Made by a program: the position numbers and the translations under genes. A stretch of 52,338 nt of DNA from Bryobacterales bacterium (GTDB lineage Bacteria; Acidobacteriota; Terriglobia; Bryobacterales; Bryobacteraceae). Location: NCBI GenBank assembly GCA_947467185.1, contig CANIHR010000003.1:1-52338 (forward strand). Direction: 5' to 3'. The notes beneath the pieces are model-generated. The model was not told where the DNA came from and did not search any database. It saw nothing but the letters and a program-made list of their open reading frames with translations. Of the stretch, positions 1-52,338 are shown one piece after another. Every line of letters starts with the position of its first letter. Position 1 is the first letter of the stretch.

Positions 1-1
1 A

Positions 2-1219
2 GCCGACCCCGCCGGAATGGAGAACCACCTGTCGCGTCCCGAATTTCAGGAAGCGCTGCGTGGCAAAGTGGGCACGGTGACGCGAAGCAGCAAGACACTC
101 GGCATCGACTTTCTATACCTTGCCCTGCCTATGGAGCCGGGGCCTGCACCGCACTACGCGCTCCGCCTCGCCATGCCGCTAAAGGCAGTCAATGAGGACA
201 TCCACACCATCCGCGCCCGCATTCTGCAGAGCGTGGCGCTGGCGTTCCTGCCGGCCGTGATCATCGCTGGTGTTCTGGCCCGCCGACTGGCTGGCCGCCT
301 TAGCGAAGTGATCGCCTACGCCGGCGAACTTGCCAACGGGAACTTCCAGGCTCGCCTGCCCGAAGTGGATTCCGGCGAAATCGGGATTCTGAGCCAGAAG
401 CTGAATGAGACCGGCGCGAAACTGGAGCGCACGGTGCAACAACTGCAGACCGAACACGCGGAACTCGACCGTCTGGAACGGGTTCGCCGCGATTTCGTCA
501 TCAACGTCTCGCACGAGTTGCGAACTCCGCTGGCCTCGATTCAGGGGTATGCAGAGACCCTCATCGACGGCGCGCTCCACGACGAAAAGAACAATCTTCG
601 TTTCCTCAACATCATCCGGCACAACGCGGAGCGTCTGACCGGGCTCACGGCCGATCTGCTCACACTTTCGCGCCTCGAACTGCGCACCAAGGAGTTCCGT
701 TTCGCGTCGTTCCACACCGGTGAGCTCCTGGGTGGCGTAGTGGATACCATCCGCCCCATCGCCGCCCGCAAGAACATCACCATCCAGCAGGATGAAGGCG
801 AAGCCGGCAGCGAAGTGTTCTGCGATTCCGAAGCCTTCTACCAGGTCGTCAGCAATCTGCTGGATAACGCGGTGAAGTACACCCCGCAGGACGGCACCAT
901 CGGCGTTGGCTTCCGTCCGATCTCCAAACCAGACGGCGCGTCCATGATCGAGTTCTACGTTCGCGATACCGGCATGGGCATTCCGGCGGAAGACCAGTCC
1001 CGCCTGTTCGAACGCTTCTACCGCGTGGATAAGGCCCGCAGTCGCGAACTGGGCGGCACCGGCCTGGGCCTTGCGATTGTAAAGCACCTGGTTCGCGCTC
1101 ATGGCGGGGATGTTCGCGTGGAGAGCGAGATTGGGCAGGGTTCCACGTTCTTTTTCACCCTTCCGGTTGACGATGTGGGCATTCCGGAGCAGGCTCCGGC
1201 GTCCGCGGCCATCGTTTGA
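2..1219 (+). CDS. Sensor histidine kinase, PhoR-like (5' partial)
   Basis: Membrane-bound two-component sensor kinase that would autophosphorylate on histidine and pass the phosphate to a response regulator outside the window. The frame is open to the left edge, so the first transmembrane segment and part of the periplasmic sensor are missing. What remains is the end of the sensor, a membrane helix followed by a HAMP linker, the H-box SHELRTPL (His codon at 512), the N-box NLLDNAVKYTP, then DTGMGIP, FERFYRVDKAR and GGTGLGLAIVKHL of the ATPase domain. An internal ATG at 17 exists but would leave a sensor without its first helix. The layout matches PhoR/VicK kinases; the signal sensed cannot be read. 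Confidence 0.9.
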   Translation, partial: ADPAGMENHLSRPEFQEALRGKVGTVTRSSKTLGIDFLYLALPMEPGPAPHYALRLAMPLKAVNEDIHTIRARILQSVALAFLPAVIIAGVLARRLAGRLSEVIAYAGELANGNFQARLPEVDSGEIGILSQKLNETGAKLERTVQQLQTEHAELDRLERVRRDFVINVSHELRTPLASIQGYAETLIDGALHDEKNNLRFLNIIRHNAERLTGLTADLLTLSRLELRTKEFRFASFHTGELLGGVVDTIRPIAARKNITIQQDEGEAGSEVFCDSEAFYQVVSNLLDNAVKYTPQDGTIGVGFRPISKPDGASMIEFYVRDTGMGIPAEDQSRLFERFYRVDKARSRELGGTGLGLAIVKHLVRAHGGDVRVESEIGQGSTFFFTLPVDDVGIPEQAPASAAIV

Positions 1220-1278
1220 CCCCGAAACGCAATGAAACGAAACCCATTTCGACCTCCGTTCGTTGCAGAATAGTAGTG

Positions 1279-2088
1279 ATGCGTCAAAAAATCGGCTCAA
1301 TCCTCGTAGCGTTGTGCCTTTGCGGGTCTCTCCGTGCCGGCACGCTTCTCGAAGAAGGCTACAGGCACATGTACAATCTGCAGTTCAGCGAGGCCCACCG
1401 GGTCCTCGCCGAGTACATCCGCCAGAAGCCAGACGATCCCATGGGGCCGGTCGCCGATGGTGCCGCGTACCTCTACTCGGAATTCGACCGTCTTCGCATT
1501 CTGCAGTCTGAACTGTTCACTGAGACTTCCAAATACAACCAACTGGGCAAGCCGGCGGCTGATCCGAAGGTGAAGGCGGCCTTTCAGGCGTCGCTCGAAA
1601 AGGGGCGCACCCTGATTGAGAAGACACTACAGCAGAAGCCGGGTGACGGCAACGCTCTTTTCGCTTCCACCATCCGGCTGGGACTACGCGCGGATTACTT
1701 CGCCATGATTGAGCGCCGCGATCTGGCCGCGCTGGATGAAGTGAAGCAAAGCCGGGCGGTCTCCGAACAACTGCTTGCCAAATACCCGGAATATTACGAC
1801 GCCTACATCGCGGTCGGGGTGGAAAACTACCTGCTCAGTCTTCGCGCCGCACCCGTCCGCTGGCTCCTGAAGTTCAGCGGAGCACAGACCGACAAGCAAA
1901 CCGGTCTGGACAAACTACGCCTCACCGCAGAAAAAGGTCACTACCTGCTGCCTTACGCCAAGCTGATCCTCGCCGTCGCTGACATTCGCGACAACGCTCC
2001 TGCCCGAGCCCGGCAGAAGCTGGAATGGCTCGTCAATGAGTTTCCGCTGAACCGCCTGTACCGCGAGGAGCTGGCGAAGCTCCGCTAG
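1279..2088 (+). CDS. Secreted TPR-like protein of unknown function
   Basis: A 269-residue protein with a clear signal peptide (MRQKIGSILVALCLCGSLRAG), so probably periplasmic. The ATG at 1279 is chosen over an upstream in-frame ATG at 1216 because it places the signal peptide at the N-terminus. The mature part is all helical, with TPR-like patterns such as GYRHMYNLQFSEAHRVLAEYIRQKP and a C-terminal ARQKLEWLVNEFPLNRLYREEL. It has no catalytic motif. It begins 59 bp after the kinase gene and ends 16 bp before the type III polyketide synthase gene, so it is probably cotranscribed with the latter. A scaffold role is a guess. Confidence 0.75.
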   Translation: MRQKIGSILVALCLCGSLRAGTLLEEGYRHMYNLQFSEAHRVLAEYIRQKPDDPMGPVADGAAYLYSEFDRLRILQSELFTETSKYNQLGKPAADPKVKAAFQASLEKGRTLIEKTLQQKPGDGNALFASTIRLGLRADYFAMIERRDLAALDEVKQSRAVSEQLLAKYPEYYDAYIAVGVENYLLSLRAAPVRWLLKFSGAQTDKQTGLDKLRLTAEKGHYLLPYAKLILAVADIRDNAPARARQKLEWLVNEFPLNRLYREELAKLR

Positions 2089-2104
2089 CGGAACTTCCCA
2101 GTAA

Positions 2105-3175
2105 ATGCAGATTCTTGCGGTCGCCTCGGCCTTTCCGGAATATTACTACACCCAGCGTGAACTGATCGACGCGTTTATCCGGTACTGGGGGCCGCTGGTC
2201 GCGGAGTCCGGCCAGGATGCCCGCAAGATGCAGCTGTTCCACCACAATGTGGGAGTGGATGGCAGGTATCTGGCGCGCCCCATCGAAACCTACGTGAGCC
2301 TTACGTTTGGCGAAGCGAACGATATCTGGATTGAGACGGCTCACCGTTTGGGCGCCGAGGCTGTAACAACCGCACTTTCGCGTGCGGGCATCCGACCGGA
2401 CCAGCCCGGGGCGATTCTCTTTACCTCGGTCACCGGGGTTTCCAGTCCCTCGATTGATGCTCTGCTGGTCAACACCCTCGGCCTGTCGCGACACATCCGA
2501 CGCACCCCGATCTTCGGCCTGGGCTGTGTCGCCGGAGCTTCCGGCATTGCGCGCGCCGCCGATTACGTGCGGGCGTACCCCGATCAGTATGTGATTCTGC
2601 TCTCGGTGGAACTGTGCAGCCTGACGCTGCAGCGCGATGACGTATCCCCCGCCAACCTGATCTCGACCGGGCTGTTCGGAGATGGAGCTGCCGCGGTGAT
2701 CGTGGCGGGCAAGGACTGCCCGGTGACCACACCTTTGCCCGGCGTTCAGATCGTTGATACGCTGCCGACCTTCTATCCCGACACCGAAGACACCATGGGC
2801 TGGCGAATCTCGGAGAGGGGTTTCCGGATCATTCTCTCGCCCAACGTGCCGGATGTGATCGCGGAGAACGTCGGGCGTGATCTGAACGAGTTGCTGGCGC
2901 GCAATGGCCTGACCCGCGCCGACATCGGCAACTGGATTCTCCATACCGGCGGCCCGAAAATCCTGCGCGGAACACAACATGCGCTGGGTATTACCGAGGC
3001 TGACCTGGCCACCACCTGGGATTGTTTGCGGCGCATGGGGAATCTGTCATCGGCCTCCGTTTTGATGGTGCTGGAAGAGACGATGCTGCATCGCCGACCC
3101 GCGCCGGGTACCTGGAGCATACTGGGAGCAATGGGTCCAGGTTTTTGCTCAGAATTGCTCCTGCTCCGATGGTGA
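2105..3175 (+). CDS. Type III polyketide synthase (chalcone/stilbene synthase family)
   Basis: A homodimeric ketosynthase that extends a CoA starter with malonyl-CoA units to make alkylpyrones, alkylresorcinols or similar products. Its 356 residues match the family's usual 350-400. The catalytic triad is visible as Cys141 in GLGCVAG, His280 in WILHTGGPK and Asn313 in RMGNLSSAS, plus the family's GLFGDGAAAV loop. The HTGGPK and GNLSSAS forms separate it from FabH. The next gene, 20 bp on, is a flavoprotein of the geranylgeranyl reductase type, a common partner of bacterial type III synthases that may reduce or hydroxylate the product. Starter and product are unknown. Family confidence is high. 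Confidence 0.9.
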   Translation: MQILAVASAFPEYYYTQRELIDAFIRYWGPLVAESGQDARKMQLFHHNVGVDGRYLARPIETYVSLTFGEANDIWIETAHRLGAEAVTTALSRAGIRPDQPGAILFTSVTGVSSPSIDALLVNTLGLSRHIRRTPIFGLGCVAGASGIARAADYVRAYPDQYVILLSVELCSLTLQRDDVSPANLISTGLFGDGAAAVIVAGKDCPVTTPLPGVQIVDTLPTFYPDTEDTMGWRISERGFRIILSPNVPDVIAENVGRDLNELLARNGLTRADIGNWILHTGGPKILRGTQHALGITEADLATTWDCLRRMGNLSSASVLMVLEETMLHRRPAPGTWSILGAMGPGFCSELLLLRW

Positions 3176-3195
3176 CTTCGCCGCTCTAAACCGCC

Positions 3196-4287
3196 ATGCC
3201 TGCTGACGCCGCCATTGTCGGAGGAGGTCCTTCGGGGTTGGCCGCTGCTATTGCGCTGCGGATACGCGGATTTTCGGTTGCGGTCTACGATGCGCGCCGT
3301 CCGCCGATCGACAAACCGTGCGGGGAGGGTTTTCTGCCCGGAACGGCTCCGGCGTTGCGGGAGCTGGGGCTGGAACTGGGGTCCTTGCCAGGCATCCCGC
3401 TGCGGGGAATTCGCTTCATTGGTGGGCACTCCAGTGCCGTCGCCGTTTTCCCGGTCCGGCAGGGTGAGGGCAGGGGAGTCCGGCGGACCGAACTGCATGC
3501 CGCGCTGGTGGCACGTGCGGAGGATCTGGGGGTTCAACTCAACTGGGATCATCCGGTGTCTTCGATGGAGGCCCTCGCGGAACGCTGGATAGTCGGCGCT
3601 GATGGCATTCAATCGCGAGTGCGACAGTGGGCGCATCTGGGGTGCACTGAGTACGATTCTGTGCGCTTCGGCTTTCAGCGGCACCTGGCGATGGCGCCGT
3701 GGTCGAACGAAGTGGAAGTCCACTGGGGTGCGCTGGGGCAGGCCTACGTTACGCCGGTGGGCGAAGGAGAAGTTGGGTTGGCGGCGCTAACGCACCACCA
3801 TGGCGTCCGGTTGCCGGAGATTCTGGCGGAACTGCCGCAGTTAACCGCACGGCTCCGCGGCGCACCGCTGACGGCCGACCGGGGGGCCATCACAGCGCGC
3901 CGGCGTCTGCGCCGGGTCACCAGCGGCAGAGTGGCGCTGATTGGGGATGCATCGGGTTCTGTGGACGCAATCACAGGTGAGGGGCTCTCGCTGGCCTTCC
4001 GACAGGCGACGCTGCTTGCCACCGCCCTCCAGGCGAATGATCTGGAAGTCTACGAAATCGGGCACCGCGCTCTTGCCCGGCGAGCACAGTTCATGGGAGC
4101 GCTGATGCTGCTGCTGGATCGTTCCCCGCTGCTTGCCCGCGTGACTCTCGCCACCCTGCAGGCAGCGCCACCTCTGTTCGCCGCCATGTTGCGGCTTCAT
4201 CTGGGCGAAGCTACTTCGCCGCCTTCCAGAACTGCGCAACCGGCAGGGCGCGAGGCGTCATCCGTGCGCGCAAAACAGAGCCCTTGA
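3196..4287 (+). CDS. FAD-dependent oxidoreductase, geranylgeranyl-reductase-like
   Basis: A flavoprotein monooxygenase/reductase of the UbiH/geranylgeranyl reductase superfamily. Visible are the N-terminal dinucleotide fold (IVGGGPSGLAAAIAL), the DKPCGEGFLP signature, GADGIQSRVR and the second FAD motif VALIGDASGSVDAITGEGLSLA. It lies 20 bp downstream of the type III polyketide synthase and probably acts on its product. Family similarity seems to end near residue 335 (RLHLGEA). The last 25 or so residues are Ser/Arg-rich and are encoded across the 77-bp overlap with the convergent LamG gene, so this tail may be a non-conserved read-through of antisense sequence. The substrate is unknown. Confidence 0.85.
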   Translation: MPADAAIVGGGPSGLAAAIALRIRGFSVAVYDARRPPIDKPCGEGFLPGTAPALRELGLELGSLPGIPLRGIRFIGGHSSAVAVFPVRQGEGRGVRRTELHAALVARAEDLGVQLNWDHPVSSMEALAERWIVGADGIQSRVRQWAHLGCTEYDSVRFGFQRHLAMAPWSNEVEVHWGALGQAYVTPVGEGEVGLAALTHHHGVRLPEILAELPQLTARLRGAPLTADRGAITARRRLRRVTSGRVALIGDASGSVDAITGEGLSLAFRQATLLATALQANDLEVYEIGHRALARRAQFMGALMLLLDRSPLLARVTLATLQAAPPLFAAMLRLHLGEATSPPSRTAQPAGREASSVRAKQSP

Positions 4288-4864
4288 AGTAATCAACTTT
4301 GGTGTAACGCACGCCCACGGAAGTGCCTCCCGCCTTTTGCGGTTCCAGTTTCACCGCCCCCGACCCTTCCAGCACGCCATCCACGTAGTTCCGCAATTCC
4401 TTGCCGTCGTACACGGTGGCCGCGTGATACCACTGGCCCAGCGGATGCAGCTTTGTCCGGTCCATCAGGGCTTTGGAGTCCGCTCCGCCTTTGGCGAAGC
4501 TGTCCAGACACCACTGGTCGCCGATCACACGGATTTCAAACAGCATGCGGTTATCCGAGCCTTCTTCCTGGAAATGGAAGAAGCGCTGCTCCGGCTTGCC
4601 CCCGGCCTCGGGACGGAAGATGACCTCCCAGGTCCAGGTGTCAGCCCCGGCCAGAGGGTGCACCTTCAGAAACAGCGCGTCATCCACGCCGTTGAACTGT
4701 ACCGCCTTGCCGTGGGGCGTCGCGATCGCTTTCGGATTACCGAGTACCGTCGCCACGTTACCGCCGATGGCTTTCACGTTGTCGAACTTCCAGGTCTTTT
4801 GCGCCGGAACAGCGGCTGCCAGCGCAGCGACGCAAACGGCGGTAATAAGCAGAGGCGTTTTCAC
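4211..4864 (-). CDS. Secreted LamG/concanavalin-like domain protein
   Basis: A 217-residue exported protein with a signal peptide (MKTPLLITAVCVAALAAAVPAQ) followed by one LamG-type jelly-roll domain: AVQFNGVDDALFLKVHPLAG, WTWEVIFRPEAGG, HAATVYDGKELRNYVDGVLEG and the closing RMTPRALPVAQF are typical of this fold. Such domains usually bind glycans or proteins. The start is GTG at 4864 and overlaps the stop of the 618-aa gene as GTGA, so translation is probably coupled; this is the last gene of the five-gene operon. Its 3' end overlaps the convergent flavoprotein gene by 77 bp, and its own C-terminus looks like the natural domain end. Confidence 0.85.
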   Translation of the reverse strand: MKTPLLITAVCVAALAAAVPAQKTWKFDNVKAIGGNVATVLGNPKAIATPHGKAVQFNGVDDALFLKVHPLAGADTWTWEVIFRPEAGGKPEQRFFHFQEEGSDNRMLFEIRVIGDQWCLDSFAKGGADSKALMDRTKLHPLGQWYHAATVYDGKELRNYVDGVLEGSGAVKLEPQKAGGTSVGVRYTKVDYFKGSVLRARMTPRALPVAQFWKAAK

Positions 4865-6717
4865 CAGATGTAATCCTTCGCAATCTCGCGTTTGTCGTAG
4901 CCATCCAGCACATGGACCACGCGCAGCTTCTTCATAGTGGTGGGCGAAAGCTGCCCCACCGGCAGGTAGACAATGGTCCGCCCGAACCGCTCCGCAATAT
5001 TCCGGAAAATGGAGCGCGGCGGTTTGGCGGCAGCATAGACCACGTACTTGTGAATCGAATAATCGAGCCCGGCCAGCAGCAGACGCTCAGCTTTGCTCTC
5101 GGCCAGGTCGTAGTCGGGGTCAGCCCAGACGTCGTACATGCGCCGGGCCGGCAGACTCATCAGGAACCCGCCGTATTCCCCGCGCCCGATCCCCGGGCCC
5201 ACCATGTGATCGAATGGCGGCGTCGAGTAGAACGCCATATCGCTCTCGTTCTGGTGCTCCCCGAGCCAGGTCGTCATGTAGTTATAGCGCTCGTCCCGTT
5301 CGCCATCAAAGATCACGATAACCGAGCCGACATCACCCTGCACTTTGCGGCTGTTCCGGACGAAGATCCGGCCTTCGTGCCAGTTGCGCACGGTCTCGCG
5401 GACATCCACGCCATCAAGCAGGGAGGTGGTGAAGGGTTCCACCGTGCTGCGTTCGTCCGAGAGCATGCCCTTGCCCTTTTTTTTGAGGAAGCGGCCAAAA
5501 TCCTCGATAACCAGATCTTCCGGTGGGTACGAGCAGATATTGTTGCCGTTAACCTCCGACGCCCACTCGCCGGCCGTCTTTTCCTTCTTCCGCTTCTTCA
5601 GGCCCGGGACCGTCATGCGCCGCCGCGTGCTCGGCAAACGCCGCCGCAGCTTGATCCGTTGGGTATCCGTCCAGATTTCTTCGCCCGACAGATTCGCCGT
5701 CTCCACATCGGACTCGGTCTCCTGCCAGGAATAGCGCGTCGCCGTCTCCCAGGTGTCCCAGGCGAAGTTTTCATCCACAATCGACCGGGCGGCGATGGTG
5801 ATGTCATACAGCGAGGCCGTCATATCCCGGTGAGCGACGGCCAGGTTACGCGTGTACCGGGCCAGGAGCCGCCGCTGCCAGTGCTGCATGGTCTCGCCCG
5901 TATTCACTTGCCAGGCCTCCGCAGCCTCGCGGAACAGGGCAAACTGGACCCTCCGGCGGTCGATGCTCTCGCGGTCCGCCATGGTTTCGCGAAAACGCTC
6001 GTAACGCTCCTGCAGAAAGGGATATTCGTTCGTGATTTCGCCCAGGCAATCCGGGTGTGGATTCAGCAGCCGTGGCCTCTCACGGAACCGCGATTTCGGC
6101 TCCTCCTGCGGCACTTCCATTGCTTCCAGCACGGGATCCAGCAGGTTCAGCGAAATCACCACCAGGGTCTCGGCAAAGGGGTCCGCACCCTGCAGTTTCC
6201 AGGCGATGCCCGCCGCAAAGGCGGTACCTTCCTCGCTGCGTGGCTGCGGGTGCAGGCGCCACGCTTCGGTGTACTGTTCAATGGAGATCGTATTCAGCGC
6301 GTAGGAATCCGGATAGGAGGCGTGCAGGTGGGGCCGCTCGGCGGAATCGGGGTCGATGAAGATGACTTCTGCGCCGATCTCTTGTGCCGTCCGGATCGCC
6401 TCAATAAATGGATCGCAGGGCTCCACGGGCACGTAGACGGCGGTATCGAAGTCCTCATCGCCGTCCCGCTGCGGCTTGTATGTATTGTCCTGATACACGA
6501 TCACCGAAAGTGCGGGCAGACGCTCGACGGCGCGCAGGAACAGGCGCTCCAGCGTGGCCGGAAGCTCTACCGCGACAATCTGCGGACGCTCCGTCAGAAT
6601 TCGCCGCCGCACCTCCGCCGCGAACTCCGTGCGGCCCGGGGCGACGGGAAGCCAGGAGCATTTCCCGCGCTTCAGGCCGAGGAAATCAGGAAGCTGTGGT
6701 TCTCGCTCGTCTGGCAT
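4861..6717 (-). CDS. Large MoxR-partner protein of unknown function (possible TraB/ChaN-like N-terminus)
   Basis: A 618-residue soluble protein that I do not recognise as a named family. The first 70 residues contain EVRRRILTERPQIVAVELPATLERLFLR, which resembles the 'PdvVavEL' strand-helix of TraB/ChaN-like folds, although the usual GTxH start is absent. The middle (about 240-360) is helical and Arg/Trp-rich, a basic stretch (VPGLKKRKKEK) follows, and the C-terminal 200 residues form a mixed domain with VGSVIVIFDGERD and FGRTIVYLPVGQ. ATG 6717 is preferred to 6777 because it overlaps the MoxR stop by only 32 bp. There is no signal peptide or membrane helix. MoxR ATPases often pair with a large client-recognition protein; here the usual VWA gene is missing. 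That role is inference. Confidence 0.7.
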   Translation of the reverse strand: MPDEREPQLPDFLGLKRGKCSWLPVAPGRTEFAAEVRRRILTERPQIVAVELPATLERLFLRAVERLPALSVIVYQDNTYKPQRDGDEDFDTAVYVPVEPCDPFIEAIRTAQEIGAEVIFIDPDSAERPHLHASYPDSYALNTISIEQYTEAWRLHPQPRSEEGTAFAAGIAWKLQGADPFAETLVVISLNLLDPVLEAMEVPQEEPKSRFRERPRLLNPHPDCLGEITNEYPFLQERYERFRETMADRESIDRRRVQFALFREAAEAWQVNTGETMQHWQRRLLARYTRNLAVAHRDMTASLYDITIAARSIVDENFAWDTWETATRYSWQETESDVETANLSGEEIWTDTQRIKLRRRLPSTRRRMTVPGLKKRKKEKTAGEWASEVNGNNICSYPPEDLVIEDFGRFLKKKGKGMLSDERSTVEPFTTSLLDGVDVRETVRNWHEGRIFVRNSRKVQGDVGSVIVIFDGERDERYNYMTTWLGEHQNESDMAFYSTPPFDHMVGPGIGRGEYGGFLMSLPARRMYDVWADPDYDLAESKAERLLLAGLDYSIHKYVVYAAAKPPRSIFRNIAERFGRTIVYLPVGQLSPTTMKKLRVVHVLDGYDKREIAKDYIW

Positions 6718-7528
6718 AGCGCAGCGCTTCCTCACCCAGGATCTGCAATACGGACATCTCCAGCGCCAGTCGCTCATGCGCCGGTTCGGTGGCTAAGGCA
6801 CCCAGCTTGATCGCATAGCGGGCGATGTTGATTCCGTCGCGAACGCTGTAACGCTCATCGTGCGCGTGCGCCTGCTCCAGAAAATCCGCCACGTACTGCA
6901 GGACACCGTCTTCCGCAAACGGGATGTTTTCACGGAGAATCTGCAGTTCTTCGTCCTTCTCCGGGAAGTCGATCAGAATCTGAGGCTGCAACCGCGAGTG
7001 GATGTATTCGGGTAATTCAAACGTGGAGGCGTCATCGTTCATGGTCGCCACCAGGCGGAAATTCGGATGAGCCTTGATCTTTATACCCGCGATGATGCTC
7101 TCCACATAGCGCCGGTTGTCGAGAAGCGGTGCCAGACTGGCCCAGCTTTTCTCGCTCATGCGGTTGCCTTCGTCGAGAATCGCGACGCCACCCAGCACCA
7201 TCGCTGAAACCAGCGGGGATGCCACATAACGCAGGCTGCCTTCGCCCTCAATCACCGGGGTAATGATCAGATCTTCCGGGCGCGTATCGAGCGTGGCCTG
7301 CATGATGAAGACGTCGCGCCCCATCCTCTTTGCCGCCGCATACGCCAGCGTGGTCTTACCCACGCCTGGTTTGCCGATCAGCCGTGGACTCATCGGGACA
7401 TCGGACTCGGTAACCACCATCCACGCAGCCAGCAACTGCCGCATCAGCTCTTCCTGGCCCACCCAGCGGACGGCCAGTTCATCGGGATGTGCCAGGTGCA
7501 GCGTTACGCCTTCTAAGTGAACTTTCAT
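6686..7528 (-). CDS. MoxR-family AAA+ ATPase
   Basis: A 280-residue AAA+ ATPase with Walker A GKPGVGKTT (residues 52-60), Walker B AILDEGNRM (Asp119-Glu120), sensor-1 region FRLVATMND and an arginine-bearing helix. MoxR proteins are chaperone-like remodelers that mature or insert cofactors into partner proteins, usually with a VWA protein encoded next door. Here the neighbour is a 618-aa protein instead, overlapping by 32 bp. The upstream TIGR03790 gene ends 10 bp before this start. The length is slightly short for MoxR (about 300-330 residues), with a compact lid. Function in this operon is unknown, but the ATPase assignment is firm. Confidence 0.88.
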   Translation of the reverse strand: MKVHLEGVTLHLAHPDELAVRWVGQEELMRQLLAAWMVVTESDVPMSPRLIGKPGVGKTTLAYAAAKRMGRDVFIMQATLDTRPEDLIITPVIEGEGSLRYVASPLVSAMVLGGVAILDEGNRMSEKSWASLAPLLDNRRYVESIIAGIKIKAHPNFRLVATMNDDASTFELPEYIHSRLQPQILIDFPEKDEELQILRENIPFAEDGVLQYVADFLEQAHAHDERYSVRDGINIARYAIKLGALATEPAHERLALEMSVLQILGEEALRYARRARTTAS

Positions 7529-7538
7529 ATGTCTTTCT

Positions 7539-8636
7539 CTACGGTGCCAGCTTCATCAGGGGGTCGCCCAGAACAACTGTCATCCAACTGACCGCCGGAA
7601 TTCCCAGATAAACGCTCTCCGCCAGATTTCGCCCGGCAGCGTAAGCCGGCAGGATCAGGTCCGGGCGGGGGCAGTAAGCGAGGAACGGCTCCAGCACCTG
7701 CCCTGTGGCAGCGCTGGCTCCTTCATGAATGTAGTCGGCGGCCAGCGTCTGTGGTCCCCCGGCCCACCACGATTTTTTATCGCCCCAGTTGCCCAGCGTC
7801 CAGTCGTCGGGCGGTTTGCGCATGCTGCGGCCATCGGTGGATACAAACTCGGTTGCGATGGCGCCTGGCAGCCAGCCCAGGTGTACGTTCCGCTTCGTTC
7901 GCGCTTTGTCGTTGGATCCCCAGGAAGCGTAGCCGATCACGTCCGGAACGTTCTCCAGGACTGCGGCCGTCTCTTCCAGCACGACCCGGCTTTTCGGCAA
8001 TAAAAGAGCGGAGGTCCGCAGCCACTGGTTGCCGGGCGTTTCATTGTCGGCGCGCAGGTCGATGGCGAAACGACCCGAATTGCGAGCCCGCAGACCGCGG
8101 TCTATCATTGCCTTTACCTCGCTAACGTTCCAGGCGTCCAGACGCGTCACCAGGTACATCGGGAACGTCGGATGGCGGAATGGCGTGTCGCGCTGGCGAA
8201 AGAATGGATTCGGAATCGGGCCGTCGAGCGGCACGGTGGTACCCCGCATCTTGCTGTAGAGCAGGGTCAGTTCCGAATCGACGGCGGCACCATCGGTCTG
8301 TGGCTCGGGTTTGCCCGGCGCACCCCACATGCGCAGCGGGATACCCAGGGTGAGCACAATGTACAGAACCTTTTCCGTGAGGCCCCTCATCCGCAGACAT
8401 CCGCCAATCGCGGCCTCAATCTGCTTGTCGTACGCGGGACGGAGGATATCTTCCGTCGTTTCAGTGTCCAGGGTGCAGACGTTCAGTGGCGGAATGGCCC
8501 TCTTCTGCTGGTAGTACTCGCCGATGGCGACGGAATCAGCCGAGCGCCGATTGACGACCAGCAGGACGTTATCGGGAGTCTGAGCGGCAACTGCCCCGAC
8601 CAGCAGTGCGGCGGCAGCAATGATCCGGGCGGTCAC
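7539..8636 (-). CDS. TIGR03790 family secreted protein
   Basis: A 365-residue exported protein starting at GTG 8636 with a signal peptide (MTARIIAAAALLVGAVAAQ). The opening DNVLLVVNRRSADSVAIGEYYQQKRAIPPLNVC, the segment LYIVLTLGIPLRM, the central GYASWGSND and the C-terminal SVYLGIPAVSWMTVVLGDPLMKL match my memory of the TIGR03790 family, which is found in acidobacteria, planctomycetes and related soil bacteria and has no known activity. The WGSND...GAIATEFVSTDGRS region suggests a caspase/gingipain-like fold, but I do not claim catalysis. It lies 7 bp after the cytochrome gene and 10 bp before the MoxR gene, hence in the same operon. Confidence 0.8.
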   Translation of the reverse strand: MTARIIAAAALLVGAVAAQTPDNVLLVVNRRSADSVAIGEYYQQKRAIPPLNVCTLDTETTEDILRPAYDKQIEAAIGGCLRMRGLTEKVLYIVLTLGIPLRMWGAPGKPEPQTDGAAVDSELTLLYSKMRGTTVPLDGPIPNPFFRQRDTPFRHPTFPMYLVTRLDAWNVSEVKAMIDRGLRARNSGRFAIDLRADNETPGNQWLRTSALLLPKSRVVLEETAAVLENVPDVIGYASWGSNDKARTKRNVHLGWLPGAIATEFVSTDGRSMRKPPDDWTLGNWGDKKSWWAGGPQTLAADYIHEGASAATGQVLEPFLAYCPRPDLILPAYAAGRNLAESVYLGIPAVSWMTVVLGDPLMKLAP

Positions 8637-8643
8637 GGTGCCT

Positions 8644-9081
8644 TTACGGCAGCGACTTCAGGTACGCCACGATGGCGTCCGCGTCGTCGTGGTTCAGGGT
8701 GTAGGTCGGCATCGGCGGCCCGGCCTTGTTGCCTCGGGGATTCTTGCCGGTTTCGAGGAACTTCACCATGCCATCCACGTTCCAGCGGGGCCAGAGGGCG
8801 CTGGTGGAGGTGATGTCGGGGCTCTTGGAGTGCCAGCCCATCATGGGCGCGGCGGGCGTGAAGTCGAGGGTGGAGCCCTTCATCCACTGGCTCTTGATGA
8901 AATCGCCCTTTTCTGTCTTCGGGGTGTGGCAATCCTGACACTTGGCTACTTCTTCGGCCAGATATTTTCCGCGTGCGATCTTCGCGGCATCGGGAGCGCT
9001 GGCCGGAGCCTGGCCCCAGGAAAGGATGGCTGTCAGCGACAGGCCCGCGAGCAGAATCGTACGAAGCTTCATCCCGACCAT
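8644..9081 (-). CDS. Periplasmic c-type cytochrome (one haem)
   Basis: A 145-residue exported monohaem cytochrome. A signal peptide (MKLRTILLAGLSLTAILSWGQ) is followed by the haem motif CQDCH and a C-terminal PPMPTYTLNHDDADAIVAYLKSLP, where Met is the likely sixth ligand. The domain (GKYLAEEVAKCQDCHTPKTEKGDF) resembles the subunits of membrane-anchored dehydrogenase cytochromes. Either ATG 9081 or ATG 9072 could be the start; neither has a good ribosome site. It is the first gene of the five-gene minus-strand operon and is divergent from the LysR gene. It probably carries electrons for an unknown dehydrogenase. Confidence 0.85.
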   Translation of the reverse strand: MVGMKLRTILLAGLSLTAILSWGQAPASAPDAAKIARGKYLAEEVAKCQDCHTPKTEKGDFIKSQWMKGSTLDFTPAAPMMGWHSKSPDITSTSALWPRWNVDGMVKFLETGKNPRGNKAGPPMPTYTLNHDDADAIVAYLKSLP

Positions 9082-9136
9082 GCTATCAGAGTTGGCTGGC
9101 GTGTCAGGTTTGTTAAAATCGGAGCGGCCAGCCCCT

Positions 9137-10045
9137 TTGGACTTCGATCAGATCCACACATTCCTCGAAATCGTCCGCCTGAAGAGTTTCTCTAAGGCGG
9201 CCCAGACGTGCTATCGGACACAGCCGGCCATCAGCGCGCAGATTCGTCAGCTGGAGTATGAGCTGAAGGCCGAATTGTTTGAGCGGTTTGGCAGTCGAAT
9301 CTCGCTCACATCGGCTGGCAAGCTGTTCGCCACCTATGCCGAACAGTTGATGGAAACCCGCCGCCAGGCGCAGAACGCTCTGAGTGAGCTCGAATCCACC
9401 CCGCGCGGCGAACTGGTGATCGCGGCCAACGAAGCAACTTGTATCTACGTTCTGCCCGCCGTCTTCGCGGAATTCAAGGAACAGTTTCCGGGCATTCAAT
9501 TGCAGGTAAATCGTTCGTATGGTGCACGCGTGGTAGAGGCCGTCATGGAAAACGTCGCCGATTTCGGGCTCACGCAGTTGCCCGTGGCGGAGAAGCGCGT
9601 CCAGGTGGTGGAAATCTACAAGGACGAGGTGCATTGCGTCGTCACGGCGGATCACCCGCTGGCGGCGCTCGATAAGGTCCAGTGCGAAGACGTGCAGCCC
9701 TATCCTCTGCTGCTGCCCCAGTCAGGCCGTACCCGCACCCGGCTCAACGCATGGTTCGAGAAGATGGAAGACGATGTCCGGATCTCCATGGAGCTCGATT
9801 CCACCGAAACGATGAAGAAATTTGTCGTCGCCGGGCTGGGTGTCAGTTTCCTCGCCTCCATGAACTGTGAGGATGAGGTCGCTTCCGGCACGCTGAAAAC
9901 GATCCCGCTTGCGCCCGAGCCAATGATCCGCAAGCTGGGCCTGATCTACCGGAAAGACAAGGCGCTTTCGAAAGCCGCGCTCGGGTTCATCCAGGTAGTC
10001 CTCGATCACTTCGGGTCTTCCACTCGCCCGGCTGCGGGACACTAA
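9137..10045 (+). CDS. LysR-family transcriptional regulator
   Basis: A DNA-binding regulator with the N-terminal winged helix (LDFDQIHTFLEIVRLKSFSKAAQTCYRTQPAISAQIRQLE, shown here only as a family pattern of 'FSKAA' and 'QPAISAQI') and a periplasmic-binding-protein-like effector domain. TTG at 9137 puts the helix-turn-helix at residue 3 and gives 302 residues, the usual LysR length; GGAG lies 12 bp upstream. GTG 9101 and ATG 9080 are in-frame alternatives. The gene is divergent from the cytochrome/TIGR03790/MoxR operon with only about 55 bp between them, so by LysR custom it may control that operon and itself. The inducer is unknown. Confidence 0.88.
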   Translation: MDFDQIHTFLEIVRLKSFSKAAQTCYRTQPAISAQIRQLEYELKAELFERFGSRISLTSAGKLFATYAEQLMETRRQAQNALSELESTPRGELVIAANEATCIYVLPAVFAEFKEQFPGIQLQVNRSYGARVVEAVMENVADFGLTQLPVAEKRVQVVEIYKDEVHCVVTADHPLAALDKVQCEDVQPYPLLLPQSGRTRTRLNAWFEKMEDDVRISMELDSTETMKKFVVAGLGVSFLASMNCEDEVASGTLKTIPLAPEPMIRKLGLIYRKDKALSKAALGFIQVVLDHFGSSTRPAAGH

Positions 10046-10051
10046 GGCGTT

Positions 10052-10462
10052 ATGACCTGCCCCCGATGCCATGGCAAAGTTGGAAAAGCCAGCGTGTGCG
10101 ATGGGTGCGGCCTGCGTTTTGTGCGGCAGGTAAGTGGTTTCATCAAGACCTCGGCGGTCATCATCGCGACCCGGGAAGACGACGTGTTTTACGGTTCATT
10201 GCAGGATGTGCCGCAATCGATGCGCCTGCGGCTGGACGAGGCAACAAAGAGTGTGAACTCGGGAACAATTCTGATTGCCGATAAGGGCGGTCGGGAGCGA
10301 ATTCTGGCTAGATCCGTCATGCCGGAACGCGAGCAGGAACTGACGCCGGTTGTTCCCGTCATCGACAAGCCACCGTACTGGGCGTTGTGGGCAGGCGTGG
10401 GTATGCTGGTTGTGGCGATCGTGATTATCTTAATGGTGTGGGGAAAATGGCCAAACGGATAG
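10052..10462 (+). CDS. Zinc-ribbon protein with one C-terminal membrane helix
   Basis: A 136-residue protein with an N-terminal zinc ribbon (CPRCHGKVGKASVCDGCG; Cys3, Cys6, Cys16, Cys19), a middle domain of unknown type (about 30-105) and one membrane helix near the C-terminus (WALWAGVGMLVVAIVIILMVW). It is probably anchored with the ribbon in the cytoplasm. It starts 6 bp after the LysR gene and its end overlaps the RfbD-like gene by 16 bp, so the three are likely cotranscribed. I do not recognise the middle domain and assign no function. Confidence 0.75.
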   Translation: MTCPRCHGKVGKASVCDGCGLRFVRQVSGFIKTSAVIIATREDDVFYGSLQDVPQSMRLRLDEATKSVNSGTILIADKGGRERILARSVMPEREQELTPVVPVIDKPPYWALWAGVGMLVVAIVIILMVWGKWPNG

Positions 10463-11307
10463 TAGTGATGGGTGCCCATGGACAACTGGGTGTGGAACTG
10501 TGCTCCGATCTTGCGAAGCGCGGGTATGAAGTGGTTTCGTTCGGCAGAGCGAAGCTGGATATCACCAAAGCCGAGAGCGTGGAACGCGCGGTGGCGGAAG
10601 TGGAACCGTGGGCCGTTTTTAACGCCGCGGCTTACAACATGGTCGACGTGGCGGAGCGCGAACCGGCCGCGGCCATGGAGGCCAATGGCCTGGCCGTGCG
10701 CAATCTGGCTCTGGCCTGCCGCCAGACCGACGCCCGGCTGATTCATTTTTCCACCGATTACGTCTTCGACGGCACGCTGGGCCGCGCCTACACCGAAGCT
10801 GATGCCGTCCATCCCCTCGGCGCCTACGCCGTCTCCAAGCTGGCCGGCGAATTTTATGCCCAGGCCTATCTGGATAACGCCCTGGTAGTTCGAACCTCCG
10901 GCGTTTTTGGCATCGGCGCGCTCAAAACCGCGCGCGGCAATTTCCCGGAACTGATGATGCGTCTTGCCCGGGAAGGGAAACCGATTCGCGTGGTGGAAGA
11001 TCACGTCGCGTCGCCCACCTATGCCCCGGCACTGGCGGCCCGCTCTATTGACCTCCTCGAAGCCAATCTCTCCGGCGTCTTCCACATCGGTGGTGGCGAA
11101 GCAATCTCCTGGTTCGACTACGCGAAACTGATTTTCGAAAAGGCCGGGCTGCAGGCGAATCTGAGCCCCACCGATGCCCGCGAATACCGGACCGACGCCC
11201 GTCGCCCGAAGTTCTCGGCACTGGAAAACGCACGCCTCCGTGAATGCGGTATCGCCCCGATGCCTGCCCTCGCCGACGCCGTGGAAGCTTATATTAAGTC
11301 GTGCTAA
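10447..11307 (+). CDS. rfbD: dTDP-4-dehydrorhamnose reductase-like (RfbD family)
   Basis: An NAD(P)H-dependent short-chain reductase of the RmlD/RfbD type, which makes dTDP-L-rhamnose by reducing the 4-keto sugar. Visible are the nucleotide-binding MGAHGQLG, NAAAYNMVDVAE, HFSTDYVFDGT with YTEAD, the catalytic YAVSKLAGE (Tyr and Lys), GVFGIG and the C-terminal DARRPKFSALEN, all typical of the family. ATG 10447 is used because it directly precedes the Rossmann strand. The 286 residues fit. No rfbA, rfbB or rfbC is nearby, so it may serve a pathway encoded elsewhere. The next genes are a methyltransferase and an ATP-grasp enzyme. Confidence 0.85.
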   Translation: MAKRIVVMGAHGQLGVELCSDLAKRGYEVVSFGRAKLDITKAESVERAVAEVEPWAVFNAAAYNMVDVAEREPAAAMEANGLAVRNLALACRQTDARLIHFSTDYVFDGTLGRAYTEADAVHPLGAYAVSKLAGEFYAQAYLDNALVVRTSGVFGIGALKTARGNFPELMMRLAREGKPIRVVEDHVASPTYAPALAARSIDLLEANLSGVFHIGGGEAISWFDYAKLIFEKAGLQANLSPTDAREYRTDARRPKFSALENARLRECGIAPMPALADAVEAYIKSC

Positions 11308-11348
11308 CGTCTTCTGTTTATTGGCCCTTCAGGTGCAGCGGAGTTGGC

Positions 11349-12056
11349 GTGAGCCTGCAAAATTCGGTTCGTGTCCGCGGCGTTGAAGGAACCCTCCACC
11401 TCATGTTGCTCCGTTTCTTCAATTCGGGGCGGATTCCGGAGCATATTCTAACTCGAAATTTCGATCTGAAACGCTTTGACCGCGAACACAGTGTGGACAC
11501 GGCGGGGCTGATTGAACTCGATCAACTGGACTTCGAAAGCCCGGTAAAAGCTCACGGCACCCGTTACGGCGGCTTCCCCGCCTGGCGTTTGCGGGATCTC
11601 TTCGCCCAAATACCGGCCGATTTCAGCCGTTATTCATTTATCGACCTTGGCTCCGGCAAAGGGGCGGCGCTCTTTTGCGCAGCCGAATATCCCTTCCACC
11701 GGATCATTGGAGTAGAGTTCTCGCCAGAGTTGCATGAGGCTACACTACGCAACATGAGCACCTATCGCAGCCGGGCGCAAAAGTGCCGGGATATTGTGTC
11801 GGTTTGCGGCGATGCCGGCGACTACGTCTTCCCGGAAGGTCCCTGGGTGCTTTTCTTTAATACGCCCTTTGGTCTCCCGGTATGGGAACGGGTGGCGGCG
11901 AATCTGGCATTGGCCCGGCGCGGGCAGGGAACCAGCTATCTGATCTATTCCAACTATGGATGGAAGCTTGAAACGGCGGAGTTTGTTCATAAGCTCAGTT
12001 TCCTCAGGATGGTTCACGAGGACGATACCTCTCGAATCTATGAATTTGTCTCCTGA
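11349..12056 (+). CDS. Class I SAM-dependent methyltransferase
   Basis: A 235-residue methyltransferase. Motif I is FIDLGSGKGAALF and the next acidic strand is IIGVEFSPELHE; the C-terminal half has GPWVLFFNTPFG. GTG 11349 is chosen because GGAG sits 5 bp before it; a longer form from GTG 11301 is possible but lacks such a site. The gene overlaps the ATP-grasp gene by 17 bp, so the two are translationally linked and may modify the same molecule. The acceptor is unknown. The N-terminal 90 residues (FDREHSVDTAGLIELDQLDF) resemble the lead-in of a family often seen in sugar or peptide clusters. Confidence 0.75.
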   Translation: MSLQNSVRVRGVEGTLHLMLLRFFNSGRIPEHILTRNFDLKRFDREHSVDTAGLIELDQLDFESPVKAHGTRYGGFPAWRLRDLFAQIPADFSRYSFIDLGSGKGAALFCAAEYPFHRIIGVEFSPELHEATLRNMSTYRSRAQKCRDIVSVCGDAGDYVFPEGPWVLFFNTPFGLPVWERVAANLALARRGQGTSYLIYSNYGWKLETAEFVHKLSFLRMVHEDDTSRIYEFVS

Positions 12057-13206
12057 GAAGTACCATCCCGCGAAGGGTCCACTCCGCCTTCTTCTTGGAC
12101 TCTCGATTGACGCGGTCGGGGCGGCCCGCATACCGGAAGTCCTTGCTGCGGCGGGACTCGAAGTCACTGTTATTTGTCCTTCGGGGCTTGCAGTTGTTTC
12201 GTCGCGTTTTGTCCACGTGCATATTGCAACAGGGCGGTCGCCGCAGGAAGTACGGGACGCGCTGGAGGCTCATGTGGCTGCTCTTCCGGACCGTTATGCA
12301 CGTGTCCTGATTGGCGATGAACCCCTGCAGCGCACGTTTCTCAACCGTCCGGCATCACCGGTGCTGGCTCGCGTGGCGCCCTGTGTCAGTGACCTGCAGC
12401 ACCTGTCGCGCATCCTCTCGAAAGTGGCGTTTAGCGAGGATGCCAAACAGGTGGGCCTCCCGATTCCGGCCTTCCGGGTTGTTGCTGGCCCGCATCAGTT
12501 GACTTCTGCGGATTGGAAGGGAGTTCCCTTCGTGATCAAGCTGGACGAAACGATGTCCGGCTCGGGGGTCCACATCATCCGCAGCCGTGAGGATCTGGAC
12601 ATGGCCAGATCCTCCCTGTCAGGACCGTTTCTCGTCCAGGATTACATTTCCGGTCGGGTCGGGGCGACCAGTGTTTTGTTCCAGAACGGGAAGCCGAAGT
12701 GCTGGTTTTCCTATTTTCTCTGCCGAAACTGGCCCAACCCCGTTGCCGCATCCAGCGCGGTTGAGATCTGCTGGTTCCCGGAGATCGAAGGCATGCTTGA
12801 AAAGATCGGTCGGATGACATCGTTCGAGGGTCTGTGCGGTATCGACTGGGTCCTGGATCCGAAGAGCGGTCATCCGCTCGTTCTGGAGATGAATCCCCGG
12901 CCGACGCCTGGCATGATGGTGGGGTTTCTGGCTGGCGTCTCGTTCCCTGCTGCCATCGCCGATGCCCTGGCTGGCGGCAGCACTATTCAGCGCCCTGCAC
13001 AAGTCTCGGTTCCGATGTATCGGATGTTTCCCCAGCATCTGCAGTGGGCTATCGACGCGCACCGCCCCTGGGAGTTTGTCCGGACCTGGGCGAACGCGCC
13101 CTGGCACGATCCGAAGTTGCTGCTGAGCCAGTTCCGGCGCGTCTTGACGCACTACCTGCCTCGGACCTGGCGCGATTCCGCAAAAAGCCTGCTGCGCAGG
13201 AAGTAA
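12040..13206 (+). CDS. ATP-grasp enzyme
   Basis: A 388-residue ATP-grasp protein, expected to join a carboxylate to an amine, thiol or other nucleophile through an acyl-phosphate. The N-terminal third is a pre-ATP-grasp Rossmann-like domain (LLLGLSIDAVGAARIPEVLAAAG). Then come the ATP-binding FVIKLDETMSGSGVHII and GPFLVQDYISGRVGATSVL, and the metal-binding end GIDWVLDPKSGHPLVLEMNPRPTPG with acidic and Asn ligands. ATG 12040 overlaps the methyltransferase by 17 bp. It resembles the D-Ala-D-Ala ligase/carbamoyl-phosphate synthetase branch; the substrate cannot be read. The C-terminus is basic (SAKSLLRRK). Confidence 0.8.
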   Translation: MNLSPEKYHPAKGPLRLLLGLSIDAVGAARIPEVLAAAGLEVTVICPSGLAVVSSRFVHVHIATGRSPQEVRDALEAHVAALPDRYARVLIGDEPLQRTFLNRPASPVLARVAPCVSDLQHLSRILSKVAFSEDAKQVGLPIPAFRVVAGPHQLTSADWKGVPFVIKLDETMSGSGVHIIRSREDLDMARSSLSGPFLVQDYISGRVGATSVLFQNGKPKCWFSYFLCRNWPNPVAASSAVEICWFPEIEGMLEKIGRMTSFEGLCGIDWVLDPKSGHPLVLEMNPRPTPGMMVGFLAGVSFPAAIADALAGGSTIQRPAQVSVPMYRMFPQHLQWAIDAHRPWEFVRTWANAPWHDPKLLLSQFRRVLTHYLPRTWRDSAKSLLRRK

Positions 13207-13260
13207 CAGCGAGACGGTATGGCTTAGGCTGGTTAGGACAAGGAAGCCGCTTCCCGCACC

Positions 13261-13818
13261 ATGCCCACTCATCCCGAACTCCCGCCCATTGCACAGTTTC
13301 TCCTGGCAATCCTGGTCGCCGTTGCCGCCGGTTATGACATCCGTTTTCGGCGCATCCCGAACAAATTGGTGTTGGTCGGCCTGGTTGCCGGGTTGGCCTT
13401 CAATGGTCTCGCCTTCGGCTGGGGTGGGCTGCTGACGGCGGCGCAGGGTTTAGGGCTTGGTTTCGCTCTCTATTTCCCTCTCTATCTGCTGCGTGCGCGG
13501 GGCGCGGGCGACGTGAAGCTGTTGGCCGCCTGTGGCAGTATCATCGGCCCCGGCAACGTCCTGTGGCTGTGTCTCCTGACCGCTGTTCTCGGCGGCGTGG
13601 TGGCTCTCCTGATGGTGGTTCTGAAAGGTCGTCTGCGCCAGACCACCTTCAACGTCGCGTGGATTCTGCGTGATCTGGCTCGCTTCCAGGCACCTCACAA
13701 GAGCAGTGAAGAACTGGATGTAAACTCCACGAAGGCCATGCGTTTGCCCCACGGCGCGCTGATTGCGCTGGGGTCCGTGGCGCTGATTGTGGTTGTGCAA
13801 ATGCATTGGGGATACTGA
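13261..13818 (+). CDS. Prepilin peptidase, A24 family (CpaA/TadV type)
   Basis: A small (185-residue) integral-membrane aspartyl protease that cleaves type IV prepilin-like leaders at the inner membrane. The two catalytic aspartates are Asp26 in YDIRFRRIPN and Asp84 in RGAGDVKLLAACG, the family's defining motifs, set among five or six hydrophobic helices. It lacks the N-terminal methylase domain of PilD, which fits the CpaA/TadV subtype. No pilin or Tad genes lie near. It starts 54 bp after the ATP-grasp gene and ends 1 bp before the epimerase gene. The C-terminal 50 residues contain a soluble linker and a last helix. Confidence 0.87.
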   Translation: MPTHPELPPIAQFLLAILVAVAAGYDIRFRRIPNKLVLVGLVAGLAFNGLAFGWGGLLTAAQGLGLGFALYFPLYLLRARGAGDVKLLAACGSIIGPGNVLWLCLLTAVLGGVVALLMVVLKGRLRQTTFNVAWILRDLARFQAPHKSSEELDVNSTKAMRLPHGALIALGSVALIVVVQMHWGY

Positions 13819-13819
13819 C

Positions 13820-14776
13820 ATGCGCGTAGCAATTATTGGTGGCAGCGGACATATCGGGACGTATCTGACGCCTCGTCTGGTGGAAGCCGGGCATGAGGTG
13901 GTTTGTGTCAGCCGGCGGCAGCGTCAGCCGTATCTGCCGCATGGTGCCTGGACCCAGGTTCGGCATGTTGTCGCGGACCGTTCGGTGGAGGAAGCCGAGG
14001 GCGATTTCGGCCGCCGCATTGCGGAAATTGAAGCCGATGTTGTCATCGATATCACCTGCTTCACTCTAGACAGCGCACGGCAGATGGTGGAGTCTCTGCG
14101 TGGCCGCGTGCAGCATTTCCTGCATTGCGGGACGATCTGGGTGCATGGCCCCAGCGTGGTGGTGCCGACGACAGAAGCGCAGCCACGCCGGCCGTTCGGC
14201 GACTACGGCAACCGCAAGGCGCTGATCGAGGAATATCTTTTGCGGGAGGCCCGCCTGAACGGCTTTCCGGCAACCGTTGTACACCCGGGCCACATCGTAG
14301 GCCCCGGCTGGACGCCGCTGAATCCACAGGGAAATTTTGACCCGCACGTCTACTTCCGGCTGGCGGCGGGGGAGGAGGTCACGCTGCCGAATATTGGCCG
14401 CGAGACCGTCCATCACGTTCACGCCGATGACGTGGCGCAGGTGTTTCAAAAGGCGCTGGAGAATCGGGCGGCGGCGCTGGGCGAGAGTTTTCATGCCGTG
14501 TCCCCCGCTGCAGTGACGCTGCTGGGATATGCCGAAGCTGTCGCAAGCTGGTTCGGCTGCGAACCGGTGTTGCGCTTCCTGCCCTGGGAAGAGTTCCGTC
14601 ACGCGGTGAGCGAAGCGGATGCCGTGAAGACCTGGGACCACATCGCCCATTCGCCGAACTGCAGTATCGAGAAGGCGCGAAAGGCGCTGGGATACTCGCC
14701 ACGATACACGTCGTTCCAGGCAGTGAAGGAGTCGGTGGAAGTCCTGATGGCGGAGCACCGCGCGGGGGAGCGATGA
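13820..14776 (+). CDS. NAD-dependent epimerase/dehydratase family protein
   Basis: A 318-residue extended short-chain dehydrogenase. The Rossmann motif is VAIIGGSGHIG at the N-terminus, the active-site region is FGDYGNRKALIEEYL (Tyr and Lys of YxxxK), and VVHPGHIVGPGW plus HVHADDVAQVFQKALE follow as in sugar-nucleotide epimerases. The start ATG 13820 is 1 bp after the prepilin peptidase stop and the end overlaps the next gene as ATGA. The substrate is unknown. Sequence such as ITCFTLDSARQMVESLRGRVQHFLHCGT resembles the plant-type CSP41/mRNA-binding branch of the superfamily, so sugar chemistry is not certain. Confidence 0.82.
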   Translation: MRVAIIGGSGHIGTYLTPRLVEAGHEVVCVSRRQRQPYLPHGAWTQVRHVVADRSVEEAEGDFGRRIAEIEADVVIDITCFTLDSARQMVESLRGRVQHFLHCGTIWVHGPSVVVPTTEAQPRRPFGDYGNRKALIEEYLLREARLNGFPATVVHPGHIVGPGWTPLNPQGNFDPHVYFRLAAGEEVTLPNIGRETVHHVHADDVAQVFQKALENRAAALGESFHAVSPAAVTLLGYAEAVASWFGCEPVLRFLPWEEFRHAVSEADAVKTWDHIAHSPNCSIEKARKALGYSPRYTSFQAVKESVEVLMAEHRAGER

Positions 14777-15489
14777 AGGTTCTGCTGGCGCTGCTGGTTG
14801 CCGTTTCGTCGTATGCCGCCACCATTCGGGGCACCGTGGTGGACCCTGGCGATCGGGCACTTCCGGGGGCGAAAATTCGTTTACTCAATGCGTCTTCCCG
14901 GAAACGTCTGACACTTACTGCCGCGAATAACCAGGGAGTTTTTGCCGTGGACGCGGCAGTCGGCGGGAAGTACGCCGTAGCGGTCAGTTTCCCCGGATTC
15001 CTGGAGCGTCTCATCCCGGTAGAAGTTCTATCCGATTCAGTCGAGTTAGGCAAAATAGTGCTGGCGCTCGCAGGCTGTGAAGCCCCCGGCGTGATGTGCG
15101 AGGACCTCAGCCCGATCCTGGTCGGCAGCGCCCCACCCTCTCCCGCAGCCAGGGACATGGTACTCGGAACCGACTGCGCTATCGACGCCGATAGTCTGAA
15201 AATGATCTGCGGCGATCCTGCCGACCCCGGGAAAACGGCTGACATCCGGGTCCGTTTCCGTGCCGATCAGATCTGGTTCGAAGCAGTGAATGGCGGAAGT
15301 CTGGCGGAGCCGGTCGGCGTGAACTCTAGTTGCGGTGTACCTGTACCGGAAGTTCGAATCGACGGTCTGGGTCGGGGGACCCTCTATTGCATAACCACCA
15401 ACCGCCACCGCAAATCCCAAATTTATCTGCTGGACGAAGTACCTCCAAACGCCGGTTACATCCCCCTCCACCTCGTGACCTGGCCCTGA
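14773..15489 (+). CDS. Secreted carboxypeptidase-regulatory-like protein
   Basis: A 238-residue exported protein with a short signal peptide (MKVLLALLVAVSSYAA) and an N-terminal transthyretin-like/carboxypeptidase-regulatory domain: TIRGTVVDPGDRALPGAKIRLLN and NNQGVFAVDAAVGGKYAVAVSFPGF are characteristic. The second half (from about residue 105) has five Cys, two in CEAPGVMCED, which may form disulfides, and no recognised domain. It overlaps the epimerase gene by 4 bp (ATGA). These beta-sandwich domains are abundant in acidobacterial surface proteins; the role here is unknown. Confidence 0.72.
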   Translation: MKVLLALLVAVSSYAATIRGTVVDPGDRALPGAKIRLLNASSRKRLTLTAANNQGVFAVDAAVGGKYAVAVSFPGFLERLIPVEVLSDSVELGKIVLALAGCEAPGVMCEDLSPILVGSAPPSPAARDMVLGTDCAIDADSLKMICGDPADPGKTADIRVRFRADQIWFEAVNGGSLAEPVGVNSSCGVPVPEVRIDGLGRGTLYCITTNRHRKSQIYLLDEVPPNAGYIPLHLVTWP

Positions 15490-15510
15490 TTTTCGCGTAA
15501 ACTGGCAGTC

Positions 15511-15888
15511 GTGCCAAAAACTCGTACCAGCCTCTACTACCTGGCGACCTACCTCTTTCTCACCGGGTTCGCGTTCTTCCTCGCCCCGCAACTCACTCTC
15601 AAACTTCTCTTCGCCAACCACGAATACCAGAGCCTTTTCGTCCAGTTTGTCGGCGTCATGATGATCGGCCTGTCCATCGTCGTCGTGAACGTGATCCTCT
15701 ATGGCGGCCCCTTGTTCTACCGCGCCACGCTGCTCGCGCGCATCCCCATGTGGATCCTGATCCTGATTCTGTACTTCCAGACCCAGGAATCGGCTCTCCT
15801 CGTTGTCCTCGGCGTCCTCGGCCTCGGCATTGTCATCACGGGCTCCTGTTATCTGAAAGAGCGCGGGCAGGTTGCCTCGGGACGCTGA
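15511..15888 (+). CDS. Small four-helix membrane protein
   Basis: A 125-residue protein with four hydrophobic segments (about 8-27, 40-64, 71-90 and 93-113) and a short charged C-terminal tail, starting at GTG 15511. It is an integral inner-membrane protein without recognisable motifs. The gene lies 21 bp after the carboxypeptidase-regulatory-like gene and 20 bp before the likely start of the PQQ dehydrogenase. It may be cotranscribed with the quinoprotein, but nothing shows that they work together. Confidence 0.65.
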   Translation: MPKTRTSLYYLATYLFLTGFAFFLAPQLTLKLLFANHEYQSLFVQFVGVMMIGLSIVVVNVILYGGPLFYRATLLARIPMWILILILYFQTQESALLVVLGVLGLGIVITGSCYLKERGQVASGR

Positions 15889-15908
15889 TCCTGATACGAT
15901 GCTCTCGC

Positions 15909-17813
15909 TTGCGAAATACTCATTGCATAATCCGCACGGTTGCCGCCTTCGCGGCGCTTACCCTCTCCGCTCAGACGGACTGGCCCGCTTACGGGCATGA
16001 TCCCGGCGGTCAGCGCTACTCGCCGCTGAAGCAGATCACGACGAAAAACGTCACGCAGCTTCAGGTGGCGTGGACGTATGACACGCAGGCGCAGGTGGCC
16101 CCTCCGCCTACTGCCGCCACGCCCGGGCCCGGGCGTCCCGGCGGCCGCGGTCCGCGCCCCCGCCGCTCCTCCACCACGCCGCTTGTCATCGATGGCGTGA
16201 TGTACATGTCGACCGCCTACAATCGCGTGGTCGCGCTGGAGCCGGAGACGGGCAAAAAAATCTGGGAGTACGAGAGCAGCCACACGCCCGGCATGCGAGG
16301 CATCGCCTTCTACCCCGGCTCGAAAGATCTTCCGCCGCAGGTTGTCTTTGGCACCAACGACGGCTTTCTCATCTCGCTCAACGCGAAGACAGGTAAGCCC
16401 GTCCCCGGTTTTGGCAACGAAGGACTGGTGAATCTCCGCGAGGGTGTCGCCGATAAATTCCCGAACGCGCAGTATGGCATGTCGTCCCCGCCGACCATCT
16501 ACAAAGACCTGATCATCACCGGTTCCCACACTCAGGAAGCACCCAGCTTCGGTCCCTCCGGCGACCTTCGCGCCTGGGATGTGAAGACCGGCAAAATGGT
16601 CTGGCGCTTCAAGACTCTGGACCCCGCCTCGTGGACTCCCGAGCAGGCTGCGGATCGTTCCGGCCTCAACTCCTGGGGCTTCATCACGGTGGACGCGGCG
16701 CGTGGCATTCTCTACGTCCCGCTGGGCACGCCGACCACGGATTTCTACGGCGCGGATCGCAAGGGTTCGAATCTCTACGGATCGTCCATCGTGGCGCTCG
16801 ACGCTCTGACCGGAAAGCTAAAGTGGCACTTCCAGACCACACACCACGACAACTGGGATTACGACCTGGAAGCTCCCCCCGTTCTCTTCGATGCGAAGCA
16901 GGGCAGCAAGACGATCCCCGCCGTCGCCACCATCACGAAGCAGGGTCTGTTGTTCGCGTGGGATCGTGTGACGGGCAAACCGCTCTGGGGCGTGGAAGAA
17001 CGTCCTGTCGTCTCCGACAATCCCTTCCCGGGTGGCGGCGATGAGCCCTGGCCTACGCAGCCCTTCCCGGTGAAGCCCGCGCCCCTCTCCCGCAACAGCT
17101 TTAAGCCCGAAGAAGTGGCCACCGTCACCCCCGAACACGAGAAATTCTGCCGCGAACTGATGGGCCTGGAAGGTGGCGCCATGACCGGCGGCCCTTACGC
17201 GCAGTACGGCCCCAAACTCCGCATCATTTTCCCCGCCTGGATCGGTGGCGGCAACTGGGGCGGCATGTCGTTTGACCCGCAGTCCGGTTACCTCTTCGTG
17301 AACACGCAGAACGCTGCCAATCTCAACAAAATGATCAAGGGGCAGGATGGTCGCTTCCTGCGCGTTGGTCCCGACGGCCAGACTCTCGGCGAAGGCAACC
17401 TTTTCTGGGACCCCGACAAGAACTGGCCCTGCCAGCAGCCGCCATGGGGCGAAATGTCGGCCATCGACACGAAGACGGGCAACATCGCCTGGCGCGTGCC
17501 GCTGGGTTCATTTGCGGAGCTCGATGCCAAAGGTGTGCCGAAGACCGGCACGCCGAACATGGGCGGCTCCATCGCGACCGCCGGTGGCCTCGTCTTCATC
17601 GGCGCCACGGTTGACTCCAAATTCCACGCGCTCGACGCGAAGACCGGTCAGGAGCTTTGGACCGCGAAGATGGACGCTGACGCGCAGTCCACACCGATGA
17701 CGTTCCAGGGCAAGGATGGACGGCAGTATGTTGCGATTATGGCGTCCGGCAGTGTTCACTATATCCGGCCCGCCGCGACAGGCAAGCTCTACGTGTTCGC
17801 TCTGCCGAAATAA
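15909..17813 (+). CDS. PQQ-dependent dehydrogenase (quinoprotein) 1
   Basis: A periplasmic eight-bladed quinoprotein (634 residues) that oxidises alcohols or sugars with pyrroloquinoline quinone. The opening DWPAYGHDPGGQRYSPLKQIT and repeated tryptophan-docking segments (LDALTGKLKWHFQTTHHDNWDYD, IDTKTGNIAWRVPLGS, LDAKTGQELWTA) define it. The proposed start is TTG 15909, which gives a 22-residue signal peptide ending LTLSAQ, the same cleavage context as the paralogue at 21681-23564. No haem motif and no Cys-Cys pair are present, so electrons must go to a separate acceptor, plausibly a cytochrome encoded nearby. A low-complexity PPPTAATPGPGRPGGRG insert sits at about residues 65-85. Confidence 0.88.
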   Translation: MRNTHCIIRTVAAFAALTLSAQTDWPAYGHDPGGQRYSPLKQITTKNVTQLQVAWTYDTQAQVAPPPTAATPGPGRPGGRGPRPRRSSTTPLVIDGVMYMSTAYNRVVALEPETGKKIWEYESSHTPGMRGIAFYPGSKDLPPQVVFGTNDGFLISLNAKTGKPVPGFGNEGLVNLREGVADKFPNAQYGMSSPPTIYKDLIITGSHTQEAPSFGPSGDLRAWDVKTGKMVWRFKTLDPASWTPEQAADRSGLNSWGFITVDAARGILYVPLGTPTTDFYGADRKGSNLYGSSIVALDALTGKLKWHFQTTHHDNWDYDLEAPPVLFDAKQGSKTIPAVATITKQGLLFAWDRVTGKPLWGVEERPVVSDNPFPGGGDEPWPTQPFPVKPAPLSRNSFKPEEVATVTPEHEKFCRELMGLEGGAMTGGPYAQYGPKLRIIFPAWIGGGNWGGMSFDPQSGYLFVNTQNAANLNKMIKGQDGRFLRVGPDGQTLGEGNLFWDPDKNWPCQQPPWGEMSAIDTKTGNIAWRVPLGSFAELDAKGVPKTGTPNMGGSIATAGGLVFIGATVDSKFHALDAKTGQELWTAKMDADAQSTPMTFQGKDGRQYVAIMASGSVHYIRPAATGKLYVFALPK

Positions 17814-17814
17814 C

Positions 17815-19923
17815 TCAGCGCCTCTGGCGTGTCGTCACTTGCGCCAGGGCCTGCCGGGCTTCCGCGTTGGTGGGGTCGATGCTGAGGGCCTTGCGGTACT
17901 CGCTCTCGGCTTGTACCAACTGACCACGCGTCACCAGCAGGTCCCCCAGATCCACGTGCGTTTGCGCGTTCCGGGGAGCCAGGCGCAGCGCCGTTTCAAA
18001 CTCGGCCTGCGCCGGCACCGGACGATTCATCAGCGTCAGCAGGAAGCCATAGCTGTGGTGCGTCTCGGCGGCTTCCGGGTTGGCGTTTAAGGCCAAACGG
18101 AAGTGGTAATCCGCTTTCACATAGTCCTTCTGCTCAGCCAGCAGAGAAGCTAAATTCGCGTTGGCTTCCGCATGCTCCGGCTGGTGCCGCAGCGCTTCCT
18201 GGAATGCCGCCTGTGCCTTTGTAGGGTCACCCCGGCGCAACGCCTCCAGCCCCACCAGATTGTGCGCGTCGGGCAACTGGGGATCGAGTGCCAGCGCTTT
18301 GTCCAGGAACCGTTGTGCATCGTCCGGACGCCCCATTTGCAGGTAAGCGTTTGCCAGGTCGGTAATCGCAAACGAATCCGGCGGATTCATTGCGGCGGCC
18401 TTCTCTCCCAGTTCAATCGCGTGCGCCGGTTGCCCTGTCGCCAGATACGCCCCCGCCAGTTTCGCCAGTGCCGGGCGGTAATCGGACTTCCGCCGCAGTG
18501 CCTCTTCAAACCATTTCACAGCGGCGTCGGGATGCCCCTGGCGAATCAGTGCCGCGCCCATCTCTGTGTGGAACTCCGGTCCTGCGGGCTTCTCCGTTTC
18601 GATGGCTTTTTCCAGACGCTGAATCCCGGCGTCCAGGTTGGAACTGTGCAGCGTCTGTGCCGCCGCCAGATACAACGGATCCGCCGCCGCACCATACGGC
18701 ACCACCTCGCCCTTGTACTGCGGCGCGGACTCCGCCACCGGAGCTAACAGATTCTTCGCCGGCTTCTTCCGTTGGATGAAATGATCGGTCATAGAGAGAT
18801 GCACCGCATCCTCCGCCCGCCGTTTCCACATATGGCACGTGATGCAGTCGGCACCCTGTGACTTCGCCGCGTGCGCTGTCGCATGGCAAGTCCCACAAAC
18901 CTGATTGAAGTGCTCCGGAGTCTCCTGTTTATGCGGGTCGTGGCACGTCAAGCAAGTCATCTCGCTCTTGCGGAAGCACGCCGATTTCTCCAGCCGGTAC
19001 GCCGCGTGCGCCACTTCAAACCGATCTTCAAACCCGGAATTCGGCGCATGGTCAAACAGCAGTTCATACCCGCTCAGCGGCTGCCCCGGGCGATACGAAA
19101 ACGGCTCCCGATCAAACCGCCGGATCGCATTCGGCAACCGCAAACTCGTCGTCTCCATGTGGCACTGGCGGCACACATCCAGCTGCAATTCCCGCGACAG
19201 CTTTTTCGGATTCACGATCGCCGCACGAACTACTTCCACCTTCGCGCCGGCCTTCCCCGCGGCCTCCACATGCGCCTTCCCCGGCCCATGGCACCGCTGG
19301 CAATCAATTCCCTCCGGCAGCTTCGCGCCATACAGCGGCTCATCGCTGCCGGGGTCGCTCACCTGCGCGGCGTCCGGGTAGCTGTTGTGACAGAACATAC
19401 AGTCATAAGCCACCGGACGCCGAAAATCCTGATGGTCCGGACGGTCGTAACCCGGACTCATGGCCCAGTAGCCGCCATTTTCCGGATACCAGCTCACCGG
19501 CATTTCCAGCAGCTTGCCTTCAGGACTGCGATGCAGATACGTGCGCGCATGGTTGCCCGACCCGATCACGTAATCCATCGAGACTTCCACCACGTTCGTC
19601 TCGCGCCCGGCAGGGTCCAGTTGATGCCGTCGCTGATAGAACTTACCCTCGCGCTCCGTCATCGTGTAATAACGACTCGACGCCTTGTTGAACAGCGTGT
19701 TGCGTTTCGTGAAATCTTCAACCTTATTCGCGGCAGTCGGCAGAAAGAACGACCGCCCCATACCGGTCTTCCGGTACGTAGCCGCAATCTCCGCGTGGCA
19801 TCCCGCGCAAGTTGCGGCATCCACATAGCCCGGGTCAGTTTTGGATGAGGCCGTAATGGCCTGTTGGCGGTTGCAGGCGACTGTCAGCAGCGCCAGGCCC
19901 GCCAGGGTCAGTCTAAAATTCAA
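17815..19923 (-). CDS. Seven-haem cytochrome c/TPR lipoprotein
   Basis: A 702-residue exported electron carrier. TTG 19923 is preferred as start: AAGGGG lies 4 bp before it and it gives a short lipoprotein signal ending TVAC (Cys17). Seven CxxCH sites follow, at residues 39, 175, 208, 251, 324, 343 and 360. From about residue 400 to the end there are at least seven TPR units (for example AAVKWFEEALRRKSDYRPALAKLAGAY). The layout resembles cytochrome c552/NrfA-like multihaem proteins fused to TPRs, common in acidobacteria. Its end is 1 bp from the convergent quinoprotein 1 gene and its start overlaps the small cytochrome gene by 11 bp, so a joint electron chain is plausible. Confidence 0.85.
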   Translation of the reverse strand: MNFRLTLAGLALLTVACNRQQAITASSKTDPGYVDAATCAGCHAEIAATYRKTGMGRSFFLPTAANKVEDFTKRNTLFNKASSRYYTMTEREGKFYQRRHQLDPAGRETNVVEVSMDYVIGSGNHARTYLHRSPEGKLLEMPVSWYPENGGYWAMSPGYDRPDHQDFRRPVAYDCMFCHNSYPDAAQVSDPGSDEPLYGAKLPEGIDCQRCHGPGKAHVEAAGKAGAKVEVVRAAIVNPKKLSRELQLDVCRQCHMETTSLRLPNAIRRFDREPFSYRPGQPLSGYELLFDHAPNSGFEDRFEVAHAAYRLEKSACFRKSEMTCLTCHDPHKQETPEHFNQVCGTCHATAHAAKSQGADCITCHMWKRRAEDAVHLSMTDHFIQRKKPAKNLLAPVAESAPQYKGEVVPYGAAADPLYLAAAQTLHSSNLDAGIQRLEKAIETEKPAGPEFHTEMGAALIRQGHPDAAVKWFEEALRRKSDYRPALAKLAGAYLATGQPAHAIELGEKAAAMNPPDSFAITDLANAYLQMGRPDDAQRFLDKALALDPQLPDAHNLVGLEALRRGDPTKAQAAFQEALRHQPEHAEANANLASLLAEQKDYVKADYHFRLALNANPEAAETHHSYGFLLTLMNRPVPAQAEFETALRLAPRNAQTHVDLGDLLVTRGQLVQAESEYRKALSIDPTNAEARQALAQVTTRQRR

Positions 19924-20368
19924 GTCGCCCCTTGAGCGCGGCGACCTTTTCGGCGGCAACTCCGGGGGCTTTGGCAAGCGCCTCGAAGTCCTTCACGGAA
20001 CCCTGTTCCACGCGGTATTTGATGATGGCCTGGGCTTCGTCCGCCGTCAGGCCCAGAGCGGTGAAATCGCTGGCCGTCGCTTTGTTCACATTCAGCTTCT
20101 TACTGAAGTTTGCCGCCAGATACTCGACCACCTGGTCAATCTCTTCGTCCGTGCCCTTCGCCCCGCGCGACAACATATCGTCCACGATGGTGGCCCAGCG
20201 TTCTTTCGACATCTTCGACCGCACAATGCCTTCCGTGCCATGGCACGTTGTGCACATTTTTCGGAACGTCTCTTTACCTGCGCCGGCGGGCAATTCATCC
20301 TGCGCGAACGCCACGGTGGCCAGCGCCAGCGCGGCAAACAGAACGGGAATCAGGCGAGAGATCGACAT
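19913..20368 (-). CDS. Small cytochrome c with helix-hairpin-helix tail
   Basis: A 151-residue exported protein with a signal peptide (MSISRLIPVLFAALALATVAFAQ), one haem motif CTTCH (residues 39-43), a short cytochrome domain (WATIVDDMLSRGAKGTDEEIDQVVEYLAANF) and a ComEA-like helix-hairpin-helix (LNVNKATASDFTALGLTADEAQAIIKYR). In this protein family a cytochrome is followed by one such motif; whether it binds DNA here is doubtful and it may just be a protein-contact fold. It overlaps the downstream seven-haem gene, so the two form an operon. It is divergent from the serine hydrolase gene, 42 bp away. Confidence 0.85.
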   Translation of the reverse strand: MSISRLIPVLFAALALATVAFAQDELPAGAGKETFRKMCTTCHGTEGIVRSKMSKERWATIVDDMLSRGAKGTDEEIDQVVEYLAANFSKKLNVNKATASDFTALGLTADEAQAIIKYRVEQGSVKDFEALAKAPGVAAEKVAALKGRLEF

Positions 20369-20410
20369 GCCGACAGTTTATACCTTGCGGGTATTAAACT
20401 AACAGGACGA

Positions 20411-21676
20411 ATGAAACGCGGATATCTGTTACTCACAACTGCCCTTCTTTGCTCGGTTGCCGCCTGGTCGCAGGCTCCGGCCGCACCTGTTGCCGCCCCC
20501 GCTGCTGCGCGACTGGACGCCGCCCGTCTCACCCGGCTCGACAAACTCCTGCAGGATTACGTCGACCAGGGCAAAATCGCTGGTGCCGTGGCGCTCGTCC
20601 TCCGCGACGGCAAGCCCGCGTACGAAAAGGCAGTCGGCTGGTCTGATAAAGAAGCTGGCCGCAAGATGACGACCGACACAATCTTTCGCATCGCGTCGCA
20701 GACGAAAGCCCTCACCAGCACCGCGATTCTGACGCTGGTGGAAGAAGGCAAGATCGGCCTCACCCAGCCCGCCGGCGACTTCATCCCGACTTTCAAAAAG
20801 ACCACCGTTTCCGTCCGCACCGACTCTGGCAACATCGTCCCGGCGAAGCGCCCCATCAACATTCAGGATCTGTTGACCCACACCGCCGGCATCTCCTACG
20901 GCACCGAGCCGCACGTGGCCGCTCTGTATCGCGAAAAGGGCCTCGGCCCCGCCGCCGGCAACGGCTGGTACACCGCCGATAAGGACGAGCCGATCTGCGA
21001 AACCATGGAACGTCTCGGCACCCTGCCGTTCGTCTCGCAGCCCGGCGAGGCCTTTGTCTACGGCTACAACACGGATATTCTCGGCTGCATCGTCGAGAAG
21101 GCTTCCGGTATGCCGCTCGATGAATACATCCGCACCCGCATTACCGCCCCGCTGGGCCTGAAGGACACCCGCTTCTTCATCCCGCCCGCCGAGCGCGCCC
21201 GCCTCGCGGCAGTCTACGGCACGAAGGACGGCAAGGCTGTCCGTTCCGAAGAAGGTTCAAAGGGCCAGGGTTCCTATGTGGATGGCCCGCGCAAGAGCTT
21301 TGCCGGCGGTGCCGGTCTTACCTCCACGGCCCGCGATTATGCTCGCTTCCTCGAAATGATCCGCAACGGCGGCGCGCTCGATGGCGTTCGCATCCTCGCC
21401 CCCCGCACGGTGGACCTGATGACCACCAACCAGTCCGGCACGCTCCACTCCACCACCGGCCTCGGCTTCGGTCTCGGCTTCGAAACGGTGGATCGCTACG
21501 GGGCCAGCGGCATGGCCGGCGTCGGAGCCTTCGGTTGGGGTGGAGCGTACGGCAGCGTTTACCAGGTGGACAAGCAGAGCCACATGGTGCTGGTGCTTAT
21601 GATTCAGCTCATGCCCAACGGCACGGACATCCAGCCGAAGTTCTACAATCTGGTCTATCAGTCACTGCTGAAGTAG
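20411..21676 (+). CDS. Serine hydrolase, class C beta-lactamase/EstB-like
   Basis: A 421-residue exported hydrolase of the class C beta-lactamase/penicillin-binding-protein superfamily. It has a signal peptide (MKRGYLLLTTALLCSVAAWSQ), the catalytic SQTK (Ser96, Lys99) in RIASQTKALTS, LLTHTAGISYG, and FVYGYNTDILG, where Tyr217 aligns with the EstB catalytic tyrosine. The third box is less clear (GAFGWGGAYGS stands where HTGFTG or KTG would be). AGGACG before ATG 20411 is a fair ribosome site. Most such proteins are esterases or peptidases and not lactamases. The end is 4 bp from the convergent quinoprotein 2 gene. Confidence 0.88.
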   Translation: MKRGYLLLTTALLCSVAAWSQAPAAPVAAPAAARLDAARLTRLDKLLQDYVDQGKIAGAVALVLRDGKPAYEKAVGWSDKEAGRKMTTDTIFRIASQTKALTSTAILTLVEEGKIGLTQPAGDFIPTFKKTTVSVRTDSGNIVPAKRPINIQDLLTHTAGISYGTEPHVAALYREKGLGPAAGNGWYTADKDEPICETMERLGTLPFVSQPGEAFVYGYNTDILGCIVEKASGMPLDEYIRTRITAPLGLKDTRFFIPPAERARLAAVYGTKDGKAVRSEEGSKGQGSYVDGPRKSFAGGAGLTSTARDYARFLEMIRNGGALDGVRILAPRTVDLMTTNQSGTLHSTTGLGFGLGFETVDRYGASGMAGVGAFGWGGAYGSVYQVDKQSHMVLVLMIQLMPNGTDIQPKFYNLVYQSLLK

Positions 21677-21680
21677 CGCG

Positions 21681-23564
21681 TTACGGCAGCGAATACACAA
21701 ACAGCTTCCCGGGAACCAGTTCTTTGTGGTTCCCGCCGGCGGCGTAAATCGCCACATACTGCTTGCCGTCTTTCCCCTGATACGTGATCGGGTTGGCAAT
21801 CCCGTCCGCGCTGTGGTCCACCACCCAGACCTCTTTGCCATTGCGTGAATCGAAGGCCCGGAACTTGCCGTCCACCGTACCTCCGATGAACACCAGGCCA
21901 CCAGCCGTCACAATCGAACCCGCGTTCGTCGTCGGCGTCCCGGTCTTCGGCACACCCTTTGCGTCCAGTTCGGCAAACGACCCCAGCGGCACGCGCCACA
22001 CATACTCGCCTGTGTTCACGTTGATGGCCGACAGTTCGCCCCAGGGCGGCTGCTGACACGGCCACTGCTTCGTGCCATCCCAGAAATAGTCGCCGAGATT
22101 TTCCGGCGCATCATCCGGCGGCACACGGCGCCATGACTTTCCATCCGCCGCCTTCACCATCTTGTTGAAATTCGCCAGGTTCTTGGAACTCACATACAGA
22201 TAGCCCAGCTGCGGATCATACGACCCGCCGCCCCAGTTATTCCCCCCGGTCCACGACGGGAAAACCACGCTCAGCTTCGGTCCGTACTGGTTATACGGCC
22301 CACCCGTCACCGCGCCGCCTTCCCGGGCCAGCAGAGCCCGGCAATACTTCTCATGTTCGGGTGTGACGGTCGCAATCTCTTCGGGCTTGAAGCTGTTCCG
22401 CGCGAACGGCAGCGGCTTCACCGGAATCGGCTGCGTAGGCCACGGTTCATCGCCAGGAATCGTGTTGTTGCTCGATACCGCCCGCTCCTCAATGTCATAA
22501 ACCGGCTTACCCGTTACGCGGTCAAACATGAAAACCAGACCCTGCTTACTTGTCTGAATCACAATCGGCACTGTCCGGCCATTGCGACGCACGCTGCCCA
22601 GAATCGGAGCGGCGGTCAGGTCGTAATCCCAGTTGTCGTGGTGCGTGGTCTGGAAGTGCCACTTCACCTTGCCACTCATCGCGTCCAGAGCCACCAAAGA
22701 CGACCCGTACCGGTTCGAACCCTTACGCGCGGTGCCGTCAAAATCGATATTGGGGCTGCCGAGCGGGATAAAGATCAGCCCGTTCTCCGTATCGATGGTG
22801 CTAATGCCCCAGGAATTGACTCCAGAGCGCTCCGCGGCCTGCTCGGGCACCCATTCATCCTCCTTGATGGTGTGGAAGCGCCAGACGAGCTTTCCGGTCT
22901 TCATGTCCCACGCGCGCAGGTCGCCCGAAATTCCTTCCACCGCCTGCTCGCCCGTACCGGACCCGGTAATCACCAGATCTTTGAAAATCGTCGGCGGGGA
23001 AGACAGCCCGTACTGCTGCTTCGGATACTTCTCCCCGAAATCCTTCCGCAGATTGACCATGCCCTCAACGCCGAAGCCCGGCACCGGCTTACCCGTCTTC
23101 GCATTCAGCGAAATCAGCATGCCGTCCTGCGTGCCATAGACAATCTGCGGGGGCAGATCCTTTGAGCCCGGCCAGTAGTTGATACCGCGCAACGCGGGCG
23201 TATGTTTGCTCTCGTAAGTCCAGATCCGTTTGCCGGTCTCGGGTTCCATCGCGACCACGCGATCATACGCCGTCGCCATGTACAGCACGCCATCCACGAC
23301 GAGCGGAATCGACTGCGCCCGGCGAACCCGAGGCCGCCGCCCTGCCGCCCCTCGTCCACCCCGGCCGTTCGGATCGTCTACTGGCTCCGGTTGCGCTTCG
23401 GAGACGTCATAGCTCCATGCCAGCTTGAGCTTCTCGACATTCGCGGGCGTAATCTGTTTCAGCGGCGAGTACCGCTGATTGCCCCGGTCATGACCCCACG
23501 TGGGCCAGTCGGTCTGCGCCGAAACGGTCAGCGCGGTGAGAAACAGGAGGGACTTTCTGAACAT
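21681..23564 (-). CDS. PQQ-dependent dehydrogenase (quinoprotein) 2
   Basis: A 627-residue periplasmic quinoprotein closely similar by eye to the one at 15909-17813: both share DWPxxGHDxGxQRYSPLKQIT, HFQTTHHDNWDYDL, NWPCQQPPWGE and PLGSFAELDAKGVPKTGTP. It has an ordinary signal peptide (MFRKSLLFLTALTVSAQ). No haem motif and no adjacent Cys pair are present. The two copies lie in opposite orientation 3.9 kb apart. It starts 9 bp after the SMP-30-like gene, which suggests a joint sugar or lactone oxidation step. The substrate is unknown. Confidence 0.9.
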   Translation of the reverse strand: MFRKSLLFLTALTVSAQTDWPTWGHDRGNQRYSPLKQITPANVEKLKLAWSYDVSEAQPEPVDDPNGRGGRGAAGRRPRVRRAQSIPLVVDGVLYMATAYDRVVAMEPETGKRIWTYESKHTPALRGINYWPGSKDLPPQIVYGTQDGMLISLNAKTGKPVPGFGVEGMVNLRKDFGEKYPKQQYGLSSPPTIFKDLVITGSGTGEQAVEGISGDLRAWDMKTGKLVWRFHTIKEDEWVPEQAAERSGVNSWGISTIDTENGLIFIPLGSPNIDFDGTARKGSNRYGSSLVALDAMSGKVKWHFQTTHHDNWDYDLTAAPILGSVRRNGRTVPIVIQTSKQGLVFMFDRVTGKPVYDIEERAVSSNNTIPGDEPWPTQPIPVKPLPFARNSFKPEEIATVTPEHEKYCRALLAREGGAVTGGPYNQYGPKLSVVFPSWTGGNNWGGGSYDPQLGYLYVSSKNLANFNKMVKAADGKSWRRVPPDDAPENLGDYFWDGTKQWPCQQPPWGELSAINVNTGEYVWRVPLGSFAELDAKGVPKTGTPTTNAGSIVTAGGLVFIGGTVDGKFRAFDSRNGKEVWVVDHSADGIANPITYQGKDGKQYVAIYAAGGNHKELVPGKLFVYSLP

Positions 23565-23573
23565 GACGAACTC

Positions 23574-24638
23574 CTAATCGTTCCAGTGAATCATCGGCAG
23601 CCCCGGTACGGGTGCCCGGAAATACGGTATCTTCGTGCCACGCAGCGACCCGATATACGCGGTTTGCAGATCCGGCCCGCCAAACGTCACGCTTGCCATC
23701 CAGGGTGCCACACCCTGGCCTGTGGCGAACAGGACATCCTCGGTCACCGCAGCCCGGAAGAACTGTTCTTCCAGCGCCGAGACCTTCGCCGGATCGCCTT
23801 CATCCAGCAGCGTTTTCATATCGCCCTCGGGCGTCAGCACGAACAGCTTATCGGAGTAAACGGTGGTGCCCCAAAGGTTGCCGTAAGTGTCGAACGCGAT
23901 ACCGTCCGGCCACGCGCCCTTGCCGAGTTTGGTCGGGCCAAAAATCTCACGGTCGCGCAGTTCGCCCTTGTCATCCATGCGGAGACGGGAGACGCACCCA
24001 CCGGTGGTTTCCACCACGTAGAGGAACTCTTCGTTAGCATCGAAGCGGATTTCATTCGTGAACCCGAACCCATCGGCCACAATGCGGAACGCGCCGTCGT
24101 CATACCGTGCGATGTACCCGTCCTTCAGGTTCGGGTCAAGCGCGTGCATCCAGTTTTTGACCTTCGTCGAGATCGTCACCCAGATGCGGTCTTTGGAATC
24201 CCGCAGCGCAAAATTGACCTTGCCGATGGGCTGGCCGTCGATGGTGTCCGCCAGCACTTTCGAATCGCCCTCGCGCGTCATCACTTCCAGGCAATCCGTG
24301 CCGAAATTGGCGATCAGAAAGTCGCCGTTGCGTGCGAATGCGAGGCCATTCGGCAACGTGCCTTTCAGGTAACGAGTCCCCTCGTCACCCGCCTGTTCAA
24401 AGTGCGCCGACGCCTTCTGCCCAATGTACTGCTGTGCTCCATCGGGAGAGATCTTCATGATGCCGCCATGCGCATCGGCGGCCCAGAGGGTGCCATCGCG
24501 CTCGGCCAGAATACACTCCGGCCGCTGCAAATCGTGGCCGACGTACTGGAGCTTGCTCTTATCTATTTCGAAGTCGAGGATGGGGTTGCGGGGCAAAGTA
24601 ATGGGTTCCTGTCGCAACAGGCGTTGCGCCTGGTGCAA
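23574..24638 (-). CDS. SMP-30/gluconolactonase-like beta-propeller protein
   Basis: A 354-residue six-bladed propeller of the SMP-30/gluconolaconase/LRE group, which includes Ca2+-dependent lactonases. Typical blades are RPECILAERDGTLWAADAHGGI, PNGLAFARNGDFLIANFGTDCLEV, TNEIRFDANEEFLYVVETTGG and WPDGIAFDTYGNLWGTTVYSD; the Glu, Asn and Asp metal ligands of the family are plausible within these. The likely start is TTG 24638, just after an in-frame stop; a second TTG lies at 24617. There is no signal peptide. With the quinoprotein 9 bp downstream it may open a lactone made by sugar oxidation, but the two would act in different compartments unless export is unusual. Confidence 0.8.
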   Translation of the reverse strand: MHQAQRLLRQEPITLPRNPILDFEIDKSKLQYVGHDLQRPECILAERDGTLWAADAHGGIMKISPDGAQQYIGQKASAHFEQAGDEGTRYLKGTLPNGLAFARNGDFLIANFGTDCLEVMTREGDSKVLADTIDGQPIGKVNFALRDSKDRIWVTISTKVKNWMHALDPNLKDGYIARYDDGAFRIVADGFGFTNEIRFDANEEFLYVVETTGGCVSRLRMDDKGELRDREIFGPTKLGKGAWPDGIAFDTYGNLWGTTVYSDKLFVLTPEGDMKTLLDEGDPAKVSALEEQFFRAAVTEDVLFATGQGVAPWMASVTFGGPDLQTAYIGSLRGTKIPYFRAPVPGLPMIHWND

Positions 24639-24657
24639 CAGTATTCATATCTCTGAT

Positions 24658-24685
24658 GGAGGGGCGAAGTCAACTCCACCCCTCC
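24658..24685 (-). terminator. Weak hairpin between TIGR03435 and SMP-30 genes
   Basis: A perfect 7-bp inverted repeat (GGAGGGG/CCCCTCC) with a 14-base loop lies in the 58-bp gap after the TIGR03435 stop. It is GC-rich but lacks a T run on either strand, so if it acts in termination it is weak or factor-dependent. Confidence 0.3.
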
Positions 24686-24696
24686 CTGGCCCCTGG

Positions 24697-25653
24697 TTAG
24701 TTCTCGGTGGGCGTCTTTTCCAGCTTGTCGATGTAGAGCATGTCGGCCATGCCTTTCTTCGCTTCCAGCCGCAGCCCGAGCTGATCCTGGACAGCCTTCT
24801 GCAGAGGAGGTGCCGACTCCAGTTCCACGTTGTCAATGGGATTGCTGTGGTCGCCGCCACCCGGGCCACCGCGACCGCCCGGACCATCGGTCCGCATCAC
24901 CATCATCATGCCGCCACCACCGCCCCCGCCACCGGGGCCACGGCCCGAAATCGCCGCGTAGGTCAGCGTGTAGTCGTACTTGCCCTTCAGGCCGGTCGAA
25001 TCGGTCACGGGCTTGTCCAACTGCGCCGACAGGAACGACGTAAACTGCGTCATATCCTCGCCCACCGCCTGGTGCTTTGCGTTGCCGTTCATCACAAACG
25101 TCATGGTGCGGTCCTTCGGCAGATCAGGGAAGCCATCAGCCCCCATCTTCATCTGCATCGGGCCGCCACCAATCGACAACGGCTTGCCGGGGTCGGCAGG
25201 AGTCGTGGTCGATTCCTTCAGCTTTCCCGCTTTCGCCACAACCAGATCGAACACCTGCATTTCCTTCGGTTCCAGTCGCGCCTGCAGCCCGAACCGCTCT
25301 TCCAGCAGACTCTTCTGCATCAGCCGCAAGTCGTCTTTGGTCGACCCTGCCGCCACGCGCGCGGAAATGTCGAAACGCTCATTGTTCAGCCAAGCCGGGC
25401 CGGCAATCTGGAAGCGCTTCAGGTTGTACGCCTGAGTTAGAAGCATGCTTAGCGGGCAGTTGTCGCAGACCCAGCGCGTCGGGTCTTCCGTCCCGGGACC
25501 GAAGCGGCTCCCCATCATCATCCGCACCATGTTGCCCCCGCCCGGAGGCGTGGAGGGCTTCACAGACGCGACTTCAAAGGTCTTCTTCGGCTCCACGGCA
25601 AGCGCGGCCACCGGCAGCAGACAGGCGAATACAACGGCAAGACTTTTCTTCAC
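24697..25653 (-). CDS. TIGR03435 family protein
   Basis: A 318-residue exported protein starting at GTG 25653 with an AAGGAT ribosome site 7 bp upstream and a signal peptide (MKKSLAVVFACLLPVAALA). The order FEVASVKPSTP, LSMLLTQAYNLKRFQIAGPAWLNNERFDISAR, LMQKSLLEERFGLQ, FTSFLSAQLDKPVTDSTGLKGKYDYTLTY and LGLRLEAKKG is the full TIGR03435 pattern. This family is strongly amplified in Solibacter and relatives; its function is unknown. An unusual Gly-rich and Met-rich stretch (GRGPGGGGGGGGMMMVM) interrupts the C-terminal third. It sits 20 bp downstream of the double glycosyltransferase gene. Confidence 0.9.
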   Translation of the reverse strand: MKKSLAVVFACLLPVAALAVEPKKTFEVASVKPSTPPGGGNMVRMMMGSRFGPGTEDPTRWVCDNCPLSMLLTQAYNLKRFQIAGPAWLNNERFDISARVAAGSTKDDLRLMQKSLLEERFGLQARLEPKEMQVFDLVVAKAGKLKESTTTPADPGKPLSIGGGPMQMKMGADGFPDLPKDRTMTFVMNGNAKHQAVGEDMTQFTSFLSAQLDKPVTDSTGLKGKYDYTLTYAAISGRGPGGGGGGGGMMMVMRTDGPGGRGGPGGGDHSNPIDNVELESAPPLQKAVQDQLGLRLEAKKGMADMLYIDKLEKTPTEN

Positions 25654-25673
25654 TTGGGTTATCCTTCTGTCGG

Positions 25674-28040
25674 CTATTGCTTCGGCGCAGGCCGGTTGGT
25701 TCCAAAACTTTGGCGCTTTTTGCGCAGAATCTGGCCATAGCGATCAGCGAGCTTTCCGATGATCGTCGCCATATCCCAGTGCTGCTCTACTTCTGTCCGG
25801 GCCCGCGCCGCCATTGCGGCCGCCGCGGCAGGATCTTCCAGCAGCCCGATGACCTTCTCCGCGAACCCGGCCGGATCATCCGCCAGTGCACAGAACGCCC
25901 CGTCTTCCCGCGCCAGACCTTCGGCACCCAGTCGCGTCGAGACCACCGGAATCCCGCTCGCAAACGCTTCCAGAAGTTTCACCCGGACACCAGACCCGCT
26001 GCGGATCGGACACACGAACAGAGCGCAATCGTCAAACAGCGGCTGAATATCTTCCACGAACCCAAGCAGCTCAATGGCCCGGCCATCTTCGGGAAACGCA
26101 TGCCGCGGCGGCGGTTCAGACCCCGCCAGCAGCAGCTTCGCCTCGGGGATCCGCGCCGTAATCAGCGGCAGCACTTCGCGGGTGAACCAGTCAATCGCGA
26201 CCTGGTTCGGCGTGTGCCGGAAACTGCCCAGAAACAGAATCGTGTTCGGCTTGCGCGGTCCACCGGGATAGGGGTACTTCGGCGTATCGATACCGGCGCG
26301 CAGGCCATCCTCAATCCGGCCCCGCAACTGAGGCAGAAAGCTCTCCAGATACTCCCGGTTTTCCCGCGTACACACCTGAATGTGGTCGTACCGCGGCAAT
26401 AACTGCAGTTCGTAACGAATCGCCCGCAGATACTCAAACCGCGCCTTGGTCTTCTCAATCGGACTCTTCATGAACGGCAGCGCCCGGCCAATCGACTGGA
26501 AGTAAACGTCGTGTTCAAACAGGCAGCTGGCGATGTTCTGAAACTGCTGCCCATACTGCCCCAGCGAGGTGTACTCCAGTTGCACTACATCAATCCGGTG
26601 CCGCAAAATCTGCCGCTGAATCAGCCATTCAATCTGCGGCGTGTGGAACTCATGCACCGCATGCGGCACGATCGACGCCAGATGTGGATCCTTGTCGTTC
26701 CGCCGCACAATGAACTCCATGGACGCGCAGAACGGCCGCATCTCATCGTGCGCAGCCAGTTCCGTTTCCAGGTCCAGCAGGATAATCGCGTGCAACTCCA
26801 CATGCTTTGAAAGTTCCCGCATGGCGAAGTTCATGAACACGCCCCCGCCATGGGTCGGCGGGCAGACCGGATAGGGTGAAATGAACAGCACCCGAGGCTT
26901 CGCCGGGGCTGCCTCGAACTTCGAAAAGCGGTCATGGAACCACGCCGGCTGCGGACGCCGGAACGCTTCGGTGTCGGAGACTCGCGCCAGCGTCAGCGCC
27001 TTCCACCGCGAAGCCATCGCACCCGGCAGTTGCCGGAACGCCCGCAGAATTCCAGGCGATGCCGCCCGCGTTGGTGAAGGTCCCGACAGCGAGGAAATGA
27101 GCGCCCCGGCCATCGCGAAGCAGTAGTGGCTCCCCAGCCTCCGCCACTCGTGGATATTCTTCCAGGTGAACAGAATGAAATTCTTGTCCAGCACCGACTG
27201 AATGTACTCACGCGAGAACTTCTTGCCGATGGTGCCGCGATGCTCGTGGTGCACCACGCTGCGCGGCTCGTACAGCACCTTCCAGCCGCGCTTCCAGCCC
27301 TGAAAGCCGATATCCGTGTCTTCCAGATAGAACGGCGCCAGCACTTCGTCAAAACCACCCAGAGACAGGAACTTCCGGCGATCAAACGCGCACGACCCAC
27401 CGCCGCCGTAGAAACACGGAAACGCGGATGTGACGGCCTCGTCTTCCTTGTGACTCACCCGCAGCCCGCCATCCTGCCACCAGCCCTGCGTCAGGCCCGT
27501 TTCTTCGCGCCGCTTCGTGCGGTCGCCCAGAAAAATCTGGCAGGAAACCGCGAATACCGACTCGTCCGTGAACCCTTCCAGCAGCGGAGCAATGAAGTCG
27601 GGTTCCACCCGCATGTCGCTGTTCAGCAGCACCACAATGTCGGTCTTAGCTGCCGCAAACCCCGCATTCGACCCGCCGCCGAAACCCAGATTCTTTTCCA
27701 GCGCCAGCACTCTGACCTGCGGATAGTTTTCCCGCACCCATGCCGCGCTGCCGTCGGTGGACCCGTTGTCCACCACCAGAACCTCGCTTCCCGGATGTGG
27801 TGCGATCGCGGCCAGCCAGGAGGGCACAAAGCGCTCCAGTAAATCACGTCCATTCCAGTTGGGGACCACGATGGTGGCGGTCGCTGTATTGGGCCGTGTA
27901 TCCGGTGTCCGGTCGCGGCTGCCGAAGATCTTCCACACCAGATCCGTCATCGCGAATGCGACAGCGGAAATCGCCAGCGCGAATGGCACACAGACCAGCG
28001 CCGGCAGGGCCTTCAGAAAACGGATCAGGCCGGCCTTCAT
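25674..28040 (-). CDS. Bifunctional glycosyltransferase (GT2 + GT4 fusion)
   Basis: A 788-residue protein carrying two transferases. After an N-terminal hydrophobic segment comes a GT2 (GT-A) domain (about 50-300): IVVPNWNGRDLLERFVPSWL, EVLVVDNGSTDGS, LLNSDMRVEPDF and FYLEDTDIGFQGWKRGW, as in rhamnosyltransferases. A second, GT4-like (GT-B) domain spans about 385-775: RVLFISPYPVCPPTHGGGVFMN, ILFLGSFRHTPNQVAIDWF, AKLLLAGSEPPP and CPIRSGSGVRVKLLEAFASGIPVVST. It probably adds two sugars in sequence to a cell-surface glycan at the inner membrane. It overlaps the methyltransferase gene by 4 bp (ATGA). Sugars and acceptor are unknown. Confidence 0.88.
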   Translation of the reverse strand: MKAGLIRFLKALPALVCVPFALAISAVAFAMTDLVWKIFGSRDRTPDTRPNTATATIVVPNWNGRDLLERFVPSWLAAIAPHPGSEVLVVDNGSTDGSAAWVRENYPQVRVLALEKNLGFGGGSNAGFAAAKTDIVVLLNSDMRVEPDFIAPLLEGFTDESVFAVSCQIFLGDRTKRREETGLTQGWWQDGGLRVSHKEDEAVTSAFPCFYGGGGSCAFDRRKFLSLGGFDEVLAPFYLEDTDIGFQGWKRGWKVLYEPRSVVHHEHRGTIGKKFSREYIQSVLDKNFILFTWKNIHEWRRLGSHYCFAMAGALISSLSGPSPTRAASPGILRAFRQLPGAMASRWKALTLARVSDTEAFRRPQPAWFHDRFSKFEAAPAKPRVLFISPYPVCPPTHGGGVFMNFAMRELSKHVELHAIILLDLETELAAHDEMRPFCASMEFIVRRNDKDPHLASIVPHAVHEFHTPQIEWLIQRQILRHRIDVVQLEYTSLGQYGQQFQNIASCLFEHDVYFQSIGRALPFMKSPIEKTKARFEYLRAIRYELQLLPRYDHIQVCTRENREYLESFLPQLRGRIEDGLRAGIDTPKYPYPGGPRKPNTILFLGSFRHTPNQVAIDWFTREVLPLITARIPEAKLLLAGSEPPPRHAFPEDGRAIELLGFVEDIQPLFDDCALFVCPIRSGSGVRVKLLEAFASGIPVVSTRLGAEGLAREDGAFCALADDPAGFAEKVIGLLEDPAAAAAMAARARTEVEQHWDMATIIGKLADRYGQILRKKRQSFGTNRPAPKQ

Positions 28041-29281
28041 TTATCGGTCCGAAGCTCCGGTCCCAGATGCAGCGTTTGCCCCAGCCGCAGCCAGCGCGAA
28101 TCCGCAACCGCCTGCCGCTCGGCTCGCAACGCCGCCAGGTCGTTCTGCAGATGTCCCAGACTCGCCGTATTCTCCGCTACTTCATCGAGCAGCAGGCGGA
28201 CATGTGTGACCTTTTCGGCCAGTTCTCGCTCCAGCCCGTGCGCCCAGTTCGTGCGAGCCGCCAGGTCGTTTTCCAGCCGCGCTTCGGTCGCCAGCCGCGC
28301 CCGGATATCGTCCTCCAGCCCGGCGATCCGAGCCTCCAGTTGACGCACCCAACCCAGTTGCTCTTCCGCTTCCTTCTGGAGCGATGTAATGAGCGCCGCC
28401 TGCTCGGCCAGCAACGTGTTCAGGCTCTCCGCCCACCGATTCTTCGCGCGCAGTTCTTCGAGCGTGGCCTCATGCTCCCGCTGTAAAGCCCCATGCGCCT
28501 CCACGGACCGCGTCAGCCACGCATCCTTCTGCGCCAGTTCGCCTTCCAGTTTCGCAATATGCGCTTCCCGCTCGCGCAGCAGATTCCCGCTCTGCGGCAC
28601 CCACGCGAATACATCACTCGCGCTGATCTCAGCGGATGAACAAACCGCCACGAAGAAATGCGCCTCTTCGGGAGCACTGGTGCCGTCAGCTGCCAGGCTC
28701 GCACCTGCCGCATTCCCCGGGGCAAACACAATCGCCGCCGCATGATTCTGCGTCCAGATCCGCACATGCGGAAAGAACTCCCGCAGCGCCGATTCAAACT
28801 CCCCATACTCGAATTCATGCGCGTGGAAGGGATTCGGCCCCGTTTCTCCCCGCGTCTCCGCGTAATACGATTTGTTCGGCGTCGACACCACAAACTGCCC
28901 GCCTTGTCGCAGGAGCCGCCGAGCCTCTTCCAGCAGACCCCGCCAGTTCTCCAGGTGTTCAATCACCTCAAACGCGGTAATCACGTCGAACCGCTGGTCG
29001 GGGAGGGGAATTGCCGCACAGCTGGCTTCCAGAAACGTAACGCCTTCGCGCCCGTAATTCGCCCGGGCATGGGCCACCGCTACCGGCGCCACATCCACGC
29101 CAACAATGGACCCGGCCTTCGTGAGTTCCGCGCTGCCGTAACCCGTGCCGCAACCCATGTCGAGGACCGCCGCGCCCTCCGGGACCAGCCGCGCCGCGAA
29201 CTTGTACCGTGAAACGTGTTCGTTGAACAGGTCGATATCCACCAGCCCCGGAATCACGCGCTCCCCCGTAAACTCAGCCAT
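28037..29281 (-). CDS. Methyltransferase with long C-terminal coiled coil
   Basis: A 414-residue protein. Residues 1-215 are a class I SAM methyltransferase (AAVLDMGCGTGYGSAEL at 38-54, FDVITAFEVIEHLENW, QFVVSTPNKSYY). Residues 235-398 are predicted from heptads to be one long coiled coil. Tryptophans at 255, 283, 311 and 346 recur in similar surroundings ([KR]-x-x-W or near it), spaced 28, 28 and 35 residues. ATG 29281 overlaps the ABC ATPase stop by 8 bp, and the end overlaps the glycosyltransferase start. The combination recalls chain-terminating methyltransferases such as WbdD, whose coiled coil sets O-antigen length; there is no kinase domain here. That role is inference. Confidence 0.85.
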   Translation of the reverse strand: MAEFTGERVIPGLVDIDLFNEHVSRYKFAARLVPEGAAVLDMGCGTGYGSAELTKAGSIVGVDVAPVAVAHARANYGREGVTFLEASCAAIPLPDQRFDVITAFEVIEHLENWRGLLEEARRLLRQGGQFVVSTPNKSYYAETRGETGPNPFHAHEFEYGEFESALREFFPHVRIWTQNHAAAIVFAPGNAAGASLAADGTSAPEEAHFFVAVCSSAEISASDVFAWVPQSGNLLREREAHIAKLEGELAQKDAWLTRSVEAHGALQREHEATLEELRAKNRWAESLNTLLAEQAALITSLQKEAEEQLGWVRQLEARIAGLEDDIRARLATEARLENDLAARTNWAHGLERELAEKVTHVRLLLDEVAENTASLGHLQNDLAALRAERQAVADSRWLRLGQTLHLGPELRTDK

Positions 29282-30533
29282 GATGCGCCCCCTCCGGTTC
29301 TTTTGCCGATTCCACACGGTTCGGCCAGTGCAGATACCCGTAAACCGGTGCCTCACCCCGCGCCATCTGAATCGTGATGGCATTGTCAATCCAGTCGCAG
29401 GTCATGCCGGAATCCTCCAGCAAGGGAGAGAACGAAAACGCCCCAGGGTACAGTTCCGGGATCTCCAGCCGGAAATCAAACGTTCGGCTTTCGCCCGCTA
29501 CAAACGGCTGCAGCGCCACACCCTCACCCGCCGTTGAAATACTGGCAAAATCGAGGCCGAGATGATTGCGCAGCAGGAACCCCACGCTCGGTGTCGCCAG
29601 CGCTTCCCGGCTGCGGCACGTGATGCGCACCACAACCTGACGCTCCGCTTCCAGCAGGTGCAGCGGTTCGCCAAACTCGTTCAGTAATGCGATGCCGGTC
29701 ACCTCGCCGCGCTGGTCGCCCCGGCGCAGATCAATATTCGGAATCGACGTGACTGCGGCAACCGCAGAGGTCTGATTGGCTGACGCCTCCGGCAGAGCTG
29801 CTTCCTCACCCCGCATCGCGTCCATATAGAGAGGAATCACGTTAGCCGGATCACCCAACGCGGCAATCTCACCATGCCGCAGCCACAGAACCCGGTCGCC
29901 AATGGCCATCGCTTCGGAAACCGAGTGCGTCACAAAAACGATCGTGACATTCTGTGCTCGCAGTTGATGAATTCGCCGCATGCACCGCCGGCGGAATGCC
30001 GTGTCACCCACCGCCAGCGCCTCATCCACCAGCAGAATCTCCGGTTCCACGCTGATCGCCACCGCGAAGGCCAGCCGCATCACCATGCCGCTCGAATAGG
30101 TCTTTACGGGCCGGTCAATGAAGTCGCCGATCTCGGCAAATGCTTCGATGTCACCGATCCGCGCTTCCATCTCGCGCTGGGTCAATCCCAGAATCGCGCC
30201 GTTCAGAAAGACGTTCTCACGCCCCGAAAACTCCGGATTAAACCCCGCGCCCAGCTCCAGCAGCGCCGCCACCCGGCCCGACGCACGCACCTCTCCCGAG
30301 GTCGGGTGCAGAATACCAGCCATCAGTTGCAGGGCCGTACTTTTACCCGAGCCATTGGCTCCGATGAGACAGAAAACTTCGCCGCGGCGGATCGAAAAGC
30401 TGACATCACGCAACGCCTGAAAGTCACGGTGATAGCTCCGGCGCCCGAAAGAAGCGAGTTCGCGGAGCCTGCCGCCGGCAGAGTCGTAGACAGGGTAGCT
30501 CTTCGAGACGCAGTCGAATTCGACAGCATTCAC
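29274..30533 (-). CDS. ABC transporter ATP-binding protein, Wzt-like
   Basis: The ATPase of a polysaccharide (O-antigen/teichoic acid type) exporter, 419 residues. Walker A is GANGSGKST (58-66), the signature YSSGM (146-150), Walker B ILLVDE (166-171) and the switch His203; LLELGAGFNPEFSGRENVFLNG is specific to the Wzt/KpsT/TagH group. Residues 265-400 form a C-terminal beta-rich domain (VVVRITCRSREALATPSVGFLLRNHLG) like the Wzt domain that reads the chain end. No membrane partner (Wzm) is encoded in the window. The gene heads an overlapping ABC/methyltransferase/glycosyltransferase set. Confidence 0.92.
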   Translation of the reverse strand: MNAVEFDCVSKSYPVYDSAGGRLRELASFGRRSYHRDFQALRDVSFSIRRGEVFCLIGANGSGKSTALQLMAGILHPTSGEVRASGRVAALLELGAGFNPEFSGRENVFLNGAILGLTQREMEARIGDIEAFAEIGDFIDRPVKTYSSGMVMRLAFAVAISVEPEILLVDEALAVGDTAFRRRCMRRIHQLRAQNVTIVFVTHSVSEAMAIGDRVLWLRHGEIAALGDPANVIPLYMDAMRGEEAALPEASANQTSAVAAVTSIPNIDLRRGDQRGEVTGIALLNEFGEPLHLLEAERQVVVRITCRSREALATPSVGFLLRNHLGLDFASISTAGEGVALQPFVAGESRTFDFRLEIPELYPGAFSFSPLLEDSGMTCDWIDNAITIQMARGEAPVYGYLHWPNRVESAKEPEGAHHG

Positions 30534-30573
30534 GTGACTATCAGTGTACTTTAGCGGGCTGGCAGTCTCGCTC

Positions 30574-31455
30574 TTACCGCGACCCCAGCTCCACCCGACC
30601 TTCGCGGTAACTAAACGTCACCCGGGTCCGCGACAGCACCGAATACCCCAGAATCCCCGCCACCTTCACCCCATTCCGGCGGCTGATTGCCTCCAGATTG
30701 AGAACCACGGGGTCCCGCTCCACCAGCTTCCGGCCATCAATCTCCAGAGAAACCGGAGCCAGGTGCCTCGCCTCGGGCAGCGCGCCCGAAACCCCGGAGA
30801 GATTCGTCGTGGTCCCCTTCATTGCGCACGGCCACTGCACATCGCTGGCCAGCGACGTCACCGCAGATCCCGTATCCACCAGAAACAGGCCCTCGTCGTT
30901 CCCGTTCACCTTTGCCTTCACGAACAGCAGATGATCCGCAGTGCCTTCCGGCCCGTTATCCCGGTTGGCATAGGCTTGCAGATTCAGTTCCCGGGCTGAT
31001 GCATCCAGATGAATCCGGAACGCCTCGAAGAACTTCATCCCGATAATCCCGTCGGCTTCCCGCGTTGGATTCCCCGGCAATACCCGCACCACGCAATCGG
31101 CAAACTGCAGGTCGCCCACCGCCACCGAATCGGCCCGTGCGATCTGCGCCGTCGCGCCGCGCCCTTCGCCAAAGCCGGAAAGGTGCGTCTCCGCCACTAT
31201 TTCCAGCCCGAGTTTACGCGCCGCGCTGGCGCTGAGCGTGATATCGCTGGCACCGGAATCCAACACCAGCCGAAGCACTGCGCCGTTGTTGATCCGAACC
31301 GGAACCAGAACGCCGGCCGCAGCCGTGCCCGCCGGTCGCCACGTGCTCAGGCGGATCTGGTAATCCCGATAGTCACTGGTCACGCGCTGTCCCGCCCATC
31401 CTGTATTCGCCAGGAGGGTGAGAGCAATGCACAGTTTGTAACCAAGCCGTAACAT
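30574..31455 (-). CDS. Retropepsin-like aspartyl protease, exported
   Basis: A 293-residue protein with a signal peptide (MLRLGYKLCIALTLLANTGWAG) and two aspartyl-protease half domains: LRLVLDSGASDITLS (Asp66) and LFLVDTGSAVTSLA (Asp194). Each is followed by an ILG or IIG strand (DGIIGMKFF, AGILGYSVL), so one chain carries both catalytic halves, unlike the homodimeric retroviral enzymes. It is probably periplasmic. Such proteases are frequent in acidobacteria and often precede PDZ or TPR domains, which are absent here. It lies 57 bp after the arginine decarboxylase gene. The substrate is unknown. Confidence 0.85.
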   Translation of the reverse strand: MLRLGYKLCIALTLLANTGWAGQRVTSDYRDYQIRLSTWRPAGTAAAGVLVPVRINNGAVLRLVLDSGASDITLSASAARKLGLEIVAETHLSGFGEGRGATAQIARADSVAVGDLQFADCVVRVLPGNPTREADGIIGMKFFEAFRIHLDASARELNLQAYANRDNGPEGTADHLLFVKAKVNGNDEGLFLVDTGSAVTSLASDVQWPCAMKGTTTNLSGVSGALPEARHLAPVSLEIDGRKLVERDPVVLNLEAISRRNGVKVAGILGYSVLSRTRVTFSYREGRVELGSR

Positions 31456-31512
31456 GACCGTATGGCCATAGTATTACAGATTGGTTACTGGAATGTTACA
31501 AAAGTGTTGCGC

Positions 31513-33462
31513 TTAGCGTTCGTGCGGGTCTTCCAGGTACGTGTACCCGTGGAGTCCATCCTCGTAGAACCGCAGCAGGCGCCCTGATTCTTCGTAGCCG
31601 AGCCGCCCTTCCCGTACCGCGGACTCCACGCTCCGGCGCAGCTTTGTCACCAGGTTGTCTGTCTTAAACTGAACATAATCAAGGACTTCGCGAACCGTAT
31701 CGCCCTTAATTACTTCGTCCAGCATCACTTCGCCGGTTTCGCTCAGATGGACATGCACCGCGTTTGTGTCGCCAAACAGGTTATGCAGATCGCCCAGAAT
31801 TTCCTGGTACGCTCCAACCAGGAAGGTGCCGAGGTAGTAATTTTCACCGGTGTATTCGTGTAATGGAAGGGTCCGTTTTACGTCCCGGCGGTCGATGAAC
31901 TGGTCTACCTTACCGTCGGAATCGCACGTAATGTCACCCAGCACCGCATGATGGGTCGGCTTCTCGCCCAGTCGGTGAATCGGCATCAGCGGGAACAACT
32001 GGTTGATCGCCCAACTGTCCGGCATGCTCTGGAACAACGAGAAGTTACAGAAGTAGGTGTCGGAGAGCATCGCCTCCAGCCCTTCCAGTTCTTCCGGGAA
32101 GTGGTCGAGTTCGTGTGCCGCTTTCTGTACCTTTCGGCAGATTGCCCAGAACAGGTTTTCAGCCAGACACCGCTGATCCAGCGGCAAATACCCCAGGCTG
32201 AACAGATTCAGCGCCGCATCCAGAGACTGCTGCGCATCGTGATAAGCCTCCAGCAGGTTCCGCCCACTCACTGACCGGAAAGTCTCCAGCAGATCAATCA
32301 GCGGCTGTTCGGGATCGGGAGGCAGTTCCTTGGCGTCATCCTCATCTCCGAGGCCGGAAACGCCCAAGACATTGAAAACAAGGACGCTATGGTAGGCGGC
32401 AATTGCTCGCCCGCTCTCCGTAATAATAGTCGGATGCGGCACGTTGGCGTCATCGCACACGTTCTGCACGTGGTAAATGACGTCGTTCGCGTATTCCTGC
32501 AGCGTGTAATTGACGCTGGATTCGAAATCCGTCTGCGAACCGTCGTAGTCGATACCGAGACCGCCGCCCACATCCAGGAACTCCAGCCCTGAACCGCCCA
32601 TGCGCCACAATTCGGTGTAAACACGGGCTGCTTCGTTGACCGCGGCCTTCACCTGACGGATGTTCGTGATCTGGCTGCCGAGGTGGAAGTGGATCAGCTT
32701 CAGGCAATCCGCCATTCCCCATTCCTTCAGTTCTTCCAGTGCATGCGTCACTTCCGTGGTGCTCAGGCCGAACTTCGAACGGTACCCGCCGGACGACTTC
32801 CAGCGGCCCGAACCACGCGCCGCCAGCTTCACGCGAATCCCGATCGTCGGGCGGACGCCCACCTTCTCGGCGTACTTCTTAATCAGCGCCAGTTCGGTGT
32901 ACTTTTCCACCACCGGGATGATCTGGCGGCCAATCTTCTGCGCCAGCATCGCCATCTCGATGTACTCGTCATCCTTGAAGCCGTTGCAAACAATGGGGGT
33001 ATCGTTGTCGGCCAGCGCCATCACAGCCAGCAACTCCGGCTTTGAACCCGCTTCCAGGCCGAAACGATACGCCTTGCCGAACTCCAGAACTTCCTCGACC
33101 ACCTGCCGCTGCTGGTTCACCTTAATGGGGAAAACGCAACGGTACTCGCCGCCGTACTTGTGCTCCTGTATGGCCGTCGCGAACGCGTCATGGATCTCCA
33201 TGAGCTGCTGCTTAATGATGCCGGCGAACCGAATCAGGATCGGCAGCGCAATACCGCGCAGCACCAGCGTGTCGATCAACTCCTTCAGATCGATGGAACG
33301 GGCCGGGTCTTTGTCCGGATGCACCGCGACATTGCCCTGCTCATTGACTGAAAAGTAGCCTTTGCCCCAGCGGGGAACATCAAAAAGCTCACTCGCGTCC
33401 TGGGGAACCCAATGCTCGGCGGGCTCCAGTACGAGCGCACCCTTACGGCCGTTTTTTTCCAA
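31513..33462 (-). CDS. speA: Biosynthetic arginine decarboxylase
   Basis: A PLP enzyme (649 residues, as expected for SpeA) that turns arginine into agmatine, the first step of the agmatine route to putrescine and spermidine. The PLP-binding lysine is Lys114 in CVFPIKVNQQRQVVEEV, with GLEAGSKPEL, HFHLGSQITNIR, FLDVGGGLGIDYDGS and ESGRAIAAYHSVLVFNVLG following in the family order. The start appears to be TTG 33462 with a weak TAAGAA site. The 128 bp upstream, to the end of the HAD gene, must hold its promoter. Agmatinase or agmatine deiminase genes are not in the window. Confidence 0.95.
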   Translation of the reverse strand: MEKNGRKGALVLEPAEHWVPQDASELFDVPRWGKGYFSVNEQGNVAVHPDKDPARSIDLKELIDTLVLRGIALPILIRFAGIIKQQLMEIHDAFATAIQEHKYGGEYRCVFPIKVNQQRQVVEEVLEFGKAYRFGLEAGSKPELLAVMALADNDTPIVCNGFKDDEYIEMAMLAQKIGRQIIPVVEKYTELALIKKYAEKVGVRPTIGIRVKLAARGSGRWKSSGGYRSKFGLSTTEVTHALEELKEWGMADCLKLIHFHLGSQITNIRQVKAAVNEAARVYTELWRMGGSGLEFLDVGGGLGIDYDGSQTDFESSVNYTLQEYANDVIYHVQNVCDDANVPHPTIITESGRAIAAYHSVLVFNVLGVSGLGDEDDAKELPPDPEQPLIDLLETFRSVSGRNLLEAYHDAQQSLDAALNLFSLGYLPLDQRCLAENLFWAICRKVQKAAHELDHFPEELEGLEAMLSDTYFCNFSLFQSMPDSWAINQLFPLMPIHRLGEKPTHHAVLGDITCDSDGKVDQFIDRRDVKRTLPLHEYTGENYYLGTFLVGAYQEILGDLHNLFGDTNAVHVHLSETGEVMLDEVIKGDTVREVLDYVQFKTDNLVTKLRRSVESAVREGRLGYEESGRLLRFYEDGLHGYTYLEDPHER

Positions 33463-33590
33463 TTCTTACGATGTCCTTGCCGGTGGTCTGGCCCTGGCGA
33501 CACTTGCCGCGGAAAAATGGGGCCGATCTTTCAGTTTCCTTCGGATTGACCTGTGGGGCAAGCCCAAATGTGTCCGTAGCTGATTTGTAA

Positions 33591-34193
33591 CTAAATCACG
33601 CCCCGCGCTCGAAGCTCCGCTTCAATCTGCGCCGCTGACTGAAACTGCACCGCGTCAATCCCCGCAGCCCGGGCGCCTGCCACATAATCCGCGATATCGT
33701 CCGCAAAAAAGCACTCTTCGGGCGCAAACCCCGCCGCTGCAATCGCCGCCTGGTAGATCTTCGGATTCGGCTTCATCGCCTTCACCTCATGTGACAGGAT
33801 GCACGCATGAAAATGGCGCAGAATCGGGTACTCCGCCCGAAGCATGTCAAAGTGGATCGAATTCGTGTTCGAAAGCAGCACCAGACGGTGCGTTTTGCTG
33901 ATCGCCTCCACCAGCGACTCCGGAATCAGCGTCGGCTTCATGAACACCGAGCACCAGATCCGGCTGAACTCTTCATACGAAAGAACGAACCCAAGCAGGC
34001 GGCCCAGTTCCTCCACGAAGGCGTGCGGTTCAATCTCACCCGATTCCAGCCGGACCGCGAGTCCGCTCTCGGCCACACGCGCCGGAATCTCCGCCGCCGG
34101 AACCCCGCACAGCGGCTCCAGTTGCCGGTAACCGATAGAAAAGTCAAAAGGGACGATGACACGCCCCAGGTCGAAAATGACGGCTTTGATCAT
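33591..34193 (-). CDS. HAD-superfamily hydrolase (YihX-like)
   Basis: A 200-residue HAD phosphatase. Motif I is FDLGRVIVPFD (nucleophile Asp with Gly in place of the second Asp, as is common in the YihX/epoxide-hydrolase-N branch), motif II is LVLLSNTNS, motif III Lys lies in SHEVKAMKPNPKIY, and motif IV is ECFFADDIADYVAGA. A helical cap sits between motifs I and II. ATG 34193 begins the beta strand directly; an upstream in-frame ATG at 34220 is less likely. It is divergent from the glycosyltransferase gene 29 bp away. The phosphorylated substrate, perhaps a sugar phosphate, is unknown. Confidence 0.87.
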   Translation of the reverse strand: MIKAVIFDLGRVIVPFDFSIGYRQLEPLCGVPAAEIPARVAESGLAVRLESGEIEPHAFVEELGRLLGFVLSYEEFSRIWCSVFMKPTLIPESLVEAISKTHRLVLLSNTNSIHFDMLRAEYPILRHFHACILSHEVKAMKPNPKIYQAAIAAAGFAPEECFFADDIADYVAGARAAGIDAVQFQSAAQIEAELRARGVI

Positions 34194-34222
34194 GTTGTGA
34201 CCTAAACTAATAGGCACCACCA

Positions 34223-35161
34223 GTGTCGCGCATCTCCATCATCCTGCCGGTCTATAACGGCGCACGGTTCCTGGAAGAGTGCCTGCAGTCCGTTCTCTCC
34301 CAAACGGAAACGGAATTCGAGTTCCTGATTGCGGACGATGGCTCCACCGACCGTTCCCGCGCCATCCTGGCCGCCATCAACGATCCCCGCGTCACCGTTG
34401 TCCTGAATCCCAGGAACCTGGGCCTTTTCGCTAACCTGAATCAGCTGACGGCCCGCGCCACCTCTCCCCTCGTTCGCTTCCTCTGCCAGGACGATGCGCT
34501 CGAACCCCACTGCCTCGCTGACGAAATCGCATACTTCGAGGCCCACGAAAAGTTCGTCATGACCATCTCCGCCGTCTACGAAATCGACGACCACGGGAAA
34601 GTAGTCGGCGAGTGGGCTACCGGCGACGGCCCCTCCGTCTTCGACGGTGACTGGTGCCTGCAAAAGCTCTTCTACGAAGGCTGCATCGCCGGCAACCTCT
34701 CCACGGTTTGCGTCCGGCGGTGGGCGCTCGAAGCGGCTGGCCCCTTTGATACCACCTACCAGGTTGCCGGAGACTACGAAATGTGGGTCCGCCTCTGCCG
34801 CCACGGCTGGGTCGCCGACCGCCACGACAAGCTCATCCGCCTCCGCCAGCACTCCGGTCGTCTGAGCGAAGCGCCTTTTTCCGGTGTCAAGTTCGCGCGC
34901 GAAAACCGCCGGGTTCTGAACCAGATCCTGCCACTCCTCCCCGAGGCGATTCGCGCTAAAGCCGAACGCTACACCTGGTGGCGCCAAAACGTCTTCGACA
35001 CACACCACTTCATCCGCTGCCTTCTGGCTGGAAAATTCGCCGAATGCCGTGCTCTCTTTGAGGTGATGGGCTGGAAATATCTGCTGCCGGGGCTTGCCGT
35101 CTGGCTGGTCACCGTCAACAACCGCCTCTACCGCCCGAAGCCAATCTTTTACAAGCCCTGA
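34223..35161 (+). CDS. Glycosyltransferase family 2
   Basis: A 312-residue GT-A enzyme beginning at GTG 34223. SIILPVYNGARFLEECLQSVLSQT, FLIADDGSTDRS and RFLCQDDALEP (metal-binding acidic pair) are the family hallmarks; the acceptor half holds FDTTYQVAGDYEMWVRL. The C-terminal 80 residues end in a hydrophobic segment (YLLPGLAVWLVTVNN) that probably attaches it to the inner membrane. It stands alone between a HAD gene and a convergent transporter gene (3-bp gap), and may serve the glycan module upstream. Donor and acceptor are unknown. Confidence 0.88.
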   Translation: MSRISIILPVYNGARFLEECLQSVLSQTETEFEFLIADDGSTDRSRAILAAINDPRVTVVLNPRNLGLFANLNQLTARATSPLVRFLCQDDALEPHCLADEIAYFEAHEKFVMTISAVYEIDDHGKVVGEWATGDGPSVFDGDWCLQKLFYEGCIAGNLSTVCVRRWALEAAGPFDTTYQVAGDYEMWVRLCRHGWVADRHDKLIRLRQHSGRLSEAPFSGVKFARENRRVLNQILPLLPEAIRAKAERYTWWRQNVFDTHHFIRCLLAGKFAECRALFEVMGWKYLLPGLAVWLVTVNNRLYRPKPIFYKP

Positions 35162-35164
35162 TCG

Positions 35165-36577
35165 TTACCAGATCCCGAGGAACCTCCACCACCCGAATCC
35201 CACCGTGCTCCAGATCGTCAGCGTCACCAGTGACACGAGGAACCCGATCCGCCACCACTGGCCAAACGAGACATAGCCCTGCGCGAAGAACATTGGTGCA
35301 GGTGTAGTCCCGTAGTTCGTCAGGCACGCACACAAGTTCCCGAAGCAGGCCAGGGAGAACGCCGCGAGGCCCGGTGGCACGTGCCGGGAATACATCACCG
35401 CCGCGAATGCCGGAAACATCGCCACCGTGTGTGCCGTAATGCTGGCGAACCCGTAATGCGCAAAAAAGTAGATCAGCAGCGCGATGAAAAACAGCCCGAA
35501 CACGCTGTAGCTGACCAGCGCGCCGCCCACGGCTGTCGCGAACGCTCCCGTCACGCCCGCTTCGCCCAATGCCCGTGCCAGCTCAAACAACCCGCCGTAC
35601 CAGACGAAGACATCCCACGCGGCCTTGTCTCCGGCCAGTTCCACCCACGACAACACACCTGTCGCCAGCAGGACACCCGTGCCCAGAAGTGCGGCTACGC
35701 TCGCATCCAGCGTGGAGAAGATCCACATTCCGCAGACCCCCACGAACACGGCGCAGACAATCCACTCATTCCGGCTCATCCGCCCCATCGCCGCCAGTTC
35801 CCGGCGCGCAAAATCCGCCGCTTCCGGCGTATGCTTCACATCCGGCGGATACAGCTTGTAGACCACCCACGGCACAATCGCCATCGAAACCAAACCCGGC
35901 ACAATCCCCGCGCGTGCCCAACTCAGCCACGTAATCGGGTAGTGCAGAAATTGCGCCGACATTCGCGCCGCCAGCGCATTGCTCGCCTGCGCCGTCAACA
36001 GCGTCGCCGACGACACGCAGATCGCCTGGTACACGCCAATCATCAGAAATGACCCGATTCGCGACGCCGTCTCCCCGGGCTTCGATCCATAGAGCTCCGC
36101 CACCGATCGAACAATCGGCATCACCACGCCACCCGACCTTGCCCCCGCCGACGGAATAATCGTCGCCAGACACAGATCCGTCAGGCCCAGCGAATAACAA
36201 ACCCCCAGTGACGACTTCCCGAACATGCGTACAAAGCCCAGCGCGATTCGTCGCGCCAGACCCGTCCGAATCAGCGCACTCGAAATGAAGAAGGCTGAAA
36301 GCACCAGCCACACCACCGGGTCGGCGAAACCCGAAAGCGCCCTCTGCGGAGTCAGTCCCGCCAACGGTATCGACAGGGCCACCGCGATCAGCACCAGTGC
36401 CCCGCCAGGGATCGGCTGCAGAATCAGCCCCGCAATAGTGGCGGCGAACAACCCTGTCAGCCGCCAGCCCTCGGGCTTCACCACGGCAGGACGTGGCAGC
36501 AGCAGGGTAACGGCGAAGTAGATGGCCAGCAGGATGGCCGCGCCCGCCCAGGGAGGTAATGTCTGTTTACGCAACAC
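35165..36577 (-). CDS. DASS/SLC13 dicarboxylate transporter
   Basis: An inner-membrane carrier of 470 residues with 11-12 hydrophobic helices. IIPSAGARSGGVVMPIVRSVAE and LCACLTNYGTTPAPMFFAQGYVSFGQWW match the two substrate/sodium-site hairpins of the 2-oxoglutarate/malate (DiT1, SodiT1) branch of the divalent anion/sodium symporters. It probably moves dicarboxylates such as malate or 2-oxoglutarate. The start is GTG 36577, only 32 bp from the divergent precursor gene of the MNIO operon, so the operon's promoter must overlap this gene's 5' end. No link between the two is known. Confidence 0.9.
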   Translation of the reverse strand: MLRKQTLPPWAGAAILLAIYFAVTLLLPRPAVVKPEGWRLTGLFAATIAGLILQPIPGGALVLIAVALSIPLAGLTPQRALSGFADPVVWLVLSAFFISSALIRTGLARRIALGFVRMFGKSSLGVCYSLGLTDLCLATIIPSAGARSGGVVMPIVRSVAELYGSKPGETASRIGSFLMIGVYQAICVSSATLLTAQASNALAARMSAQFLHYPITWLSWARAGIVPGLVSMAIVPWVVYKLYPPDVKHTPEAADFARRELAAMGRMSRNEWIVCAVFVGVCGMWIFSTLDASVAALLGTGVLLATGVLSWVELAGDKAAWDVFVWYGGLFELARALGEAGVTGAFATAVGGALVSYSVFGLFFIALLIYFFAHYGFASITAHTVAMFPAFAAVMYSRHVPPGLAAFSLACFGNLCACLTNYGTTPAPMFFAQGYVSFGQWWRIGFLVSLVTLTIWSTVGFGWWRFLGIW

Positions 36578-36582
36578 ACGAG

Positions 36583-36600
36583 GTTATCTCATTAGTTATC
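36583..36600. promoter_or_regulatory. GTTATC direct repeat ahead of the MNIO operon
   Basis: GTTATC occurs twice, at 36583-36588 and 36595-36600, with a 12-base period, in the 32-bp gap between the transporter GTG and the precursor ATG. The region is AT-rich compared with its surroundings. It could be a regulator site or part of a sigma-factor recognition element for either divergent gene. No protein can be assigned. Confidence 0.35.
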
Positions 36601-36609
36601 CTCAAATAC

Positions 36610-36897
36610 ATGAAAGCTCCTAAGAACTCACTGGTCCTCACCGCCGCTTTCGCCGGCCTGCTCTCGGGTACTGTCGCCCGTGCCACTGCCGCCCCCAGCG
36701 GATCTTCCAGCCAGCACAACATCGGCGTCGCCGGCCAGTTTGCCGATACCGCCAAGGCGAAGGTCGAAAAGCACGCCTGCAAGGGCAAGAACTCCTGTAA
36801 GGGCAACGGCGGGTGCGCTTCCGGTGATAACGGCTGCGCCGGCAAGAACTCCTGCAAGGGCAAGGGCGGTTGCGCCACCGATTCGAAGAAGATGTAG
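36610..36897 (+). CDS. Secreted Cys-rich peptide, probable bufferin-like RiPP precursor
   Basis: A 95-residue protein with an N-terminal Sec-type signal (MKAPKNSLVLTAAFAGLLSGTVARA, AxA cleavage near 23-27), a spacer, and a Lys/Gly/Cys-rich C-terminus. Six cysteines (57, 63, 69, 76, 82, 88) sit in two near-identical units of pattern C-x-G-K-N-S-C-K-G-x-G-G-C. ATG 36610 is used since the upstream in-frame ATG 36559 would hide the signal. The next two genes encode an MNIO (DUF692) enzyme and a DUF2063 protein, the known modification pair for exported copper-binding bufferins and HvfA-type peptides. It is therefore probably modified at Cys, exported and metal-binding. The precursor is unlike the DUF2282 type. 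Confidence 0.8.
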   Translation: MKAPKNSLVLTAAFAGLLSGTVARATAAPSGSSSQHNIGVAGQFADTAKAKVEKHACKGKNSCKGNGGCASGDNGCAGKNSCKGKGGCATDSKKM

Positions 36898-36921
36898 TTT
36901 CCGCGGACCCTGTGCAGCCCC

Positions 36922-37755
36922 ATGCCAGCCAATCGTTTTAACGGGTTCACCGACTACGGGGTTGGCGTCGGGCTGCGGATACCGCATTACGACCACATCC
37001 TGAACCGCCAGCCGGTTGTTGAGTGGTTCGAGATCATTTCCGAAAACTTCATGGTCGACGGTGGCCGTCCTCTCGCCATCCTCGACCAGATCCTGGAACG
37101 CTATCGCGTGGTGCAGCACGGCGTCTCCATGTACTTCGGTTCGGCCGACAAGCTGAATCGCGAACACCTCCGGCGCCTCAAGACCCTCGTCCGCCGCACC
37201 AAAACTCCCTGGCTTTCCGATCACCTTTGTTGGGGTTCTGTGGATGGCCGTTACTCCCACGATCTGCTCCCCATGCCATACACCTTCGAAGCCGCGAAGG
37301 TCACGGCGCGCAAGATCCGCGAAGCCCGGGATTTCCTCGAAGTTCCCATCGTGGTTGAGAACGTCAGCAGCTACGCGGAGTTCCACGTCTCGGAAATGAC
37401 CGAGTGGGCGTTTCTCAACGAAGTGGTGGAGCGCGCCGACTGCGGCATTTTGCTCGACGTCAACAACATCTATGTCTCCAGCCGCAATCACGGCTTTGAT
37501 CCCTATGAGTACCTCAACGCGGTCCCTGCAGATCGTGTGGCGCAGATCCACATCGCCGGGCACTCCACGTACGAGAAGTACATCCTCGACACGCACGACC
37601 ATCCCGTGATCGATCCCGTCTGGGCTCTCTACGAAAAGGCTATTGCCCGCACCGGTAACACGGCGACGCTGCTCGAATGGGACCAACATATTCCGTCTTT
37701 CGACGAAGTCCACAATGAAGCGCTGAAAGCGAAGCGATACCTGGTGTCCGCATGA
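36922..37755 (+). CDS. MNIO-family (DUF692) peptide-modifying enzyme
   Basis: A 277-residue TIM-barrel enzyme of the multinuclear non-haem iron oxidative family (MbnB, BufB, HvfB), which modifies cysteines in precursor peptides. Likely metal ligands are spread as in the family: GVGLRIPHYDHI (His22/25), EIISENF, QHGVSMYFG (His66), SDHLCW (His101), VENVSSY (Glu146), LLDVNNIY (Asp179, Asn181/182), QIHIAGHS (His210/214), DTHDHPV (Asp223, His225/227) and LLEWDQH (Glu252). It starts 24 bp after the Cys-rich precursor gene and overlaps the DUF2063 gene by 4 bp (ATGA). Family assignment is firm; the reaction on this precursor is inferred. Confidence 0.92.
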   Translation: MPANRFNGFTDYGVGVGLRIPHYDHILNRQPVVEWFEIISENFMVDGGRPLAILDQILERYRVVQHGVSMYFGSADKLNREHLRRLKTLVRRTKTPWLSDHLCWGSVDGRYSHDLLPMPYTFEAAKVTARKIREARDFLEVPIVVENVSSYAEFHVSEMTEWAFLNEVVERADCGILLDVNNIYVSSRNHGFDPYEYLNAVPADRVAQIHIAGHSTYEKYILDTHDHPVIDPVWALYEKAIARTGNTATLLEWDQHIPSFDEVHNEALKAKRYLVSA

Positions 37756-38489
37756 AGCTCGCCGAACTCCAGCGCCGAATGTTCGCCGAAATCACCAACA
37801 CCGTCATCTCTGCGGACTACATCAAGCCGAATGCCCGCCTGACGGCGCGGGAACGCCTCGACATCTATCGCGATCAATACTGGTCGCGCCTCATCGATTC
37901 GCTGCGTGATGATTTCCCTGGCCTGTTGCTCTTGCTTGGAGAGCGCGCGTTTCAGAAGCTGGCGATCGAATACCTGACCGCCTGCCCGTCAAAATCCTTC
38001 ACGTTGCGCGACCTCGGCCAGCACCTGCCCGCGCATCTGCAGAACCAGCCGCTCGAACACGACATGGCCCGCCTCGAATGGGCCCACATCGAAACGTACG
38101 ACGCGTTGGAATCAGAACCTCTCAGTGCCACTTTCACACCCGATCAAGCCCTGGCTCTGCAGCCGCACATCCGACTACTGGAACTCCAATATCCGGTTGA
38201 CGACGTGCGGCTGAAAACTCTTTCAGCCCGCGCCGTAAAAGCGCGTCGCCCCGCGACCATCCACCTCGCCACCCACCGCGTCGAAGGCGATGTCTTCTAC
38301 CGCCGCCTCGAACCCGGTGAATTCGCCATCCTGCAAAAACTCAGCACTGGCAAATCCCTCGCCAAAGCTCTTCGGGGCATCATTGCCAACCCCGAAGACC
38401 TCCAGCGCTGGTTCGCCACCTGGGCTCAATTAGGCTGGCTCTGCCACCCACCCGCTAAACGTACTTCTGCCAGATCGCGCGGCCAATAA
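37752..38489 (+). CDS. DUF2063 partner protein (BufC/HvfC-like)
   Basis: A 245-residue protein of the DUF2063 family, which accompanies MNIO enzymes and is thought to deliver or position the precursor peptide. The N-terminal domain (LAELQRRMFAEITN, ERLDIYRDQYWSRLIDSLRDDFPGLLLLLGERAFQKLAIEYL) is characteristic; the C-terminal half (from about 150) has RVEGDVFYRRLEPGEFAILQKLSTG. ATG overlaps the MNIO stop. The last 35 bp overlap the convergent HemQ-like gene. Its length matches the family. The partner role follows from family knowledge. Confidence 0.88.
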   Translation: MKLAELQRRMFAEITNTVISADYIKPNARLTARERLDIYRDQYWSRLIDSLRDDFPGLLLLLGERAFQKLAIEYLTACPSKSFTLRDLGQHLPAHLQNQPLEHDMARLEWAHIETYDALESEPLSATFTPDQALALQPHIRLLELQYPVDDVRLKTLSARAVKARRPATIHLATHRVEGDVFYRRLEPGEFAILQKLSTGKSLAKALRGIIANPEDLQRWFATWAQLGWLCHPPAKRTSARSRGQ

Positions 38490-39159
38490 AGAACGGCCCC
38501 ATCTTCTCCATAAAGCTCGAAGTCTGCCGGGTCTTCCGCATCGCCTGCACACAGATCGAGAGCGGTGCCAGTTCCTTGCCAATCAGTCCGATCACGAAGT
38601 CGTTGTCTTCTTTATCGATGCCGAAGCACGCGAGGCGCACGTCCTGCGCGAAACCCGCCGTGCCAAACGAATGGCCAATCGTGCCATGCTCCCGAAGAAT
38701 CGCCATCTGGTCTTCCGGGGGCAGGGAATTGAACTCGCCCTTGCGGCGCAGCGGGTACCAGACGTGCCACTTCCACTCGGCCGACGTTACTGCGCGCGGC
38801 GAACGGTGCATCAGCCAGTCTTCCAGATTGGGTTCATGTCCAATCGCGTACGTACGGCCCATCATCATGTATTCCGGCTTAAACGTCAGGTTCGCGAACG
38901 CGGCGCTGTTCAGCACCGGACGCACGCTGTCGACAAAGAAATTCGGATTGTCGCTCCACGTCAGCACGGCCACGCCCTGTGGATCGTTGGCGTCTTCATA
39001 GAGCACGCCGTTGATGCCGGCCGCTTCCAAAGCACTCACCAGAGAGCCTGTTTCGCGGGCATTGCCAAACGCCAGCAACTGCATGAACAGGCGCTTATCC
39101 GAAGTCTGCTGCACCCCGGCGCGCACGCCACCTTTTTCACGAATATCGAGTTGTTCCAT
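38455..39159 (-). CDS. Chlorite dismutase-superfamily haem protein, HemQ-like
   Basis: A 234-residue member of the chlorite dismutase superfamily. The C-terminal domain has WYPLRRKGEFNSLP (Tyr135 corresponds to the HemQ catalytic tyrosine), MAILREHGTIGHSFG (His158 is the probable proximal ligand) and GIDKEDNDFVIGLIGKELAPLSICVQAMRKT. HemQ converts coproheme to haem; other members act as peroxidases. ATG 39159 with GGAG 3 bp upstream is used; ATG 39219 would add 20 residues. No other haem genes lie nearby. It converges on the MNIO operon with a 35-bp overlap. Confidence 0.82.
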   Translation of the reverse strand: MEQLDIREKGGVRAGVQQTSDKRLFMQLLAFGNARETGSLVSALEAAGINGVLYEDANDPQGVAVLTWSDNPNFFVDSVRPVLNSAAFANLTFKPEYMMMGRTYAIGHEPNLEDWLMHRSPRAVTSAEWKWHVWYPLRRKGEFNSLPPEDQMAILREHGTIGHSFGTAGFAQDVRLACFGIDKEDNDFVIGLIGKELAPLSICVQAMRKTRQTSSFMEKMGPFFIGRAIWQKYV

Positions 39160-39233
39160 CTGCTCCAGAATAACGACTTCATCTTGCTGCCGCACACACC
39201 GCGCACGCGCCTTCCGCAACAGAGATTTTTCCC

Positions 39234-39263
39234 TTGACTTTATATCCGTCGTGACTCTATATA
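39234..39263 (+). promoter_or_regulatory. Candidate sigma-70-type promoter
   Basis: TTGACT at 39234-39239 and TATATA at 39258-39263 are separated by 18 bp, reading to the right, in an AT-rich island upstream of the HemQ-like gene. No annotated gene starts downstream on this strand; an intrinsic terminator follows about 80-100 bp later. The opposite strand has TATAAA in the same island, which could serve the HemQ-like gene. Confidence 0.5.
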
Positions 39264-39269
39264 TGAATC

Positions 39270-39368
39270 ACACTGCGGTTTTCACAACGCGTACAGTTTC
39301 CCGTCGATCTGGGAGAATCACTTCGATGAAGGACACAACCAAAAGGCTCCCCTCGGGGAGCCTTTTTC
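39270..39368 (+). ncRNA. Candidate small RNA
   Basis: A transcript of about 100 bases would start near 39270 from the promoter at 39234-39263 and end at the hairpin plus T5 at 39341-39367. A mini-ORF (ATG 39326, with GGGAG 10 bp upstream) runs through the hairpin and out into the antisense of the LytTR gene, so coding is unlikely. The position between HemQ-like and LytTR genes suggests an independent RNA, but the evidence is only promoter and terminator shape. Confidence 0.35.
39341..39367. terminator. Bidirectional intrinsic terminator
   Basis: The sequence AAAAGGCTCCC, loop CTCG, then GGGAGCCTTTTT forms a near-perfect stem of about 11 bp with a T5 run on the plus strand and a T4 run on the minus strand. 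On the minus strand it follows the LytTR stop by 9 bp; on the plus strand it ends the candidate small RNA. Confidence 0.8.
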
Positions 39369-39375
39369 CTTGCCT

Positions 39376-40155
39376 CTACTTCGCGCCCGCACCCAATAAC
39401 AACCGCGATTCCAGCTTCTCGCGATGGTTCTTCGTGAGGGTCAGTTCCGTGCCATCGCGCAGGATCACGCGATAGTCGCCACGGAACCACGGCTGCAGCT
39501 CTCGAATACGATCCAGGTTCACAATCGCGGAACGGTGAACGCGCAAAAACTGCCCTGGATCGAGCCGCGCTTCCAGTTCGTTCATCGTCTCGCGAACCAC
39601 GTGAGTCTCGCGTCCGCAATGCAGGCAGACGTAGTTGTCGGAAGCCTCGAACCAGTCGATCTCATCCAGCCGGATGAACACGACGCGGCCATTGTTCTTC
39701 ACCGCAATTCTGTCAGGCGTCTTCCGCGGCTTAGTCAGATTCTCAAACAGTTCAAACAGCCGGGAATTGTCCGATTTACCCGTGCGCTCCTGCTCCACAC
39801 GCGCCTTCGCGCGCTTCAGCGATTCCAGGAACCGACGCCCGTCAAACGGCTTCAGCAAATAGTCGAACGCATGCACTTCAAAGGCACGCAGCGCATAGTC
39901 GTCATACGCCGACGTGAAGATGATCAGGGGTCGAATCTCCTGCAGCGCGGCAAGCACCTCGAACCCATCCAGTTCCGGCATCTGCACGTCCAGGTACAGA
40001 ATGTCGGGCGGCGTCAGTCGCAACGCTTCCAGCGCTTCCGCGCCGTTCTCACACTCACCCACTACTTCGCAATCGGCCTCCAGCGCCAGTAGCCGCCGGA
40101 TGCGCCGCCGCGACAACCTCTCATCGTCAACGATCAGTATTTTGTAGTTCGACAT
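39376..40155 (-). CDS. LytTR-family response regulator
   Basis: A 259-residue transcription factor. The receiver has IVDDE, the phosphoacceptor Asp56 in YLDVQMPELDG, FTSAYDDYALRAFEVHAFDYLLKPF and the conserved Lys. The C-terminal LytTR DNA-binding domain (about 148-250) has RIAVKNNGRVVFIRLDEIDWFEASDNYVCLHCG and FLRVHRSAIVNLDRIREL. Its start overlaps the histidine kinase gene by 29 bp, so the pair is one operon. Targets are unknown; the adjacent TonB-dependent receptor gene and the HemQ-like gene are candidates. An intrinsic terminator follows. Confidence 0.93.
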   Translation of the reverse strand: MSNYKILIVDDERLSRRRIRRLLALEADCEVVGECENGAEALEALRLTPPDILYLDVQMPELDGFEVLAALQEIRPLIIFTSAYDDYALRAFEVHAFDYLLKPFDGRRFLESLKRAKARVEQERTGKSDNSRLFELFENLTKPRKTPDRIAVKNNGRVVFIRLDEIDWFEASDNYVCLHCGRETHVVRETMNELEARLDPGQFLRVHRSAIVNLDRIRELQPWFRGDYRVILRDGTELTLTKNHREKLESRLLLGAGAK

Positions 40156-41296
40156 GGTCTTCCATCACACTGTTCTTTCGTGCTGCTTCATCCGGGAAGC
40201 TCCGATATGGCATGGTGATCCGTGCCTCTGCACCGCCCGCCGGCAGGTTGCGCAGCGCGAGCGACTGCTTCGCGCCATACAGCGATTCCAGCCGTCCCCG
40301 CGTAATCGACAGGCCCATCCCCTGATACCCGGGCTTCTGCGCGCGCGCCTTTATGGCGTCCTCGCGCAACCCGACGCCGTTGTCCGCAATCCGCAGCACC
40401 AGCGTGCCGTTGAAGCGTTCTGCGGAAACATGGATCACGCCCGGTCCCGCCTTCTTCCCCAGGCCATGCCGAATCGCGTTCTCCACCAAAGGCTGCAGCA
40501 CCAGATTCGGCACCATCGCCTCATGCAGTTCCACTGGCACATCATAGTGAACCTGCAATCGATCTTCAAAACGAGCGTGCTCAATCTCCAGATACAACTC
40601 CAGAATGTGCAGTTCCTCGCTCAGCGGAACCTCATGAATTGTGCTGTTCGCGAGGAACAGCCGCAGTAGTTCTCCCAGTCGCGTGATCGTCCGTTCCGCC
40701 AGATCGGGATCTTCATGCACCAGCGCCGAAATCGTGTGCAGAGTATTGAAGAGGAAGTGAGGATGCAGCTGCATTTTTAGTGCCTGCAACTGCGCCTGAA
40801 TCAGCTGCGTCTGCAACTGCGACGCTTTAATCAGGCCACCCTGATAACTCTTGTAGTAGAGGATCGCGTGCTCCACCAGCACCACCACAATGTAGAGCAG
40901 CGTTCCCGTATCAAACGTCGACTGTACGGACCGGAACAACTTCTCCCAGGCCATGTCATGGAACGCCGAAGTCGGCGGCCCGGTGATGGCATCGAACAAC
41001 AGCTTGATCACCGGCACCAGCACCAGAATGGACGCAATATGTGCCACCAGATGCCGGGGCCACACATTGCGCTCCAGCCTGTAGCGGCGGGCCAGCCAGC
41101 GTATCAGCGGCGTGAAGGCACCCCACAGATACGCGTAGGTCAGCTCATATCGCAGAGCCTCCGGCCACGACATCGGATGCGCGCTGAACGCATACCAGTA
41201 ATGGGCCTGCCATGCGCACAGCAAGCCATAAGCGGTCCACAGACCAAACAACACGCAGGCTTTTAGAATCGCCACACGTGTACGGTTGGTTGGCAT
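40127..41296 (-). CDS. LytS/YehU-type sensor histidine kinase
   Basis: A 389-residue kinase of the His_kinase (PF06580) class, partner of the LytTR regulator. Four hydrophobic segments occupy residues 8-150 and serve as a membrane sensor with short loops. The phosphoacceptor is His180 in LHPHFLFNTLHTISAL, and the ATPase domain has LVLQPLVENAIRHGLGKK and LRIADNGVGL with GMGLSITRGRLESLYG. Its 3' end overlaps the regulator gene by 29 bp. The N-terminus carries no known ligand-binding domain, so the signal is unknown. The TonB-dependent receptor gene ends 67 bp upstream. Confidence 0.92.
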   Translation of the reverse strand: MPTNRTRVAILKACVLFGLWTAYGLLCAWQAHYWYAFSAHPMSWPEALRYELTYAYLWGAFTPLIRWLARRYRLERNVWPRHLVAHIASILVLVPVIKLLFDAITGPPTSAFHDMAWEKLFRSVQSTFDTGTLLYIVVVLVEHAILYYKSYQGGLIKASQLQTQLIQAQLQALKMQLHPHFLFNTLHTISALVHEDPDLAERTITRLGELLRLFLANSTIHEVPLSEELHILELYLEIEHARFEDRLQVHYDVPVELHEAMVPNLVLQPLVENAIRHGLGKKAGPGVIHVSAERFNGTLVLRIADNGVGLREDAIKARAQKPGYQGMGLSITRGRLESLYGAKQSLALRNLPAGGAEARITMPYRSFPDEAARKNSVMEDHVELQNTDR

Positions 41297-41363
41297 AAAG
41301 GGCTTACCTCTTCAATACGTTTCAGAATTCATTCCGTTCGCTCCAAAAGTGGAATTCTCTTTG

Positions 41364-44300
41364 TCAGAAAATCAGCTTGAGCGCCAGCTGTACTCCCCGG
41401 GCGTTGCTCCCGTAGATGGCCTCGGGATTGTTGAACGTCGGGTTGCCTGGAGTCAGGTAGTTGAAAACAGGACCTGTATTGTTCGCGACCGACGGATTGT
41501 CGGCACGATTCACGAAGCCCGGCACAAACTGCGCATGGTTCAGCAGGTTGAAGAACTGTGCCGAAAACTGCACTTTGTACCGTTCCCGTATCGCGAAGTT
41601 CTTCATTACGTTCAGGTCCACGTTATTGATCGGGCGGCCCCGCAGCGTATTCCGCCCACCATTCGCATAAGCACCCACGCCCGTCTGAATGTAACGCGCG
41701 TTGGGGTTTGTTGCCAGATAAGCCACCGTTGCCCCTGCCGAGTTCCTCAGTGCCGTCACAGCCGACCCGGTCCCGTCCTTTCCGTTGGGGTTAATAATCA
41801 CGCGATCCGCAGCCGAATCGCCATTGAGGTTCGAGTCCTGCTGGCTCAGCACGGTCACATATTCCGGCGTCTCATAGATGTAAACCGGTGCAACCGCCCA
41901 GTTGCCCACGACATTCCTCAGCAGCCAGCTCTGCCTGCGGAAGATCGGCACATCGTAGACCGCGCTGAACGTCAGCCGCTGACGATGATCCAGCGCAGAC
42001 GCCGACCGTTCATTACGCATATTCTGGAAGTCCTGTGGCCGCCGAGGCGTCAGCACCGTCGTATTGAAATCCGCTGTGCTGTCGTCAATCAGATGGCTCC
42101 ACGTGTAGGCCGCCACGAACTGGAAATCATGCGAGAAGCGTTTGTTCAGCTGCGTCGCCAGGCCATGGTATGCGGAGTTTCCAATCGGTGAATCCTCTAC
42201 AAACGCCGGATTCGTGAAGCCCGCAGCCGCATACCGCGGCACAATGTTGGAAATCGCCCGCAGCTGGTTCAGCGTGATGGGCAAGGCATCCAGCGTCCCC
42301 TGTGTGGGAGCCGCAAAATATGTTGGCAGCGAATTCGTCTCCGTCACCGGCGCAAACTTGTTGATCCGCTGCTGCACGTTCAGGTGGACGCCGCGTGTCC
42401 CCAAATACCGCACCTCCAGCGTGTAGTCATTGGCGAACACATGCTGCACGCCCAGATTCCACTGAATCGAGTAGGGCAACAACTGGTCCGGCAACAGGGC
42501 CGAAGTCAGAGGCCGCGCCGCCGCGCCCGTCGGAGCACTCCCTCCAGCGGCCGAAGCTCTGAGCCCGCCATTCGTCAGAAAGTTCGGCGTCCCGGCACCA
42601 CTCACATCCGCCGTTGTCGAAAACTGCGGCGGTGGCGAGTTCACGCCAATGTTGTCGTAGGCCACGTCATAAGCCATGCCGAACCCGGCCCGGATCGACG
42701 TTTTCCCGCTCGACCCCGGCGACCACGCCAGTCCAATCCGAGGCACGAAATTCGTCTTCTGCGACGCCGGCGCATGGAAGTCAATCAGCCCCGGCACGCT
42801 GGCGTCTTTATTCAGCGCCTGCGCCGACCACGATAGCGGCACCGTCGTGTACTCATACCGCAGCCCCAGATTCAGCGACAGGTTCGGCCGCAGCTTCCAC
42901 GTATCCACCGCGTACAAATAGTGCGCCCACTGGTCCCCGTAGTACGTTGGGTTCCCCACCGTGCGCTGCGCCACCAGATCCGGCGTAATATCCCGCAGAA
43001 ACAGCTCCAGCGAACTGTACTGATAGTCCCCGCGCGACCGCTGCACAAAGTGGCTCGGCGCGATCACCTTACGCCCGTCATACCCGAACTGAAACGTGTG
43101 CCGCCCCCGCGTCCAGCTCACGTTATCCACCAGCTGATACGTGTTCTGCGACGCCGACTGCGGCGCATTCTGGAATGGCCCGATATTCAGTCCGCCCAGG
43201 TCGGAGAACTGCAGATTCGGGAACGCATCCAGCCCCGGATACTTGAAGTCACCGGCAGGAGTCGACGAAATGTATCGATTGAACCCCAGGCGCAGTTCGT
43301 TGGTCAGCGTCGGACTGAAATTGTGATACTCGGAAACCGTCGCCAGATGATAGCTGATTGGCGAAATCTGATAAAAAACCGGCAGTGAAGCCCGGCGATC
43401 CAGCGCCACCTGCCGGTGAAACAGGTACCGCACCCGCATTTGATCCTTATCCGAAATGTTGTAGTCGCCACTCGTCGTCAGCGCCTGATCGTTTTGATAA
43501 TTCGGCGCATTCACCTGCAGGATTCCGGCCTCAATCGCCTGCCCATTCACCACCGGAAATCGATTCGCCGCCACAGGAGTTGCCGCCGGAGTGGCGTACT
43601 GCTTCAGAATTCCCAGGTTGGTCTGGTTCAGCCCTGAGATTGCCGCCAGCTTCGCGTACCCATTCGCAGTCGGCGACAGAATCTGCCCGGACGTAGAAGC
43701 CTGCCCCAGCGGATTGTACTCGTAGTTGCCGAAGTAGAACAGCTTGTTCTTCAGAATCGGCCCACCGGCCTGGCCGCCAAAGCGATTCTGGTCATACCGC
43801 GGTATCGACGTGATCCCCGAATTCACAAACAGCTGGTCAATCGCGTTCAGATTCCGGTTCTGCAGATACTCATACAGAATGCCGTGCAGCTGATTCGTCC
43901 CGCTCCGCACCGTTACGTTAAACTGCCCGCCCGACGAATGCCCGAACTCGGCGCTAAACTGATTCTGCAACGCCGAGAACTCCTGCGTGGCATCGTTCGG
44001 CACAATCAGCAGCGCGCCCGTCACGCTCTTGTTGTTGTTGTCTACGCCCTCAACCGTGAAGTTGTTATTGCGGGGCCGCTGGCCCCCTACGGAAGGTCCG
44101 CGTCCCACACTCAGCCCGCCATTACTGGTGACGCCCGCGCTCAGCAGTGCCAGGTTGTACGCGCCAATCCCGATACTGCTCACCGGCAGATCCTGGTTAT
44201 CCCGCGCATTGAACGATGTCCCGACCGTTGCTGTCGTCGTGTCGATCGCCGCCGCGCCGTCTGTCACTTCCACAGTGGTGGAGATCTGCCCCACCTGCAG

Positions 44301-44627
44301 CACCACATTGACCGTGGCCGTCTTCGAGGTCTCTACCAGCACCCCTTTCCGGCTGAACCCGTTGAATCCGTTCGCAGTCGCGCTCAGCGTGTAGACGCCC
44401 CCTGGAAGATTCGTCAGTCGGTAATCGCCACCCGCGCCCGAGCGGACCGACGTCTTCACGCCCGTCGCCTCGTTCTGCGCGTCCAGGGAAGCGTTCGGAA
44501 TGGCGGAACCGCTCGCATCCTGAACATTCCCCACCAGATTTCCGCTTACGGCCTGCGCTTCCGCCAGGGGCGAAACCGCACTCAGCACCGCCAAAGAGAC
44601 TGTGACAGCAACCCACCGTGCCTTCAT
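41364..44627 (-). CDS. TonB-dependent receptor, Oar-like with carboxypeptidase-regulatory domain
   Basis: A large (1087-residue) outer-membrane barrel. After a signal peptide (MKARWVAVTVSLAVLSAVSPLAEAQA) comes a carboxypeptidase-regulatory beta-sandwich (about 27-115; GNVQDASGSAIPNASLDAQNEATG), a plug (IDTTTATVGTSFNARDNQDLPV, then GQFNVTVRSGTNQLHGILYEYLQNRNLNA) and a 22-strand-type barrel ending GVQLALKLIF with the C-terminal aromatic. ATG 44627 has GGAGG 8 bp upstream. This Oar/CirA-like type is heavily expanded in acidobacteria and may import glycans or oligopeptides. It lies upstream of the LytS/LytTR pair on the same strand. Confidence 0.92.
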   Translation of the reverse strand: MKARWVAVTVSLAVLSAVSPLAEAQAVSGNLVGNVQDASGSAIPNASLDAQNEATGVKTSVRSGAGGDYRLTNLPGGVYTLSATANGFNGFSRKGVLVETSKTATVNVVLQVGQISTTVEVTDGAAAIDTTTATVGTSFNARDNQDLPVSSIGIGAYNLALLSAGVTSNGGLSVGRGPSVGGQRPRNNNFTVEGVDNNNKSVTGALLIVPNDATQEFSALQNQFSAEFGHSSGGQFNVTVRSGTNQLHGILYEYLQNRNLNAIDQLFVNSGITSIPRYDQNRFGGQAGGPILKNKLFYFGNYEYNPLGQASTSGQILSPTANGYAKLAAISGLNQTNLGILKQYATPAATPVAANRFPVVNGQAIEAGILQVNAPNYQNDQALTTSGDYNISDKDQMRVRYLFHRQVALDRRASLPVFYQISPISYHLATVSEYHNFSPTLTNELRLGFNRYISSTPAGDFKYPGLDAFPNLQFSDLGGLNIGPFQNAPQSASQNTYQLVDNVSWTRGRHTFQFGYDGRKVIAPSHFVQRSRGDYQYSSLELFLRDITPDLVAQRTVGNPTYYGDQWAHYLYAVDTWKLRPNLSLNLGLRYEYTTVPLSWSAQALNKDASVPGLIDFHAPASQKTNFVPRIGLAWSPGSSGKTSIRAGFGMAYDVAYDNIGVNSPPPQFSTTADVSGAGTPNFLTNGGLRASAAGGSAPTGAAARPLTSALLPDQLLPYSIQWNLGVQHVFANDYTLEVRYLGTRGVHLNVQQRINKFAPVTETNSLPTYFAAPTQGTLDALPITLNQLRAISNIVPRYAAAGFTNPAFVEDSPIGNSAYHGLATQLNKRFSHDFQFVAAYTWSHLIDDSTADFNTTVLTPRRPQDFQNMRNERSASALDHRQRLTFSAVYDVPIFRRQSWLLRNVVGNWAVAPVYIYETPEYVTVLSQQDSNLNGDSAADRVIINPNGKDGTGSAVTALRNSAGATVAYLATNPNARYIQTGVGAYANGGRNTLRGRPINNVDLNVMKNFAIRERYKVQFSAQFFNLLNHAQFVPGFVNRADNPSVANNTGPVFNYLTPGNPTFNNPEAIYGSNARGVQLALKLIF

Positions 44628-44652
44628 GTGTGGAACCTCCAAAGGTTCACAC
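44628..44652 (-). promoter_or_regulatory. Hairpin covering the ribosome site of the TonB-dependent receptor gene
   Basis: In the message, GTGTG-AACCT pairs with AGGTT-C-CACAC around a four-base loop, with one bulged base, and ends at the base before the ATG. The GGAGG ribosome site lies in the loop and 3' arm, so folding would hide it. This could be translational control, but may also be chance. Confidence 0.4.
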
Positions 44653-44726
44653 TATGTGGCGTCTCTTCTAAGCGGAAGGCTTTTGGGGTGAACTACCGCA
44701 CATTCGGGGTAGACGCTCTGCGGTCA

Positions 44727-44746
44727 GGGGCGGCCAGCGCCGCCCC
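44727..44746. repeat. GC-rich inverted repeat between the TPR and receptor genes
   Basis: GGGGCGGC and GCCGCCCC are perfect 8-base arms around a CAGC loop, 18 bp after the TPR gene stop on the minus strand. No T run follows on either strand, so it is not a standard intrinsic terminator; it might still pause or separate the two transcripts. Confidence 0.45.
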
Positions 44747-44764
44747 GCAAGACCATTGGGGCGG

Positions 44765-46006
44765 CTAACGCCTCGCCGTAAATCCGAGGATCGCCTTTGT
44801 CCGGACTTCCGTATTCCGGATCTCCGCCTTCTGTCCACCCTCGCGCTTCAGGGTGTCCGCATATTCGCGGAGCAGCGGCACCACAGCGGGGTTCTCTGCC
44901 CCTACCACCCGGTCGTAGATCCCGATCGCCTCCCGGTAGAGCTCGGTCGCCTCATGCCATCTCTGCTGTTTCGCCCGCAACTGCGCCATGCGCCGCACGC
45001 CATCGGCCAGCAGCCGACTATCCGGTGCCACCCGCCGCTCCGACTCCACCGCCGTATTTAACAGAGACTCGGCTTCCCGCAGTCGGTTGGCATGCAGTTC
45101 CACATCCGCCAGATTTACCTGAGCCAGCGCGATAGCCCGTGGATCCGCGTATTGCTGCCGTCTCAAAATCTCCAGAGCCTTCTTTGACTCCGCGCTCGCA
45201 GTCGCCAGCTTGTTATGCATTACTGCCACCGCGCTCAGTTCAGCGCAGACCATCGCCAGTTGATTCTCCGACGCCCCCGGCTGCCGCTCCAGTGAATAAC
45301 GTGCTCGCCGCAGCAGTACTTCAGCCCCGGATGCATCGCCCCTCGAAAGCAGCGCCAGCGCCAGATTCGTTTGGTACCCCGTGGTGTCGCTGTGGCTCTC
45401 TCCCAGTGCCGCTACGGCACCTTCCAGCGCCTTCCGCAGATGCGTCTCCGCCTCTTCCTGGCGCCCCAGACTCAAACTAATCACACCGAGATTATTGTGG
45501 GCATAAGCTGCTTCCACGGATCGCGCAACAGGCAGCGCCTCAAATGCCGCCACCGCCTCTTGCGCCAGTTCCAGCCCCCGCGCGGTCCGGCCTGTATCGG
45601 CATACACAATCGCCAGTCGGGACAGCGCCTCGGGGCGTCTTTCCTGTTCGGTCAACGGAATCGCCAGATAACGTCCCAGCGCCGCCTCAACCTTCGCCAT
45701 GTGGTGCTGCTGCTGATACAACCCCGCCAGAATCAGTTGCGTGTAGTTCCAGGTCTCTTTGTATTCGGCGCCCGCCGCCTTCCACGCCTCGGAGGCGCGC
45801 TCGAAATGCGCAGCCGCTTCTTCCCCTCGGTTCTCTTTAATAGCCGCGACGCCGAGGTCGTTGTGGCAGACCCCGGCACGCGCCGCAGCGTATGTCGGAA
45901 TCGCCTCTGGAGGGCAGTCGATCCGAGGTGCGGTGGTGACGGGTTCCGCCCAAACAGTAAAGGCCATCGTGGCCAGGTGACAGAACAGTACGGTGATCCG
46001 GCGCAT
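44765..46006 (-). CDS. Secreted TPR protein
   Basis: A 413-residue exported protein starting at ATG 46006 with a signal peptide (MRRITVLFCHLATMAFTVWA). About eight tetratricopeptide units fill the rest, of the longer Kinesin-light-chain type (AYAHNNLGVISLSLGRQEEAETHLRKALEGAVAALGESHSDTTGYQTNLALALLSRGD as pattern of repeated 42-residue units). It should act as a protein-binding scaffold in the periplasm. The end is 137 bp from the TonB-dependent receptor ATG on the same strand. Partner proteins cannot be named. Confidence 0.83.
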   Translation of the reverse strand: MRRITVLFCHLATMAFTVWAEPVTTAPRIDCPPEAIPTYAAARAGVCHNDLGVAAIKENRGEEAAAHFERASEAWKAAGAEYKETWNYTQLILAGLYQQQHHMAKVEAALGRYLAIPLTEQERRPEALSRLAIVYADTGRTARGLELAQEAVAAFEALPVARSVEAAYAHNNLGVISLSLGRQEEAETHLRKALEGAVAALGESHSDTTGYQTNLALALLSRGDASGAEVLLRRARYSLERQPGASENQLAMVCAELSAVAVMHNKLATASAESKKALEILRRQQYADPRAIALAQVNLADVELHANRLREAESLLNTAVESERRVAPDSRLLADGVRRMAQLRAKQQRWHEATELYREAIGIYDRVVGAENPAVVPLLREYADTLKREGGQKAEIRNTEVRTKAILGFTARR

Positions 46007-46125
46007 AGTCTTAACGTCATGCTCGGGCCGAATGCCCCGCGGTGGAACCGGTTTGTGGTCAGGCCACGTTGCGTTGTGGCGGAACTGTGGCAGTCCGGGG
46101 CGAGCAGGGTAATAGACTGTCATTC

Positions 46126-46656
46126 ATGCCGGGTCCTCGCCGCCTTCTGCTCACTCTGCCTCTGCTCGCCCTCTCTGCCTTCGCGCAGCGCAGCATCCCC
46201 ATTGAAAATGAGTTCGTCCGCGTCCTTATCGTGGTGGACCCGCCCGTCACCAAACCCGGTGCGATGCACGTCCACGATCAAAACCGCGTCATGATCTATC
46301 TCGACGCTGCCGACATCAACATCCGCCACGAAAATGGACAGGGCGATGAAGATCAGCACTGGAAACCGGGTGACATTGCCTGGAGTCCCGCCACCGGTCG
46401 CCATACCAGCGAGCACGTTTCCGCCAAACCTGCACGAATCGTCGAAATCGAACTCCGCAAGCCTGGCTCCGGCAGCACCCCAAAAGCGCCGGCTACCGGC
46501 GTCCTCCTCGACAAACCCCAGGTCCTTGTCTACCGCGCCACCACGCCCCCGCCTCCTGGCAATAACTACATCGCCGTCAACATGCAGACCGCGGAAACCG
46601 TCTGGAACGGGACGCCCTCTGGAAAAGGGCCCTTTGTGATTACTTTGTTGAAGTAA
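46126..46656 (+). CDS. Secreted cupin-like protein
   Basis: A 176-residue exported protein with a signal peptide (MPGPRRLLLTLPLLALSAFAQ) followed by one small beta-barrel resembling a cupin: VRVLIVVDPPVTKPGAMHVHDQNRVMIYLDAADINI and WKPGDIAWSPATGRHTSEHVS, where HxH and a later His may bind a metal. The C-terminal 50 residues (KPGSGSTPKAPATGVLLDKPQVLVYRATTPPPPGNN) are Pro-rich. It is the first of four evenly spaced plus-strand genes ending with a MoxR/VWA pair and is divergent from the TPR gene (119 bp). Its function is unknown. Confidence 0.75.
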   Translation: MPGPRRLLLTLPLLALSAFAQRSIPIENEFVRVLIVVDPPVTKPGAMHVHDQNRVMIYLDAADINIRHENGQGDEDQHWKPGDIAWSPATGRHTSEHVSAKPARIVEIELRKPGSGSTPKAPATGVLLDKPQVLVYRATTPPPPGNNYIAVNMQTAETVWNGTPSGKGPFVITLLK

Positions 46657-46679
46657 CCGCGCTAATCTGGAACCAGAGC

Positions 46680-47300
46680 ATGCGGTCTTTCTACTCACCT
46701 CGCTGGTTGCTGATGCCCGTGCTGTGGCTCGTCCTCGCACTGTCCGCGTCGGCCCAGGTCATTGAGTACGAGACCAACGGCATCAAATATCAGACCGCCA
46801 CCCGGCAGGGTCTCACCGTCATCGTCACCCACCTCCAGAGCCACGTTGCGGGCTTTGGCCTCATTCAGGTTTCGATCTCGAACGGTGGCCAGGGCTTCCG
46901 CGTCATCCGCGCTCAGGACTTCTCGTACGTGCGCCCCGACCTCACTTCCGCGGCCCTCGCCGCCGGTCAGGTCGTCGACATGCTGCTCGATAAAGCCACC
47001 CACGCGGATGTCGTCAAGCTGGTCTCATCCTATGAGTCTGCGCTCTACGGCATCCCGCATATGCGCTCGAACAACGGTTACGAACAGCGCCGCCAAAACG
47101 CCATGGCTTACGGTATGCCGGGCCGCCTGAAAGCCGCCGCCACCGCTTCCGCCATTGCGCTCAGCGACACCCGCCTCGCCCCCGGTCAATCCACCGATGG
47201 CGCAGTCTTTATCCCCCTCACGCCCCAGATGAAGGCCCTCACCGGCGGCCACATCGTCTTCCGCGCCGCCGGCGAAACATTTGAGTTCAATCCCGAGTAG
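46680..47300 (+). CDS. Secreted protein of unknown function
   Basis: A 206-residue exported protein with a signal peptide (MRSFYSPRWLLMPVLWLVLALSASAQ). The N-terminal half looks like a beta-sandwich (YQTATRQGLTVIVTHLQSHVAGFGLIQVSISNGG), a helix-rich middle has MLLDKATHADVVKLVSSYESALYG, and the end returns to beta strands (STDGAVFIPLTPQMKALTGGHIVFRAAGETFEF). I do not recognise the family; the ending resembles a DUF-type domain of acidobacterial secreted proteins. It is 23 bp after the cupin gene and 27 bp before the ATPase gene. Confidence 0.7.
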   Translation: MRSFYSPRWLLMPVLWLVLALSASAQVIEYETNGIKYQTATRQGLTVIVTHLQSHVAGFGLIQVSISNGGQGFRVIRAQDFSYVRPDLTSAALAAGQVVDMLLDKATHADVVKLVSSYESALYGIPHMRSNNGYEQRRQNAMAYGMPGRLKAAATASAIALSDTRLAPGQSTDGAVFIPLTPQMKALTGGHIVFRAAGETFEFNPE

Positions 47301-47327
47301 TCAACATCGGTAAGGTCAGGAACCCAC

Positions 47328-48854
47328 ATGCCCCATACGCATTCCGAACTCCCCCGTACCCTGGGAGAACTTCGCCGCAGTTCGTACTCTGAAGCCCGCC
47401 TCGCCAATCGCAGTGTGAAAGACGAGCTTCGTTCCAACCTGATCGCCCGCCTCCGCGCAGGTGAAACCCTCTTCCCTGGCATTGTGGGTTACGAAGACAC
47501 CGTAGTTCCCCAGGTCGTCAACGCGGTCCTCTCAAAACACAATTTCATCCTGCTGGGGTTGCGCGGCCAGGCCAAGACCCGACTGGTCCGCATGCTGACG
47601 GCCTTCCTTGACCCCTGGACCCCTTACCTCGCCGGCTGCGAAATCCACGACAGCCCCTACCACCCCATCTGTAAGTCCTGCCGCACCCTCGTCGCCGAAC
47701 ACGGCGAAACCGCGCCCATCGCCTGGCTCGCCGCCGCCGATCGCTACGTGGAAAAGCTTGCCACGCCTGATGTCACGATCGCCGACATGATCGGTGATAT
47801 CGACCCCATCAAAGCCGCCCGCCGGGGTCAGGACATCTCCGACGAACTCACCGTCCACTACGGCCTCCTGCCTCGCGCCAATCGAGGCATCTTCGCCATC
47901 AACGAACTCCCCGACCTCGCCGGCAAAATCCAGGTCGGCCTGTTCAACATCATGCAGGAGGGCGATGTCCAGATTAAGGGTTATCCCGTCCGCCTGCCCC
48001 TCGATCTCCTCCTCGTCTTTACAGCCAACCCCGAAGACTACACGGCGCGCGGCAAGATCATCACCCCGCTGAAGGACCGTATCGGCAGCGAAATCCGCAC
48101 CCACTACCCCGCCAGCGTGGAAGAGGGCATCGCCATCACCTCTGCCGAGGCCTGGCTCGCCCGTGGCACCACCAGCCCGGTGCGCGTTCCGAAGTACATC
48201 ACTGAGGTGGTGGAGCAACTGGCGTTCTGCGCCCGCGAAGACCGCCGTGTGGACAAGCGTTCCGGCGTCTCCCAGCGTCTGCCCATCTCCGTGATGGAAA
48301 ACGTCGTGTCGAACGCCGAGCGCCGCTGCTTCGCCAACGCCGAAGACCTCGCCGTCCCCCGCGTGGTCGATATTTACGCCGCCCTGCCCGCCATCACCGG
48401 CAAGATCGAACTGGAATATGAAGGTGAACTCAAGGGTGGCCACGTCGTTGCCCGCGAACTCATCCGGCTTGCGGTCTCCAAAGTCTTCGACCATTTTTAC
48501 GAAGGCGTCAACATGCAGAACATCATCCAGTACTTTGAACTGGGTGGCACGCTCAAGCTCCCCGAAGATGGTGATTCCGCAGAGATGGTCCGCCAGTTGG
48601 GGGCTATCACCGGCCTGCTCGAAAAGACCCGTGCTCTCGGTCTCTCCTCCAACGAACCCGACGCCGTCCGGGCTTCCGCCGGAGAGTTCATCCTCGAAGG
48701 CCTTCACGCTCGCCGTCGCCTCGCCCGTTCCGAAGAGCACGGTTTCTCTGTAGCTGAGAAACGCGCGGAAGACGCTCGCGGAGCCCGCGCCACCGCCCCG
48801 GAAGGCGACGACCCCGAAGAGCCGCCCACGCGCTCCCGCCGCCGCTTCAACTAG
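47328..48854 (+). CDS. MoxR/Mg-chelatase-type AAA+ ATPase
   Basis: A 508-residue AAA+ protein, longer than typical MoxR. Walker A is the variant GLRGQAKTR (77-85, Ala before the Lys), Walker B/sensor segments are GIFAINELPDLAGKIQVGLFNIMQEG and LLVFTANPEDYTARGKIITPLKDRIG, as in the ChlI/MoxR branch. Between them, Cys104 and HPICKSC (His112, Cys115, Cys118) could bind zinc. The C-terminal 50 residues are charged and disordered-looking (ARGARATAPEGDDPEEPP). The VWA gene follows 23 bp later; ATPase plus VWA is the standard chaperone pair that remodels or metallates a client. Confidence 0.87.
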   Translation: MPHTHSELPRTLGELRRSSYSEARLANRSVKDELRSNLIARLRAGETLFPGIVGYEDTVVPQVVNAVLSKHNFILLGLRGQAKTRLVRMLTAFLDPWTPYLAGCEIHDSPYHPICKSCRTLVAEHGETAPIAWLAAADRYVEKLATPDVTIADMIGDIDPIKAARRGQDISDELTVHYGLLPRANRGIFAINELPDLAGKIQVGLFNIMQEGDVQIKGYPVRLPLDLLLVFTANPEDYTARGKIITPLKDRIGSEIRTHYPASVEEGIAITSAEAWLARGTTSPVRVPKYITEVVEQLAFCAREDRRVDKRSGVSQRLPISVMENVVSNAERRCFANAEDLAVPRVVDIYAALPAITGKIELEYEGELKGGHVVARELIRLAVSKVFDHFYEGVNMQNIIQYFELGGTLKLPEDGDSAEMVRQLGAITGLLEKTRALGLSSNEPDAVRASAGEFILEGLHARRRLARSEEHGFSVAEKRAEDARGARATAPEGDDPEEPPTRSRRRFN

Positions 48855-48877
48855 GCCCGGAAGAACTGAGGCCTCTT

Positions 48878-50083
48878 ATGAAATGGGTTCGTTTTTCCAA
48901 ATACACCGGCGATGACCTGGACATCGACGCCCAGGATCTGATGGACGCCCTCGCGGACTTCTTCCTCAACAGCGGCTTCGACTCCCAATTCGCCCAGTAC
49001 ACCGGCTGGGACCCCAACAGCCTCGATGAACTCATGGAGGCCATCCGTCAGGCTCTGCAGCAGGGGCAGCTCTTTGACCCCGACCGAGCCGAAGAACTCC
49101 GGCAGCGCCTCGACGCCATGAGCCCGGAACAGGTCGATCAACTCCTGAAGAACCTCATTCAGAAGCTGGCTGACGAAGGCCATATCAACGTGCAGCCCGG
49201 CCAGTCCGGAGCCGGTCAGGCGAAGTTCGAAGTCACCGACAAATCCCTCGACTTCCTGGGTTTCAAGACCCTCAAAGATCTGCTCGGCTCCCTCGGGCGC
49301 TCCAGCTTTGGCCGCCATGACACCCGCGACCTCGCCACCGGCATCGAGTCATCCGGCGTCTCCCGCCCGTACGAATTCGGCGACACCCTCAATCTCGACG
49401 CCAGCGCCACTCTCTTTTCCGCCGTCCGCCGCGAAGGTGTCGGCGTACCGGTCAACCTCGAATACTCCGACCTCCACGTCCACCAGTCCGAATACCAAAG
49501 CTCCTGCGCCACCGTCCTCATGCTTGACTGCAGCCACAGCATGATCCTCTACGGGGAAGACCGCTTCACGCCCGCCAAGCGCGTCGCCATGGCCCTCGCA
49601 CACCTCATCCGGACCCAATACCCGGGCGACTCCCTCCGCTGCGTCCTGTTTCACGATACGGCTGAAGAACTGAACATCTCCGAACTCGCTCGCGTCCAGG
49701 TAGGACCGTATTACACGAACACCCGCGACGGCCTGATCCTGGCCCAGAAGCTACTTGCCCGTGAGCGCAAGGACATGAAGCAGATCATCATGATCACCGA
49801 TGGCAAACCCTCGGCGCTCACCCTCGATGACGGCCGAATCTATCGCAATGCCTTCGGCCTCGATCCCCTCGTCATCAGCCGCACGCTCGAAGAAGTGAAC
49901 CGTTGCAAGAAGCAGGGCATCCTCATAAACACCTTCATGCTGGCGCAGGATTACCACCTGATCCAGTTCGTCCAGCAGGTCACGCAAATGTGTCGGGGCA
50001 AGGCGTACTTTACTTCTCCCGATACGCTCGGCAAGTATCTGCTGATGGACTACATGAACCGCAAGACCAAAACTATCCACTAA
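48878..50083 (+). CDS. VWA-domain protein, partner of the MoxR-type ATPase
   Basis: A 401-residue cytoplasmic protein. The N-terminal half is helical and Asp/Gln-rich ([38 protein letters not shown] as pattern). The C-terminal half (from about 205) is a von Willebrand A domain with an intact MIDAS: Asp217, Ser219 and Ser221 in LDCSHSM, a later Thr in YYTNTRDG and IMITDGKPS. Metal-dependent binding to the ATPase or a client is expected from the family. It closes the four-gene operon and is followed 23 bp later by a strong terminator. Confidence 0.9.
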
Positions 50084-50106
50084 AAAACGAACATCCAGCC
50101 AAAAGC

Positions 50107-50144
50107 AAAACGGGCACCGATCCCGAAGGAGCGGTGCCCGTTTT
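50107..50144. terminator. Strong bidirectional intrinsic terminator
   Basis: AAAACGGGCACCG pairs with CGGTGCCCGTTTT (13 bp), and the 12-base loop folds further as TCC-CGAA-GGA. T runs flank it on both strands. It serves the VWA gene on the plus strand and the protease gene, which ends at 50162, on the minus strand. Confidence 0.9.
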
Positions 50145-50161
50145 CTTGTTTTGTAGTTGGG

Positions 50162-51964
50162 TTAGTTGCCAGTGTTGCCGTTGTCACCGGTGTCAGGATC
50201 GCCACCGAGGATGGAACCCCAGACCGTCGAGCTGCCCCAGACCGTCGAGCTACCCCAGACCGTCGAGCTGCCCCAGACTGTCGAGAGCGGACCCGGGTTG
50301 GTAGACGAACCCCAAACCGTAGAGCTGCCCCAAACCGTTGAGTCGCCTTCGGCCAGAGAACCCCAGACCGTCGAAGAACCCCAGACCGTCGAATCGTCAA
50401 TCACAGAGCCCCAGACTGTCGAGCTGCCCCAGACCGTCGAATCACCGTCAACCAGAGAACCCCAGACCGTCGAGGACCCCCAGACTGTCGAGTCGCCGTC
50501 GAAAGAACCCCAGACCGTTGAGTCCAGAGCCACAATCACTTTTCCATTCCTGACCGTCTTGATCACGGCAGCGGGAGACGCTGCATTTGTGTTCACCGGA
50601 ATCGTGTACTTGCTCTTGCCCTTCGCCGCCATAGCAGCGTCCAGGTCCAGGTATCCGGCACCAACGGTGAACAGGTCATAGGTGACCTTGTAACCGCCAA
50701 TGACATCTGACCCGCGTCCGAGTTTGTCAGCGGTCTTCATCAGACGCGCCTTAACCTGATCAGGGGTGAGCGCTTCCTGTCCCAGGACCGCAGCAACAGC
50801 CGCGCTGGTAACTGCGGCCGCGCCGCTGGTACCACTGAGCTCCACGTACTGCGGTGCACCACCAAACGGATTCGGGATCAACTGAACACCAGCCTGCGTG
50901 CTCAGGAACGAACCAGCGGAAAGCGTTGACCAGAGCCGATTGCCCGGAGCAACCAGATCGGGCTTGGCAACGTGATCCAGAAGCGACGGACCCTTCGAAC
51001 TGTAGGTCGTCATCTTGTCATCCGCGCGCTTTGCCGTCGATTCGGTGTTCATCGCACCAACCGTGATGACCAGGGGGTGATTCGCAGGCGAAGCGATCGT
51101 GCCGTAGCCCTTCGTACCAGCGCTGTTATCGCGACCGGCGTTACCGGCGGCGACCACAACTGTGATGCCGGCAATCCAGGCCTTCTGGACTTCTATGCCC
51201 AGCGGATCGGTCTTCCAGCTTTCATAAACCGGGCGACCGAGAGAGAGATTGATGACCTTAATGTTGTACGTATTCTTCAGCGCGATGGCCCGTTCGATCG
51301 CGGCGATCACTGTCGCATCATCCGAAACGCCGTTGCTGTCAAGAACCTTCAGGTTGATGATCTTCGCGCCCGGAGCCACACCGTGAATAATGTTGCCGTA
51401 GCCGAACAGAGAGTTGACGCCGCGGCCGAGAATCAGGCCAGCGAGGTGGGTGCCGTGGCCGTAGCCGTCAGTGGTCGTGCTGTCGCCCGCCACGAAGCTT
51501 TCGGAGTAGGCAATACTACCGCTGAGATCGGCGTTCGGCGTCACGCCGCTATCGATCAGCGCGATGCCGATACCGACACCCTGCCCGAAGTTCGGGAACC
51601 CGGCGAGCCGAGTATCGGGCTCCACCGTCTGCGGCATGAAGTCGTACACCGGCTTTGCGCTGCCCGTACCCTGCACCGTATGGTTGATGGTGACGTGATT
51701 GACACTCGACTGGGAGGACAGGGCAACAGCGTCACTGACCTTGGCCTGAATCAGGTCGTCACCGTTGGCAAGCCTGGCCAGCCGTTGAACCGACGGACCA
51801 TAAGTCGGCGTTGCGGTACCCCGACGCTTCACGATGGCCTTGATCTGAGTATTTGAGCTCAGCCGATCCAGTTCCGGAGAGTAGGTTCCCGCTACAGCCA
51901 GACTGGCAGCTGCCAGGATCAGGCTTCCCGAGCGGATTACGCTAAATATTTTCGTACGTATCAT
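50162..51964 (-). CDS. Secreted subtilisin-like (S8) protease with STVWGS repeat tail
   Basis: A 600-residue exported serine protease. ATG 51964 has GGGAG 5 bp before it and starts a signal peptide (MIRTKIFSVIRSGSLILAAASLAVA). A short propeptide-like region (27-105) precedes the S8 domain: catalytic Asp138 in ALIDSGVTP, His170 in GYGHGTHLAG, oxyanion Asn275 in VAAGN and Ser380 in LSGTSGAAAV. From residue 482 to 584 the chain is built of 13 STVWGS hexapeptides, some in tandem and some split by short Asp/Gly-rich linkers, and it ends in an acidic ILGGDPDTGDNGNTGN. The repeats may form a beta-rich surface anchor or substrate-binding stalk; their function is unknown. Confidence 0.92.
   Translation of the reverse strand: MIRTKIFSVIRSGSLILAAASLAVAGTYSPELDRLSSNTQIKAIVKRRGTATPTYGPSVQRLARLANGDDLIQAKVSDAVALSSQSSVNHVTINHTVQGTGSAKPVYDFMPQTVEPDTRLAGFPNFGQGVGIGIALIDSGVTPNADLSGSIAYSESFVAGDSTTTDGYGHGTHLAGLILGRGVNSLFGYGNIIHGVAPGAKIINLKVLDSNGVSDDATVIAAIERAIALKNTYNIKVINLSLGRPVYESWKTDPLGIEVQKAWIAGITVVVAAGNAGRDNSAGTKGYGTIASPANHPLVITVGAMNTESTAKRADDKMTTYSSKGPSLLDHVAKPDLVAPGNRLWSTLSAGSFLSTQAGVQLIPNPFGGAPQYVELSGTSGAAAVTSAAVAAVLGQEALTPDQVKARLMKTADKLGRGSDVIGGYKVTYDLFTVGAGYLDLDAAMAAKGKSKYTIPVNTNAASPAAVIKTVRNGKVIVALDSTVWGSFDGDSTVWGSSTVWGSLVDGDSTVWGSSTVWGSVIDDSTVWGSSTVWGSLAEGDSTVWGSSTVWGSSTNPGPLSTVWGSSTVWGSSTVWGSSTVWGSILGGDPDTGDNGNTGN
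50213..50521 (-). repeat. 18-bp coding repeat encoding STVWGS
   Basis: Thirteen copies of an approximately 18-bp unit, CCCAGACCGTCGAGCTGC and variants on the plus strand, code for STVWGS in the protease tail. Copies differ mainly at silent positions, so the peptide is more conserved than the DNA. Runs of two and of four tandem copies alternate with linkers. Confidence 0.95.
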
Positions 51965-52004
51965 TGCATCTCCCAAAATGGCAATCAGGCCAAAGTACAA
52001 CTTC

Positions 52005-52033
52005 ATTCTAATGGATCTCTGACGCCGGAACAA
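52005..52033 (-). promoter_or_regulatory. Candidate promoter of the S8 protease gene
   Basis: On the minus strand TTGTTC (52028-52033) and TAGAAT (52005-52010) are 17 bp apart, 5 of 6 bases in the latter matching TATAAT. A start near 51998 would leave a leader of about 34 bases with the GGGAG ribosome site. Confidence 0.45.
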
Positions 52034-52338
52034 TAGCCCTTCTCGATGAAGAAAATCGTACCGTTTCTGGTGATGCACGCACCCCTTGTTTATTGGCAGT
52101 ACTTGCATCTTTCCGGTACTGCCTGGATTGAAATCGCCTAAAATGATGAAAAGAAAACAGATGCGCCTCGCCAGCTGCGGGTGGTAATCGCTTCGCCCCA
52201 CCCAATGTCACTCAATTTTGGTAGTTTGTCTTACATCTCGGGTGCGGTACCGCCAGTCCGGGGACTAGTACTGCTTTGTCGCACTACTTCGCGGAATATC
52301 GCACTTTTGGTCCTGGGCTTGCAAAAAGCCAGGTAGTA
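52034..52338. other. Non-coding right edge
   Basis: No convincing gene is seen. The region is more AT-rich than the rest. It contains an 8-bp perfect inverted repeat (GGCAGTAC at 52095-52102, GTACTGCC at 52116-52123, 13-base loop) and two short open frames (52046-52141, 31 codons; 52205-52336, 43 codons) without ribosome sites. The start of a further element beyond the edge cannot be ruled out. Confidence 0.5.

Follow-up and report, generated by a model that had tools for sequence, protein, structure and literature searches.

A probable bufABC operon of the Buf2 kind with a two-unit, six-cysteine precursor in a Bryobacterales bacterium

The DNA analyzed here, which we call the window, is a stretch of 52,338 nucleotides in which three genes lie head to tail on the (+) strand in the order precursor, MNIO, DUF2063. 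A gap of 24 bases separates the precursor gene from the MNIO start at 36922, and the MNIO and DUF2063 genes share an ATGA overlap. A preliminary description of this DNA had given the same gene coordinates, gap, ATGA coupling and cysteine spacing, all of which agree with the coordinates of the open reading frames. The features are as follows.

36610..36897, (+) strand: precursor gene, Buf2-like, 95 amino acids, six Cys (ORF reading, match to BufA2 NF050166)
36610..36690, (+) strand: signal peptide, probably also the recognition leader, MKAPKNSLVLTAAFAGLLSGTVARATA (start kept in L022 and L021; its extent, and cleavage after ATA, were guessed by eye)
36643..36669, (+) strand: leader motif A-A-x-x-G-x-x-x-G, with A12, A13, G16 and G20 (alignment of six-Cys precursors)
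36778..36816, (+) strand: unit 1 (C1-C3), CKGKNSCKGNGGC (sequence, shuffle test, alignment)
36835..36873, (+) strand: unit 2 (C4-C6), CAGKNSCKGKGGC (sequence, shuffle test, alignment)
36922..37755, (+) strand: MNIO (DUF692) enzyme, BufB type (PF05114 and NF050167)
37681..37686, (+) strand: D254, which lines up with the proposed catalytic base, and Q255, at the site reported to contact the substrate Lys (alignment)
37752..38489, (+) strand: DUF2063 protein, predicted PME-type-1 partner (PF09836 and fold match of the AlphaFold2 model)
38458-41296, (-) strand: chlorite-dismutase-like gene and LytTR response regulator with histidine kinase, directly downstream

The central gene encodes an MNIO that matches the Pfam family MbnB_TglH_ChrH (DUF692, PF05114) with an E value of 1.2e-108, the only such match found in the genome (the assembly is 96% complete), and with 352.5 bits it passes the cut-off of 310 for the BufB equivalog NF050167. 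The protein encoded downstream belongs to DUF2063 (PF09836; E 2e-18, 66.8 bits with a cut-off of 27.2), and Foldseek matches its AlphaFold2 model, built from 24 sequences with a mean pLDDT of 88.4, to TglI (8hci_A, E 1.4e-7) and to Neisseria NGO1945 (3dee, E 1.9e-7). As modeled, it has the make-up of a PME-type 1 partner, that is, DUF2063 plus a second RRE-type domain in an NGO1945-like fold; its score against the HvfC equivalog NF050145 is 43.8 bits, below the cut-off of 142. The preliminary description had proposed a bufferin-like MNIO/DUF2063 operon of an acidobacterium, and both parts of this proposal hold up, the first through the BufB score and a partner fold that matches known MNIO partners, the second through the titles of the three named loci that match best, which read Terriglobia, Acidobacteriia and Bryobacterales.

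The six cysteines of the precursor (C57, C63, C69, C76, C82 and C88, referred to as C1 to C6) are spaced x5-x5-x6-x5-x5 and fall into two units of 13 residues each that are identical at 11 of 13 positions, a level of agreement that none of 2000 shuffles of the precursor protein reached, the best giving 8. The two-unit form had been recognized before, although the motif then written for it, C-x-GKNSCKG-x-GGC, departs slightly from the letters of the two units listed above. Loci L022 and L021 are the nearest relatives of the window in the MNIO tree described below, and in the three pairwise comparisons the 40-codon core of the precursor carries synonymous/non-synonymous differences of 16/2, 13/2 and 15/2, the 52-codon leader 15/10, 14/15 and 19/10. 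Because the units match beyond what shuffling yields and the changes in the core are mostly silent, the precursor is a real, translated and selected peptide, with its core under purifying selection. An upstream start at ATG 36559, with GGAGG before it, is not favored; both relatives align at 36610.

The preliminary description had also staked its reading on the small ORF being conserved next to MNIO genes, which it is. Among the named relatives of the window MNIO, of which 80 loci were kept from 463 confirmed, a unit-type precursor precedes the MNIO by 15 to 484 bases in 73, and in five of the seven loci without one the MNIO starts 13-202 bases from a contig end, L085 and L102 being the two in which it does not. 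Downstream of the MNIO, all 80 loci have a tblastn match (E up to 1e-4) to the DUF2063 partner of the window. Conservation beside the MNIO and the synonymous bias of the core rule out a chance ORF, and the probability that the precursor is such an ORF or a repeat artefact is negligible. By title, the 80 loci are mostly Acidobacteria/Terriglobia and Verrucomicrobia bins, with one from Betaproteobacteria, so that this Buf2-like variant is present in bins of both Acidobacteriota and Verrucomicrobiota. Its spread is patchy, a BufB match above the cut-off being found in 32 of 151 relatives and in 57 of 396 genomes across the phylum.

One could also suppose that the precursor product acts without modification, as a thiol protein resembling a metallothionein, and that the MNIO has some other substrate. 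Three draft genomes of the same genus (G014, G017 and G018, to which the loci L200, L201 and L202 belong) carry a precursor without an MNIO in the fetched flank, the MNIO being on another contig, where L141 and L197 have no unit-type precursor upstream and the contig of L140 starts too close to tell. The precursors of L201 and L202 adjoin genes that we take to resemble rpsT and an EgtD-like methyltransferase. Stand-alone precursors are reported in the literature as well (PMC12452194). Set against the precursor upstream of the MNIO in those 73 of 80 named loci and the conservation of both the CKG motifs and the leader motif, however, an unmodified thiol protein is very unlikely, and we retain a precursor that is a substrate of the MNIO.

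BufA2 (NF050166) is the sole NCBIfam match of the precursor at E up to 1, with 28.9 bits and an E value of 9.5e-7, and no other BufA2 match was found in the genome at E up to 10. This excludes a new family unrelated to known precursors. There is no match to DUF2282 (PF10048) at E up to 1, which disposes of a Buf1 identity and bears out the earlier statement that the precursor is not of the DUF2282 type. The BufA2 equivalog cut-off of 60 bits is missed, probably because the sixth cysteine closes a second GKGGC unit rather than following GKGW...EC: the window precursor lacks GKGW after C5 and a displaced C6, and has instead GKGGC, with five residues between C5 and C6 (GKGW plus a displaced C6 is a criterion of our own, read from L142-L150, and not a published rule). 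Precursors of the GKGW type score 69.1 bits (L150) and 58.6 bits (L190), and the tandem precursor L010 comes just above the cut-off at 61.9 bits through its summed repeats; three more precursors from the clade of the window reach 36.8 bits (six-Cys), 17.9 bits (one-unit) and 13.9 bits (four-Cys). Weak matches to this short, Cys-rich profile can arise by chance, as the one match at E up to 0.01 in the Lactococcus lactis control genome indicates, so it is not the BufA2 match alone but the operon and its conservation that settle the identity. By the curated test the window precursor is a Buf2-like variant and not a BufA2 member, and since it lies below that cut-off its function is transferred across a gap. 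At E up to 0.01, BufA2 matches occur in 27 of the 151 relatives, with one above the cut-off, compared with the 32 relatives that pass for BufB, which suggests that the curated BufA2 model under-calls Acidobacteriota. Searched against plasmids by tblastn, the window precursor gave no match; the L150 precursor matched 23 plasmid records from Pseudomonadota genera, each at less than 60% identity.

The preliminary description had regarded the precursor as unusual for such systems, which is not the case, because six-Cys ORFs beside DUF692 and DUF2063 genes were already known. A six-Cys small ORF followed by DUF692 and DUF2063 was reported in 2021 from Antarctic soil Gammaproteobacteria (PMC8692599), and Buf2 (Buf_6/12Cys, BufA2) has since been named, with six conserved cysteines in 90% of its members and twelve in the remainder (PMC12452194). 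The window answers to the Buf2 description given there, with a signal peptide (by eye) and six cysteines upstream of MNIO and DUF2063; it also shares the precursor-MNIO-DUF2063 order and CxGxNxCxG, and DoxX is often near the MNIO in its relatives. Apart from the placing of C6 and the score, it differs from Buf2 in its MNIO, which belongs to a separate, long-branched clade. The Antarctic clusters have the same three components, but their homologues are described as almost exclusively from Proteobacteria, and the cited passages describe no two-unit form. Buf1 (DUF2282) has the same operon layout and an exported Cys peptide, but with four cysteines in another spacing. HvfA, oxazolin and fontiphorin, with their EGKCG repeats, are likewise repeat precursors served by MNIO and DUF2063, but they have the Lys-Cys order, 5-residue repeats and Phe after the base in the enzyme (the register of the MNIO to 3bww, which reads RD-F with Phe after the base, rests on a weak second aligned segment). 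We found no described relative closer than Buf2, and no description of the two-unit form in the titles and abstract openings searched or in the cited portions of these papers; the main text of PMC12452194 does not contain CKG, and neither "Acidobacteri" nor "twin-arginine" appears in the main texts of PMC12452194 and PMC13097082. The true difference is thus narrower than first described, namely two equal units, a C6 that closes the second, and a BufA2 score below the cut-off; the system is real and largely of a known kind, in a variant form with informative relatives.

The wider set of 203 sequences (202 loci and one excerpt of the window) gave an MNIO match in 196, with 147 distinct MNIOs, 126 of them with a unit-type precursor and 21 without. 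A quick tree was made of 142 of the 147, five rows below 45% identity to the window MNIO being excluded, and 53 of its 139 inner branches are drawn open. It groups 101 MNIOs, including that of the window, in one clade on a long branch with support of 100, separate both from a clade in which tandem precursors predominate and from the MNIOs of GKGW-type precursors. All 147 distinct MNIOs have Asp at the position that aligns with the proposed catalytic base. At the following position, 94 of the 101 distinct MNIOs that share 74% identity or more with the window MNIO have Asp, 4 have Ala and 3 have Gln, the last being those of the window (Q255), L021 and L022; L151, a distant MNIO of the tandem clade, has Gln there too.

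This position matters for comparison with the "Cys-Lys" group of captophorins, copper-binding thiooxazole RiPPs (PMC13097082), in which the residue after the base contacts the substrate Lys in a model of the enzyme. The window resembles that group in its several Cys-Lys motifs (Lys directly follows C1, C2 and C5), its DUF2063 (PME1) partner and the Asp base, but where the published logo shows a trend to Asp after the base, the window and its two nearest relatives have Gln. Since FonB changed at the aligned site is still active, with altered tolerance (PMC13097082), by analogy the activity of the window MNIO is not in doubt, and its reading of the substrate may differ. The Gln gives some weight to the idea that the MNIO installs a different modification on the units, such as a cross-link or an oxazolone-thioamide, and MNIOs catalyze many reactions (PMC12452194). 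We consider this quite unlikely, however, given an enzyme above the BufB cut-off and the suggestion, made together with a call for more work, that partner-dependent (PME1) MNIOs form 5-thiooxazoles broadly (PMC13097082); thiooxazole formation on Cys preceding Lys is the reading we prefer.

Natural variation among the relatives offers a view of which cysteines would matter. Their precursors have one, two or about four units, L040 having a single one, and this pattern lends support at the sequence level to the earlier suggestion that each unit may be one module. L075 and L107 have a long linker between two units (C2-C5 spacing above 25), as if a unit had been copied separately. We parsed domains by C2 and C5 (NxCxG) as the defining anchors. 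Of the 113 unique domain sequences, 84 have both C3 and C4, 20 have neither, 9 have C3 without C4, and none has C4 without C3. These counts include the doubtful row L164; no domain was parsed from L040 and L190, which have a single anchor each, and L157 and L189 have odd anchor numbers with one anchor each left over. The Fisher value of 1.3e-15 on these counts ignores relatedness and is not usable as a probability. Lys follows C2, and likewise C5, in 107 of the 113 domains, as expected for the group of PMC13097082, which favors a system of the Cys-Lys kind. Domains without C3 and C4 have C2-C5 spacings of 11, 14 or 16, compared with mostly 19, so that a single deletion could remove both cysteines. 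From these sequences we infer that C1, C2, C5 and C6 would form the core, with C3 and C4 dispensable. Repeated independent loss of C3 and C4 in single-domain precursors was considered and is not shown: the quick tree needs three changes, and constraining the 25 four-Cys rows to one clade was not rejected (p-AU 0.736) and gave a better-fitting tree. The four-Cys forms in the clade of the window may go back to one event; domains without C3 and C4 also occur in four tandem precursors of the separate clade (L151, L152, L161 and L020). The nine domain sequences with C3 but without C4 weaken the notion of C3-C4 as a strict disulfide pair.

The leader is conserved in a pattern of its own. A12, A13, G16 and G20 are invariant in all 33 aligned six-Cys precursors, an alignment of 31 of 41 rows preselected by a looser motif and six cysteines, plus the window and L032. 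All 92 single-domain leaders contain the looser motif (shuffled mean 2.6), as do 17 of 21 tandem-group leaders (0.4) and 5 of 10 GKGW-type leaders (0.6); these counts omit L155, L164 and L046 and concern related rows and a motif written after the sequences were seen. Such conservation agrees with the proposal in PMC12452194 that the recognition sequence includes the signal peptide. A Tat-like RRxF start is found in 15 of 21 tandem-group leaders, mostly of 12-Cys precursors (L010, L014, L153, L161, L192 and related ones), and in 0 of 92 single-domain and 0 of 10 GKGW-type leaders, with L009, a six-Cys, single-domain precursor that has RRxF, placed by hand in the tandem group for its tandem-clade MNIO. 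Counted by the precursor alone, RRxF is found in 14 of 20 tandem precursors and in 1 of 93 single-domain ones, and L009 means that the trait may follow the clade and not the tandem layout. These Tat-like starts suggest a second export route for the tandem forms.

The five window neighbors checked are a glycosyltransferase, a sodium:sulfate symporter, the chlorite-dismutase-like gene and the two-component pair, and neither DoxX nor a sigma factor is found among them. PMC12452194 gives DoxX as a core gene of bufferin clusters. Near the MNIO in the 80 kept named loci, a family whose only tested member is DoxX recurs in 42 and one whose only tested member is a sigma factor in 17, both from one single-linkage blastp clustering with one member per cluster compared with Pfam. 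From the same clustering, a further family recurs in 21 of the 80 (among them L035, L046, L061 and L092), some 2.0-2.4 kb beyond the start of the MNIO; its one tested member, from L035, contains an HExxH motif and matched no Pfam family at E 0.001.

We judge it likely that this soil acidobacterium carries, in these three genes, a Buf2 (Cys-Lys) type of bufABC operon that makes a modified, exported, copper-sequestering peptide. In favor are the BufB score, the fold of the partner, the BufA2 match, the invariant Asp and the recurring DoxX family; the missed BufA2 cut-off, Gln255, the patchy spread and the lack of DoxX among the checked neighbors weaken it. The DUF2063/RRE partner would probably bind the precursor through the conserved signal-peptide motif, and the MNIO would then oxidize cysteines that precede Lys, most likely to copper-binding 5-thiooxazoles, with C2 and C5 (NxCKG) as the best candidates and C1 next. 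The modified peptide would be exported by Sec and would sequester excess copper, the presumed metal, outside the cytoplasm. By analogy with relatives, from which both the copper role and the thiooxazole chemistry are transferred, the product is most likely an exported, enzyme-modified, copper-trapping peptide in a two-unit form.

The same enzymes and chemistry could serve a role other than copper, either with another soft metal (gold, mercury) or in redox or sulfur stress. According to PMC12452194, the gig operons induced by gold are bufferin clusters and some bufferins are fused to MerC; the sigma-factor-type family near 17 loci also points this way, though in PMC12452194 sigma factors are in Buf1 and not Buf2 clusters, and a Lys-Cys operon in Microbulbifer reported to be unresponsive to copper (PMC12538549) counts against a copper role here. 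On the other side, Buf1, oxazolin and fontiphorin are reported copper binders (PMC13097082, PMC12452194), and none of the five checked neighbors points to another metal. We therefore think a role apart from copper unlikely and keep copper as the presumed ligand.

A more far-reaching scheme may be drawn from the relatives, one that we offer tentatively and regard as doubtful when all its parts are taken jointly. The C-x5-C-x5-C unit would be a portable copper-site cassette, with its copy number (one, two or about four) tuning capacity; the essential modified cysteines would be C2 and C5 (NxCKG), and C3 and C4 a dispensable linked pair. With C3 and C4 dispensable, the four-Cys forms would converge on the Buf1 layout of an outer pair and two modified inner cysteines. 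The RRxF tandem forms would leave by Tat, already modified and perhaps metal-loaded, and exit by Tat after modification would remove the problem of export before modification.

The relatives also bear on which Buf2 cysteines are modified, since PMC12452194 (2025) states that the modifications and their sites are unidentified and reports a mass loss per Cys and a 305 nm band like those of Buf1. The natural forms (one-unit L040, four-Cys L086, the six-Cys window and 12-Cys L010) are substrates that could separate the roles of C2/C5, C1/C6 and C3/C4, and the leader motif is a candidate recognition site for the DUF2063 partner that can be tested. A class-level relative (L026, in genome G127) carries a four-Cys precursor that looks by eye like Buf1, before an MNIO only 36% identical.
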